DNA from: Rhodospirillales bacterium 20-60-12
GTDB taxonomy: Bacteria; Pseudomonadota; Alphaproteobacteria; Acetobacterales; Acetobacteraceae
DNA length: 46,431 bases
Reading direction: 5' to 3'
Assembly: GCA_002255495.1 (NCBI GenBank)
Contig: NCAP01000011.1
Location: 1-46,431 of the forward strand
In this document: one piece after another, positions 1 to 46,431 of the stretch
Position numbering within the stretch: the first letter of the stretch is position 1
How the letters are laid out: each line of letters starts with the position of its first letter
Made by a program: the position numbers and the translations under genes
Notes under the pieces: generated by a model
What the model was told of the DNA's origin: nothing
The model's input: the letters and a program-made list of their open reading frames with translations, nothing else
Databases searched by the model: none

Positions 1-372
1 GGGTGCCGCATCATCTCTGGCCGCCGCGCGAATAACATGCTGAGCCCCCGTGACAATGAAACCGCGCTCAGCGCGGACGGTTGCCTCATGGACCCACCCA
101 ATCCCGCCATCGGGTGCCACGACATGCCGCCACACATCAAATTCACCAATGATTTCAACAGGCAATCCCGCCCGTTTGTAATCATAAATGATCGGATACT
201 GAAAGCCCGGCCCGGCCCGCATATTCACATCATCCGTCCGCAGTGAGACAAAGCGCGGCACGGGCAATGATGTGACAATCCCTAAAGCCGGCCCTGGCCC
301 CGGGCCTAAAGCAGGCGCGGTCCAACCCGCCACCATCAGCATGCACGCCAATAAATAGAATGTGCGGGTCAT
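1..372 (-). CDS. SH3-domain secreted protein (partial, C-terminus beyond window)
   Basis: The first 124 codons are in the window; the gene runs off the left edge. It opens with a signal peptide (MTRTFYLLACMLMVAGW, then a cleavage-like AxA region). After a Gly/Pro-rich linker comes the segment RFVSLRTDDVNMRAGPGF, typical of bacterial SH3 (SH3_4, DUF1058-type) domains, followed by YPIIYDYKRAGLPVEI and a GWVHEA strand. Such domains usually act in the periplasm and often bind cell wall or protein partners; no enzyme activity is implied. The ATG overlaps the stop of the upstream MoeB-like gene by 4 bp (ATGA), so the two are probably translationally coupled. This pairing is seen directly; a functional link is not evident. 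Confidence 0.8.
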   Translation of the reverse strand, partial: MTRTFYLLACMLMVAGWTAPALGPGPGPALGIVTSLPVPRFVSLRTDDVNMRAGPGFQYPIIYDYKRAGLPVEIIGEFDVWRHVVAPDGGIGWVHEATVRAERGFIVTGAQHVIRAAARDDAAP

Positions 373-1166
373 TGATGAGCACTCAAATCGCGGATCGTCG
401 GCGCTTCACCGCACAAAGCACAAGCCGGGTCGCGCTTGAGCCTGATGGTCCGAAACGACATAGCCAGGGCATCCCAGAGCAACAGCCGACCGGACAAACT
501 TTCGCCAATCCCCATCAGTTCCTTGCACGCTTCGCTCGCCTGCATGGTGCCCATCACCCCCGTCACCGCGCCGAGCACGCCGGCCTCGCTGCAGGAGGGG
601 ACAAGACCCGCTGGCGGCGGCTCGGGATAGAGGCACCGATAGCAGGGCCCCGCTTGATCGAGATGAGGTTTGAACGTGGAAAGCTGTCCTTCAAAACGCA
701 GTACAGCGGCTGAAATCAATGTCTTACCTGCCAACACACAGGAATCGGCGACCAAAAACCGGGTCGAAAAATTATCGCTGCCATCGCAGATCACGTCATA
801 TTGGTCGAACAGGGCCATGATATTAGCAGTCTCGAGGCGCCTATTATATGTGTTAATCTGCACAAGAGGATTGATGGCGCGCATCGCGCTTGCTGCAGAT
901 TCGACCTTCGGCTGGCCGATCCGGTCCGTGCTGTGAGCGATCTGGCGCTGCAAATTCGACAGATCGAGCACATCGTCATCAATCAAACCAATCGTGCCGA
1001 CACCGGCTGCAGCCAGATAGAGTGCCAACGGACTACCCAGGCCGCCCGCCCCTACGATCAGGACCCGCCCGGCCCGTAGCCGCTCCTGCCCTATGCCGCC
1101 AACCTCGCGCAATAATATATGCCGACTATAGCGATGAATTTCGGCCTCGGTAAAACTGAATTCCAT
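369..1166 (-). CDS. moeB: MoeB/ThiF-type E1-like adenylyltransferase
   Basis: 265 aa, the usual length of MoeB without a rhodanese domain. Known role of the family: ATP-dependent adenylation of the C-terminal glycine of a small sulfur carrier (MoaD or ThiS) in molybdopterin or thiazole synthesis, in the cytoplasm. Visible motifs: nucleotide-binding GAGGLGSP at residues 39-46, DDDVLDLSNLQRQ at 63-75, the CDGSDNFSTR loop at 127-136, and two zinc-type CxxC pairs (C175/C178 and C249/C252). C192 in SCSEAGVLG matches the conserved cysteine of the crossover loop. Whether it serves MoaD, ThiS or both cannot be decided from sequence; no moaD, moaE or thiS lies nearby. It is followed by the SH3 protein with a 4-bp overlap and is divergent from the flavoprotein at 1434. 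Confidence 0.88.
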   Translation of the reverse strand: MEFSFTEAEIHRYSRHILLREVGGIGQERLRAGRVLIVGAGGLGSPLALYLAAAGVGTIGLIDDDVLDLSNLQRQIAHSTDRIGQPKVESAASAMRAINPLVQINTYNRRLETANIMALFDQYDVICDGSDNFSTRFLVADSCVLAGKTLISAAVLRFEGQLSTFKPHLDQAGPCYRCLYPEPPPAGLVPSCSEAGVLGAVTGVMGTMQASEACKELMGIGESLSGRLLLWDALAMSFRTIRLKRDPACALCGEAPTIRDLSAHQ

Positions 1167-1433
1167 GACGCGCTTCTACGACGCAAGCCCGCGCTAATCC
1201 AGCGCGGCGCGTGCGCGGCGATGTGATCGGCGGTGGTCATAAATTATGTTATAGCCCCATCGCTTTCCCGCTATTGATAACCATGTCCGTCGAGCCGGTT
1301 TACCATCTGCGGATGAAATCGGGCCGGAGATTTCGCGCTGGCAAAGAATCTGCTAGATTTATTGGATGACAAACCGGTAAGGCAATCCCGCGAGAGCAAG
1401 GTCCGGCGGAAACGACACAAGGTTGAAGATATT

Positions 1434-2846
1434 ATGAAGTTGATTAATGCGATTCGCATGGGCGGGTCGGAAGTTCTGCCGCTGGTCGAAGGCGGCAAAG
1501 GCGTTGCGATCTCTACGGGTCCAACCTGTGGCCATTGGGCCGCGGCTGGCGGCGTGGGAACATTCAGTGCGGTCAATGCGGATGGCTTCGACCAGGATGG
1601 CAAGCTGATTCGTCAGGTCTATCATGGCAAAACCCGGCGCGAGCGCCACGAGGAACTGGTCGAATATGCCATCAAGGGCGGCATAGCCCAGGCCCAGCGC
1701 GCTTATGATATTTCGGGCGGAAAAGGTAGAATCCATGCCAATATTCTTTGGGAAATGGGCGGCGCCGAACGCGTCATCCAAGGCGTGCTTGAGGGCGCCA
1801 AGGGGCTGATTAACGGCATCACCTGCGGCGCGGGCATGCCCTATCGGCTATCGGACATCGCCGCCAAATTCGGTGTGCATTATTATCCTATCGTCTCCTC
1901 GTCGCGGGCGTTCAATGCGCTATGGCGGCGTGCCTACTCGAAAGTCTCGGGCTTACTGGGCGGCGTGGTGTATGAGGATCCATGGCTGGCCGGCGGCCAT
2001 AACGGCCTATCCAACAGCGAGGACCCCGAGCATCCCGAATCGCCTCTCCCGCGCGTCCTCGCCTTGCGCAAGCAAATGCGTGAATTCGGCCTCGATGACA
2101 CCCCGATCATCATGGCAGGCGGCGTATGGTGGTTGGAAGAATGGGAGGACTGGATCGACAACCCCGATCTTGGCCCCATTGCGTTCCAGTTCGGCACGCG
2201 GCCTTTATTGACCCAAGAAAGCCCGATTTCAGACGCATGGAAGCAAAAATTGCTGACCCTCAAAGAGGGCGACATTTTTCTCAATAAGTTTTCGCCGACC
2301 GGTTTCTATTCGAGCGCGGTCAATAACGACTTCATGAACGATTTGCGTGGCCGCAGCGACCGCCAGGTGGCGTTCACCAGCGAACCGATCGGCGCGCATA
2401 TCGTGGAATACGGTGTGGGTCCGCGTAAGCGGATCGTCTATCTCACTGCCCCCGATCTCGGGCGGGTGCGCAATTGGGAGCGCGAGGGCTTTACCGAAGC
2501 CATGCGCACGCCCGATGGCACCCTGATTTTCGTAACACCGCAATCGGCCGAAGAAATCCGCGTCGATCAGGTGAATTGCATGGGCTGCCTCAGCCATTGC
2601 CGCTTTTCCAATTGGTCGGATATTGCGCCTGACTATACCAACGGCAAGAAATCTGACCCGAGGAGTTTCTGCATTCAAAAGACTCTGCAGGACATTGCCC
2701 ATGATCGCGACGACCCGGACGCGCCGAACCATAATTTGATGTTTAGCGGTCACAATGGCTATCGGTTCGCGACTGATCCGTTTTATTCGAATGGCTTCAT
2801 CCCGACCGTCAAGCAACTGGTCGAACGGATCGCAACGGGACGCTGA
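1434..2846 (+). CDS. Nitronate monooxygenase-like FMN flavoprotein with Cys cluster
   Basis: 470 aa. The open frame extends upstream to 1362, but the conserved start of this subfamily (MKLINAIRMGG) begins at ATG 1434, so that start is chosen. The family (2-nitropropane dioxygenase / NAD(P)H-dependent flavin oxidoreductase, TIM barrel) binds FMN. Visible features are the GIAQ segment, the ISGGKGRIHANILWEMGG region, TCGAGMPYR, IIMAGGVWW (phosphate-binding loop) and FGTRPLLTQESP. Unusual for the family is a cysteine cluster, C382-x2-C385-x3-C389 followed by C413, close to the CX2CX3C iron-sulfur pattern of the dienoyl-CoA reductase family. The length is well above the classical enzyme of about 350 aa, and the C-terminal third carries the extra cysteines. 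The substrate is unknown. A strong hairpin terminator follows at 2854. Confidence 0.8.
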   Translation: MKLINAIRMGGSEVLPLVEGGKGVAISTGPTCGHWAAAGGVGTFSAVNADGFDQDGKLIRQVYHGKTRRERHEELVEYAIKGGIAQAQRAYDISGGKGRIHANILWEMGGAERVIQGVLEGAKGLINGITCGAGMPYRLSDIAAKFGVHYYPIVSSSRAFNALWRRAYSKVSGLLGGVVYEDPWLAGGHNGLSNSEDPEHPESPLPRVLALRKQMREFGLDDTPIIMAGGVWWLEEWEDWIDNPDLGPIAFQFGTRPLLTQESPISDAWKQKLLTLKEGDIFLNKFSPTGFYSSAVNNDFMNDLRGRSDRQVAFTSEPIGAHIVEYGVGPRKRIVYLTAPDLGRVRNWEREGFTEAMRTPDGTLIFVTPQSAEEIRVDQVNCMGCLSHCRFSNWSDIAPDYTNGKKSDPRSFCIQKTLQDIAHDRDDPDAPNHNLMFSGHNGYRFATDPFYSNGFIPTVKQLVERIATGR

Positions 2847-2853
2847 CCCCGCT

Positions 2854-2888
2854 CCCGGTGCGGCAATCGCTGCACCGGGCTTCGTTTT
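2854..2888 (+). terminator. Rho-independent terminator after flavoprotein gene
   Basis: Stem CCCGGTGCGG (2854-2863) pairs with CTGCACCGGG (2870-2879), one G-U pair, 6-nt loop, followed by a short T tract at 2885-2888. It begins 8 nt after the stop codon of the preceding gene. Confidence 0.7.
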
Positions 2889-3117
2889 GCCCATTTTTCA
2901 GCCCGTCATGGCCTTGACGCAAGATGCGGCCTTGGCCAATCTGCGGCATACAAAAATCACACCGCGCAGAAACCAAGCCTGATCCGATACAAATGCTGAG
3001 GGGCATGACATTGCGGATAAAACAAACTGTACAGGCAATAAGGCACAAGGAATCGACGGCGCATGTTCTTGTGGGGCTTGTGCCTATGGCGGGCGGCCGC
3101 TTCATAGATCACGGTCA

Positions 3118-4251
3118 ATGGGTCCATTGATGGATCAGGCCCAAACCCTGCCCAAACCAGGCCCTGTTGAGCCCAGTCCTGTATCACGCGGCGCGATAGA
3201 ATTGGGCGGCATCACGCGGATTTTTGCCGGTGGTGTGACAGCCGTGAACGGCATCAATCTGAAAATCAATGCAGGCGAGTTTTTCACGCTACTCGGCCCT
3301 TCCGGGTGTGGAAAGACCACATTGTTGCGTATGATAGCGGGTTTCGAACTGCCCGATGACGGCACGATTCTGATCAGCGGCCGTGAAATGCAGGACGTTC
3401 CGGCCCATAAGCGGGCCGTGAACACTGTTTTCCAGTCTTATGCCCTATTCCCACATCTTACTGTCGCTGAAAATATCGGCTTTGGTTTGAAGATGCGGGG
3501 CATCAAAAATCCTGAGCGCAAAAAGCGTGTCGATGACATGATGGGCCTGTTGCAAATCGGCAGTTTCGGCGGCCGCATGGCAGCACAATTGTCGGGCGGC
3601 CAGCGTCAGCGCGTGGCTCTCGCCCGCGCCTTGGTCAACGAGCCTGAAGTCGTCTTGCTCGATGAGCCATTATCGGCGCTGGATGCCAAATTGCGGGCTG
3701 AACTGCAGATCGAACTTCTGCGCATGCAAAAACGTCTCGGCATGACCTTCGTGTTCGTCACCCATGATCAGCATGAGGCCTTGGTGATGAGCGACCGCAT
3801 CGGCGTCATGGAACGCGGCAAACTGCAACAAATCGGACCGGTTCTGGAGGTCTATGAACGGCCCAAGAATATTTTTGTCGCGGAATTTCTGGGTCTGTCG
3901 AACATATTTCCCATCCAGCCGAGCGGCCCAAATCAAGCAACAACCGCCTTTGGTTCATTAGCGATCAGTTTCCCTGTCGGCACGGCGCGCTACGCCATGA
4001 TCCGACCGGAAAAAATTGCCATGTTCAATGAATCCGCGACCCCGCAACGCCCCAACGTGTTTCAGGGCACGGTTCGCGAAGCAATTTATATGGGTGCGAG
4101 CACGCAATACCGCATCGAGCTGCTGGGTTCATCAGGCCAGATGCTGATGGCACTCGATACGAACAGCTCCGCGCGTGAAACAAGCTGGCCGGCGGGCGAT
4201 GTTGTCGCGGTGGAACTCCACCCCGACAACATCGTCTTGATCGAAGGCTGA
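3118..4251 (+). CDS. potA: Polyamine ABC transporter ATP-binding protein PotA
   Basis: 377 aa cytoplasmic ATPase of a spermidine/putrescine-type importer. Motifs: Walker A GPSGCGKT at 60-67, Q-loop Q106, signature LSGGQ at 158-162, Walker B VLLDE ending at E183, and switch histidine H216. A C-terminal TOBE-type regulatory domain (about 250-375) follows, as in PotA/MalK subfamily ATPases. It is first in a tight potA-B-C-D block: its TGA is immediately followed by the potB ATG. The start could also be ATG 3130 (MDQAQ), since neither has a clear ribosome site. The substrate is inferred from the downstream PuuA/PuuB-type genes and the PotD-like binding protein; putrescine is most likely, but spermidine or another cation is possible. 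Confidence 0.9.
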   Translation: MGPLMDQAQTLPKPGPVEPSPVSRGAIELGGITRIFAGGVTAVNGINLKINAGEFFTLLGPSGCGKTTLLRMIAGFELPDDGTILISGREMQDVPAHKRAVNTVFQSYALFPHLTVAENIGFGLKMRGIKNPERKKRVDDMMGLLQIGSFGGRMAAQLSGGQRQRVALARALVNEPEVVLLDEPLSALDAKLRAELQIELLRMQKRLGMTFVFVTHDQHEALVMSDRIGVMERGKLQQIGPVLEVYERPKNIFVAEFLGLSNIFPIQPSGPNQATTAFGSLAISFPVGTARYAMIRPEKIAMFNESATPQRPNVFQGTVREAIYMGASTQYRIELLGSSGQMLMALDTNSSARETSWPAGDVVAVELHPDNIVLIEG

Positions 4252-5190
4252 ATGCCCAGCGAGATCACATCCGACAAAACCAAGCCGGCCCATGCCGCGC
4301 GCAGCGAAAATATGGCCAGAGCCATTCGCTTATGGATCACAGCCGGTCCCGGTCTTGCCTGGATTATTCTGTTCCTGATTGTGCCCAGCGCTATTTTGCT
4401 GGGTATCGGCTTCATGTCGAACGGCGATTACGGCTCACCGCATTTGCCGCTGACACTGGACCCTTTCAAAGAAGTTGCGGGCTTTAGCATTTTAGGCTGG
4501 GCGGACGGCAACCTCATCACGCTGCTCCGCTCCTTGGTGCAGTCTTTCATTGCCACTTTCATTACTGTTCTGTTGGCTTATCCGGTGGTTTTTTTCATCA
4601 TCACCCGCCGCCCGGAAATACGCCCTCTCTTGCTATTATTTGTGATTTTACCGTCATGGACCAATCAGGTCGTGCGCGCTTATGCCTGGGTGGAACTTCT
4701 CGGGCCACGCGCGCCGCTCTCCGGCCTTGCCCAATCACTGGGTCTTATCCCACCCAATTTGGGCTTGATGCCGACCAATTTCTCTGTGCTCATCGGCCTT
4801 ACTTATAATTATCTGCCTTATATGGTTGTGCCGCTTTATGCCGCTGCCGAAAAACTCGATTGGAGTTTGGTTGAAGCAGGGCGAGATTTATATGCCTCCG
4901 GCCCGCGCCTATTTTGGGCCGCCGTCTTTCCCCAAACTCTGCCAGGATTATTGTCGGGTATCATCCTGGTCGCCATCCCGGCGTTCGGCGATTACATCGT
5001 ACCGACCTTGCTGGGCGGAAATCGCGTGCTGATGATGGGCTCGCTCATTGCCAGCCAATTCACCGAGACGCCGAATTGGCCTTATGGCGCCGCGCTGACC
5101 ATCATCATGCTGCTCTTTACGTGCGGTGGCCTCATTGTTTTCCGTCGCATGACCAAGCGACTGGGCGGTGGAGATGGGGCGATGCTATGA
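4252..5190 (+). CDS. potB: Polyamine ABC transporter permease PotB
   Basis: 312 aa inner-membrane permease with about six hydrophobic spans: the first at roughly residues 27-50 (GLAWIILFLIVPSAILLGIG), the others between 85 and 305. The EAA-type loop that contacts the ATPase is visible as EAGRDLYASGPRLFWAAVFP near residue 205, followed by PQTLPGLLSGI. It starts on the base after the potA stop codon and overlaps potC by 4 bp (ATGA), so translation is coupled. In PotABCD-type systems PotB and PotC form the heterodimeric channel. Confidence 0.9.
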   Translation: MPSEITSDKTKPAHAARSENMARAIRLWITAGPGLAWIILFLIVPSAILLGIGFMSNGDYGSPHLPLTLDPFKEVAGFSILGWADGNLITLLRSLVQSFIATFITVLLAYPVVFFIITRRPEIRPLLLLFVILPSWTNQVVRAYAWVELLGPRAPLSGLAQSLGLIPPNLGLMPTNFSVLIGLTYNYLPYMVVPLYAAAEKLDWSLVEAGRDLYASGPRLFWAAVFPQTLPGLLSGIILVAIPAFGDYIVPTLLGGNRVLMMGSLIASQFTETPNWPYGAALTIIMLLFTCGGLIVFRRMTKRLGGGDGAML

Positions 5191-6032
5191 GTCGGATAAT
5201 CCCAAAATCGATCGAGCGCGGGCTACTTGGCGTTTCAATACCCGTCTATATCCTGCTCTATGCACCGCTTTTTCTGATTGCCGTGTTTTCCTTTGCCCCC
5301 GCACCGGGCCCCGACCATCACACGGCATCGTTAAGCTGGTACCATACTCTCTTCCATGATCCGCAAGTGCTGGCCGCTTTGCGCCGATCACTGCAATTGG
5401 CCATCATCTCGGCCATGATCGGAACGGTGCTCGGCACCTTGATGGGGTTTGGACTGAACCGTTTCCGTCCGCAAAGCGGTTCTGGCTGGCTTTTCACCCT
5501 ACCAAGTCTGATCATTTACTTGCCTATTATTATGCCGAGCCTGGTATTTGGCATTTCTGAACTGATTTTCTTCAACTTCGTCCACTCTGCCACAGGCCTA
5601 TTGAGCGCCGGCCTGCTGACGATGGGGATTGCCCATGTCACCTTCCAGGCGCCTTATGTTGCATTGGTTGTCTTCGCCCGGTTGTCCGGCCTCGATCCAA
5701 ATTTATTCGAAGCCTCACATGATCTTTACGCCAATGGCTGGAAATCATTCTTGTATTTGACCATTCCGGTCATTCAACCGGCGCTGATCGGTGGCTTTTT
5801 GCTCGCCATTACTTTGTCCATCGATGATTTTACGATCAGCTTTTTCACCTCCGGCCCGGGCAGCGTTACATTGCCTCTCTATATTTACAGCGCCATAGCC
5901 CGCAAAGGCGGATCACCGGAAATCAACGCGCTCGGCACAATGATGATTGCCGCGGTCATCGGGATAGCTCTGCTGCAATATGTCTACACCAGACGGCGTG
6001 ACCGGCAATTGGCGGTCCGCGGCACGACATAA
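5187..6032 (+). CDS. potC: Polyamine ABC transporter permease PotC
   Basis: 281 aa. The same frame is open further upstream inside potB, but ATG 5187 overlaps the potB stop (ATGA) and gives the family's normal N-terminus (a basic stretch, then VYILLYAPLFLIAVFSF), so it is chosen. Six membrane spans are expected. The EAA loop is FEASHDLYANGWKSFLYLTIP near residues 172-192, followed by the PotC-typical segment LSIDDFTISFF. It pairs with PotB to form the membrane channel. The gap to potD is 31 bp and carries only the potD ribosome site. Confidence 0.9.
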   Translation: MSRIIPKSIERGLLGVSIPVYILLYAPLFLIAVFSFAPAPGPDHHTASLSWYHTLFHDPQVLAALRRSLQLAIISAMIGTVLGTLMGFGLNRFRPQSGSGWLFTLPSLIIYLPIIMPSLVFGISELIFFNFVHSATGLLSAGLLTMGIAHVTFQAPYVALVVFARLSGLDPNLFEASHDLYANGWKSFLYLTIPVIQPALIGGFLLAITLSIDDFTISFFTSGPGSVTLPLYIYSAIARKGGSPEINALGTMMIAAVIGIALLQYVYTRRRDRQLAVRGTT

Positions 6033-6063
6033 GATATTTTTTAATGCCAACATAGGAGAGTTT

Positions 6064-7143
6064 ATGAAACGCTTGATAAAATATATCAGTCTACCCGCAT
6101 TGACCGGTCTTGCGATCATCGTCGGCCTCGCAGCGCCGCCCCCCGCGCAGGCTGCAACGCCCACTCTATATCTTTTCAACTGGTCGCAATATATTCCCGA
6201 AAGCCTGATCACTGAATTCGAGATCAGTTGCAGTTGCGCCGTCGTTGAGACTGACTATGACTCGAACTCCGAAATGGCTGCCAAACTTAAAGCCGGCGGC
6301 GATTCTCAATATGACGTGGTGGTGCCATCCAGCTACTATATTCCTCAATTGGTCCATGAAGGCCTTCTGCAAAAGCTTGATAAATCGCAGATCCCAAATG
6401 CCAAGAATCTCCTGCCGCAATTTCAGAATCCTGCCTATGACCCCAACGACCAATACTCGATGCCTTACCAATGGGGCACGACAGGTGTTGCATACATCAC
6501 CAAAAAATTTCCAGCGGCTCCTGATAGCTGGGGCATGATGTTCAACCCGAAGGATAATCCGAGCCAACCCTTTGAATTGATGGGCGGCTCCGGGCGTGAC
6601 ACCATTGGTGCCGCTTGTGCTTATTTGGGTCTGGGATTTGACTGCAACACCGAGGCTGATTGGCTGAAAGCCGCCGCCTTGATCAAGCAGACAATGAAGC
6701 GCCCGAACTTTACCGGATTTGTCGATGGCACGCCGGCGCGTGACCAACTCAAATCCGGTGCTATTGACGTCGGCATGGTGTTCAACGGCGATATTGCGAC
6801 ATGCGAATCCGACGGCAGCTGCAACAATGCGACTTTTGTCTTGCCAAAGCAGGGAACGGAGATTTGGGTGGATACAATGGCAATCCCCGCTCATGCACCT
6901 GATCCGCAACTTGCATTGGAATTCATCAATTTCATACTCGATGCCCATTCGGGTGCGGAACTTTCCAACTTCAATGATTACGGCAGCCCCAACGCAGCTT
7001 CGGTGCCGCAATTACAATCGATCCTGACATCAACGCTCATCGTGCCGACAGATGAACAAATGAAGCATCTGATGTTCCTGCCGCCACTCGCGGGCAAGCA
7101 ATTGGCTGTCTATAATCAAATCTGGACTGCCATTCGCCAGTAA
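6064..7143 (+). CDS. potD: Periplasmic polyamine-binding protein PotD
   Basis: 359 aa solute-binding protein. The start at ATG 6064 has a good ribosome site (AGGAGAG at about 6053-6059). A signal peptide of about 31 residues ends at the AQA/ATP junction. The mature protein begins with LYLFNWSQYIPESLITEFE, the PotD/PotF hallmark; the W-S-Y segment is part of the polyamine pocket in this family. Later landmarks are YDVVVPSSYYIPQLVHEGLL and the PYQWGTTGVAY region. Four cysteines occur in the early and middle parts (SCSC and the ACAYLGLGFDC region), which may form disulfides. A strong terminator lies directly downstream, before the PuuA-type gene. Confidence 0.9.
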   Translation: MKRLIKYISLPALTGLAIIVGLAAPPPAQAATPTLYLFNWSQYIPESLITEFEISCSCAVVETDYDSNSEMAAKLKAGGDSQYDVVVPSSYYIPQLVHEGLLQKLDKSQIPNAKNLLPQFQNPAYDPNDQYSMPYQWGTTGVAYITKKFPAAPDSWGMMFNPKDNPSQPFELMGGSGRDTIGAACAYLGLGFDCNTEADWLKAAALIKQTMKRPNFTGFVDGTPARDQLKSGAIDVGMVFNGDIATCESDGSCNNATFVLPKQGTEIWVDTMAIPAHAPDPQLALEFINFILDAHSGAELSNFNDYGSPNAASVPQLQSILTSTLIVPTDEQMKHLMFLPPLAGKQLAVYNQIWTAIRQ

Positions 7144-7150
7144 TTCTGAA

Positions 7151-7183
7151 CCGTGCCGGGACCAACCCGGCACGGATTTTTTT
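7151..7183 (+). terminator. Intercistronic terminator/attenuator between potD and puuA-like gene
   Basis: A perfect 10-bp stem CCGTGCCGGG (7151-7160) / CCCGGCACGG (7166-7175) with loop ACCAA, followed by A and seven T (7177-7183). The ribosome site GAGGA of the next gene begins at 7184, so the terminator ends exactly where the next translation signal begins. It probably lets only a fraction of polymerase into the catabolic genes, keeping transporter transcripts in excess. Confidence 0.85.
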
Positions 7184-7192
7184 GAGGATATC

Positions 7193-8533
7193 ATGATTAA
7201 TTTAATAGACTGGTTCGAAGAACATCGGATTACCGAAGTGGAATGTTTTATTCCCGACATCACCGGTATCCCGCGCGGTAAAATTATGCCGGCTCAAAAA
7301 TTTATCAATGGCGGCGCACCGCGCCTGCCCGAAGCGATTTTCATTCAATCGGTGACCGGCGAATATCCCGAAGACGAAGATGATATCCTCACTGATCCCG
7401 CGATCATCGATATCAAACTTGTCCCGGATGCCTCCACCGTCCGGCTCGTACCTTGGGCCCATGAGCCAACCGCGCAAATTATCTGCGATTGCACCTATTC
7501 CAACGGGGACCCTGTCTCGATTGCGCCACGGCAGGTCCTGCGTAACGTGCTGGCCTTGTACGAAGAACGCGGCTGGAAGCCGATCCTGGCACCTGAGCTT
7601 GAATTCTACCTTGTCGGACGCAACACCGACCCCGACTATCCGCTCGCACCACCCATAGGTCGCTCGGGCCGTCAGGAAACCGGCCGGCAATCATACTCGA
7701 TCGACGCGGTCAATGAATTCGATCCGCTGTTTGAGGAGATGTATGATTTCTGCGAAATGCAACATCTGGATCTCGATACCTTGATCCACGAAGAAGGTGC
7801 CGCCCAGGTCGAGATCAATTTCCTGCACGGCAACCCGCTCAATCTCGCAGATCAGGTTTTCCTGTTCAAACGCACCGTGCGCGAAGTTGCGCTGCGTCAT
7901 GAAATCTACGCCACTTTCATGGCCAAGCCGATGGGCCAAGAGCCTGGCAGCGCCATGCATGTCCATCAAAGCGTTGTCGATGCCACGACCGGTGTCAATC
8001 TGTTTGCCGATGCGCAAGGCCAACCCAGTCCGCTGTTCTTGTCTTATATCGCCGGACTGCAAAAATATATTCCGGCCATTATGCCGATTTTTGCACCCAA
8101 CGTAAATTCATACCGCCGGCTCACGCGTTTCTCGAACGCACCGATCAATCTGCAATGGGGTCATGATAACCGCACCTGCGGCTTGCGCGTGCCGTTTGGC
8201 GAACCTGCTGCCATGCGCGTAGAAAATCGCGTCCCCGGTGCTGATGCGAACCCCTATCTCGCCTTCGCCGGCACATTGGCCTGCGGTTATCTTGGCATGG
8301 TTGAAGCCTTGACCCCAACAGCGCCCTATGTGGGCTCGGCATATTCCCAACCTTATTCGTTGCCGCGCGAAATCTCTCACGCGCTCGAGATCATGGAACA
8401 ATGCGAACCTTTGCAGAAAATCCTCGGTGAGCGGCTGTTTCAGGTTTTCGTTGCGGTCAAACGGCTTGAATACGAGACCTATCTGCGGGTTATCAGTTCC
8501 TGGGAGCGCGAGCATTTGTTGCTGAACGTCTGA
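7193..8533 (+). CDS. puuA: Glutamine synthetase-like gamma-glutamylpolyamine synthetase (PuuA type)
   Basis: 446 aa, the length of type III glutamine-synthetase-like enzymes. The N-terminal beta-grasp domain carries FIPDITGIPRGKIMPA (about 18-35), the form typical of PuuA rather than GlnA. The catalytic domain shows the EEGAAQVEINFLHG segment (about 198-211), the GSAMHVHQS metal/ATP segment (about 258-266), and NRTCGLRVPFG and RVENRVPGADANPY near 325-355. Known chemistry of PuuA: ATP-dependent joining of glutamate to putrescine. Position after potABCD and before a DAO-type oxidase supports polyamine catabolism; other amines (ethanolamine, spermidine) remain possible. The ribosome site GAGGA is at 7184-7188, just after a terminator. 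Confidence 0.82.
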   Translation: MINLIDWFEEHRITEVECFIPDITGIPRGKIMPAQKFINGGAPRLPEAIFIQSVTGEYPEDEDDILTDPAIIDIKLVPDASTVRLVPWAHEPTAQIICDCTYSNGDPVSIAPRQVLRNVLALYEERGWKPILAPELEFYLVGRNTDPDYPLAPPIGRSGRQETGRQSYSIDAVNEFDPLFEEMYDFCEMQHLDLDTLIHEEGAAQVEINFLHGNPLNLADQVFLFKRTVREVALRHEIYATFMAKPMGQEPGSAMHVHQSVVDATTGVNLFADAQGQPSPLFLSYIAGLQKYIPAIMPIFAPNVNSYRRLTRFSNAPINLQWGHDNRTCGLRVPFGEPAAMRVENRVPGADANPYLAFAGTLACGYLGMVEALTPTAPYVGSAYSQPYSLPREISHALEIMEQCEPLQKILGERLFQVFVAVKRLEYETYLRVISSWEREHLLLNV

Positions 8534-8541
8534 GCAACCCG

Positions 8542-9801
8542 ATGCCACACGGAAATTACTACGAATCCACCCGCAAAGTGGAGCTGCAGACGCAGTCGCT
8601 TGATGGCGATTTAAAGGTTGATGTCGCCATCGTCGGCGGCGGCATCACGGGCTGCTCGGCGGCCCTGCATCTCACTGAACGCGGCTACAAGGTTGCTTTG
8701 CTGGAAGCAGAATCGATCGGCTGGGGCGCATCGGGGCGCAATGGCGGCCAGGCACTACCCGGCTTCGCCGCCAGTCAGATGAAAGTAAAACCGCTGGTCG
8801 GTCCCGCGCATGCGAGAGATCTTTGGACAATGTCGATGGAGGCGCTCGACCTCCTGCATAGCCAAATCCAGCGGTTGAATATTCCGTGCGACCCGGTGCA
8901 CGGCTATCTGCATGCTGCTGTCAAACCCCGCCATGTTCGCGAATTGCATGAGATGCAGGCTGAATTGGCCGAGCTCGGCTATCCGCAAACGAGTTTACTG
9001 CGCGGCAGCGACCTGCAAGCGCGCTTGCCAAGCCCGCGCTATCTGGCAGCGCTGACTGACCCTGTGGCCGGCCATATCCATCCGCTCAATTATACGCTGG
9101 GCTTGGGTCGCGCCGCCCAGGAAGCTGGTGCCCAACTCTACAGCCAAACGGCCGTGAGCTTGGTGGAGCCCGGCAAGATCATTAAATTACACACCAAACG
9201 CGGCATCGTCTCAGCCGATTTCGCGCTGCTCTCCGGCGGCGCCTATCTTGGCGACCTCATGCGACCCATTGCCGGTTACATCATGCCGGTGGGGACCTAC
9301 ATCATCGCGACCGAACAGCGCCCCGATATCGATCAACTCATTCCGCAGAACGAAGCCGTCGCCGATCTGAACTTCGTGCTCGATTATTTCCGCCGCTCAG
9401 CCGATGACCGGATGTTATTTGGCGGCCGCGTCTCCTACTCCACTTTGCCGCCGCCGGGGCTTGGTGCCTCCATGCTGGCGCGTGCTCGACGCGTGTTCCC
9501 GCAATTGCATGATGCCAAAATCGAATATCTCTGGGGTGGCAATGTCGATATCACCCGCAACCGTGCCCCTCATTTTGGCCGTGTGGCAGCCAATATTTTA
9601 TTTACCCAGGGTTTTTCCGGACACGGCGTGGCGCTAACCGGCCTTGCCGGTAAACTCGCGGCCGAAGCCATCAGCGGGCAGGCGGAACGATTCGACCTGA
9701 TCGCCCGCATTCCCCATGCAAGCTTCCCCGGTGGCAGGTCGCTCCGCGTGCCCGCCTTGCTGCTCGCCACCAGCTGGTTTCGTCTGCGCGACATCATGTA
9801 A
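8542..9801 (+). CDS. puuB: FAD-dependent amine oxidase, DAO family (PuuB type)
   Basis: 419 aa. An N-terminal extension (YYEST) typical of PuuB/OrdL proteins precedes the FAD-binding Rossmann motif VAIVGGGITGCSAALHL near residues 28-44. WGASGRNGGQ (about 62-71) is the DAO-family signature, and the C-terminal FAD contact is FTQGFSGHGVALTGLAGKL near 355-373. Known PuuB reaction: oxidative deamination of gamma-glutamylputrescine to the gamma-aminobutyraldehyde derivative with H2O2 release. It follows the PuuA-type gene after 8 bp and has no clear ribosome site of its own, so coupled translation is likely. The aldehyde dehydrogenase (PuuC) and amidase (PuuD) expected to complete the pathway are absent from this window. 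Confidence 0.82.
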   Translation: MPHGNYYESTRKVELQTQSLDGDLKVDVAIVGGGITGCSAALHLTERGYKVALLEAESIGWGASGRNGGQALPGFAASQMKVKPLVGPAHARDLWTMSMEALDLLHSQIQRLNIPCDPVHGYLHAAVKPRHVRELHEMQAELAELGYPQTSLLRGSDLQARLPSPRYLAALTDPVAGHIHPLNYTLGLGRAAQEAGAQLYSQTAVSLVEPGKIIKLHTKRGIVSADFALLSGGAYLGDLMRPIAGYIMPVGTYIIATEQRPDIDQLIPQNEAVADLNFVLDYFRRSADDRMLFGGRVSYSTLPPPGLGASMLARARRVFPQLHDAKIEYLWGGNVDITRNRAPHFGRVAANILFTQGFSGHGVALTGLAGKLAAEAISGQAERFDLIARIPHASFPGGRSLRVPALLLATSWFRLRDIM

Positions 9802-9890
9802 CGGCTAACAGGATCGTGCCTTGACGAGATGCGGAGTTGAGGCTTAGCGTTTGCGTAATCGAAAAATAAATGGTTTAAAGGGGAAACGAA

Positions 9891-11426
9891 ATGGCGTCTC
9901 AGCCAGTCTCAGGGGGTGCGCAGCACCCGGGATTTTTTGCCGGCGTGTTTGATCGTCAATTGTCGCATTACCCCGATACCGGGGCGCGGCGGATGCATTT
10001 ATTGCTGGTCGTCGCGATTACCGTGGCACTTTATTATGAGCTTTATGTCGGCGGCGGCGTTGCCACTTTGATCCTTGGCCAGCTGCAAATGCCGTTTGGC
10101 TATTTCGTCACCATTTTAGCCTTGGGCAATCTGATCGGCGCTTTTGCCTCCCTGCTCGCCGGGCTGAGCGATCGGTTCGGACGGGCCAATCTCGTTGTGT
10201 ATGGCTTATTGATCGTCGGCTTGATCACATTATTCGGCGTCCCCAACGCGCACACCAAATTCGTCTATGGCATCGAATATGGGGCCGTGGCGTTCGTTGA
10301 AGGTATCATTTTGGTCGCAACACCGGCGCTGATCCGGGATTTCTCACCTCAAGTTGGGCGCGCAACGGCGATGGCCTTCTGGACCATCGGGCCGGTCCTG
10401 GGCAGTTTGATCGTCAGCCTGGTGACCACTTATTCCCTGCCGATCTATCAAACTTGGCAAAGCCAATATGTCATTTGCGGCATCATCGGGCTGGTCGTCT
10501 TTCTGGTCGCTTTTTTCTTTTTGCGGGAGTTGGCGCCTGCGTTACGCGATCAATTGATGGTCAGTGAGCGGGACCGTGTGCTGATCGAAGCGAAAGCCAA
10601 GGGTCTCGATATCGAAGCGAGTTTGCGCAACCCCTGGGGGCAGATGATGCATCTGGACATCATCGGCTCGGCGTTCGGGGTCTCGGTGCTGCTGTTCTTC
10701 TATTATACCGCCGTCGCATTCGGTACGATTTACCTTGTCACGGTCTTTGGCTTCAGTATCGCCAAAGCGAATTCCCTCGCCAATTGGAGTTGGGGCACCA
10801 ACGCCATTGCTCTGGTCGTCGGTGGCGTATTGTCGGATAAATTGCGGGTTCGCAAACCATTCATGCTGCTCGGCGGCTTGGGTGGCGCTGTCATGATCAT
10901 ACTTTTCCTCCAACAAGCCGGCCAGCATCCGCCGTTTTCCACGCTGGTTCTGCTCAGCTGCGGTCAATCGATTTTCATCGCCTTCGCTTACGCGACATGG
11001 ATGGCGAGTTTTACTGAAACAGTGGAAGCGCGGAACCCGGCATTGACGGCGACCGGCCTCGCGATCTGGGGTTGGTTGCTGCGCATGGTGGTCACGGCCT
11101 GCTTTTTCTGCCTGCCGCTGGTCATCAAATCGGTAAATCCGCTGATCACCGCACCATACTACCTCGCAGCCTATCATCAGGCATTGGCCGCACACACAAC
11201 ACCGCCGCCGGCGCTGCTGGCTCAGTTAGGGGTCATTCAAGCCGCCGCGGCGGCGGCCCCCGGCGAATGGCGGACCTGGTATTGGATATGCGTCGCCGGC
11301 ATTGTGATATTCCTGGCAAGCATTTTCATCATGCGCGGACGCTGGAGCCCGCAGGCGGCCAAAGCTGACGAGTTGGCACATGATGCCGCCGTGCAACGCG
11401 AGTTGGCGTTGCTCAGCGGCCGGTAA
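9891..11426 (+). CDS. MFS transporter
   Basis: 511 aa, about 12 membrane spans. The MFS loop 2-3 motif is clear: GLSDRFGRANLVVYG near residue 98. The cytoplasmic N-terminus of about 40 residues is hydrophilic. A longer central loop (about 210-250, with ERDRVLIEAKAKG) separates the two halves. Start ATG 9891 has a ribosome site AAAGGGGA at 9877-9884. It lies 89 bp after the PuuB-type gene in the same direction, so it may export or import a product of the polyamine pathway, but no substrate can be read from sequence. Its last 14 bp overlap the convergent twin-transmembrane gene. Confidence 0.85.
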   Translation: MASQPVSGGAQHPGFFAGVFDRQLSHYPDTGARRMHLLLVVAITVALYYELYVGGGVATLILGQLQMPFGYFVTILALGNLIGAFASLLAGLSDRFGRANLVVYGLLIVGLITLFGVPNAHTKFVYGIEYGAVAFVEGIILVATPALIRDFSPQVGRATAMAFWTIGPVLGSLIVSLVTTYSLPIYQTWQSQYVICGIIGLVVFLVAFFFLRELAPALRDQLMVSERDRVLIEAKAKGLDIEASLRNPWGQMMHLDIIGSAFGVSVLLFFYYTAVAFGTIYLVTVFGFSIAKANSLANWSWGTNAIALVVGGVLSDKLRVRKPFMLLGGLGGAVMIILFLQQAGQHPPFSTLVLLSCGQSIFIAFAYATWMASFTETVEARNPALTATGLAIWGWLLRMVVTACFFCLPLVIKSVNPLITAPYYLAAYHQALAAHTTPPPALLAQLGVIQAAAAAAPGEWRTWYWICVAGIVIFLASIFIMRGRWSPQAAKADELAHDAAVQRELALLSGR

Positions 11427-11604
11427 GCAGCAGCAGGACCACCAGGGCGATCGCAGCGCCCTGGAGTCCGACCCGCCAGCGCATGAGGATGTTCGATCGT
11501 CTGGGGTCGCGGTTCTCGGACGTCATGCCGATCGCACCGAACAGCAAAACCCCGACCACGGCGATCATATCCAGGCCCAACAAAATTATCAGAATCATTT
11601 TCAT
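11413..11604 (-). CDS. Twin-transmembrane (HIG1-type) small protein
   Basis: 63 aa with two hydrophobic helices (about 3-25 and 42-61). Between them lies the short polar stretch DPRRSNILMRWRVGLQG, which matches the conserved core of the small twin-TM/HIG1-like proteins of alphaproteobacteria (the RRSN and MRWRVxLQG pattern). In mitochondria and some alphaproteobacteria HIG1 proteins associate with cytochrome c oxidase or bc1 supercomplexes; a similar respiratory role here is inference. ATG 11604 has an AAGGT ribosome site about 10 nt upstream. The 3' end overlaps the convergent MFS gene by 14 bp. Confidence 0.75.
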   Translation of the reverse strand: MKMILIILLGLDMIAVVGVLLFGAIGMTSENRDPRRSNILMRWRVGLQGAAIALVVLLLLTGR

Positions 11605-11713
11605 GTCGGCAACTTACCTTGATATCACTCTCCAATGCCAGCCCGGCTTATGAACCAATGCTCATCCGCCGAAAGGTTGACAGATACGGGCTGAGGCCGT
11701 TTGCCTGCCGGCT

Positions 11714-14194
11714 ATGAAACGCTTTTTTGCTCCGGCCCTGATATTGATCCTGGCACTGCCCAGCTTCGCCCAGGCGGCATCGCCTTTTGCCTCCTTTCTG
11801 ACGCCAGCTTCGCCCTCGCCAGCGGCAGCACCAGCGGCAGCGCCCGTCGCACCGCCGGCAGCGGCACCGGCGAGTCCAACACAGATCGCCAATGCGATCG
11901 CGGCGTTGCAAAATCCGACCCAGCGCGATGCCCTGATCGCGACCCTGCAGGCCATGCAACATGAGCCGGCCAACGCACCGTCAGCCGATAGCGCGGGACA
12001 AACGATACCAGCCGACAAAGCCCCCCTTGCAAGCACGGCGCCTGCCACCACGCCGACCACCGCAGCGCCAGCCGCAATACCGGTGGCTGCGGGTAACACG
12101 CTCGATCAAACCTTGGGCGCCCATGTATTGACCACGGTTGCCAACAGCATTGAACAGGTCAGCACCGAGTTCGGCGCAGCCCTGCACGAGGCGACCAATA
12201 TTAAACTGGTCTGGCATTGGATTTTATTTGTCGCAGGCGATGCATGGCTGCGCGCGCAATTTATCAATGCGTCATGGCAATTGATGCTGGTCATGGGCAC
12301 AGCCCTTGCAGCAGAATATTTGGCTATTCAAGCACTGGCACGTCCGCGGGCGTTTTTGGTGCAACGGGCATCGCTGATCCGCCGGCCGCTCGACCCGGCT
12401 TTGGAGAGCAAACCGAACCCAATCGAGGAGGCCGAAGCCGGCCAGACGGAGCGACTGCCCCGCCGGCGAACCTCGCTACGCACGCTGATCCGCCGGCTGC
12501 CTTACATGCTCGGCCATCTTTTACTGTCTTTATTGCCTGTCATACTGGTTGCTGTGGTCGGCACATTATGGCTATCGGGCTTTATCGGCGGCCAGCGCGT
12601 CGAACGATTGGTGATCGTCGCCACGCTGAACGCCTATCTTGTATGCCGCGTCGTATTGGAGGCCATGCGCTTTCTGGTCGCCCCATCGGCGCCCCCCTTA
12701 AGGCTCATCAGCACAAGTGACCGGCGGGCGAAATGGCTGGTCAATTGGTTGCGACGGCTTATCGCTGTTGCAGCATTCGGTTATGCCGCGATCTCGACCG
12801 GTGAGATCTTCGGCCTGTATCCGGCGGCCAGCAACGTGCTGCTCAAACTGGTCTCTTTCGTTATCCATTTCATGGCCGCGATCATGGTCATCCAGGCACG
12901 GCGGCCCGTCGCACGCTGGATCCGCGGCAATCGCGAAGCGAGCGGATTATGGGCCCTGTTGCGCCGGCGCCTGGCCAATTCATGGCATGTGATTGCGCTG
13001 TTTTATATCGTCGCCCTCTGGTTTGCGTGGGCGGTCGGCATTCCCCATGCGTTCTTTATCATGTTGCGCATCGTCGTGGTGTTCGTGATCGTGACCGCCG
13101 CCGCCCGGGCCTTGAGTTTCAGTGCAAGCCATGGGCTCGATGTCATGCTCGCCGATGAATCGGGAGTATCACGGCAATTCCCGACCATGCATAAGCGGGT
13201 GCGGTCTTATGCCCTGTTCTTGCGCGCGGTCATTGATGTCACGGTCGGTAGTGTCGCACTGCTGGTCATCTTACAGGGCTGGGGGGTCAATATTTTCACC
13301 TGGCTGTTCGTCGACCGGCTCGGCGGGCGCATCGCTTCGGCCGTCATCACCATCGGCCTGACCATCGCGGTGGCTCTGGTTGCCTGGGAAATCTGCAATG
13401 CCGGGCTGCAAATGGAGGTTGACCGGCTGGCCCGCAGCGGCCGGGCTGGACGGGCGGCGCGTCTTAAAACATTGCTGCCCATGCTGCGTACCACTTTGTT
13501 CGTGTTCATCGGCATTGTCGTGGCGCTCGTTGTGCTCAGCTCCATCGGCGTCAATATCGCGCCTTTGCTCGCCGGTGCGGGCGTCATTGGCCTTGCGATC
13601 GGTTTTGGCTCGCAAAAGCTGGTCCAAGACATCATCACAGGCCTATTCCTCCTGCTCGAGGATGCGATGCAAGTGGGTGACGTGGTCTCCCTCGGCGGAC
13701 TCACCGGCACGGTCGAAAAACTCTCCATCCGCACCATCAAACTGCGCGCGGGTGACGGCTCGATCAACATCATTCCTTTCAGCGCAGTGACCACTGTGAC
13801 CAACATGACGCGTGAATTCGGCATGGCGCAGATCAATATCGGCGTCGGTTACCGTGAGGATATCGACCGGGTGCAGGGTATTCTGAAAGAAATCGGTGCC
13901 GAGATGCGCGCCGAGCCGAAATGGGGCGCGATGATGCGCGATGACGTGCAAATTTTTGGCCTTGATCAATTCGGCGCCTCCTCAGTCGTTATTACCGGGC
14001 AAATCCGCACCGGACCGGGCCAGCATTGGGCGGTCAGGCGGGAATATAACCGCCGGGTCAAAATCCGCTTTGACGCTGAAAATATCGAAATGCCCTATAA
14101 TTATCAGCGTATTACCATAGACCCGCAGGAGTTTCGCGATGCCTTCGCGAGGCCACAGGCGGCCAGGCCGGCTGTGCCACCCTCGCAAACCTGA
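11714..14194 (+). CDS. Large MscS-family mechanosensitive channel
   Basis: 826 aa, much longer than the E. coli MscS core (about 286 aa) and in the range of YbdG/MscM-type or other long MscS homologues. A signal peptide (MKRFFAPALILILALPSFAQA) is followed by an Ala/Pro-rich periplasmic stretch to about residue 125. Several transmembrane helices follow between about 165 and 580. The pore and beta region IAPLLAGAGVIGLAIGFGSQ starts near residue 615 and continues QKLVQDIITGLF, DAMQVGDVV, GTVEKLSIRT and INIIPFSAVTTVTNMTREF, the MscS hallmark. The C-terminal alpha/beta domain ends near 810. The protein should open under osmotic downshock. The start overlaps nothing and no clear ribosome site is visible. 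Confidence 0.88.
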   Translation: MKRFFAPALILILALPSFAQAASPFASFLTPASPSPAAAPAAAPVAPPAAAPASPTQIANAIAALQNPTQRDALIATLQAMQHEPANAPSADSAGQTIPADKAPLASTAPATTPTTAAPAAIPVAAGNTLDQTLGAHVLTTVANSIEQVSTEFGAALHEATNIKLVWHWILFVAGDAWLRAQFINASWQLMLVMGTALAAEYLAIQALARPRAFLVQRASLIRRPLDPALESKPNPIEEAEAGQTERLPRRRTSLRTLIRRLPYMLGHLLLSLLPVILVAVVGTLWLSGFIGGQRVERLVIVATLNAYLVCRVVLEAMRFLVAPSAPPLRLISTSDRRAKWLVNWLRRLIAVAAFGYAAISTGEIFGLYPAASNVLLKLVSFVIHFMAAIMVIQARRPVARWIRGNREASGLWALLRRRLANSWHVIALFYIVALWFAWAVGIPHAFFIMLRIVVVFVIVTAAARALSFSASHGLDVMLADESGVSRQFPTMHKRVRSYALFLRAVIDVTVGSVALLVILQGWGVNIFTWLFVDRLGGRIASAVITIGLTIAVALVAWEICNAGLQMEVDRLARSGRAGRAARLKTLLPMLRTTLFVFIGIVVALVVLSSIGVNIAPLLAGAGVIGLAIGFGSQKLVQDIITGLFLLLEDAMQVGDVVSLGGLTGTVEKLSIRTIKLRAGDGSINIIPFSAVTTVTNMTREFGMAQINIGVGYREDIDRVQGILKEIGAEMRAEPKWGAMMRDDVQIFGLDQFGASSVVITGQIRTGPGQHWAVRREYNRRVKIRFDAENIEMPYNYQRITIDPQEFRDAFARPQAARPAVPPSQT

Positions 14195-14254
14195 ATGGCA
14201 GACCGGCAATGATCAGGCAGTTGCAAGCCCCATGAACGTGATAATGTAAATCTC

Positions 14255-14977
14255 ATGAATTCGATCGACAGCACCATCAGCCTGGCCACGACGCTGCAAA
14301 CCAAGGGCTTCGCCTTCCTGCATGGCAGCGAGACGAGCGCCTTGTTCGCCGAAGATATCATGCCTGACGATTGGGCGGCCTTTGCTGCCAGTTGGGATGA
14401 TTTAAAGACCGATGAATATATGGCCGATGGTGGCCGCTACCGGCGGCGGCGCTTTGCGGTGTATGTAACGGAGCCGGGCGGGCCGATCAGTCGGGCAGCG
14501 CACCAGCCGCATTATCAGGCACGCAGTTATAATCAGCTCAATGGCGGTATTGAACGCTGGTTCGAGCCGATCACCGAGACGACGAGCATGAATCCTGCTT
14601 TCACCGCCCTGCTCTCGACCAGCCGGGCATTGTTCGATCGGCTCGCCGCAACTCCTGCGTGGCATATCGAAGCACATCAATTCCGGATCGAGGCGGGACC
14701 CGGTGGCGCCGGCCAGCCGACACCGGAGGGCATGCACCGTGATGGCGTGGATTTTGTTCTGGTCAGCCTGATCCGCCGGCAGAATATCGAGCAGGGTACC
14801 ACGACAATACATGATCTGAACGGTCAGGCCTTGGGTAGTTTTACATTGACCAACAAGCTTGACTCGGCGCTGGTTGATGATCGCCTTGTGTTCCACGGCG
14901 TCACTGCCGTGACCCCAACTGACCCCGCTTTGCCGGCGTTTCGCGATGTCTTGGTGCTGACTTTCCGGAAGATCTGA
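14255..14977 (+). CDS. 2OG-Fe(II) dioxygenase family protein (PF10014 type)
   Basis: 240 aa. The Fe(II) site is readable: H161 and D163 in MHRDGVDF, distal H214 in VFHGVTAV, and the 2-oxoglutarate-contacting arginine R238 in VLTFRKI. The segment NIEQGTTTIHDLNGQALGSF between them matches the jelly-roll core of the 2OG-Fe_Oxy_2 family, which includes free L-isoleucine and other amino-acid hydroxylases. Known members hydroxylate free amino acids; the substrate here cannot be inferred because no biosynthetic partner is adjacent. The neighbours are an MscS channel and a repeat-filled convergent gap. The start ATG 14255 has no strong ribosome site. Confidence 0.75.
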   Translation: MNSIDSTISLATTLQTKGFAFLHGSETSALFAEDIMPDDWAAFAASWDDLKTDEYMADGGRYRRRRFAVYVTEPGGPISRAAHQPHYQARSYNQLNGGIERWFEPITETTSMNPAFTALLSTSRALFDRLAATPAWHIEAHQFRIEAGPGGAGQPTPEGMHRDGVDFVLVSLIRRQNIEQGTTTIHDLNGQALGSFTLTNKLDSALVDDRLVFHGVTAVTPTDPALPAFRDVLVLTFRKI

Positions 14978-14998
14978 TCGGGGTTGCTCCGGCGCCGC

Positions 14999-15094
14999 TA
15001 GAGTGTTTTTCATCTCATGAAAAACACTCTAACTTCATTTTAGCGAGCAAATTCATTCATCTGAATTGAACCTTGCGGTTCAATTCAGATGAAT
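14999..15094. repeat. Two-hairpin module, copy 1
   Basis: Perfect 15-bp inverted repeat at 14999-15013 / 15017-15031 (arm TAGAGTGTTTTTCAT, loop CTC). A 23-nt spacer (15032-15054) follows, then a perfect 18-bp hairpin 15055-15072 / 15077-15094 with loop TTGC. It lies 21 bp after the dioxygenase stop codon, in a convergent gap. The same architecture is repeated at once as copy 2. Confidence 0.9.
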
Positions 15095-15099
15095 TTTGC

Positions 15100-15197
15100 T
15101 CTAGATCGTGATCGTTTTACAACGACATGCTCTATGGTCATTTTGTCGATCAATTTCATTGATTAAGCTGGAGTCAAGCGACTCCAGCTTAATCAAT
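15100..15197. repeat. Two-hairpin module, copy 2
   Basis: An imperfect palindrome at about 15100-15134 (TCTAGATCGTGATCG to CGACATGCTCTA) is followed by a 23-nt spacer (15135-15157) matching 16 of 23 bases of the spacer in copy 1. A perfect 18-bp hairpin 15158-15175 / 15180-15197 with loop AAGC completes it. The stem sequences differ completely from copy 1, yet stem length and loop length are the same. Confidence 0.88.
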
Positions 15198-15229
15198 ATT
15201 GATCTAATGCAGCGCCGGAGCGGATGGGC

Positions 15230-15508
15230 TTACATCGATTTATCGGTGGACGGCGCAGGCGGCTGCATTTTATCGAGCTGTTGCTGGTTAAGCTGATCGG
15301 CTTTGGTTTTGGCCTCATGCTTGGCCAATTCATGGCCTGCGATGCAGCCGCCAACCGCGCCGAGAACGGCATGGTGATGCAGCATGTGACCGGCAACGCC
15401 GCCGGCGACAGCGCCCGACAGACAGCCGACCGCGTGGGCCTTTGGCGCTGCGATGACCGAAATTGATAAAGCCGAGACGAGGCAGACCGCGGTGATTTTG
15501 GCGTTCAT
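15230..15508 (-). CDS. Glycine-zipper periplasmic protein
   Basis: 92 aa. The frame is open upstream to 15667, but ATG 15508 starts a clean signal peptide (MNAKITAVCLVSALSISVIAAPKAHA), so this start is chosen. The mature part has small-residue repeats GCLSGAVAGGVAG and GAVGGCIAG around HMLHHHAVL, the 17-kDa-antigen / glycine-zipper type pattern seen in envelope proteins. A charged tail (KHEAKTKADQLNQQQLDK) and a Pro-rich end follow. Role unknown; such proteins usually sit in the outer membrane or periplasm. Two cysteines, C30 and one in the second zipper, are not in a lipobox context. Confidence 0.72.
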   Translation of the reverse strand: MNAKITAVCLVSALSISVIAAPKAHAVGCLSGAVAGGVAGHMLHHHAVLGAVGGCIAGHELAKHEAKTKADQLNQQQLDKMQPPAPSTDKSM

Positions 15509-15672
15509 TGTAAAAATCCGTTGTTGGTGAAGCAAAGATGGACTCGTTACGCAAAAGGCGGTTTCGAACACCCCTGTGGCGGATTTAAGGCGGGTGGACG
15601 CGGCCGATACTGAAAGCCGTCCACGCCGCTGAAAAACTATGAACGATGGCTTTCTGGCTGCAAGCACCGGCT

Positions 15673-16212
15673 TCAGGCGGCCTTTGATTTCAACCGATCA
15701 GCAAAGGATTTCCGCATTTTTGCGACTTTCGGCGCAATCACGGCCTGGCAATAACCGGCGAACGGATTGCGGGCGAAATAATCGTCGTGCTCGGGTTCGG
15801 CCGGGTAAAATACCGTCAGCGGCTCAATCTGAGTTACAATCGGCTTGCCCCAGACATTCGAAGCCGTGAATTCCTCGGTAATTTGCCTTGCTATGGCATC
15901 TTGCTGGGGCGAATGCGTCAGAATGATCGAGCGATATTGCGTGCCGGAATCCGCTCCTTGGCGGTTCAAAGTTGTGGGGTCATGAATCGTATAAAACACC
16001 CGCAGCAAATCCTCGTAGGATATAACCGCCGGGTCGAACTCAACCTGGACCACTTCCGCATGGCCAGTTGTGCCCGAACACACCTGTTTATAAGTCGGAT
16101 TCGCGGCGCTACCCCCGGCATATCCCGATTGCACGCGCATAACGCCCGCCAGTTCTTTGAACGATGCTTCGGTGCACCAGAAGCACCCGCCACCCAATGT
16201 CGCCAATTCCAT
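15673..16212 (-). CDS. msrA: Peptide methionine-(S)-sulfoxide reductase MsrA
   Basis: 179 aa. ATG 16212 is preferred over an upstream in-frame ATG because it gives the family N-terminus MELATLGGGCFWCTE and has an AAGGAG ribosome site about 8 nt upstream. The catalytic cysteine is C10 in GCFWC. Conserved landmarks are GYAGG, the GTTGHAEVVQVEFDP stretch, and the FYTIHDPTTLNRQGADSGTQYRS region cut here into two parts: FYTIHDPTTLNRQG and DSGTQYRS. A resolving cysteine sits near the C-terminus in NPFAGYCQAVI. It repairs oxidised methionine in proteins; no signal peptide, so cytoplasmic. A YciI/EVE gene pair lies upstream on the same strand, 75 bp away. Confidence 0.93.
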   Translation of the reverse strand: MELATLGGGCFWCTEASFKELAGVMRVQSGYAGGSAANPTYKQVCSGTTGHAEVVQVEFDPAVISYEDLLRVFYTIHDPTTLNRQGADSGTQYRSIILTHSPQQDAIARQITEEFTASNVWGKPIVTQIEPLTVFYPAEPEHDDYFARNPFAGYCQAVIAPKVAKMRKSFADRLKSKAA

Positions 16213-16287
16213 GTTGCTGCTCCTTATGTTCGCCCTGTTTTGCACTTCACGCAGATCACGAGGCACCAAAAAAAATTTAACTGCGTA

Positions 16288-16704
16288 TCATGCGACCCTG
16301 AGCCCGCCCAAGCTGCATATATGCCGCCAATGTTCCTCACTGACCGGTGCGACCGAAAGCCGTGAGAGACGGATCAATGCCAACCCTTCCAGAGATGGGT
16401 CGGCCTTGATCGCAGCCAAGCCCACGGGTTTGGGAACCGGCCGCACCGCCTTCATGTCGACACTCACCCAGTCGCCGGACTCAGCCGTTGGATCTGGATA
16501 GGCCTCACGCACCACTTCGACGATGCCAACAATTTCCCGGCCGATATTCGAATGATAGAAGAATGCCCGATCACCAAGCTTCATGGCCTTCAAATTATTC
16601 TTGGCCATGTGGTTACGCACGCCGGTCCAGGGTTCGGTTTGGTTGGCCACCTGCTGGTCCCACGAGAACGCGTCAGGTTCGGATTTAACCAGCCAATATT
16701 TCAC
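16288..16704 (-). CDS. EVE domain-containing protein
   Basis: 138 aa, a complete single EVE domain of the thymocyte-nuclear-protein-1-like type. Seen motifs: N-terminal YWLVKSEPDAFSWDQQ, then WTGVRNHMAKNNLKAMKLGDRAFFYHSN cut as WTGVRNHMAKNN and GDRAFFYHSN, GIVEVVREAYPDPTA, and WVSVDMKAV. EVE domains are related to PUA and YTH folds and bind modified bases in DNA or RNA in characterised members; a partner is not visible here. The start codon is GTG, which overlaps the stop of the upstream YciI gene (GTGA, 4 bp), showing translational coupling. Confidence 0.9.
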   Translation of the reverse strand: MKYWLVKSEPDAFSWDQQVANQTEPWTGVRNHMAKNNLKAMKLGDRAFFYHSNIGREIVGIVEVVREAYPDPTAESGDWVSVDMKAVRPVPKPVGLAAIKADPSLEGLALIRLSRLSVAPVSEEHWRHICSLGGLRVA

Positions 16705-16994
16705 CCCACGGCCTCGTGATCGAAGAATACCAGCCGGTAGGGGGTCACTGTCGTGGTCGCGAACAGGCCGGCTTGGACGTAAGGGTCCTCATCGAACATG
16801 GCTCTTGCGTCGGCCTCGGACGCCGCTTCCACCACCAGCATCGACCCGCACGGGTTCCCCTGCGCATCGAGCAACGGCCCGCCGATCAGCATTTTACCGA
16901 GCTTGGCAGTCAGATAATCAATATGGGAGGGCCGTGTCGCTTTGCGCAGTTCCAGCGCGTCCGGCTTGTCATAGCCCAATAACATATAGTGCAT
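16701..16994 (-). CDS. YciI-family protein
   Basis: 97 aa, one YciI domain (ferredoxin-like alpha+beta barrel). The pattern MHYMLLGYDKPDALELRKATRPSHIDYL is given here as MHYMLLGYDKPDALELRK and RPSHIDYL; the conserved His is H24. GGPLLDAQGNPCGSMLV and AMFDEDPYVQAGLF (with the conserved D and P) follow. The catalytic role of the family is poorly defined; some members act in degradation of aromatic compounds. Its TGA overlaps the GTG start of the EVE gene, an arrangement common in alphaproteobacteria. It is divergent from ccmC. Confidence 0.9.
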   Translation of the reverse strand: MHYMLLGYDKPDALELRKATRPSHIDYLTAKLGKMLIGGPLLDAQGNPCGSMLVVEAASEADARAMFDEDPYVQAGLFATTTVTPYRLVFFDHEAVG

Positions 16995-17100
16995 TCAGCG
17001 TGCTCCTTGGCGTGATCGTCTAAACCGAATAGTCTGATATGATAGTCGGATTGGTCACGTCTTCAAACATCGCCAAGAATGCCCTAATAGGGATCTAGAA

Positions 17101-17871
17101 ATGTCAGACATACAAGCCATGCCGGCGCCGCGAGGTGCTGGGTTTAATCTTCATAAATTCGCCAACCCCGGGCGTTTTCTGCGGATATTTTCGCCGATTT
17201 TGCCCTGGCTAGCGGTCTTTGCGGTTGTGGTTTGTGTCGTCGGGATCGTGTGGGGATTTGTGTTCGCCCCCGCTGACTGGCAGCAGGGTGATGCATCCCG
17301 CATCATGTATGTCCATGTCCCGGCCGCCTGGGTAGCGATGAACGGTTATGCCGCTTTGGCCATTTGCTCGTTTATCTCGCTCGTCTGGCGCCATCCGCTC
17401 GCTGATCTCGCAGCTATGGAAATTGGCCCGGTCGGCGCTGCTTTTACCGCTATGTGCCTGGTTTCCGGCGCCTTGTGGGGCAAGCCCGAATGGGGCGCCT
17501 ATTGGGTATGGGACGCAAGATTAACCTCGGTTCTGGTGCTGTTTTTCCTGTATCTCGGCCATATCGCGCTGATCCGCGCCTTCGATAATCAACAACATGG
17601 TTATCGCGCCGCTGCCATTCTGGCATTGGTTGGCGCCATCAATCTGCCGATCATCGTGTTCAGCGTGCAATGGTGGAACACTTTGCACCAGGGCAACTCG
17701 ATCAGCCTGACGGGCCCCTCGAAAATCTACATCACTATGCTGTGGCCACTGCTGATCACCACCATCGGGTTCTATTTGGCGTTCGCGGCTTTGGTCGTTG
17801 CCCGGTTGTGCAGCGCGATCATGGAAACCCGCACCCGGGCATTGCTCTTCGCCCAGGCGGAACGCTCATGA
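17101..17871 (+). CDS. ccmC: Heme exporter/heme-handling protein CcmC
   Basis: 256 aa with six expected membrane spans. The tryptophan-rich periplasmic motif WGKPEWGAYWVWDARLTS near residues 127-144 binds heme; the conserved YVHVPAAW histidine is near residue 71. In System I cytochrome c maturation CcmC loads heme onto CcmE. First gene of an overlapping block, ccmC-D-E-F-G-H-I: the ccmC stop overlaps the ccmD start (ATGA). The ATP-binding exporter genes ccmA and ccmB are not in this window, so they must lie elsewhere if System I is complete. The start has only a weak AGGGATC site upstream. Confidence 0.94.
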   Translation: MSDIQAMPAPRGAGFNLHKFANPGRFLRIFSPILPWLAVFAVVVCVVGIVWGFVFAPADWQQGDASRIMYVHVPAAWVAMNGYAALAICSFISLVWRHPLADLAAMEIGPVGAAFTAMCLVSGALWGKPEWGAYWVWDARLTSVLVLFFLYLGHIALIRAFDNQQHGYRAAAILALVGAINLPIIVFSVQWWNTLHQGNSISLTGPSKIYITMLWPLLITTIGFYLAFAALVVARLCSAIMETRTRALLFAQAERS

Positions 17872-18002
17872 GCAACGCAGCGCCCTTCATCGATGGCAGC
17901 TATGGCTGGACTGTTCTGCTCCTGTTGGTCCTGGGCCTGAATGGCTGGATGCGTTATCGTCGGGCGCGGCGGCAACTCGCCGCGGTGGATAACCGCCGAT
18001 GA
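17868..18002 (+). CDS. ccmD: Cytochrome c maturation protein CcmD
   Basis: 44 aa, too short for many gene finders. It begins at ATG 17868, overlapping ccmC by 4 bp, and ends at TGA 18000-18002, overlapping the ccmE start by 4 bp. One transmembrane helix (GYGWTVLLLLVLGLNGW region, about 12-28) is followed by the basic stretch RYRRARRQL, as in other CcmD proteins. It stabilises the CcmC-CcmE complex and assists release of holo-CcmE. The call rests mainly on position and topology, since the family is poorly conserved. Confidence 0.88.
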   Translation: MSNAAPFIDGSYGWTVLLLLVLGLNGWMRYRRARRQLAAVDNRR

Positions 18003-18508
18003 TGACCCGCAAGAAACGCCGCCTCTGGTTGCTTGTCACCTGCGGCATTGGCGTCGGCTCAGCCGTCGCCCTTACATTGGCAGCGTTCAGCTCAAGCCTG
18101 ACCTATTTTCTGGCACCTGCGCAGGTTGTGGCCAAGGCGCCTGCACCTGGTGATTTGTTTCGCCTCGGCGGTATCGTCCAGGCCGGCAGTGTGAGCAAAA
18201 CCGTCACCGAGGGCCAATTACTCACGACGTTTCGCGTCACCGATGGACGCGCCTCAATTCCTGTCACTTATACTGGCGTATTGCCCGATTTATTTCGTGA
18301 GGGCCAAGGGGTCGTCACAATCGGTTCGATGGCCCCGGGGGATCACGATTTTATCGCGCAGGAAGTGTTGGCCAAGCACGGTGCCGATTATATGCCCAAA
18401 GCAGTGGAGCAGGCGTTACGCGAATCTGGCAAGTGGAACCCGAAATTCGGTCCGCCACCGCCCGCCTCGACCTGGAATGACATGACCGTCAAAAAAGCGA
18501 ACGGATGA
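17999..18508 (+). CDS. ccmE: Heme chaperone CcmE
   Basis: 169 aa. An N-terminal cytoplasmic basic segment and one membrane anchor (about 10-37) precede a periplasmic beta-barrel (OB-fold). The heme-binding histidine H127 lies in LAKHGADYMP with the adjacent Tyr at 131, matching the H-x3-Y-x-P site of the family. Other conserved blocks: FRLGGIVQAGSV, FRVTD and YTGVLPDLFREGQGVV. It accepts heme from CcmC and passes it to CcmF. The Pro-rich C-terminal tail is variable. The start ATG overlaps the ccmD stop. Confidence 0.94.
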   Translation: MMTRKKRRLWLLVTCGIGVGSAVALTLAAFSSSLTYFLAPAQVVAKAPAPGDLFRLGGIVQAGSVSKTVTEGQLLTTFRVTDGRASIPVTYTGVLPDLFREGQGVVTIGSMAPGDHDFIAQEVLAKHGADYMPKAVEQALRESGKWNPKFGPPPPASTWNDMTVKKANG

Positions 18509-18515
18509 GCCCAAT

Positions 18516-20489
18516 ATGATTCCCGAACTCGGCCATTTTGCCCTGGCACTTGCCATCGCCATCGCCGGCGCCCAGGCCGTCATTGGCATTTTCGGCCCTA
18601 CAATGAACGATAATCGTGCCCTGCGTGCCGCCCCCGCATTAGCAATCGGGCTGTTCGGCACCGTTGGCGCGTCGTTCCTGTGTCTCGTCTATGCCGGAAT
18701 CGTTTCAGATTTCACGGTGCGCAATGTCGCTGAATATTCCGACAGCACGACACCTTTGCTGTATCGGATCACCGGCACCTGGGGCAATCACGACGGGTCA
18801 ATCCTGCTATGGTGCCTGATTTTGACACTCTGCGGTGCGACGGTTGCTACTTTCGGCCGGAACCTCCCCTCCAGCCTGCGCGCCCGTGTGCTGGGCATCC
18901 ATGGCTTGGTTTGCGGCGGCTTTTTGCTGTTTACCCTGACCGTTTCTGACCCATTCGCGCGGATCTGGCCTCCGCCGATGCACGGCGCCGGTGTCAACCC
19001 GATTTTGCAGGATCCCGGCCTCGCTTTTCATCCGCCGGTTCTCTACACAGGATATGTCGGTTTTTCTGTTGCCTTCGCGTTCGCAGTTGCAGCTTTGATC
19101 GAAGGCCGGGTCGATGCCGCGTGGGGCCGTTGGGTCCGCCCATGGACATTGGTATCCTGGTGCTTCCTGACATCGGGCATCGCGCTTGGCTCATGGTGGT
19201 CGTATTATACGCTAGGTTGGGGCGGTTATTGGTTCTGGGACCCGGTGGAAAATGTCGCCCTGCTGCCCTGGCTGACCGGCACGGCTCTGCTGCATTCGGC
19301 GATCATCGTCGAAAAGCGGGAAGCCATGAAAATCTGGGCCGTATTGCTTGCCATCGCCACATTTTCGCTATCGCTTTGCGGGACGTTCCTGGTGCGCTCG
19401 GGGCTGCTTAATTCAGTTCATGCTTTTGCCGCCTCGCCTGACCAAGGGTATTTCATCCTGGCCTTGCTGGGGCTGACCATCGGCGGGTCGTTGATCCTGT
19501 TTACCTTCCGCGCGCCGGTGCTCTCAGCCTCGGGCGTGTTCGCGCCGATCTCGCGCGAGGGTGCGCTGATCCTGAACAACATCTTCCTCTGCGTCATCGC
19601 GGTCGTGGTCTTTATGGGCACACTCTACCCGCCTTTCCTCGATCTGCTGTTTGGTGTGCAGCTCTCTGTCGGCGCACCATTCTTTAACCAGACCGCCATT
19701 CCGCTGACCGCTCCCTTGATTCTGGCGATGGCTGTGGGCCCGCTTTTGCCCTGGAAGCGCGCAACCTTACTGCCGGCTTTGCAGAAATTATGGATCGCGG
19801 CCGTGGTTGCTCTGATCGTCGCGGTTATTGTCGATTTGCGCTGGAACGCGGTTGCGGCTTTGGGTTTGGGCGGCGGCGCATGGGTTGTTCTCGGCGCCAT
19901 CATCGATATCGCCGAGCGGGTGCGGCTGTTCCGCATTCCCCTCAACCACTCGATATCGCGTTTATTCACAATGCCGCGCGCCGCCATCGGCGCGGCCATG
20001 GGCCATTTTGGTTTCGGCGTGACCGTGCTCGGTATAGCGGGAATGACCTTGGCCGCCCATGTTGTGACGGTGCTCCAACCCGGGCAGAGCGTGCAATTGG
20101 GCGGCTATCAATGGACGCTTAACGATATTCACGATGCCCCAGGCCCGAACTATGCCAAACGGGTTGCCGACGTCACGATTTCCAGCGACGGCCATAAAAT
20201 CATGGTGCTGCATCCCTCACGCAGGTTCTTTACCGCACAAAAAATTACCACTAGCGACGCTGCAATCCGGACAAACGGGATAAACGACATTTACGCTACT
20301 TTTGCCGGTGAGCAGGATGGCGGTGGTGAGTTCCGGTTCAATGAACATCCGATGGCACCGGAAATCTGGCTCGGCGGGCTGATCATGGCGCTGGGTGGCG
20401 GTATTTCCCTATCCGATCGGCGCTTCCGCATCGGCGCACCAGCACGTAAAGCGGCAAAAAGACCCGCCTCGTCGATCGCTGCTGAGTAA
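18516..20489 (+). CDS. ccmF: Heme lyase CcmF
   Basis: 657 aa, normal length for CcmF. About 15 membrane spans. The WWD motif region GWGGYWFWDPVENVALLPW sits near residues 233-251. Conserved NHDGSILLW (about 90-98) and the P-His regions (for example FHPPVLYTGYVGFS) are present. The large periplasmic domain near the C-terminus ends with a final membrane helix, GGLIMALGGGISLSDRR. It joins heme delivered by CcmE to apocytochrome cysteines. It begins 7 bp after ccmE and is followed within 1 bp by ccmG, indicating one operon. Confidence 0.95.
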   Translation: MIPELGHFALALAIAIAGAQAVIGIFGPTMNDNRALRAAPALAIGLFGTVGASFLCLVYAGIVSDFTVRNVAEYSDSTTPLLYRITGTWGNHDGSILLWCLILTLCGATVATFGRNLPSSLRARVLGIHGLVCGGFLLFTLTVSDPFARIWPPPMHGAGVNPILQDPGLAFHPPVLYTGYVGFSVAFAFAVAALIEGRVDAAWGRWVRPWTLVSWCFLTSGIALGSWWSYYTLGWGGYWFWDPVENVALLPWLTGTALLHSAIIVEKREAMKIWAVLLAIATFSLSLCGTFLVRSGLLNSVHAFAASPDQGYFILALLGLTIGGSLILFTFRAPVLSASGVFAPISREGALILNNIFLCVIAVVVFMGTLYPPFLDLLFGVQLSVGAPFFNQTAIPLTAPLILAMAVGPLLPWKRATLLPALQKLWIAAVVALIVAVIVDLRWNAVAALGLGGGAWVVLGAIIDIAERVRLFRIPLNHSISRLFTMPRAAIGAAMGHFGFGVTVLGIAGMTLAAHVVTVLQPGQSVQLGGYQWTLNDIHDAPGPNYAKRVADVTISSDGHKIMVLHPSRRFFTAQKITTSDAAIRTNGINDIYATFAGEQDGGGEFRFNEHPMAPEIWLGGLIMALGGGISLSDRRFRIGAPARKAAKRPASSIAAE

Positions 20490-20490
20490 C

Positions 20491-21051
20491 ATGGCTTCGG
20501 TTTTGACGCGCCGCTTGTTGCTGGCAACACCTTTGACGATTGTCGTGCTCGGCGGGCTTGGATTTTACGCGCTGCTCGGCCGTATGCAGACCGGCAGCTA
20601 CGACCCACATGCTTTCGCCAACCCATTGGTCGGCAAGGCCCCACCTGCATTTTCACTGCCTGGCACCGCGGGACAGCAAGGCTTTAGCAGCACCGATCTG
20701 GCGGCCGCCGGCAAACCCATTTTGGTCAATTTCTTTGCCTCCTGGTGCATCCCCTGCGTTCAGGAAGCACCCATGCTCGATCAATTATCAAAATCGGGCC
20801 TGGTGATCTGGGGCATCGCCTATCAGGACAAATCGGACGCTACGGCAAAATTTCTCGCCGATAACGGCAATCCGTTCCAACGCCTCGCCAGCGATCTCGA
20901 TGGTCGCACGGCCATCAACTGGGGTGTCTATGGCGTGCCGGAAAGCTTCCTGATCAATACCAAAGGCGTCATCATTTGGCATTATGCCGGTGCGCTGAAT
21001 GATGATGTCGTGACCTCCGGGTTATTGCCCGCTTTGAAGCACGCTTCATGA
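20491..21051 (+). CDS. ccmG: Thiol-disulfide oxidoreductase CcmG (DsbE)
   Basis: 186 aa. An in-frame extension runs back into ccmF, but ATG 20491, one base after the ccmF stop, gives the expected N-terminal anchor (LLLATPLTIVVLGGLGFYALL). The thioredoxin-fold active site is WCIPC (C86 and C89); the cis-proline segment is YGVPESFLI. CcmG is periplasmic and reduces the CcmH or apocytochrome disulfides so heme can be attached. It overlaps ccmH by 4 bp (ATGA). Confidence 0.93.
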   Translation: MASVLTRRLLLATPLTIVVLGGLGFYALLGRMQTGSYDPHAFANPLVGKAPPAFSLPGTAGQQGFSSTDLAAAGKPILVNFFASWCIPCVQEAPMLDQLSKSGLVIWGIAYQDKSDATAKFLADNGNPFQRLASDLDGRTAINWGVYGVPESFLINTKGVIIWHYAGALNDDVVTSGLLPALKHAS

Positions 21052-21524
21052 AATATATCCTGGTGCTGCTCGGCCTGCTGGTTATGACCAATGCGGCGCA
21101 CGCGCAAACCGAGCCATTCAACACGCCCACCAGCATCAAGCGTGACGGCGTGACACTCACGCTCGCCCAGGAGCGCGAGGCTGAAGAAATCGGCAACAAA
21201 CTGCGCTGCCTCGTCTGCCAGAATGAGACCGTGGAAAATTCGCAGGCTGGACTGGCGAAGCAATTTCGCGGCATCATCCGCCGGCACTTGGCGCGCGGTG
21301 AAAACGCTCGGCAAATCGTCGATTTCATGGTTCAGCGCTACGGTATTTTCATCCTGATGAAACCGCCATTGATGCGCGTGACCTGGCTGCTATGGGCGTC
21401 CCCTGCCTTGGCATCCCTCGCCGGATTGTTCGCGGTCGTGCTTATTCGCAGACGGCGGCAAAAACCGCCCCCCCCCTTATCGCCGCAAGAGGCGAGCCGA
21501 TTGCAGGAATTGCTGAAACCATGA
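21048..21524 (+). CDS. ccmH: Cytochrome c maturation protein CcmH
   Basis: 158 aa. Signal peptide MKYILVLLGLLVMTNAAHA precedes the periplasmic domain with the diagnostic LRCLVCQN motif (C54 and C57). The segment VQRYGIFILMKPP and a C-terminal membrane helix (about 107-133) follow, so it is the short CcmH (CycL) form without TPRs. The TPR part is the separate next gene. It reduces apocytochrome CXXCH thiols with CcmG. Overlaps ccmG and ccmI by 4 bp each. Confidence 0.94.
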   Translation: MKYILVLLGLLVMTNAAHAQTEPFNTPTSIKRDGVTLTLAQEREAEEIGNKLRCLVCQNETVENSQAGLAKQFRGIIRRHLARGENARQIVDFMVQRYGIFILMKPPLMRVTWLLWASPALASLAGLFAVVLIRRRRQKPPPPLSPQEASRLQELLKP

Positions 21525-22261
21525 TCTGGGCTTTGATGGCTATACTCGCCGTGCTGGCCATGGTGCCGCTCGGTCTGGCGATGCGTCGCCATGGCACCAA
21601 TCTCGACCGGCGCCGCGCTGCCCTGGCATTGCACCGGGCACAGCTCGACGAAATCATCCGTGAACACGCCGAAGGCCGTTTGGGGCCGGTGGAATATCAA
21701 GGCGCCAAACTGGAAATTGAACGGCGGATCCTCGCGACGGACCAACTTGAGGAAGGCCCCACCGACGGCAGCGCACGCTGGTTGCTCTTCGCGGTGCTGG
21801 CCCTGGTGCCGATCATGGGATTTGCGCTGTATTTACCCGGCAGCACACCGAGCATTCCCTCTGAGCCCCACGCCATTTGGGTTAAAACCCAGGATGAGCA
21901 GGCCAAGCAGGATGAGCAATTGATCGCAGCTCTGCGTGACCGCCTTGCCAGTATGGACCCGAGTAGCACGCAATATCGCGAAGGCTATATTCTACTCGGT
22001 CAGGCTCTGCTGGCCGGCAGCCACCCCGATCAGGCGATCGCAGCGTGGCAAACGGCCATAAAAGCCGGGTTCGATCCGACCATCGCGGCGGAACTCGCGG
22101 AATTGGAGAGCGAACAATCGGGTCACGTCACGCCTGAAGCAGCGGCTTTGTTTCGCGAGGCATTGGCCCACGCGCCACCGAACGCACCTTGGATTCCCAT
22201 CGCTCAACAACGGATCGCCTCCTTGCCGAGCCCGCCCAACGACCTCACATCTCCCAGATGA
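21521..22261 (+). CDS. ccmI: Cytochrome c biogenesis protein CcmI (CycH)
   Basis: 246 aa. ATG 21521 overlaps the ccmH stop and is chosen over an upstream in-frame start. Two membrane helices (about 2-20 and 85-103) flank a cytoplasmic loop with a coiled-coil-like pattern (ALALHRAQLDEIIREHAEGR), the usual CcmI layout. The periplasmic part has a TPR-like repeat (YILLGQALLAGSHPDQAIAAWQ, cut as YILLGQALLAGSHPDQAI and AAWQTAIKAGF). CcmI binds apocytochrome c C-termini for delivery to the heme lyase. This is a shortened CcmI, with only one or two TPRs. Its stop overlaps the DUF1674 start. Confidence 0.85.
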   Translation: MIWALMAILAVLAMVPLGLAMRRHGTNLDRRRAALALHRAQLDEIIREHAEGRLGPVEYQGAKLEIERRILATDQLEEGPTDGSARWLLFAVLALVPIMGFALYLPGSTPSIPSEPHAIWVKTQDEQAKQDEQLIAALRDRLASMDPSSTQYREGYILLGQALLAGSHPDQAIAAWQTAIKAGFDPTIAAELAELESEQSGHVTPEAAALFREALAHAPPNAPWIPIAQQRIASLPSPPNDLTSPR

Positions 22262-22407
22262 CCGAAAACCCTGAAACCAAACCCGAAGATACTGCAACCG
22301 CCACACCGCCGGCGCCCAAACTGCCGAAAGAAATCGGCGGCCCCAAAGGCCCCGAACCCACACGCTATGGGGATTGGGAGCAAAAGGGACGCTGCACGGA
22401 TTTCTAG
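22258..22407 (+). CDS. DUF1674 protein (SDHAF4-type)
   Basis: 49 aa. ATG 22258 overlaps the ccmI stop (ATGA). The N-terminal part is Pro/Thr-rich; the C-terminal core EIGGPKGPEPTRYGDWEQKG and RCTDF is the DUF1674 signature, very strongly conserved. In eukaryotes the homologue SDHAF4 binds flavinylated succinate dehydrogenase subunit A and protects it during assembly; a similar role in this alphaproteobacterium is inference. Its position at the end of a ccm operon links two respiratory-chain assembly functions. Confidence 0.9.
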   Translation: MTENPETKPEDTATATPPAPKLPKEIGGPKGPEPTRYGDWEQKGRCTDF

Positions 22408-22418
22408 ATCAATATCGC

Positions 22419-22452
22419 TAGAGCAAGAAGCGTTATCACGCATCACGCTCTG
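22419..22452. repeat. Degenerate copy of the dispersed palindromic element
   Basis: TAGAGCAAGAAGCGTTATCA continuing CGCATCACGCTCTG forms an imperfect palindrome; AGAGC at 22420-22424 pairs with GCTCT at 22447-22451. It shares the core GCGTTATCACGCA with the copy at 29722. It lies between the convergent DUF1674 and SDR genes, and its tail runs up to the SDR stop codon. Confidence 0.7.
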
Positions 22453-22461
22453 GATTATCCT

Positions 22462-23217
22462 CTACGATTGACGCTTGACGGCAAACCGGTCCGAGGCTTG
22501 GCTGGTCGGCATCATTTCAACTCTGTTGATATTCACATGTGGGGGCAGAGAAATGATCCATGCAGCCGTCTCGGCGATATCTTCAGGGCTCAACGACTTC
22601 GTCCCGGCATAGACGGCGGCCGCTTTGGCCTCGTCTCCACCGAAACGCACCGCACTGAACTCGCTACCGGCGACCATACCGGGCTCGATATCCGTCACGC
22701 GGACATTCAGCCCCACCAGATCGGCCCGCAAATTCAGGCTGAACTGTTTCACGAAGGCTTTGGTACCGCCATAAACATGACCGCCCGGATAGGGATAAGT
22801 ACCGGCGACGCTACCGATATTGAGAATGATACCATCATTGCGTGCGACCATGGCCGGCAGGAATGCCCGCGTCATGTGAATAACGCCGGTAATGTTGGTC
22901 GCGATCATCGTGTCCCAATCGTCCAGATCGCTCTGCTGCGCAGGCGCCAAACCGAGCGCAAGGCCGGCATTATTCACCAGCACGTCTATCGTCTGCCAGT
23001 CCGCGGGCAAGGCTGTCGGCAAGGCAGCGACCGCTTCTTTATCCGTCACATCAAGGGCGAAGGGCAGCAAATTAGCACCAAGCTCAGCTGCCAATTTTTC
23101 CAGTCGCTCAACCCGCCGTCCTGTCGCGATCACACGGTGGCCATCCTTGACGAACCGGCGCGCGAACGCTGCACCAAATCCCGCAGTGGCACCTGTGACC
23201 AGGATTGTCTTACGCAT
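22462..23217 (-). CDS. Short-chain dehydrogenase/reductase (YdfG-like)
   Basis: 251 aa. Start ATG 23217 (MRKTILVTGATAGFG) is preferred over an upstream in-frame ATG at 23259 because it places the cofactor motif at the N-terminus and has a CGGAGC ribosome site. Classical SDR motifs: TGATAGFG (NAD(P) binding, about 8-15), NNAG (about 82-85), catalytic Ser in NIGSVAGTYPYPGG and YGGTK with Tyr/Lys, then the PGMVAGSEF segment. RR after the second strand (TGRRVERL) suggests NADP(H). YdfG-type enzymes reduce 3-hydroxy-acid semialdehydes; the exact substrate is not inferable. Divergent from the FKBP gene. Confidence 0.88.
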   Translation of the reverse strand: MRKTILVTGATAGFGAAFARRFVKDGHRVIATGRRVERLEKLAAELGANLLPFALDVTDKEAVAALPTALPADWQTIDVLVNNAGLALGLAPAQQSDLDDWDTMIATNITGVIHMTRAFLPAMVARNDGIILNIGSVAGTYPYPGGHVYGGTKAFVKQFSLNLRADLVGLNVRVTDIEPGMVAGSEFSAVRFGGDEAKAAAVYAGTKSLSPEDIAETAAWIISLPPHVNINRVEMMPTSQASDRFAVKRQS

Positions 23218-23390
23218 TATTTTGCTCCGTTGGCTGATGATCAAGGCCGAACGGCCCACATGATCATATAAGAACGGCGCCGCTTAAAGTCATCAGACGT
23301 CAGCAAGAGGGCGGCATGAGCGTTGCTGCGTTGCCCGGTGAGCGCCAAGCGTTTATTCTCATTTCTTTATATCGCACTGGAACCACATCA

Positions 23391-23771
23391 ATGACTGATC
23401 ATGCAGACCCGACCGATGGCTTTCTCACACTGGCTCCCGGCTTACGCTACAAGGATGATGCTGTGGGCGAGGGTGCTTCACCGATCAAAGGCAAGCCGGT
23501 TCAGGTGCATTACACGGGCTGGCTTGATGATAATGGCGTGCCCGGCAAAAAATTCGACAGCTCGCGCGATCGCGGATCGCCTTTCGTGTTCACGCTTGGC
23601 GTTCAACAAGTCATCGCCGGCTGGGATGTCGGGGTGGCGACCATGAAAATCGGCGGGCGCCGCCGGCTGATTCTGGCACCCGAAATGGGCTATGGCGCAC
23701 GCGGTGCGGGCGGCGTGATCCCGCCCCACGCGACATTGATTTTCGACGTGGAATTGCTCGGTGTTGGCTGA
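23391..23771 (+). CDS. FKBP-type peptidyl-prolyl isomerase
   Basis: 126 aa from ATG 23391 (MTDHADPTDGF); an upstream in-frame ATG at 23316 would add 25 residues. A single FKBP domain: VQVHYTGWLDDNG, KKFDSSRDRGSPFVFTLGVQQVIAGWDVG cut as KKFDSSRDRGSPFVF and QQVIAGWDVGVATMKIGG, and APEMGYGARGAGGVIPPHAT. Ligand-pocket residues Y, F, D, V-I, W and Y are all present, so isomerase activity is likely. No signal peptide, hence cytoplasmic. It converges on the nuclease-helicase gene with a 10-bp gap. Confidence 0.93.
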   Translation: MTDHADPTDGFLTLAPGLRYKDDAVGEGASPIKGKPVQVHYTGWLDDNGVPGKKFDSSRDRGSPFVFTLGVQQVIAGWDVGVATMKIGGRRRLILAPEMGYGARGAGGVIPPHATLIFDVELLGVG

Positions 23772-23781
23772 TTTACCTTGC

Positions 23782-25764
23782 TCAAACTAACCGTGCCTGC
23801 ACAGCCTGACTGAGCATGTCTGGCGCCGGCTGTTCATAATGGGCGCCGGACGCCAGAAAAAATGCCGCGACCTGATCGAAAATGATCGGGTCGCGCGTTA
23901 TATCACTTTGATCACCTTGCGGAATATAAATGACGGTATGATAGCGCGCGCGGGTGAGTAACACCCGATAGGTATTGATCTGCCATGTGATCGCCTCCTG
24001 CCGGCGCACATCCTGCCATTTGGTCCCTTTGAATTTGCGCGCACGCCATTCTTGTTGACCGGGCTTACGCAGTAAGTCGCCACCCCAGCACAGACCCACA
24101 TAATCAAGTTCAAGCCCCTGACAGGCATATTGCGTCGCCGGCATTTCCAGTGCGTCTGATGCCCTTACATCGGGCCAACGATTGAGGAACCAATTGGCGA
24201 CGGCATCTTGGTCCAGATGCGGGAAGTCTGCGTTCAGCCCATCGGCGCGCAGGCGCTTGGCGTCGGCACTGCAGACCAGGCCGGCCCGCCGCGTGCCGCG
24301 CGCCAACCGGCGCAATGAAGCTTTCGCCTCATCCAGCGAGCGTGTCATCGAAAACGGCACGTCACCGGTTTCGCGCACGATCTTCCGTGCAGCTGCCGCG
24401 TCGCCGCTCAGTACCGCATCGATCCATGCGGCAGCAGACTCAGAATTGATGTTCCGAACGCCGACTGAGAGATGGAGGTTTTGATCAATACTCATTTGCG
24501 ACGGCTGCGCGTCGAACAAGCACCGCGCCGCATCCCGATGGCCAATGACGTGCGAGGGGCCCCAAATTTGCCAGGCCGGACGCTCAAGCAACGCGCCGCC
24601 CCAAGAAGCAAGCCCGGCCTCCCCCGTATTGATCTCCTGACCACTGCCGACGAGTGCGACGATGACAGCCCAATCGCGATGCCGCGCCATAATATCCAGA
24701 AACAAGGAAGCTTCACTGTCATCGAGCCCAAATTTACGCTTGCCGAAATCCGCATCCCAGGCGCGTTGGGCTTCGTCGAATATGATCACACGCTCGTGCG
24801 GCGCTTCACTGCGGGGCACATTATCGCGCAGGAAGCCAAGCAAGGGTTGGACGGCGGATTCCACCCGGTGTCGCGCCATACGCAAACTCATCCCGCCCTC
24901 AGCTGCGTCACGCGCCAAAGCCTCGCGCAGCACATGAACGAGCGGCAGATTGCCGGTGAGAAAAGCAGCCTCGCCCTCCGCACCAAATACCGCATTCAAC
25001 CCACATAGAGTCTTGCCAGCGCCGGGTATGCCTGTGACGAATAAAATGACATGCTTGTGAGCTGTCATTGCTTCAGCGATTGCTCGACAAATCGCATCGT
25101 TGGTCCGGGTCAAATTACCAATATCGGCGCGTGAGGCTGCAATATCTGCCACACCATGCTTCTGATACAGCATTGTTGCCGCTTCAATAATGGTCGGCAC
25201 CGGACGATAAGGCGCATCCGCCCATCGATCGACATCAAGCGGTACCGAGGGGACTGGCAAACTGTCCATTATCTCGTCCAGAACGCGCTTCAATGTTGCA
25301 CCGTTTGCAACCTGAACCGGTGCGATATGATGCCACAATAAGGGCAAGGCATTCACGCCGGCAGAAGCGTTGGTTGCGACCAGAATCGGAATGATTGGAT
25401 GCGTGCGGCTGGCAGCATGAAAATCAAATAAATCCAGCGCATAATCCTCCACCTGCTCCTGGTCGGATTTGGTGAAATGCTGGCCACCCACTTTGAATTC
25501 CAGCACAAAAATGGCCCGGTCCGTCAGGAGCACAGCGTCAATCCGCCGGCCTAACCTGATGAGTGGATATTCGAACAAAACGCGGCATTCCACGTCATGT
25601 CGGAGAGCCTGGCGCAGGCACAAAATCTGCTCACGCCAGGTACGAATCTGCTCTTCGTGATTAACCCGATGCGTCTCGACAAGCCGCTGCGCCAACGCGC
25701 CCACAATCACGCCGGGCTCTGTATCGCATAGCGCCCGCGCAGAGCCCGACCACCATGCGCGCAT
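23782..25764 (-). CDS. RecB-like nuclease plus SF1 helicase protein (DUF2075 type)
   Basis: 660 aa. Residues about 40-170 carry a PD-(D/E)XK pattern: E65, D76 (RRIDAVLL), E89-F-K91 (VLEFK), then Q104-x3-Y108 (QVEDY), the RecB/Cas4-type QxxxY motif. From about 215 follows a helicase core: Walker A GIPGAGKT (245-252), Walker B VIIFDEAQ (326-333), and late SF1 motifs YACQGLELDYVGLCW and YRVLLTRAR. DUF2075 (Schlafen-like helicase) proteins are known, but their function is mostly undefined; some nuclease-helicase fusions act in phage defence. No methyltransferase or other defence gene is adjacent. It starts 16 bp after the FemAB-like gene on the same strand. ATG 25764 has a weak ribosome site. Confidence 0.8.
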   Translation of the reverse strand: MRAWWSGSARALCDTEPGVIVGALAQRLVETHRVNHEEQIRTWREQILCLRQALRHDVECRVLFEYPLIRLGRRIDAVLLTDRAIFVLEFKVGGQHFTKSDQEQVEDYALDLFDFHAASRTHPIIPILVATNASAGVNALPLLWHHIAPVQVANGATLKRVLDEIMDSLPVPSVPLDVDRWADAPYRPVPTIIEAATMLYQKHGVADIAASRADIGNLTRTNDAICRAIAEAMTAHKHVILFVTGIPGAGKTLCGLNAVFGAEGEAAFLTGNLPLVHVLREALARDAAEGGMSLRMARHRVESAVQPLLGFLRDNVPRSEAPHERVIIFDEAQRAWDADFGKRKFGLDDSEASLFLDIMARHRDWAVIVALVGSGQEINTGEAGLASWGGALLERPAWQIWGPSHVIGHRDAARCLFDAQPSQMSIDQNLHLSVGVRNINSESAAAWIDAVLSGDAAAARKIVRETGDVPFSMTRSLDEAKASLRRLARGTRRAGLVCSADAKRLRADGLNADFPHLDQDAVANWFLNRWPDVRASDALEMPATQYACQGLELDYVGLCWGGDLLRKPGQQEWRARKFKGTKWQDVRRQEAITWQINTYRVLLTRARYHTVIYIPQGDQSDITRDPIIFDQVAAFFLASGAHYEQPAPDMLSQAVQARLV

Positions 25765-25780
25765 TTATAAAATCACCCGA

Positions 25781-26947
25781 TCATTCGCTCTTGAAGGGCG
25801 ATGCTTCACTCAACTCGTCCATCGCACCGATAATCCCCTCTCGTTCTCGAACCAGAAAATCGGCAACCGCGCGTCGCAATCCCGGCGAGAATAAATAATG
25901 CGCCGAATAGGTCGGTTTGGGCAGATAACCGCGCTGAATTTTATGCTCACCCTGTGCCCCCGCCTCAACCCGGGCCAAGCCATGCGCTATCGCAAACTCT
26001 ATCGCCTGATAATAGCATAATTCGAAATGCAAAAAGGGCACATCCTCGGTCGCACCCCAATTGCGGCCATAAAGTGCGTTCGTGCCCAGCAAATTCAAAG
26101 CCCCCGCGATAGGCCGGCCGGCACGAAACGCCATCATCAGAACCACTGCCTCGCCGAGAGCGCTACCCATGAGGGGAAAGAAGGACTCTGTCAGATACGC
26201 GCCACCCCATTTGCGGTCAGTCGTGGAGAGGTAGAATTGGTAAAAAGCCCGCCAATGGGCAGCCGATATATCGCCGCCGCGCAACGCGCGGATCTCCAGA
26301 CCCTCGGCGGCATCGCGCCGTTCGCGACGGATCGATTTACGCTTGCGTGAGGATAAGGCGGCCAGAAAATCGTCAAAATTGCCGTAGCCGGCATTTTCCC
26401 AGTGAAACTGCGTGCCCAACCGCTGAAGCCATCCTGCCTGCCCCAGCGTTTCCCATTCGCCCGCTTGGCAAAAATTGACATGAACGCCCGAACAACCGAG
26501 GTCTCGTGCCGCTTCGACGAGTGCCCCCGCCATCACAGCCGCAAGTCCCGGCCGGCACAGCAAGCGCGGCCCAGGCACAGGGCTGAAGGGTACACCCACC
26601 AGCAATTTCGGGTAATATTTGCCGCCGGCCTGCTCCAGCGCGTTGGCCCAGCCATGGTCGAATACATATTCGCCGTATGAATGCAGCTTGGCATAAGCCG
26701 GCGCTACCGCCAGCACCCGGCCGGCATCATCGCGCAACACCGCATGGCGCGGCAACCACCCCGTCCGCCCCCCGACCGATCCGCTCGCCTCCATGGCGGC
26801 CAGAAACCCATGGCTGACGAACGGATTCTCCACCCCTGCGCAACCATCCCAATCGGCTGGCGGAATCTCGCCGATTTCGGTGTGCAAACTAAGCGAAACT
26901 TGCGGTGGGACCTGATCCATCGACCTAATATGCCAATCTTTTGCCAT
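25781..26947 (-). CDS. FemAB-like acyltransferase family protein (DUF482)
   Basis: 388 aa. Landmarks of PF04339: AYAKLHSYGEYVFDHGWANA, YYPKLLVGVPFSPVPGPRLL, the SSRKRKSIRRER basic run, and RVEAGAQGEHKIQRGYLPKP near residues 327-346. It has two GNAT-like halves, as in FemABX peptidyltransferases. Members are often named peptidoglycan-recognition or GNAT proteins, but their reaction is not settled. No signal peptide. Divergent from pepN by 73 bp and likely co-transcribed with the nuclease-helicase gene; any link is unproven. Confidence 0.85.
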   Translation of the reverse strand: MAKDWHIRSMDQVPPQVSLSLHTEIGEIPPADWDGCAGVENPFVSHGFLAAMEASGSVGGRTGWLPRHAVLRDDAGRVLAVAPAYAKLHSYGEYVFDHGWANALEQAGGKYYPKLLVGVPFSPVPGPRLLCRPGLAAVMAGALVEAARDLGCSGVHVNFCQAGEWETLGQAGWLQRLGTQFHWENAGYGNFDDFLAALSSRKRKSIRRERRDAAEGLEIRALRGGDISAAHWRAFYQFYLSTTDRKWGGAYLTESFFPLMGSALGEAVVLMMAFRAGRPIAGALNLLGTNALYGRNWGATEDVPFLHFELCYYQAIEFAIAHGLARVEAGAQGEHKIQRGYLPKPTYSAHYLFSPGLRRAVADFLVREREGIIGAMDELSEASPFKSE

Positions 26948-27020
26948 CCTGCCAGGGGTTCTTGCCGGAACAAAGTTTTATCGCCACTTACACGCCGTGA
27001 TCTGACGACGGGAGATGATA

Positions 27021-29645
27021 ATGGCTGAACAAACGATGCAAGGCATGACCGAAACCCACGAGACGCGGCTTGCTGATTATCTGCCGCCAGCCTTCCTGAT
27101 CGATCAGGTCGATTTGATTTTCAATCTCTCACCCGAAGCCACCATCGTGCGCTCGACATTGTCGATGCGCCGCAACCCCGCCCATCCGGACCAATCAGCC
27201 GCCATTCAACTCGACGGCGAAGCCCTCGAATTGCGCAGCATCCTGCTTGACGGCGAACCATTGGCGACTCAGCGTTACGATGTTGGCCCCCATGGCCTGA
27301 CCATACATGATGCGCCGGATGAATTGACGTTGGATATCGAGACCCTGATCAATCCGGCACAGAATTCCGAGCTTTCGGGTTTATATGTATCGGGCGGGGA
27401 TTTCTTCACCCAATGTGAAGCCGAAGGCTTCCGCCGCATCACTTATTTCCCCGACCGCCCGGATGTTATGGCGCGATTCACGGCGACATTGATTGCCGAT
27501 GCAACGCGCTATCCGGTTTTGCTCTCGAACGGTAACCCAATCGACAAGGGCGAGGCTGAAGGTGGTTTGCATTGGGCGAAGTGGGAAGACCCGCACCCCA
27601 AGCCATCCTACCTATTCGCACTTGTCGCCGGTGATCTCGTATCAATCCACGATCATTTTACGACGTCCTCAGGCCGGCATGTCGATCTGGGCATTTATGT
27701 CCGCGCGGGTGATCAGGACAAATGCGATCACGCGATGTTGGCGCTCAAGAAATCGATGAAATGGGATGAGGAAGTTTTCGGTCTCGAGTATGATTTGGAT
27801 ATTTTCAACATCGCCGCGGTGGGTGATTTCAATGCAGGTGCGATGGAAAACAAGGGTCTGAACATATTCAATACGGCCTATGTTCTGGCCAAGCCTGATA
27901 CCGCGACCGATGCCGATTATGAAAATATCGAGCGCGTCATCGCCCATGAATATTTCCATAACTGGACCGGCGATCGAGTAACCTGCCGCGATTGGTTCCA
28001 ACTTTCGCTTAAAGAGGGACTGACGGTTTTCCGTGACCAGGAATATGGCGCAGATCAGGGCAGCCCCGGCCTGAAACGCATCGCCGATGTCCGCCGCTTA
28101 CGCGCCGGCCAATTCCAAGAGGATGCAAGCCCGCTTGCTCATCCGGTGCGTCCCGCGACTTATCAAAAAATCGATAATTTTTACACCGCGACGATTTACG
28201 AAAAAGGTGCTGAAGTGGTGCGCATGATCCGCACCATCATTGGTCGCGAAAAATTCCGCGCGGGCATGGATATCTATATTGGCCGCAACGATAATTCGGC
28301 TGCGACAATTGAGGATTTCATAGCCGCGATGCACGAGGCCTCGGGTTTTGATTTCGCACCCTTCATGCTCTGGTACAGCCAAGCTGGCACCCCAGAGATT
28401 ACCAGTGATGAAATCTACGATCCAGCGGCCAAAACCCTGACACTTACTCTGAGCCAGCAGACCAAGCCGACGCCAGGCCAGCCCGAGAAATTGCCTTTGT
28501 TGATACCGGTCAATCTCGGATTGCTCGCTGAGGACGGGCAGGAAATGCACAGCGAGACGGTTCTGCTCACTCAAAGCAAACAGAGTTTTACCTTTACCAA
28601 CATCAAATCAAAGCCCGTGGTGTCGTTGTTCCGGCAATTTTCCGCGCCGGTCAGGCTGCTCAATCAGGACCCTGCACGCCTTGCGTTTCTCGCCAGCCAT
28701 GACACCGACCAATTCAATCGGTGGGAAGCCGGGCAGGAATATGCCACGCTGGTGCTGCTGAAAGCGATTGCGGCCCATCAACGCGGAGAGGCATTTATCC
28801 TCGATGCCGGCCTGCTTGCCGCGATGACCGCAGCCTTGGCAAATGCTGCCAGCGATCCGGCATTTGCGGCGGAAATTGTGATGCTGCCGGCGGAATCGAT
28901 CCTTGCCGGTCGGATGGACATGGTAGACCCTGACGCCATTCACAATGTCCGCCAAGCCGCAAAACGGGCTATTGGTACTGCGCTGGCCGATCAGTTCGCC
29001 CATACCTACCACGCCTTTGATGATCATGGGCCTTACAAACCCGATGGCGGTGCCATTGGCAAACGCGCTTTGAAAAATGCGGCACTTTCCTATCTCATGG
29101 CATGCGAGGCACCGGGCGCCATTGACTTGGCCACCACACAAATCAATGCCGCCCGCAACATGACGGACGTATTGGCGGCCCTCTCGTTGCTCGCTGCTAC
29201 CCAAACACCGCAGCGTGACGCCGCGCTGCAGAATTTCCATGATAAATGGAAGCATGATCCGCTGGTGCTCGATAAATGGTTCGGCATCCAGGCGCGCTCA
29301 AGTGCCGCCGATACACTCGATCGGGTGAGAAAACTGGCGACCCATAGCGATTTTGACATGCGCAATCCAAATCGCTTGCGCGCACTCGTGGGCGCATTTG
29401 CCTATGGCAATCAGGCCCAATTCCATAAAGCCTCGGGCGAAGGATATCAATTTTTGGCCGACATGATCATCAAAGCCGACCAGATCAATCGGGCGATTGC
29501 GGCTCGGTTTGTGGCGCCGCTTGGAGATCATCAGAAACTAGATCCCACGCGTCAGGGTCTGATGAAGCAATGTCTGACACAGATACTGCAAACCCCAAAC
29601 CTTAGTGCAAATGTTCGGGAAATGGTGAGCAAGTCGCTCAGCTGA
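27021..29645 (+). CDS. pepN: Aminopeptidase N (PepN, M1 zinc metallopeptidase)
   Basis: 874 aa. ATG 27015 and 27021 are both in frame; the latter is chosen because GGAG at 27011-27014 is 6 nt upstream. M1 motifs: GAMENKG at 273-279, zinc site HEYFH at 309-313 with third ligand E332 in KEGLTVF, and FRDQEYG. The C-terminal alpha-helical domain fills residues about 540-874. It removes N-terminal residues from peptides in the cytoplasm; this length fits the E. coli PepN group. A strong terminator follows at 29652, then a dispersed palindromic element. Confidence 0.95.
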   Translation: MAEQTMQGMTETHETRLADYLPPAFLIDQVDLIFNLSPEATIVRSTLSMRRNPAHPDQSAAIQLDGEALELRSILLDGEPLATQRYDVGPHGLTIHDAPDELTLDIETLINPAQNSELSGLYVSGGDFFTQCEAEGFRRITYFPDRPDVMARFTATLIADATRYPVLLSNGNPIDKGEAEGGLHWAKWEDPHPKPSYLFALVAGDLVSIHDHFTTSSGRHVDLGIYVRAGDQDKCDHAMLALKKSMKWDEEVFGLEYDLDIFNIAAVGDFNAGAMENKGLNIFNTAYVLAKPDTATDADYENIERVIAHEYFHNWTGDRVTCRDWFQLSLKEGLTVFRDQEYGADQGSPGLKRIADVRRLRAGQFQEDASPLAHPVRPATYQKIDNFYTATIYEKGAEVVRMIRTIIGREKFRAGMDIYIGRNDNSAATIEDFIAAMHEASGFDFAPFMLWYSQAGTPEITSDEIYDPAAKTLTLTLSQQTKPTPGQPEKLPLLIPVNLGLLAEDGQEMHSETVLLTQSKQSFTFTNIKSKPVVSLFRQFSAPVRLLNQDPARLAFLASHDTDQFNRWEAGQEYATLVLLKAIAAHQRGEAFILDAGLLAAMTAALANAASDPAFAAEIVMLPAESILAGRMDMVDPDAIHNVRQAAKRAIGTALADQFAHTYHAFDDHGPYKPDGGAIGKRALKNAALSYLMACEAPGAIDLATTQINAARNMTDVLAALSLLAATQTPQRDAALQNFHDKWKHDPLVLDKWFGIQARSSAADTLDRVRKLATHSDFDMRNPNRLRALVGAFAYGNQAQFHKASGEGYQFLADMIIKADQINRAIAARFVAPLGDHQKLDPTRQGLMKQCLTQILQTPNLSANVREMVSKSLS

Positions 29646-29651
29646 CAATAA

Positions 29652-29688
29652 CTCCACTCATATGACATCATGTGAGTGGAGGTTGTTT
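29652..29688 (+). terminator. Terminator of pepN
   Basis: Left arm CTCCACTCATATGA (29652-29665) and right arm TCATGTGAGTGGAG (29668-29681) pair with one T-G, the innermost pairs opening as the loop; GTTGTTT (29682-29688) follows. It begins 7 nt after the pepN stop. Confidence 0.65.
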
Positions 29689-29721
29689 ACGAGCAATGAG
29701 GCGGGGAGAGTTTATTTGGAT

Positions 29722-29786
29722 TAGAGCGTGATGCGTTATCACGCACCCGCTCCAGCCATATTCTTCAGATCAATTTCATTGGTTTA
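29722..29786. repeat. Dispersed palindromic element, single-hairpin copy
   Basis: An imperfect palindrome 29722-29754 (TAGAGCGTGATGCG to CGCTCCA) is followed by a 23-nt spacer (29755-29777) ending GATCAATTTC and then ATTGGTTTA. This tail matches the end of the copy 2 spacer (GATCAATTTCATTG) exactly up to the first variable base. The long second hairpin is missing. It lies between convergent pepN and the RidA gene. Confidence 0.75.
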
Positions 29787-29802
29787 GGGCGCGCAGCATG
29801 AG

Positions 29803-30267
29803 TCAAATCTCTATCTCAACCATGGCTTCCACTTCAACCGCAGCGCCCAGCGGTAGCGATGGCACACCGATGGTCGAGCGCGTATGCCGTCCGGCAGCGC
29901 CGAATACATCAACCGCTAAATCTGAAGCCCCATTCATGATTTTGGCATGATCGGTAAAATCCGGTGTCGCGGTGATGAAACCACCGAGCCGGATAATCCG
30001 GCTCACCGCGTCAATGCCGCCGGGGATATGAGTGTTAAGCTGCGCCAATATATTGATCATGCTCGCACGAGCCGCCTGAACCCCAAGCTCGATGGAAACG
30101 CCAGCGCCCAGATGCCCGCTTGCGACAAGCTTGCCATCCTGCAGAGGCAACTGGCCGCTCACCACCGCAATGTTACCGGTAATAACGACAGCGACATAAT
30201 TGGCGACCGGTGAGGCCGGTGTTGGCAGTGTGATACCCAGTGACGCCAGTTTTTCCGACGGCTTCAT
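29803..30267 (-). CDS. RidA/YjgF-family protein
   Basis: 154 aa, one YjgF/RidA domain of the longer subtype that begins with a [13 protein letters not shown] extension. Key segments: [17 protein letters not shown], the region [24 protein letters not shown], and [21 protein letters not shown], where the arginine in TRST corresponds to the family's substrate-binding arginine. RidA enzymes hydrolyse reactive enamines and imines; longer members are less well characterised. The ATG overlaps the stop of the shortened ribonucleotide reductase gene by 4 bp, so the two are translationally coupled. Confidence 0.85.
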
Positions 30268-31769
30268 GCCACAACTTTCAAATTACGGCGCCGCGCCCGC
30301 GGGCTGTTCTCGGGCAGGTCAAGCGGGAGTAGCGGCGCACGATCGGCAGCTCCATCGCCCAATCCGTCCTCCTCCTCAAGCTGTGCGGGTGCCAGATCAT
30401 GCCGGCCAAGATAATTCACGGCCAAATGCCGGAACATGTAATCGATCATCGACGTCGCCTGCATCACGGCCGGGTCGCCCTCAACGGCACCGGCAGGGCC
30501 AAAGCGCGAGAAGGTGAAGGCTTCAACAAACTCTTCGAGCGGCACGCCATGCTGCAAACCGGTGCTTACTGCGATCGCGAAGCTATCCATCAAGCCTTTG
30601 AACGCCGCACCTTCTTTGTGGAGGGCCACGAATATTTCTCCCAGCCGCCCATCCTCATATTCGCCGGTACGGAGGAAGATTTTGTGGCCGCCAACTGAGG
30701 CCTTTTGAGTGTAACCACTGCGTCGGGCCGGCAGATTCGCGCGCTGAGCCCCTGCTTTCTGCGGCTGTGGCGATGCCATGCGTGCCGGCATAATGTGCAT
30801 GAACGGCGCCACTGCATCCTGCATAGCAAGATAAGCTCCGGGGCGCGGCACGGCAAACGGATCCTGCCCTGCCAGCTGGGCGGCAAGCGCAGCCTCAGCG
30901 CTCATCCCGCGGGCGCCGAGCCTGGCACTCACCCACGCGGCAAGACGGCCCTCACCATCGAGTGCCGATACCGGTGGCGCTATACCGATTATGCTGACAC
31001 CCAGCAGAACCTCAACCGGGCCGGCATGAAGAATGCCGCTGGTCGTCTCATGGCGCCGAGCCCCCAGGTGCAAAGCGGTGGACTGGGCGGCGTGAGCGGC
31101 ATCGAGCAACCCAGGGATCGGCCCTTTAGTGTTCAATTTTGCGTAAGGTCCAATCCGGTGGCCGGGGGCAGAGCCGCGGGCAAGCAATTTGGCCGATGCC
31201 ACATCGGCGGACGCCGTCATCAACGCCGCCAAGCCTGCCACCAAGGCCCGCGCCTCATCACTGTCATAATCTAGACCCAACGCCGCAATCAGCGACGTCA
31301 AATCGGCCATGCCGACGGCTATGCGCGATGCAGAGGGCGCGTGCAAGGTAAGCGCCGTAACCGCGAGATCAGCGGCATCAGCGAACCCGGCCACATCAAA
31401 ACCGCGTGTTTCGTCCAGGAAGGCCGGCAAGTTCAAAATAAAGCTGGGGCAAGGATCACTCGCACCTTGCCATAGGTTGGCGCCCGGTGCACCGCGCCGG
31501 TCGCGTAGCATTGAATGCAGGTCATCACCGATCGGGCGGGCCAGACCAATCTGCGTTGCCCGGGCTTCTATCGGGCCAATCCAGGATTGCGCGGCGGCAA
31601 CCAGACTGACCAATTTTTCGCGGCGCAGCGAGGCAAGGGCCCCAGCGGCATCATCAGACCAGGCGGCAGGTAGCATGACCTCGCGATCTTGATCATCGGA
31701 ATCGGCGAGGATGTGGCGCTGGCGGATGCCATGCCAGGGTTTGGGGTGCTGGGTGGGTGCTGCGCTCAT
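30264..31769 (-). CDS. Shortened class II ribonucleotide reductase homologue (NrdJ-like, TSCPD domain)
   Basis: 501 aa against roughly 1,200 aa for an alphaproteobacterial B12-dependent NrdJ. The C-terminal 351-460 is a well conserved NrdJ tail domain (TSCPD): [59 protein letters not shown] and YLGRHDL. Upstream parts still resemble the reductase barrel ([51 protein letters not shown]), but the N-terminal half and most catalytic-site segments are gone or unrecognisable. It is open over its whole length without frameshift, so it is probably a functional, repurposed protein and not a recent pseudogene. Coupled to the RidA gene. A regulatory role by nucleotide binding, or a non-catalytic scaffold, is possible. 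Confidence 0.7.
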
Positions 31770-31801
31770 GATTTCAAACTACGGCCACTCGGGGCCGCCG
31801 T

Positions 31802-31849
31802 GAAGTGCATTTTGTGGTTGAAACGGGTTTTGACCACAAAATCCTGTGG
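31802..31849 (-). promoter_or_regulatory. Candidate NrdR-type operator pair upstream of NrdJ-like gene
   Basis: CCACAAAATCCTGTGG at 31834-31849 has 5-bp inverted arms around 6 nt, the size and shape of NrdR boxes. A second half-conserved 16-mer at 31802-31817 ends TTTTGTGG, exactly 32 bp away. Such boxes usually occur as pairs three helical turns apart. The same bases also form a perfect 10-bp inverted repeat, ATTTTGTGGT (31809-31818) / ACCACAAAAT (31833-31842). They lie 33-80 bp upstream of the NrdJ-like start. Confidence 0.35.
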
Positions 31850-31964
31850 ATAGATCAAATTTTCCGAGTGCAATGACGATGCGATTCCGCACTGCAAGAT
31901 GGATGGATGGACCGCCCGCTTTGGATCACTTATATCTATGCTTATGTCCTCAAACTCTCCCTCG

Positions 31965-32351
31965 ATGGCGTCACTCGGCGGTTGGCGCGCTTTTTGGCGC
32001 AATCCAGGACTTTTGCTCCTAACCATGCGGCAGGGCGTTTTGGTGGGCCGGGACGATTTGGGCAATGCGTATTTTCAAAGCCGTAAAGCGGGCATATCGG
32101 GTCGCAAGCGCCGCTGGGTCCAGTATGCGGGTGCCGTTGAGGCCTCGGCCGTTGGACCAGAATGGAACGCTTGGCTGCATCATCTGACCGACCAACCCTT
32201 ACCCATGACCGGCCGAAAGCCCTGGCAGAAACCGCATGAGCCCAACCTGACTGGCACGGCTTCGAGCTATCGCCCACCTGGACATGATTATAAAGGTGGC
32301 CAACGGCCACGTGCTTCGGGGGATTATGAAGCTTGGACTCCGGACCACTGA
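31965..32351 (+). CDS. NADH dehydrogenase accessory subunit NDUFA12 (B17.2 type)
   Basis: 128 aa from ATG 31965. The frame is open from 31899 and other ATGs exist; 31965 is chosen because the family starts about 8-10 residues before the conserved FWRNPG-like segment. Conserved blocks: MRQGVLVGRDDLGNAYFQSR, RRWVQYAGAVEASAVGPEW cut as RRWVQYAG and VGPEWNAWLHHLTDQPL, and a Pro-rich basic tail ending DYEAWTPDH. It is a peripheral complex I subunit found in mitochondria and alphaproteobacteria. It precedes mlaD and the DUF2155 gene, a common alphaproteobacterial order. Confidence 0.87.
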   Translation: MASLGGWRAFWRNPGLLLLTMRQGVLVGRDDLGNAYFQSRKAGISGRKRRWVQYAGAVEASAVGPEWNAWLHHLTDQPLPMTGRKPWQKPHEPNLTGTASSYRPPGHDYKGGQRPRASGDYEAWTPDH

Positions 32352-32393
32352 ACGAATTTTCACATTATTATCGCCGCTCTAGGAATCTCAAGA

Positions 32394-32924
32394 ATGACCC
32401 GCCGCCTATCCGAAATCCTCACCGGTGCCGCCGTAATTTTGGTGGCAGCCTTGTTTTTGTTCTTTGCCTTGGGTCGGGCCCATACCAGCACGGGCGGTGG
32501 CTACACGCTGCACGCCCAGTTCGACCATGTCGACGGATTATCGATCGGCGCGCCGGTGAAAATGGCTGGCGTTCAGGTCGGCACCGTGACCAGCGCATCA
32601 CTTGATCCCAAAACCTACGCGGCTTTGGTCGATTTTACGGTGCGGGATAACATTCAGGTGCCGAGCGACTCCAGCGCGGCAATTTTGAGCGAATCGCTCC
32701 TCGGCGGGGATTATTTGTCGATCTCGCCGGGCGGCTCGCCGGATATGCTCAAGCAAGGCGGCGCCATTACCGTCACTCAATCATCGATCAATCTTGAGAC
32801 ACTGCTCGGCAAATTCATTTTCAGCGCGGCCAATCTCGCAACCGCCAAGCCCTCAGCGGCAGCGCCCTCCTCGCCTGCCGCAGCGCCAGCCAATCCATTA
32901 GCGCCGCCGGTTAAAGCCCAGTGA
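32394..32924 (+). CDS. mlaD: Phospholipid transport MCE-domain protein MlaD
   Basis: 176 aa. One N-terminal membrane helix (about 8-27) and one MCE domain (about 36-115): YTLHAQFDHVDGLSIGAPVK, MAGVQVGTV, and GGDYLSISPGG. A further helix (about 133-147) and an Ala/Pro-rich tail follow. MlaD hexamers in the inner membrane bind phospholipid for the MlaFEDB complex that keeps outer-membrane asymmetry. The other mla genes are not in this window. It overlaps the DUF2155 start by 4 bp (GTGA). Confidence 0.9.
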   Translation: MTRRLSEILTGAAVILVAALFLFFALGRAHTSTGGGYTLHAQFDHVDGLSIGAPVKMAGVQVGTVTSASLDPKTYAALVDFTVRDNIQVPSDSSAAILSESLLGGDYLSISPGGSPDMLKQGGAITVTQSSINLETLLGKFIFSAANLATAKPSAAAPSSPAAAPANPLAPPVKAQ

Positions 32925-33550
32925 TCATCCGGCGTCTGATTACCGGAGTGGCGTTCTCAACAATCTCCGTTGGGATAGGTGCCTTGCCCGCATCGGCACA
33001 ATCGCAATTGGGGCAGCCTCAGGTGATCACCCCGGCTAATCTCGGTCCTGCGGTCAACGTGCCGCCACCACCGCCTATTGCGGCGGCACCGTCGCCGTCC
33101 GCGACAAATTCACCCGCACCAACGGCCGAGCCCTCTCCACCGCCACCAGGCTTGGTTGAGACACCAGTGCCGCCCGCGGATACCGCAGCTTCACAGCCCA
33201 ACGATGTGACCCAAAGCGTGCCGGACACTGCTCCACAACAACCAAATAATTGGGTCAGCGGGCAAACCGCCACGCTCGGGATGCTGGATAAGGTTGATGG
33301 AGCCGTATCCACCTTATCAATCCCTGTTGGGCAAAGTCATGACACCGGCAGCCTGCGGGTGCACGTTCTCGCTTGCGCCACACGGCCGCCAGATGCCGCG
33401 CCGGACACAGCGATTTTCGTATCTGTCCATAATTTGAAAGCGGACGAATCGGCTCAACCTTTGTTCCGGGGATGGCTCTTGAAGTCCGACCCCGGCGCCG
33501 CCATCGTGGCGGATGCCACTGACATGTTCAGGGTCGTCGGCTGCAAATAA
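32921..33550 (+). CDS. DUF2155 periplasmic protein
   Basis: 209 aa, GTG start at 32921 overlapping the mlaD stop. Signal peptide (to about ASA, residue 26) and a long Pro/Ala-rich linker (about 35-105), then the DUF2155 core: GMLDKVDGAVSTLSIPVGQS, LRVHVLACATRPPDAAPDTA and FRGWLLKSDPGA, ending in a cysteine-containing VVGCK. C152 and C208 could pair. The function is unknown; in alphaproteobacteria it is regularly beside NDUFA12 and MlaD, suggesting an envelope role. Confidence 0.87.
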   Translation: MIIRRLITGVAFSTISVGIGALPASAQSQLGQPQVITPANLGPAVNVPPPPPIAAAPSPSATNSPAPTAEPSPPPPGLVETPVPPADTAASQPNDVTQSVPDTAPQQPNNWVSGQTATLGMLDKVDGAVSTLSIPVGQSHDTGSLRVHVLACATRPPDAAPDTAIFVSVHNLKADESAQPLFRGWLLKSDPGAAIVADATDMFRVVGCK

Positions 33551-33912
33551 TGCCCGACGCGGCGTGATTTTGATGACACGCCAAGCCTAAAATCGTCGGA
33601 ATGAGCGTAAATCCGCAATATTTATCTTGTTTTGCCCATAAATTTTCATGCAGAACAATGGCCATACCCGACGTTGGCGGCGCAGAAGCGAGATAGCCTC
33701 ACAAATCTCGAATGCATTTGCCTCGTTGGTCTGGCGTTTGACTGAGTGACATCTTTTGAACCCTGGGGACTTGGATTGGATTAACCCACTCATAAATTGA
33801 TGTAATCCAAGGTTTTTTGAACCGACTTAGGCTTGTGAAACAACACCGCGTTCGTGCATGAGACTTATTGATCTCCCTGTTAATTGAATAAAAGCTCGTT
33901 TTGGAGGCTTAA
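33551..33912. other. 362-bp non-coding gap before the OmpA gene
   Basis: No gene is supported here. It holds a 6-bp hairpin GGCGTG/CACGCC (33561-33566, 33577-33582), possibly the end of the DUF2155 transcript. It also has an 8-bp inverted repeat CTTGGATT/AATCCAAG (33770-33777, 33804-33811) followed by six T (33813-33818), and a 9-bp direct repeat TTTTGAACC at 33754 and 33815. The last part should carry the ompA promoter and a long leader; no convincing -35/-10 pair was found. Confidence 0.5.
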
Positions 33913-34971
33913 ATGAAACTACGCTTGGCACTTCTCGCTTCAGTTTGCCTAGGATTACCGCTTGCCGCCCACGCCCAGCCGGTCACCGGCCCCTATGTCA
34001 GCCTTGGGCTCGGCACCAATATTATGGACTCGCAGTCTTATAACTATGCGATCAATGCATCGCAGAGCGGTCGCTTTATCTTCCGTCCCGATTACGCGGG
34101 CGTCGTCGGGCTCGGCTACGGGCTTGGCAATGGCGTACGGATCGAGATCGACGGCAATTATTACCGCAACACCGTCAAGAAGCAGAACGATAACCAGATC
34201 GGCAACAACACCCGCATGCATGGCGGCGTCGTGACCTACGGCGCAATGGCCAATCTGATGTATGACATCCCGGTTGGTCTGCCGATCGAGCCTTATTTCG
34301 GCGGCGGCGTTGGATATCAGGAACAGCAATTCGAGCATCTGGTGAACGGCTACGGCGATAATTACAGCGGCACTGCCGGCAGCTTCGCTTATGACCTAAT
34401 CGCCGGCGTGTCTTACCCGATTGCCGCAGTCCCCGGTCTGTCGCTCACGGCGGAATATCGCTTCATGCAATTGACCGCACGCCGCAAATATCTGGACGCC
34501 CCCGGTGGCGACCTGATCAATGTCGGCCAATCAGCCAACAGCACTTTGTTGATCGGCGCCCGCTACGCGCTGTTCACACCGCCCCCGCCGATGGCCCCGG
34601 CCCCGGCGCCGACCCCGGTTGCAGCCCCGGCCCCGGCGCCGGCCCGCACCTATCTGGTGTTCTTCGACTGGAATAAATCCAACCTGACCCCGCGCGCGAC
34701 GCAGATCGTCTCGGAAGCCGCTGCTGACTCGCAGCGCGTCCAGACCACGACGATCGACGTCTCGGGCTATACCGATACCTCCGGCACGCCGGCCTATAAC
34801 GACAAGCTCTCGATGCGCCGCGCTCAAACGGTTGCAGCCCAGCTGGTCGCCGATGGCGTCGCCAAGTCGGAAATCGAAATCCATGCTTACGGCGAAACCC
34901 ATCTCCTGGTGCCAACCGGCCCGGGCGTGCGTGAGCCGCAGAACCGCCGCGTGGAAATCGTCCTGAAATAA
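33913..34971 (+). CDS. OmpA-family outer membrane protein
   Basis: 352 aa with a strong ribosome site GGAGG (33903-33907). Signal peptide MKLRLALLASVCLGLPLAAHA. Residues about 24-220 form an eight-stranded beta-barrel-like region (GPYVSLGLGTN, the MYDIPVGLPIEPYFGGGVGY stretch, LTAEYRFMQL). A Pro/Ala linker (about 224-247) precedes the OmpA_C peptidoglycan-binding domain with YLVFFDWNKSNLTPRA, the GYTDTSGTP loop, LSMRRAQTVAAQL and NRRVEIVLK. It should be abundant and tie the outer membrane to the cell wall. Followed by a terminator. Confidence 0.93.
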   Translation: MKLRLALLASVCLGLPLAAHAQPVTGPYVSLGLGTNIMDSQSYNYAINASQSGRFIFRPDYAGVVGLGYGLGNGVRIEIDGNYYRNTVKKQNDNQIGNNTRMHGGVVTYGAMANLMYDIPVGLPIEPYFGGGVGYQEQQFEHLVNGYGDNYSGTAGSFAYDLIAGVSYPIAAVPGLSLTAEYRFMQLTARRKYLDAPGGDLINVGQSANSTLLIGARYALFTPPPPMAPAPAPTPVAAPAPAPARTYLVFFDWNKSNLTPRATQIVSEAAADSQRVQTTTIDVSGYTDTSGTPAYNDKLSMRRAQTVAAQLVADGVAKSEIEIHAYGETHLLVPTGPGVREPQNRRVEIVLK

Positions 34972-35028
34972 TCAGGCCAAACCATCGCCGATCGTGGGTC
35001 ACCATGGTCGGCGCAGCGTTGATCTAAC

Positions 35029-35063
35029 AACCGGCTCCTGTCACAACGGGGGCCGGTTTTATT
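35029..35063 (+). terminator. Terminator after the OmpA gene
   Basis: AACCGGCTCC (35029-35038) pairs with GGGGGCCGGTT (35048-35058), with one unpaired base, and is followed by TTTTATTTT. As between potD and puuA, the T tract runs straight into the next gene's ribosome site (GGAG at about 35066-35069). Confidence 0.7.
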
Positions 35064-35075
35064 TTGGAGTAACGC

Positions 35076-36275
35076 GTGAACAAAGCAGGACTTTCCACGG
35101 CGCGCCTGGCCCGGATCGATGACTGGGCCAATGAGCTCGTGGCCTCGGGCAAGCTCGCCGGGCTGACCGCCCTCGTCGCCCGACGCGGCGAGACCGCGTA
35201 TTTCAAATGCTTTGGTCTGGCCGACATCGCCCGCGCGGAACCGATGGCGGAAAATACGATTTTTCGGATCTATTCCATGACCAAGCCGCTCACCAGCGTC
35301 GCGATCATGATGTTGTATGAGCAAGGGAAATTCCAACTCGACGACCCGATTACCCGCTTTTTGCCATGCTTTGCCAATATGCGCGTCGCAACCGGCGGCA
35401 CCCGCGCCAAACTGGAAACCGAGCCGGCCAAGCGTGACATCACCTTTCGTGACCTGCTGAACCATACGTCGGGCCTGACATATGGCTTCATGGAATCATC
35501 CTTGGTCGATGAGCAATATCGCAGCCAAAACATCGACTTCCAGATGGCCACGACCTCGCTGGCCGATGTTGTCACGCGCGCGGCCGCCTTGCCGTTAATT
35601 GCCCAACCTGGAGAGGCATGGAATTATTCAATTGCAACCGACGTGCTTGGCTATTTGGTCGAAATCATATCCGGCCAGCCATTCGAGACATTTCTTGCCG
35701 AAAAAATCATCACGCCCTTGGGTATGGTCGATACCGGCTTTCATGTGCCAGCCGAAAAACTCCCGCGCCTGGCCGCCAACTATGCGCGTGGCGCCGATGG
35801 ACAGCCGAAATTGATCGATGATCCGCAGACCAGCCGATATGGCAAACCGCGCATGGTTCATTCCGGCGGCGGCGGCCTGGTATCCACCAATGCCGATTAT
35901 CTCCGCTTCTGCGAGTTCATGCTCAACAAGGGTGTGCTCGATGGCGTGCGGTTGTTGGGCCGCAAAACGGTCGAGCTGATGACGTGCAACCATTTACGCG
36001 GCGACATGGCCGCGATGGGCCAGCCTCGATTTTCGGAATCCTCTTATGCCGGCATTGGTTTTGGCCTTGGGTTCTCGGTCATGCTTGACCCTGCTCACGC
36101 CCAGATCCTCGGCTCGCCCGGCGAATATGCCTGGGGCGGCGCAGCCAGCACGGCCTTCTGGATCGATCCTCAGGAGGAAATGATCGTGATATTCATGACC
36201 CAATTGATGCCCTCCTCGACTTACCCGATCCGCCGTGAATTGCGGGTCCTCACCTACCAAGCGATCATCGATTAG
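35076..36275 (+). CDS. Serine beta-lactamase-fold hydrolase (class C/esterase VIII type)
   Basis: 399 aa, GTG start with a GGAG site. Catalytic motif S67-M-T-K70 (SxxK), Tyr at Y184 in WNYSIATDVLG in place of the YxN of class C beta-lactamases, and a third motif region around HSGGGGL and WGGAAST near residues 265-355. No signal peptide is visible, so it is probably a cytoplasmic esterase (EstB-like) and not a beta-lactamase. The preceding OmpA gene is separated from it by a terminator. The stop is close to the GTG start of the flavoprotein gene. Confidence 0.83.
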   Translation: MNKAGLSTARLARIDDWANELVASGKLAGLTALVARRGETAYFKCFGLADIARAEPMAENTIFRIYSMTKPLTSVAIMMLYEQGKFQLDDPITRFLPCFANMRVATGGTRAKLETEPAKRDITFRDLLNHTSGLTYGFMESSLVDEQYRSQNIDFQMATTSLADVVTRAAALPLIAQPGEAWNYSIATDVLGYLVEIISGQPFETFLAEKIITPLGMVDTGFHVPAEKLPRLAANYARGADGQPKLIDDPQTSRYGKPRMVHSGGGGLVSTNADYLRFCEFMLNKGVLDGVRLLGRKTVELMTCNHLRGDMAAMGQPRFSESSYAGIGFGLGFSVMLDPAHAQILGSPGEYAWGGAASTAFWIDPQEEMIVIFMTQLMPSSTYPIRRELRVLTYQAIID

Positions 36276-36279
36276 GCAT

Positions 36280-37494
36280 GTGGCAGAGATCAGCATTATT
36301 GGCGCCGGACCGGCCGGCCTCATCGCCGCCCAGACATTGGCGCAGGCAGGCCATAGGGTCACTATCTTTGATCAGATGGCCTCGGTTGGCCGTAAATTTC
36401 TCCTCGCCGGCCGCGGTGGCTTAAACCTTACTCACAGCGAACCTCTGCCCGACTTCCTGCCCCGCTACGGTGCCAGCCAATCCTTTCTCGCCAAAGCACT
36501 CGACATATTCAGCCCCGATGACTTACGGGCCTGGTGCACGTCACTCGGGCAGGACTGGTTTATCGGATCATCCGGGCGCGTGTTTCCAACGGTTATGAAA
36601 ACCTCCCCTTTGTTGCGCGCCTGGCTGGCCAGGCTAGCCGCCTTGCATGTCACGATCAGGCCGCGCATGCGCTGGATGGGTTGGAACGAGCAAGGCGCTC
36701 TGCTCTTTCAAAATGCAGCCTACGAACTCGAGCAATTCAACCCAGACGCCACCATCCTGGCATTGGGCGGGGCAAGCTGGCCGCGCCTGGGTTCGGACGG
36801 CACATGGGTGGATTTATTGTTGGGCCGCGGTATCGATGTCGCTCCCCTGAAGCCCGCCAATTGCGGCTTCATCGTTCCGTGGAGCCCCATTTTCCGCGGC
36901 AAATTCATCGGCCACGCCTTGCATCATATTACCGCAAGCTTCGCCGGTCAGATTGCGGAAGGTGAAGCTATAATCAGCGATTATGGCATTGAAGGTGGTG
37001 TGATTTATGGCATAGGAAGCGGCCTGCGCGATCATATCGAGCAGCATGGCGAGGCGACGATGCATATCGATCTACGCCCCGAGATGTCGCATAATGAAAC
37101 CATGCGCCGCTTGCGCGCGATTCGTGCCCGCGAGAGTACCGGCAATACATTGCGGAAGGCGCTCAGCCTGTCGCCCGTTGCCATCAGCCTGCTCCGCGAG
37201 TCGACAATGGATATTCCACGGGATTCGGAAAAACTCGCAGGTTTTGTCAAAGCCGTGCCACTGCGCCTGATCGGTACGCAGAATATCGGTCGCGCAATCT
37301 CAAGCGCCGGGGGCATCAAATGGTCGGCACTGGATGAGCAGCTGATGCTGCGCCGACATCCGGGATTATTTGCGGCGGGCGAGATGATTGATTGGGAAGC
37401 GCCAACCGGGGGCTATCTGCTCCAGGCCTGCTTTTCGACTGGTACCCAAGCAGCACGGGGTGTGATGAATTGGCTGGCAGCCAGGCATCCATAA
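36280..37494 (+). CDS. HI0933/TIGR03862-type flavoprotein
   Basis: 404 aa from GTG 36280. An ATG at 36235 in the same frame would overlap the hydrolase gene by 41 bp and give an atypical N-terminus, so the GTG giving VAEISIIGAGPAGLIAA is preferred. FAD motif GAGPAG near residues 7-12; typical HI0933 blocks SVGRKFLLAGRGGLNLTH, SSGRVFPTVMKTSPLLRAWL cut as SSGRVFP and KTSPLLRAW, ALGGASWPRLGSDG, and a C-terminal GGIKWSALDEQLMLRRHPGL then GEMIDWEAPTGGYLLQACFS. Subfamily members are oxidoreductases of unknown substrate (YhiN relatives). Confidence 0.85.
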   Translation: MAEISIIGAGPAGLIAAQTLAQAGHRVTIFDQMASVGRKFLLAGRGGLNLTHSEPLPDFLPRYGASQSFLAKALDIFSPDDLRAWCTSLGQDWFIGSSGRVFPTVMKTSPLLRAWLARLAALHVTIRPRMRWMGWNEQGALLFQNAAYELEQFNPDATILALGGASWPRLGSDGTWVDLLLGRGIDVAPLKPANCGFIVPWSPIFRGKFIGHALHHITASFAGQIAEGEAIISDYGIEGGVIYGIGSGLRDHIEQHGEATMHIDLRPEMSHNETMRRLRAIRARESTGNTLRKALSLSPVAISLLRESTMDIPRDSEKLAGFVKAVPLRLIGTQNIGRAISSAGGIKWSALDEQLMLRRHPGLFAAGEMIDWEAPTGGYLLQACFSTGTQAARGVMNWLAARHP

Positions 37495-37541
37495 AAGTCG
37501 TCACCTGCCTACGTGCCGGACCGCAATGTTGCATCATGGGC

Positions 37542-38948
37542 TTACAAATAAGCGGCACCTGCTTCATCGGCAAACCGATCCGGTGGCCCTTGCCAGATGA
37601 TGCGGCCATGTTCGAGGACATAAACGCGATCGGCGTGGGGTAGTGCAAACGTGACGTTCTGCTCGCCCAACAGCACGGTAATATCGGTCGTGTCACGCAG
37701 GATGGTCAGCGCATCGGAGAGCTGTCCCAGGATCACCGGGGCGAGCCCTAACGTTGGCTCGTCAAGAATGAGCAGCTTCGGGCGCATCATCAAAGCGCGT
37801 GCAATTGCGAGCATTTGCTGTTCACCGCCCGAGAGTGTGCGGGCCGCTTGCCCGGCACGCGATTTCAGGATGGGAAATAAATTCAGCAGCCATTCCAGTC
37901 GTTCAGCCGAATCGGCTTTACTTTGGTGTTGGCCGCCGAGATCGAGATTCTCCCGCACCGACATATCGCCGAATAATTCCCTTGTTTCGGGGCATTGGAC
38001 AATACCCGCACGGGCGATCGCGGCCGGGGTCTGCTTGCCGCGCACATCACCTTGCCAAGTGATCGATCCACGCGCCGGAATCAGACCAGAAATTGCGTTA
38101 AACAAGGTCGTTTTGCCCGCACCATTCAAACCGACAATGGAGACAAATTCCCGCTCATGGACAATGAGATCGATATTTTCGAGTGCCTGGGCCTTACCGT
38201 AAAATACTTCAAGCCCACCGCCGAGATAAACCCGCCTGACGGTCGGATCAGCAATAACGTCCGCGGCACTGCCTTCGGCGATTTTCTCACCAAGATACAT
38301 TGCAAGCACACGATCGACCATGGCAGCGACGGATTTTACATTATGATCGACCAGCAATACCGCACGGCCCTCATCACGAAACGTCTCGATCAGGGCTGCG
38401 AAAGTTTTCACTTCACTAGATGTCAGGCCGGCAAATGGCTCGTCCACGAGCACCACTTGCGGATCGCGCGCGATGGCCTTGGCCATTTCCATGCGTCGCA
38501 AATCGGCAAAAGGTAGGCTGGCCGGCAGCCGATTCAGCACATCGCCGAGGCCGCAGCGTTCACCGATGCTGCGCGCCTGATCGATAGCCGTTTGATCGGG
38601 TATCAAACTGGTCAACCGGTCTGGAAGCAAGCCGAGCAGAATATTTTCCAACACGGTTTGCCGATGCAACGGGCGTGAATGTTGAAATACAATACCAATA
38701 CCCGCACGGGCTATCTGATGCGTCGGCTTACCCGCCAATTCGAGATCATTGAGGCGAATACTGCCCTCATTGGGACGTTCAATCCCCATGATGAGCTTCA
38801 TCACTGTTGATTTTCCCGACCCGTTCGGGCCGATCAATCCCAAAATCTCCCCGCGATGAAGATTCATATCGATGCCCTTTACAGCCACCAGACCACCAAA
38901 TCTCTTGGTCAGCCCGGTAACTTCCAGACATGGTGCACCGTTATTCAT
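37542..38948 (-). CDS. Fused LivG-LivF ABC ATPase (two nucleotide-binding domains)
   Basis: 468 aa holding two ABC domains in one chain. Domain 1 (about 1-243, LivG-like): Walker A GPNGSGKST at 40-48, Walker B VVLVDE ending E170, H202. Its signature is LPFADLRR at 145-152, lacking the Ser-Gly-Gly core. Domain 2 (about 245-468, LivF-like): Walker A GLNGAGKTT at 273-281, LSGGE at 372-376, Walker B LLILDE ending E397, LLGEQN at the switch. In ordinary branched-chain amino acid importers these are separate genes. It overlaps livM by 4 bp and is last of livK-H-M-GF. The substrate is inferred only from LivK. Confidence 0.88.
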   Translation of the reverse strand: MNNGAPCLEVTGLTKRFGGLVAVKGIDMNLHRGEILGLIGPNGSGKSTVMKLIMGIERPNEGSIRLNDLELAGKPTHQIARAGIGIVFQHSRPLHRQTVLENILLGLLPDRLTSLIPDQTAIDQARSIGERCGLGDVLNRLPASLPFADLRRMEMAKAIARDPQVVLVDEPFAGLTSSEVKTFAALIETFRDEGRAVLLVDHNVKSVAAMVDRVLAMYLGEKIAEGSAADVIADPTVRRVYLGGGLEVFYGKAQALENIDLIVHEREFVSIVGLNGAGKTTLFNAISGLIPARGSITWQGDVRGKQTPAAIARAGIVQCPETRELFGDMSVRENLDLGGQHQSKADSAERLEWLLNLFPILKSRAGQAARTLSGGEQQMLAIARALMMRPKLLILDEPTLGLAPVILGQLSDALTILRDTTDITVLLGEQNVTFALPHADRVYVLEHGRIIWQGPPDRFADEAGAAYL

Positions 38949-39868
38949 GTCGTTCTCCTGGCGCGCAGCATACCAAGCAACCCATCAGGCGACACCATAA
39001 TCACAATGAGCGCCATAATAGCGACCACCAGCGTACTGAGCTGCCCAAGGGGGCGCAAAATCTCGCCGGCGACGATGAGGAATATCGCGCCAATCGCGCC
39101 GCCTATGATGGTTCGCCGCCCCCCCAGAACTGCTGCGATGATGACGCGAACACCAATGGCGATATCGACCACGGCATTCACCGAGGCGGTGCCCAAATAG
39201 AACACCAACAAGGCCCCTGACAGTCCGGAAAACAGAGCACTGATCGCGAAGGCAGCAATTTTATGCTTGGTGATATTAAAGCCCAGTGCCCGCGCCGCAA
39301 TTGGGTCTTGTCCTGCAGCTTGCAGGATCAACCCAAAATTTGACCTGGATATCGCAAATAATATGGCACCGCTGACGGTCATGAATGCCAGCGCATATTC
39401 GTAATTGGGGGCACTATTCACCGATAACACATCGGGCATCGACAAGCCGATTTCGCCCCCCGTCACACCAGCGAAAATCACGATCACCTGTTGCAACAGC
39501 AACACCGCGACCAGGGTGATCAAACCCAGATATGGGCCAGTCAGACGCAGAGCGGGAATTGCCAATGCCACACCACCGATTACCGCAGCAAGAGCGCCGA
39601 TGAGAATGCACACAGGCACTGGCAAATTGAGCAGCGAATCAGCCATGCCGGCGCCATAAGCCCCAAGCCCGATCAGAAATGTTGGTCCGAAATTCACCTC
39701 GCCGGCATAGCCGAACAGTAAATCCCACGACATTGAAAATACCGCAAAATAGAATGCGGTGGTCAACACGCCCAGAATGTAATCCGACACCCCAAAAGGC
39801 AGCAGGCTGGCAATGGCCAACGTACCAATGGTGAGAATGAAAGGTTTTGAGGAGAAAAATTTTTTCAT
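38945..39868 (-). CDS. livM: Branched-chain amino acid-type ABC permease LivM
   Basis: 307 aa with about eight to nine membrane spans. Conserved LivM landmarks: SWDLLFGYAGEVNFGPTFLIG (given as SWDLLFGYAGEVNFG), ALRLTGPYLGLITLVAV, the loop RSNFGLILQAAGQDPIAARALG (given as NFGLILQAAGQDPIAA), and GLSGALLVFYLGTASV. It pairs with LivH in the membrane. It begins 2 bp after the livH stop and overlaps the fused ATPase gene by 4 bp, so all are one operon on the minus strand. Confidence 0.93.
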   Translation of the reverse strand: MKKFFSSKPFILTIGTLAIASLLPFGVSDYILGVLTTAFYFAVFSMSWDLLFGYAGEVNFGPTFLIGLGAYGAGMADSLLNLPVPVCILIGALAAVIGGVALAIPALRLTGPYLGLITLVAVLLLQQVIVIFAGVTGGEIGLSMPDVLSVNSAPNYEYALAFMTVSGAILFAISRSNFGLILQAAGQDPIAARALGFNITKHKIAAFAISALFSGLSGALLVFYLGTASVNAVVDIAIGVRVIIAAVLGGRRTIIGGAIGAIFLIVAGEILRPLGQLSTLVVAIMALIVIMVSPDGLLGMLRARRTT

Positions 39869-39870
39869 CG

Positions 39871-40746
39871 TCAGCGCCTGCCGAGAAGGCCTTGCGGCCG
39901 GATATATAAAACCAGGATCAGCAAGACCAAAGCTGGAACGTTTCGCAACGATGGTGATACGAGGTAAGCTGTCAGTGTTTCGATATACCCAATCACATAA
40001 GCCGCGAACAAGGTGCCGGAGACGCTGCCCAATCCACCGAGCACAACAATCGAAAAAGCGCTTCCGGTGAGTGCCGGAATAAATTCGGAACTCGTGCCAA
40101 GAAAGCTGCCGAGCAAAATGCCCGCAATGCCAGCCAACACACCATAGATAATCCAGACCAACAGATAAATCCGCGACAATTCAAATCCCAGCAAAGTCAG
40201 TCCGCGCGGGTTGATCGAAGCCGCGAGCAATTGCTTGCCCATTTTTGTCCGATTGACCAGCAGCCATAAGCATCCCAGAACAACCCACGATATAGCGGCG
40301 GTGATGAATTCATTGGCCGGCGTGGTAACACCGAGAAAATCGACAATGCCAGGCAGTAAAGGCTTCACCGTGATCGGCGTGTCAGTGAAGATGTATGAGA
40401 GCATCTCCTGCAGCATGACACCCCACAACAAAGTGCCGGTTAGAACAAATAACTCCCGCTCCCGTGCCGGAATAACCCGCGAGCGCTGGATCGGCCGGAC
40501 AATCAGCAAATACGTCGCCATGGCGGTCACGATACCGGCCAATATCCCGGCGCCGGCACCGATATAGGCCCCGAGTCCGAGCCGGGTCCCGACGTAATAA
40601 GCGATCATGGCGCTGACCACGAGCAGGCCGCCATGGGCGAGGTTGAGCACACCCGAGACGCCAAAAATCAAAGTGAATCCGAGTGCACCAAGGGCGTAGA
40701 GGGTGCTGATGGCAAAGCCATCGATCAGAATTTGCAGGACGAGCAT
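39871..40746 (-). CDS. livH: Branched-chain amino acid-type ABC permease LivH
   Basis: 291 aa; family hallmark YALGALGFTLIFGVSGVLNL (near 17-36) followed by HGGLLVV, then further spans. The EAA-like contact loop is in the MGKQLLAASINPRGLTLLG segment (about 178-196), and GSFLGTSSEFIPALTGSAF near 220. Forms the importer channel with LivM. The gap to livK is 85 bp and contains a strong hairpin that may tune expression of the permease genes relative to the binding protein. Confidence 0.93.
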   Translation of the reverse strand: MLVLQILIDGFAISTLYALGALGFTLIFGVSGVLNLAHGGLLVVSAMIAYYVGTRLGLGAYIGAGAGILAGIVTAMATYLLIVRPIQRSRVIPARERELFVLTGTLLWGVMLQEMLSYIFTDTPITVKPLLPGIVDFLGVTTPANEFITAAISWVVLGCLWLLVNRTKMGKQLLAASINPRGLTLLGFELSRIYLLVWIIYGVLAGIAGILLGSFLGTSSEFIPALTGSAFSIVVLGGLGSVSGTLFAAYVIGYIETLTAYLVSPSLRNVPALVLLILVLYIRPQGLLGRR

Positions 40747-40795
40747 GAGGTCTCCGGCCGAATCGCGGATGTCAATTTATCCTGAACAGGCAACA

Positions 40796-40822
40796 GGCCG
40801 GCGGCACAAAGTGCCACCGGCC
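40796..40822 (-). promoter_or_regulatory. Intercistronic hairpin between livK and livH
   Basis: GGCCGGCGGCAC (40796-40807) and GTGCCACCGGCC (40811-40822) form a 12-bp stem with one G-U pair and a 3-nt loop. No T tract follows on the minus strand, so it looks like an mRNA-stabilising or processing hairpin after the binding-protein gene, not a full terminator. Confidence 0.6.
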
Positions 40823-40831
40823 AGCGGAGTG

Positions 40832-42109
40832 TTAGTTCGCCGCCATTTTCGGTAATTTCACGAAGCTTGGAAATTCCGCTTTGGCATTGGCGAGATTGAG
40901 TGGCCAGATGGTCTTTTGCTGACCGCTCTGCCACTGAATTGCAACACCGGTTACATAACCGGGCCCATAACGCAGGGCATGAGTGAATTGACTGCTTTGG
41001 CCGAGAAATTCCAGACGCCCCTGCGTGCCAACCATATCAGTCTTTTCAAGCGCTGCCACGAGCGGCAGGGCGTTGGTGGATTTCGCCCGTTCGATCGCAT
41101 CTTTCAGCATGTACATCGCATCATAAGTCGTATACGCCGAATAAGCGGGCGAATAACCGAACTTCTTCTGATAGGCATCGGAAAATGGCAAGGTTTTCGG
41201 CGTAATGGCGACACCCGGTGCCGCCACGTTTCCGGTAATCACCCCTTCGGTGCCACCATTGGTCGCTTGCCAGAATTGCGAGCTGCCGGCCTGCGCATTG
41301 ATGCCTGCGAGCGCGATCGGCACGTGCTGGGTATTCCACTGCACGGTTGGTTGCACACCCACATGCGCCCAACCCGCAATGATCACGTTCGGGTTCAAGC
41401 TCGCCAATTGCTGATAAATCGGCGTGAAATCGGTTGTGTCAGGGGAGAAGCGAATCTCCTTTTCAACAGTCAAGCCCGCCTTCGGCAGGCAACCCTGATA
41501 CCCGGCATCGAGCGGCTGGGTCCAGGCGGCGTCCTCGCTCAGGATCACAGCGGTTTTCATGTGGAACTGGTTGACCAGAATGTCATGCGACGCATCGCAA
41601 ACCGCCTGGGCCAAAAACGCTGCGGGCAGATAAGCGTGGAAGATATATTTATTCCGGGCATAATCCTTGTGAACGAACTGGCTGAGCTGGTTCGCGGCTG
41701 CCCCGGTAATCAGATAAGGTTCGTGCAGACGGGCCGACCAGGGTTCAAGGGCAAGCCCCACTTCGCTGACGAAGGTGCCGACCACAGCAACCACATGGTC
41801 TTCTTTGACCATGCGCTGGAACGAGCTGACAGCATCGGTTGAGGAGAGATGGTCGTCCTCGATCACCAATTGGATCTGCCGGCCATCAATCCCGCCCGCT
41901 GCGTTGATCTGATCGGCGGCGAGTTCAGCGCCATTGGCAATGGCTTTGCCCGGAATCGTCGCCAGTTCGGTGGTGATGCCGATTTTGATCGGATCGGCAG
42001 CCTGGGCCGGGCTGACAGCCCAACCTGCAAAGCCCACCAACATCGTCGCGGCCGAGGCCAACAAACCGGCCCGAATCGAGCGCGCAGCAATGAAACCTTT
42101 AAGGTTCAT
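40832..42109 (-). CDS. livK: LivK-type periplasmic substrate-binding protein
   Basis: 425 aa. ATG 42109 has a perfect AGGAGG ribosome site (42117-42122) and starts a signal peptide ending near AQA; the upstream open extension is rejected. Leu/Ile/Val-binding family (Peripla_BP_6): DPIKIGITTELATIPGKAIA, AADQINAAGGIDGRQIQLV cut as AADQINAAGGIDGRQ, and VVAVVGTFVSEVGLALEPW cut as VVAVVGTFVSEVG. Ligand may be a branched-chain amino acid, an aromatic acid or a short amide; the family is broad. Two cysteines (C213 area and C245 area) may be paired. Confidence 0.9.
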   Translation of the reverse strand: MNLKGFIAARSIRAGLLASAATMLVGFAGWAVSPAQAADPIKIGITTELATIPGKAIANGAELAADQINAAGGIDGRQIQLVIEDDHLSSTDAVSSFQRMVKEDHVVAVVGTFVSEVGLALEPWSARLHEPYLITGAAANQLSQFVHKDYARNKYIFHAYLPAAFLAQAVCDASHDILVNQFHMKTAVILSEDAAWTQPLDAGYQGCLPKAGLTVEKEIRFSPDTTDFTPIYQQLASLNPNVIIAGWAHVGVQPTVQWNTQHVPIALAGINAQAGSSQFWQATNGGTEGVITGNVAAPGVAITPKTLPFSDAYQKKFGYSPAYSAYTTYDAMYMLKDAIERAKSTNALPLVAALEKTDMVGTQGRLEFLGQSSQFTHALRYGPGYVTGVAIQWQSGQQKTIWPLNLANAKAEFPSFVKLPKMAAN

Positions 42110-42195
42110 GTTTTTTCCTCCTGATATTGTCGTTGAGGCGTGGACATCGCCTCTCACTAAAGATGACCCTGTTTCCGTTTGCGACACAAGGCTCC

Positions 42196-43455
42196 TCAGG
42201 GCGGATTCGGCGAAATAATGGGGATCGCCCCCCAAAATCGTAAAACCAATACCAGCATGACCAGTTGCATGCAGGAGACCAGGGCCACGCAGCCGGTCCA
42301 GCCGGTTGCGCGCCAAAGGCCGGCTGGCAATATCCCGCCCAGACTGCCGCCGATATAATAAAACGTGACATAGAGCCCGACAGCCGTGGATTTGGCCTCA
42401 CGCGCCGCCGCGCCGACAAAGCCGGTCGCCAGCGCCTGCTCCACAAACAAGCCGCAGCACATAAACGCCAAGCCGGCGATGATAATGGGCAGAGACTGCG
42501 CCAAGGTCAGCCCGAACCCTAAGAAACCAGCCAGTGATGCGGCCAACACCACCGGCCGCCGCCCGATCCGGGCGGCAAGCCTGGTCGCCAGCGGTGTGAC
42601 CACTACACCGGCCAGATAAACCACGAAAACCAGCCCCAGCGCCGCTGGGCCTAAATTGAAGGGCGGTGCGGCAAGCCGGAAATTGATAAACGTAAACACG
42701 GCAACAAAGCTGAACAACACGCCAAACCCCACCGCATAGGTCGCCAGTAAACGCGGGTTGCCCATGTGGATCTTGTACGAGCGCAGGGCCCGCGCCAGGC
42801 CGCGGGTTGGGGTAAAATTCTGTTCGGCCGGCAGCCAAATGAAAATCATCCAGGCGAGTGCCATGGTCAGCAAACCGATCAATGCCAGAGCAATGCGCCA
42901 GCCCAAATATTCGGTGGCGATACCCGTGATGACCCGCCCCGCGAAACCGCCGAAAATGGCACCTGTGATATACGTCCCGGCCAATTTGATGGTCGTGCCG
43001 CCGGCGGATTCATCACCAATATACGCCACCGTGACCGTGAAAATGAACGGCAGCAGCAATCCTTGCAAAAACCGCCAGAGGATCATCTGCCCGAGCGTCT
43101 GCGCCGTGGCCGCAAGCAGGGTCGGCAGGATCAGCAACATGGCCGCACTCACAATCAGACGGCGCCGGCCGAATCGGTCCGAGATCGCACCGATCAACGG
43201 GGCGATCATTGCGACCGCCAATAAAGGTGTGGTGACGGTCAAGCCCGTGCGCAGTGGACTGGTATGAAATTGGCTGGCCAGAACAGTCAAAATGGCCTGG
43301 GTGCAATAGAGATTGAGAAAAGTGACAACACCGGCGGCAAAGACCGCCAGATTGCGCTGGGTCAGTTTGTTGCGGGGCAACATGCCCGCCAGCCCGATTG
43401 TCGGCCCGATTGTCGGATTGAGCTCAGAAATGTCTCTCGAAGACGGTGATGACAT
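42196..43455 (-). CDS. MFS transporter (YnfM-like)
   Basis: 419 aa with 12 predicted spans; MFS loop motif DRFGRRRLIVSAAMLL near residues 93-108, and AARIGRRPVVLAASLAG in the second half. The start ATG 43455 has an AGGTG site but overlaps the Wza-like gene by 32 bp; ATG 43383 (MLPRNKLTQRN) would avoid the overlap. The similarity is to drug/arabinose-type exporters of the YnfM group; substrate unknown. It is downstream of the Wza-like gene on the same strand and 86 bp before livK. Confidence 0.83.
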   Translation of the reverse strand: MSSPSSRDISELNPTIGPTIGLAGMLPRNKLTQRNLAVFAAGVVTFLNLYCTQAILTVLASQFHTSPLRTGLTVTTPLLAVAMIAPLIGAISDRFGRRRLIVSAAMLLILPTLLAATAQTLGQMILWRFLQGLLLPFIFTVTVAYIGDESAGGTTIKLAGTYITGAIFGGFAGRVITGIATEYLGWRIALALIGLLTMALAWMIFIWLPAEQNFTPTRGLARALRSYKIHMGNPRLLATYAVGFGVLFSFVAVFTFINFRLAAPPFNLGPAALGLVFVVYLAGVVVTPLATRLAARIGRRPVVLAASLAGFLGFGLTLAQSLPIIIAGLAFMCCGLFVEQALATGFVGAAAREAKSTAVGLYVTFYYIGGSLGGILPAGLWRATGWTGCVALVSCMQLVMLVLVLRFWGAIPIISPNPP

Positions 43456-43993
43456 CGCCCGGTTTCACCTGTGCAGCCGCCGCGGCGCGCCAGACGCGTG
43501 GCGGACCATCCACCGCGCGAGTAACCCCGACATAAGCCTGCACCGCCCGATAGGTAAAGCCACCAGCAATCGAAACCGCACTCAAGACAGTCATGCCCGG
43601 CTGGTATGGGTAGGGCCCCGGCTTGTTCACCTCACCCAGGATATAAAATGGCCGGTATTCAACAATTTCAACGGCGACTGACGGTTTCAAAATCAGTTGG
43701 TCACTCTGCAACTTGCGGGCGATCAATCGCGCGAGATCAATAGCCGTATAACCCGCGGCGCGAATGCCGCCGACGAGCGGCATGTCGATCATGCCGCCCG
43801 CGTCCACCCGATATTCGTGGCTTAATTGCTTCTCATCAAATACGATAACCCGAATCTGATCGCCTGGCCCAAATTCGTAGTCAGCCTTGTATTGTGTGGG
43901 CAGGAGCGGCAAATCGTCCGCCATGCAACCGCTGACCGGCAGGGCCATGATCAGCTTGAGCGCCAAACGGCGAGTGCAAACAACCAAGTCCAA
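43424..43993 (-). CDS. Wza-like polysaccharide export lipoprotein
   Basis: 189 aa. The start is TTG at 43993, supported by an AAGGGG ribosome site about 4 nt upstream; the nearest ATG would leave a signal too short for a lipoprotein. Lipobox LPVSGC places the lipid-anchored cysteine at residue 23. The Poly_export domain has YEFGPGDQIRVIVFDEKQLS, the GGMIDMPLVGGIRAAGYTA stretch, and a SLBB-type domain with FYILGEVNKPGPYPY and SIAGGFTYRA. It lacks the long C-terminal regions of E. coli Wza. Divergent from the Wzc-like gene, with which it should form a capsule or exopolysaccharide export system. Confidence 0.87.
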   Translation of the reverse strand: MDLVVCTRRLALKLIMALPVSGCMADDLPLLPTQYKADYEFGPGDQIRVIVFDEKQLSHEYRVDAGGMIDMPLVGGIRAAGYTAIDLARLIARKLQSDQLILKPSVAVEIVEYRPFYILGEVNKPGPYPYQPGMTVLSAVSIAGGFTYRAVQAYVGVTRAVDGPPRVWRAAAAAQVKPGDVITVFERHF

Positions 43994-44032
43994 AACCCCT
44001 TTTATAGATTACGACTGATCAACAACTTAAAA

Positions 44033-44061
44033 TTGATTTTTTTATCCGCTTATTGTAATGA
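44033..44061 (+). promoter_or_regulatory. Candidate promoter for the Wzc-like gene
   Basis: TTGATT (44033-44038) and TAATGA (44056-44061) are 17 bp apart in the AT-rich gap between the divergent Wza-like and Wzc-like genes; spacing and position about 28 bp before the start fit a sigma70-type promoter. Confidence 0.3.
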
Positions 44062-44088
44062 CTTGTAAAGCATTGATCGGAATTCGCC

Positions 44089-46242
44089 ATGAGCCTCAAT
44101 TTGTCTCTCACCCCTGGAACACGCGATCCGATTATACCGCAAAACCTCGCTCTCACCGAGGAGTTGGCAGAACAATGGCGCAGCGTGAGGCGGCATTGGA
44201 GGCTAGTACTGTTCTGTACTTTTATTTTACCCGCGATCGCCGCGTTAGGACTTAGCGGGCAACCGACGATCTACACAGCAACCGGGACCATGATTTATGA
44301 TCCTATTGATTTCGCACCGCGCCTCCTGCGCGGCGTCGAGCTCGGGGATCGCGGCACGGATGCAGTGATGGCCAGCCAGAGTGCTGTGCTAACAAGCGCG
44401 GATCTAGCTCATCATATCGCCGTCAGCCTCAATCTCGCTGCCAATCCGATTTATAATCCCACTCTACGCAAGCGTTCGGTGTGGCAGAAACTGACCGGTC
44501 AACATCCAAAGCAACCTGATCAGAACGACTTGACGGAGGCGGTGCAACGTCAGCTTGCTGCACAAAGTATTTCGAGTTCGCGGATTTTGCAGGTGTCCTT
44601 CACCGGTCCCGACGGCGCTTTGGCGGCGCGGGCGGCCAATCTTGCAATGACATTCTATCTCGATCGACAACTGCAATCGCGCTTTGCGGCCTTACAGACC
44701 GCCCAAGATTGGCTCACGCAGCGCGCTGAGGCCGTGCAACAACAATTGGCGGCCACCCAAGGCAAAATTGCCCAGGCCCAGGCAAAAGCCGGCTTGAGCC
44801 AGGGCGCCCAAGCCAGTTTATCGGACGAAACCGCAAGCCGGCTGACCGAGGCATTGGTGAGCGCACGGACCGCTTTGGCCGAAAGTCAGGCTCGGGTAGA
44901 GACGCTGAGTGGCCCGGACCAGGCAAGCGACGATGCGGCCATCGCACCCGAATTACAGCCCCTGCGCAGCCAGGAGAGTGATCTTCAAGCGCAACTCGGT
45001 GCGCTCACGACTTCGTTCGGTCCCCATTACCCGCAGGTGATCCAGGTCCAGCGGTCCCTCGCGCGTGTGCAAACACAAATCGCCGATGCAATCGCCCGCC
45101 AGATTGCCGCATCGCGCGCCGCCGCCCACGCCGCCGCCGCGCAGGTTGCAAGCCTGCAGGCCATGCTTGATCGAACACGACAAAACGCCGCTCAGGAATC
45201 CTTTGCCGCTGCGCCCATCACCGGCTTGCAACAGCAAGCCGACGCCGAGCAAAGCCTCCTCCGCGGCCTGACGGAACAAATGGAAACGCTCGCCAGCCAA
45301 AACGCCCTGGCCCAACCCGACGCACGTATCCTCTCGCCAGCATTTGCACCTCATAAGCCAAGCGCCCCACATAGGCTGTTGATTCTCGCCGGCTCGGGAT
45401 TGTTAGGGTTAGCCCTGGGCCTGTTCGCAGCTTTCGCGGCCGAGGCTCTGGATGGTACTTTTCGCTCTGGCGACGAAATCCGATCCAGCTTGGGATTGGC
45501 ATGTTTCGCGTTGCTCCCGGAAATTCCAAAAAGACTGCTCGCCGGCCAGAGCATTGCCGCCTATGCACGTTCATCTCCGTTTTCGCCCTTCGCAGAACAA
45601 TTGCGCGCTTTGCGGGCGAGCCTCTGGTTAGGCCGTACCGGCCGCCAGATCATCGCCGTGACCGCTGCCCGTCCAGACGAAGGCAAGACGACATTGACGA
45701 TCGGGCTTGCCATTGCAGCTGCGCGTTCAGGTGAAAAAATCCTCGCCATTGATTGCGATGTGCGCCAGCCGAGCTTCGAGACAACATTCAATCTTGGCGG
45801 CGCGCCTGGGCTCACCGATTATCTTGCGGGCCGCGCCCGGTTTGCTGAAATCATTCATATCGACCCCGGTAGCGGCCTTGCCATCATCCCCGCCGGAACG
45901 ATCGCGTTAGATGCATTATCGTTATTCATGAGCGATGCCATGACGCAATTAATGGCGGAATTGCGCAGCGCGTTCGATCTGATTTTACTCGATGTGCCAC
46001 CTGCTTTTGCGCTCGCGGAAGCCCGCGTTCTCGCACATCTGGCGGACGCCGCTTTACTGTGCGTGCGTTGGCATGACACCCCGCGCAGAGTTGTCATGGC
46101 GTCTCTGACGCTGCTGCACGAAGCTAATGTCCGCATCATCGGCACCGCTTTGACCCGGGTTGACCCGACTGCCCATAGCCGGTCGGGCTTTCCCGATGCC
46201 GAGCTATATCATCCTCGCTACGGCGGCTATTTTCGGGGCTGA
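44089..46242 (+). CDS. Exopolysaccharide chain-length regulator and BY-kinase (Wzc-like)
   Basis: 717 aa. The N-terminal Wzz-type domain has a membrane helix (about 35-56) and a periplasmic part. Long Gln/Ala-rich coiled coils span about 195-390. A second membrane helix (about 428-450) precedes the cytoplasmic kinase: Walker A ARPDEGKTT near 526-534, Walker A' ILAIDCDVRQPS near 552-563, Walker B LILLDVPP near 634-641. The tail has a tyrosine cluster AELYHPRYGGYFRG, the autophosphorylation site of BY-kinases. It controls polymer length and export together with Wza and a Wzy/Wzx pair outside the window. Confidence 0.9.
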   Translation: MSLNLSLTPGTRDPIIPQNLALTEELAEQWRSVRRHWRLVLFCTFILPAIAALGLSGQPTIYTATGTMIYDPIDFAPRLLRGVELGDRGTDAVMASQSAVLTSADLAHHIAVSLNLAANPIYNPTLRKRSVWQKLTGQHPKQPDQNDLTEAVQRQLAAQSISSSRILQVSFTGPDGALAARAANLAMTFYLDRQLQSRFAALQTAQDWLTQRAEAVQQQLAATQGKIAQAQAKAGLSQGAQASLSDETASRLTEALVSARTALAESQARVETLSGPDQASDDAAIAPELQPLRSQESDLQAQLGALTTSFGPHYPQVIQVQRSLARVQTQIADAIARQIAASRAAAHAAAAQVASLQAMLDRTRQNAAQESFAAAPITGLQQQADAEQSLLRGLTEQMETLASQNALAQPDARILSPAFAPHKPSAPHRLLILAGSGLLGLALGLFAAFAAEALDGTFRSGDEIRSSLGLACFALLPEIPKRLLAGQSIAAYARSSPFSPFAEQLRALRASLWLGRTGRQIIAVTAARPDEGKTTLTIGLAIAAARSGEKILAIDCDVRQPSFETTFNLGGAPGLTDYLAGRARFAEIIHIDPGSGLAIIPAGTIALDALSLFMSDAMTQLMAELRSAFDLILLDVPPAFALAEARVLAHLADAALLCVRWHDTPRRVVMASLTLLHEANVRIIGTALTRVDPTAHSRSGFPDAELYHPRYGGYFRG

Positions 46243-46431
46243 CGCGCTATATTATTTGGCGCTCGACCCAATCGGGCAGAGTGCCGTCACACGAACGGCG
46301 CGCGGCCAACGAACGATCACACCGACCAGATCATCGCCCGCAACTTGCAAGACGATCCCGGCCCAGTCATCAGGGATAAGTTGGCGGACACGGCACGCGA
46401 ACTAACCACGTTTGCGGCGGGTGATGGCCTG
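46243..46431. other. Right-edge region, no confident gene
   Basis: The kinase frame stays open from its stop codon to the window edge (63 codons) but has no good start codon. On the other strand a short reading frame ends at a TAG at 46402-46404 with a basic tail (QAITRRKRG), which could be the C-terminus of a gene coming from the right. Neither is long enough to call. Confidence 0.4.

Follow-up and report, generated by a model that had tools for sequence, protein, structure and literature searches.

The RUP element of Streptococcus pneumoniae, a MITE proposed to be mobilised by IS630-Spn1, is about 107 bp long and occurs in about 108 copies, which are intergenic and have TA termini and IS630-like ends (PMC2229807). 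The Correia/NEMIS elements of Neisseria and the ERIC elements of enterobacteria are also short, TA-flanked MITEs that are present in many copies and fold into stem-loops (PMC2229807). The element family described here is a MITE and is closest in kind to the pneumococcal RUP, with which it compares, by description, in size, copy number, intergenic location, TA termini and IS630-like ends; it differs in host phylum and presumably in sequence, and the review mentions no two-palindrome build, bulged inner arm or ten-base length steps for RUP (PMC2229807). The likeness to Correia/NEMIS and ERIC is likewise one of description, whereas the lengths of the ends and the anatomy differ. The family shares with REP/BIME sequences the presence of extragenic palindromes in mosaic arrays, but is distinguished from them by the lack of a Y1 transposase, by a TA duplication and by a 101-bp unit of fixed anatomy. 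One study reports no CGTC-tagged repeats for the Acetobacteraceae (PMC3733652), the family of the host. A search of openly accessible papers found no published description of this family, and several of its traits appear to be new among known MITEs: a build of two palindromes whose inner end is broken, conservation of the spacer across genera, arm changes that mirror each other and length steps of about 10 bp.

Anatomy of the tandem pair

The window, that is, the whole stretch of 46,431 nucleotides that was analysed (contig NCAP01000011.1 of Rhodospirillales bacterium 20-60-12), contains at 14999–15197 two modules, each of which, by direct reading and repeat search, consists of a palindrome (P), a 23-nt spacer and a hairpin (H). 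What the initial annotation said of them is confirmed: the spacers (15032–15054 in copy 1, 15135–15157 in copy 2) are identical at 16 of 23 positions, and the inner stems are formed by perfect 18-bp arms around a 4-nt loop (15055–15072 with 15077–15094 in copy 1, 15158–15175 with 15180–15197 in copy 2). The structure is far beyond chance, the folding energy of 14980–15220 being −122.1 kcal/mol against −54.8 ± 4.5 kcal/mol in shuffled sequences (z = −14.8), and the window contains two occurrences of the spacer motif against an expectation of 0.02. Both palindromes are 33 nt long, that of copy 2 being imperfect, with a bulged A and one mismatch. A 7-bp outer stem had been overlooked. In this stem the end of the spacer pairs with the bases that follow the hairpin (GAGCAAA with TTTGCTC in copy 1, GATCAAT with ATTGATC in copy 2), leaving TTC unpaired as a 3-nt bulge that is confined, in both copies, to the left arm. 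Once the outer stem is counted, the units run from TA to TA, at 14999–15103 and 15102–15206.

Copy 1, of subtype A, lies on the plus strand (14999–15103, terminal TA to terminal TA; mobile body 15001–15101, GAG...CTC) and matches positions 1–107 of the covariance model at 117.9 bits; its ends are defined by identical copies at different sites and by nested insertions. It begins with the P palindrome (14999–15031, no strand assigned; TAGAGTG...CACTCTA, 33 nt, 15 bp plus a 3-nt loop), whose outer arm is the left end, continues with the conserved spacer ACTTCATTTTAGC (15032–15044, plus strand), and closes with the H hairpin (15045–15101, plus strand), in which the 7-bp outer stem, the TTC bulge (15052–15054), the 18-bp inner stem and the loop (15073–15076) can be recognised and of which the right arm is the right end. 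Copy 2, of subtype B and also on the plus strand (15102–15206, again TA to TA; mobile body 15104–15204; 114.7 bits), has the same order of parts, with a P palindrome of 33 nt at 15102–15134 (no strand assigned), the conserved spacer TGGTCATTTTGTC at 15135–15147 (plus strand) and the H hairpin at 15148–15204 (plus strand; TTC bulge 15155–15157). The two copies have a TA in common (15102–15103, no strand assigned) in a CTAG junction of a type seen also, for example, on contigs C103 and C115. Upstream, a gene facing the elements (240-aa ORF, 14255–14977, plus strand) has a stop codon that ends 21 nt before the first TA; downstream, the stop of a convergent ORF (15230–15667, minus strand; 145 aa, the true start probably being further in) is 23 nt from the last TA.

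A dispersed and mobile family

The hairpin modules are a dispersed repeat, with at least 150 copies in the window's genome. As a BLAST query the pair gives 71 matches in this 2.97 Mb draft, and a search for the spacer motif that tolerates as many as 3 mismatches gives 107 occurrences, against 0 for the reversed control. A covariance model, the kind of search that the initial annotation had suggested for further copies, matches 150 of the 150 candidates scored, so that 150 is a lower bound; copies plainly exist in relatives as well, with matches in 22 of 100 genomes (own genome included), of which 21 belong to the 60 from the same family, counted as 21 of 60 genera, and one to another family. 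Several subtypes coexist in the window's genome, each with its own arms. The spacer motif TTTTNNCGAGCANNTTYAT is present in 31 of 200 genomes of the family, representing 26 of 102 genera, with a handful of control hits, and between genera the arms are entirely different while the architecture is the same. Both outcomes by which the initial annotation would have been refuted, an absence of further copies and arms changed at random in homologous loci, are clearly contradicted. A strict subtype motif searched over 84,980 species genomes, a set from which the window's own genome may be absent, yielded 9 scattered matches in unrelated groups, roughly the number expected by chance, and plasmid records gave no match. 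One genome of the family's carriers, G220, has 79 motif copies, several of which lie at the ends of contigs; two congeners have 3 and 0, so that G220 may have seen a recent burst.

The ends of the element read TA/GAGC...GCTC/TA (the slash marks the boundary), and the targets are YTAR, with Y before and R after the TA; the terminal inverted repeats GAGC...GCTC are short, with looser similarity further inwards. In the carrier genome G042, five identical copies have unrelated flanks and always the form CTA/GAGC...GCTC/TAR. Two nested insertions in the window's genome (G000) point to the same boundaries. In the first, a single-palindrome element of about 57 bp interrupts a subtype B copy (C71:13100-13500, locus L232, minus strand), and removal of the element with one TA restores AAGTGATTCTAGCTAAACC, of the same length as the B sequence AAGTGACTCCAGCTAAACC. 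In the second, a full element sits in the loop of another B copy, also with a 2-bp TA duplication, one TA having mutated to AA. An orthologous empty site was found for a G220 copy: the gene there ends ...AEALDEVTAL at the element's TAG, whereas its homologue in the congener G171, ending ...AEALDAATVP, stops at the corresponding codon without an element behind it, and the opposite flank is contiguous. For the G042 copies, no match in 30 relatives spans the junction. The family thus has the characteristics by which bacterial MITEs are recognised: it is short (about 101 bp) and non-coding, has many dispersed copies and terminal inverted repeats, and duplicates TA. Of the two ideas in the initial annotation, that of a mobile hairpin unit whose arms are rebuilt is supported by the copy number, the 2-bp TA duplications, the empty orthologous site and the mirrored arm changes described below.

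Several composite arrangements were also seen. The 57-bp nested element has one arm of each subtype C end type (GAGCAACATCCGATCA and GAGCGTTTTCCGATCA) and looks like a recombinant of P and H. At two loci (L005 and L056, on contigs C95 and C59 of the window's genome) two head-to-head elements have one P palindrome in common, so that P can form the left side of an A unit when read on one strand and of a B unit when read on the other. In chimaeric elements at C40:15544, C48:26680, C35:37798 and C23:18070 of the same genome the join falls within the left arm of H, which suggests recombination between subtypes. In G042 (L121, contig C47), an element is directly followed by a second spacer-plus-H unit that has no P of its own.

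The candidate transposase and its target sites

We consider it very probable, on the sequence features assembled here, that each module is a non-autonomous MITE of about 101 bp moved by an IS630-family (Tc1/mariner-type) transposase. The enzyme would cut at TA/GAGC...GCTC/TA, insert the element into YTAR and duplicate the TA, using the outer arm of P as the left end and the outer arm of H as the right end. The inner arm of H resembles an end that has been disabled, with CG in place of TA and three bases inserted after GAGCAAN; an inner arm broken in this way would cause the P and H pair to move as one unit. IS630-family elements with CTAG targets are, we presume, those of the IS870 group. Such elements were found intact in related genomes, where they are about 1,050 bp long, with TA/GAGC ends and CTAG-type targets like those of the MITE, and are assigned to NF033545 (one transposase matches this model at 9.7e-68); unlike the MITE, they encode a transposase, which has 327 aa in one of them (L145), and lack P and H palindromes at the termini. 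IS630-family elements are present in 9 of the 10 carrier genomes tested, the window's genome having a weak remnant only.

The arms of the MITE add a further connection. The P arm of a G042 element shares 17 of 20 positions with an IS630 end resident in that genome. Among 689 comparisons of MITE arms with IS630 ends, 8 show at least 12 identities in the 16 positions that follow GAGC; a binomial estimate gives an expectation of about 0.03. Only a few pairs are strongly similar, and a MITE arm often has its best partner in a different genome, so the link is good but indirect. Against it count the arms, which are far more variable than those served by a single transposase usually are, and the internal spacer, which is conserved although a MITE would not be expected to need it. 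The window's own genome yielded no intact IS630 whose ends match; the one remnant there ends differently, which suggests that the enzyme there has been lost, was missed or is supplied otherwise. An IS630 transposase is probably the enzyme nonetheless.

The distribution of copies relative to genes was obtained from simple ORF calls. Convergent genes flank 63 of the 150 copies, co-directional genes 58 and divergent genes 7; 5 copies lie inside ORFs, and the remainder have one neighbour that was not called. In 23 of 92 and 36 of 102 cases, 59 of 194 together, the stop codon of the facing gene is the one formed at the element's own terminal TA (56 TAG and 3 TAA). Several of the proteins concerned appear to be complete, among them what we read, from their sequences, as RecA, dUTPase (ending GGFGSTGT), aspartate-semialdehyde dehydrogenase (asd) and EtfA. 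Both ends of the element read TAG inwards, so that insertion into a stop codon would regenerate the stop and elements could collect harmlessly at the 3' ends of genes. A special targeting of stop codons was considered and rejected, as 38 such sites were observed against 30.0 ± 2.5 expected for random placement among YTAR sites between genes; the stop codon appears mostly to be one tolerated target, in which TA/G restores the stop, without strong preference. The TA/G end would in this way let the element use stop codons as harmless landing sites.

Each end of an inserted copy would also be a new CTAG-type target, so that another copy can insert where the first one ends, which would seed tandem copies such as the pair in the window. 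This pair and the arrangements on C103 and C115 look like insertions at a neighbour's boundary, and so do copies in G113 and G220 that are spaced by about 103 bases.

Paired arms and length steps

The pairing of the arms is maintained. In 30 copies, 130 cells carry changes in both partners of a pair, where shuffles give 47 and slid structures 4–21, and nearest copies differ by 37 changes from one Watson-Crick pair to another, where about 5 are expected if the arms changed independently. Copy 2 in the window is an example of a mirrored change, with GATTAAGC and GCTTAATC in place of the usual GGTTTAGC. Covariation of this kind, together with its persistence across genera, could be taken for the mark of a structured RNA or a bidirectional terminator kept by base-pairing selection in the 3' regions of genes, a reading that also accommodates the preponderance of convergent over divergent locations (63 against 7), the T-rich tract after P and the terminator-like sites called at P and H on the plus strand. 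There is, however, no terminator-like site on the minus strand, no Rfam match at gathering score in the window and no orientation preference among co-directional gene pairs (25 against 33). One-sided stem changes show no G.U bias, with 60 G.T against 71 A.C in subtype B and 45 against 73 in nearest copies; without an excess of G.T over A.C, selection on the plus-strand RNA is not seen. Since mobility is also shown by identical copies at new sites and by TA duplications, an RNA or terminator has little chance of being the explanation, and the initial annotation's other idea, selection on structure, finds no backing at the RNA level in the G.T counts or in the orientations.

We think it similarly improbable that the element is moved by an enzyme of another kind that reads the hairpin structure, the spacer and the spacing, the likeness to IS630 ends being secondary. 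The wholesale replacement of arms, with pairing, spacer and length steps retained, would suit such an enzyme, but the TA target and GAGC ends match IS630 and the arms resemble IS630 ends beyond chance. Hardly credible is the mobilisation of REP/BIME-type palindromes by a Y1 (RAYT, TnpA_REP) transposase acting on single-stranded hairpins: the extragenic palindromes come in pairs with linkers, and the bulged stem resembles the structures that Y1 enzymes read, but this reading is contradicted by the absence of Y1_Tnp (PF01797) from the window's genome and from 10 of 14 carriers, including G042 with its identical copies (the other 4 have it), and the 2-bp TA duplication is not known as a signature of Y1 enzymes.

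For the IS630-type MITE, the most economical reading of the mirrored changes is that, in a hairpin that is extruded or single-stranded, one arm serves as template for the other, which would keep the arms paired. With this family, covariation of the sort that normally counts as proof of an RNA structure is clearly seen in a mobile DNA palindrome, and the MITE reading accounts for conspicuous intergenic hairpins across a bacterial family that could be misread as regulatory RNAs or terminators.

Lengths across genera fall into steps: P is mostly 31–34, 40–44 or 52–53 nt and H 45–48 or 56–59, a short P going with a long H, and whole units measure 93–95, 101–107 or 113–117, the counting differing slightly between analyses. 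The same steps appear among loci found by the spacer motif alone, a search that favours no particular length, and within single genomes nearly all well-parsed copies are 106–107 (G220), 103–104 (G226) or 115–117 (G217) long. A step of about one helical turn suggests that, in an element this short, the transposase complex requires both ends to point the same way and that lengths are fixed through such phasing; as the independent lineages are few, helical phasing is put forward as a hypothesis. More tentatively, and with the balance of our judgement somewhat against it, the hairpins may be a spacing and recognition device, its conserved features being a 3-base bulge on one side, the spacer TTTGTTTTNNCGAGCANNTTYAT and a total length that changes by single helical turns (P and H trading about 10 bp, the ends in phase), while the arms are freely rewritten by hairpin-templated copying. 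If so, a new MITE architecture has spread through a bacterial family. The natural series of about 95, 105 and 116 bp offers a direct way to test helical phasing in very short transposons. A 140-bp relative from another family of the class (L101, in G086) has two bulged hairpins with GATTCACGT motifs in both, and several copies of similar length.
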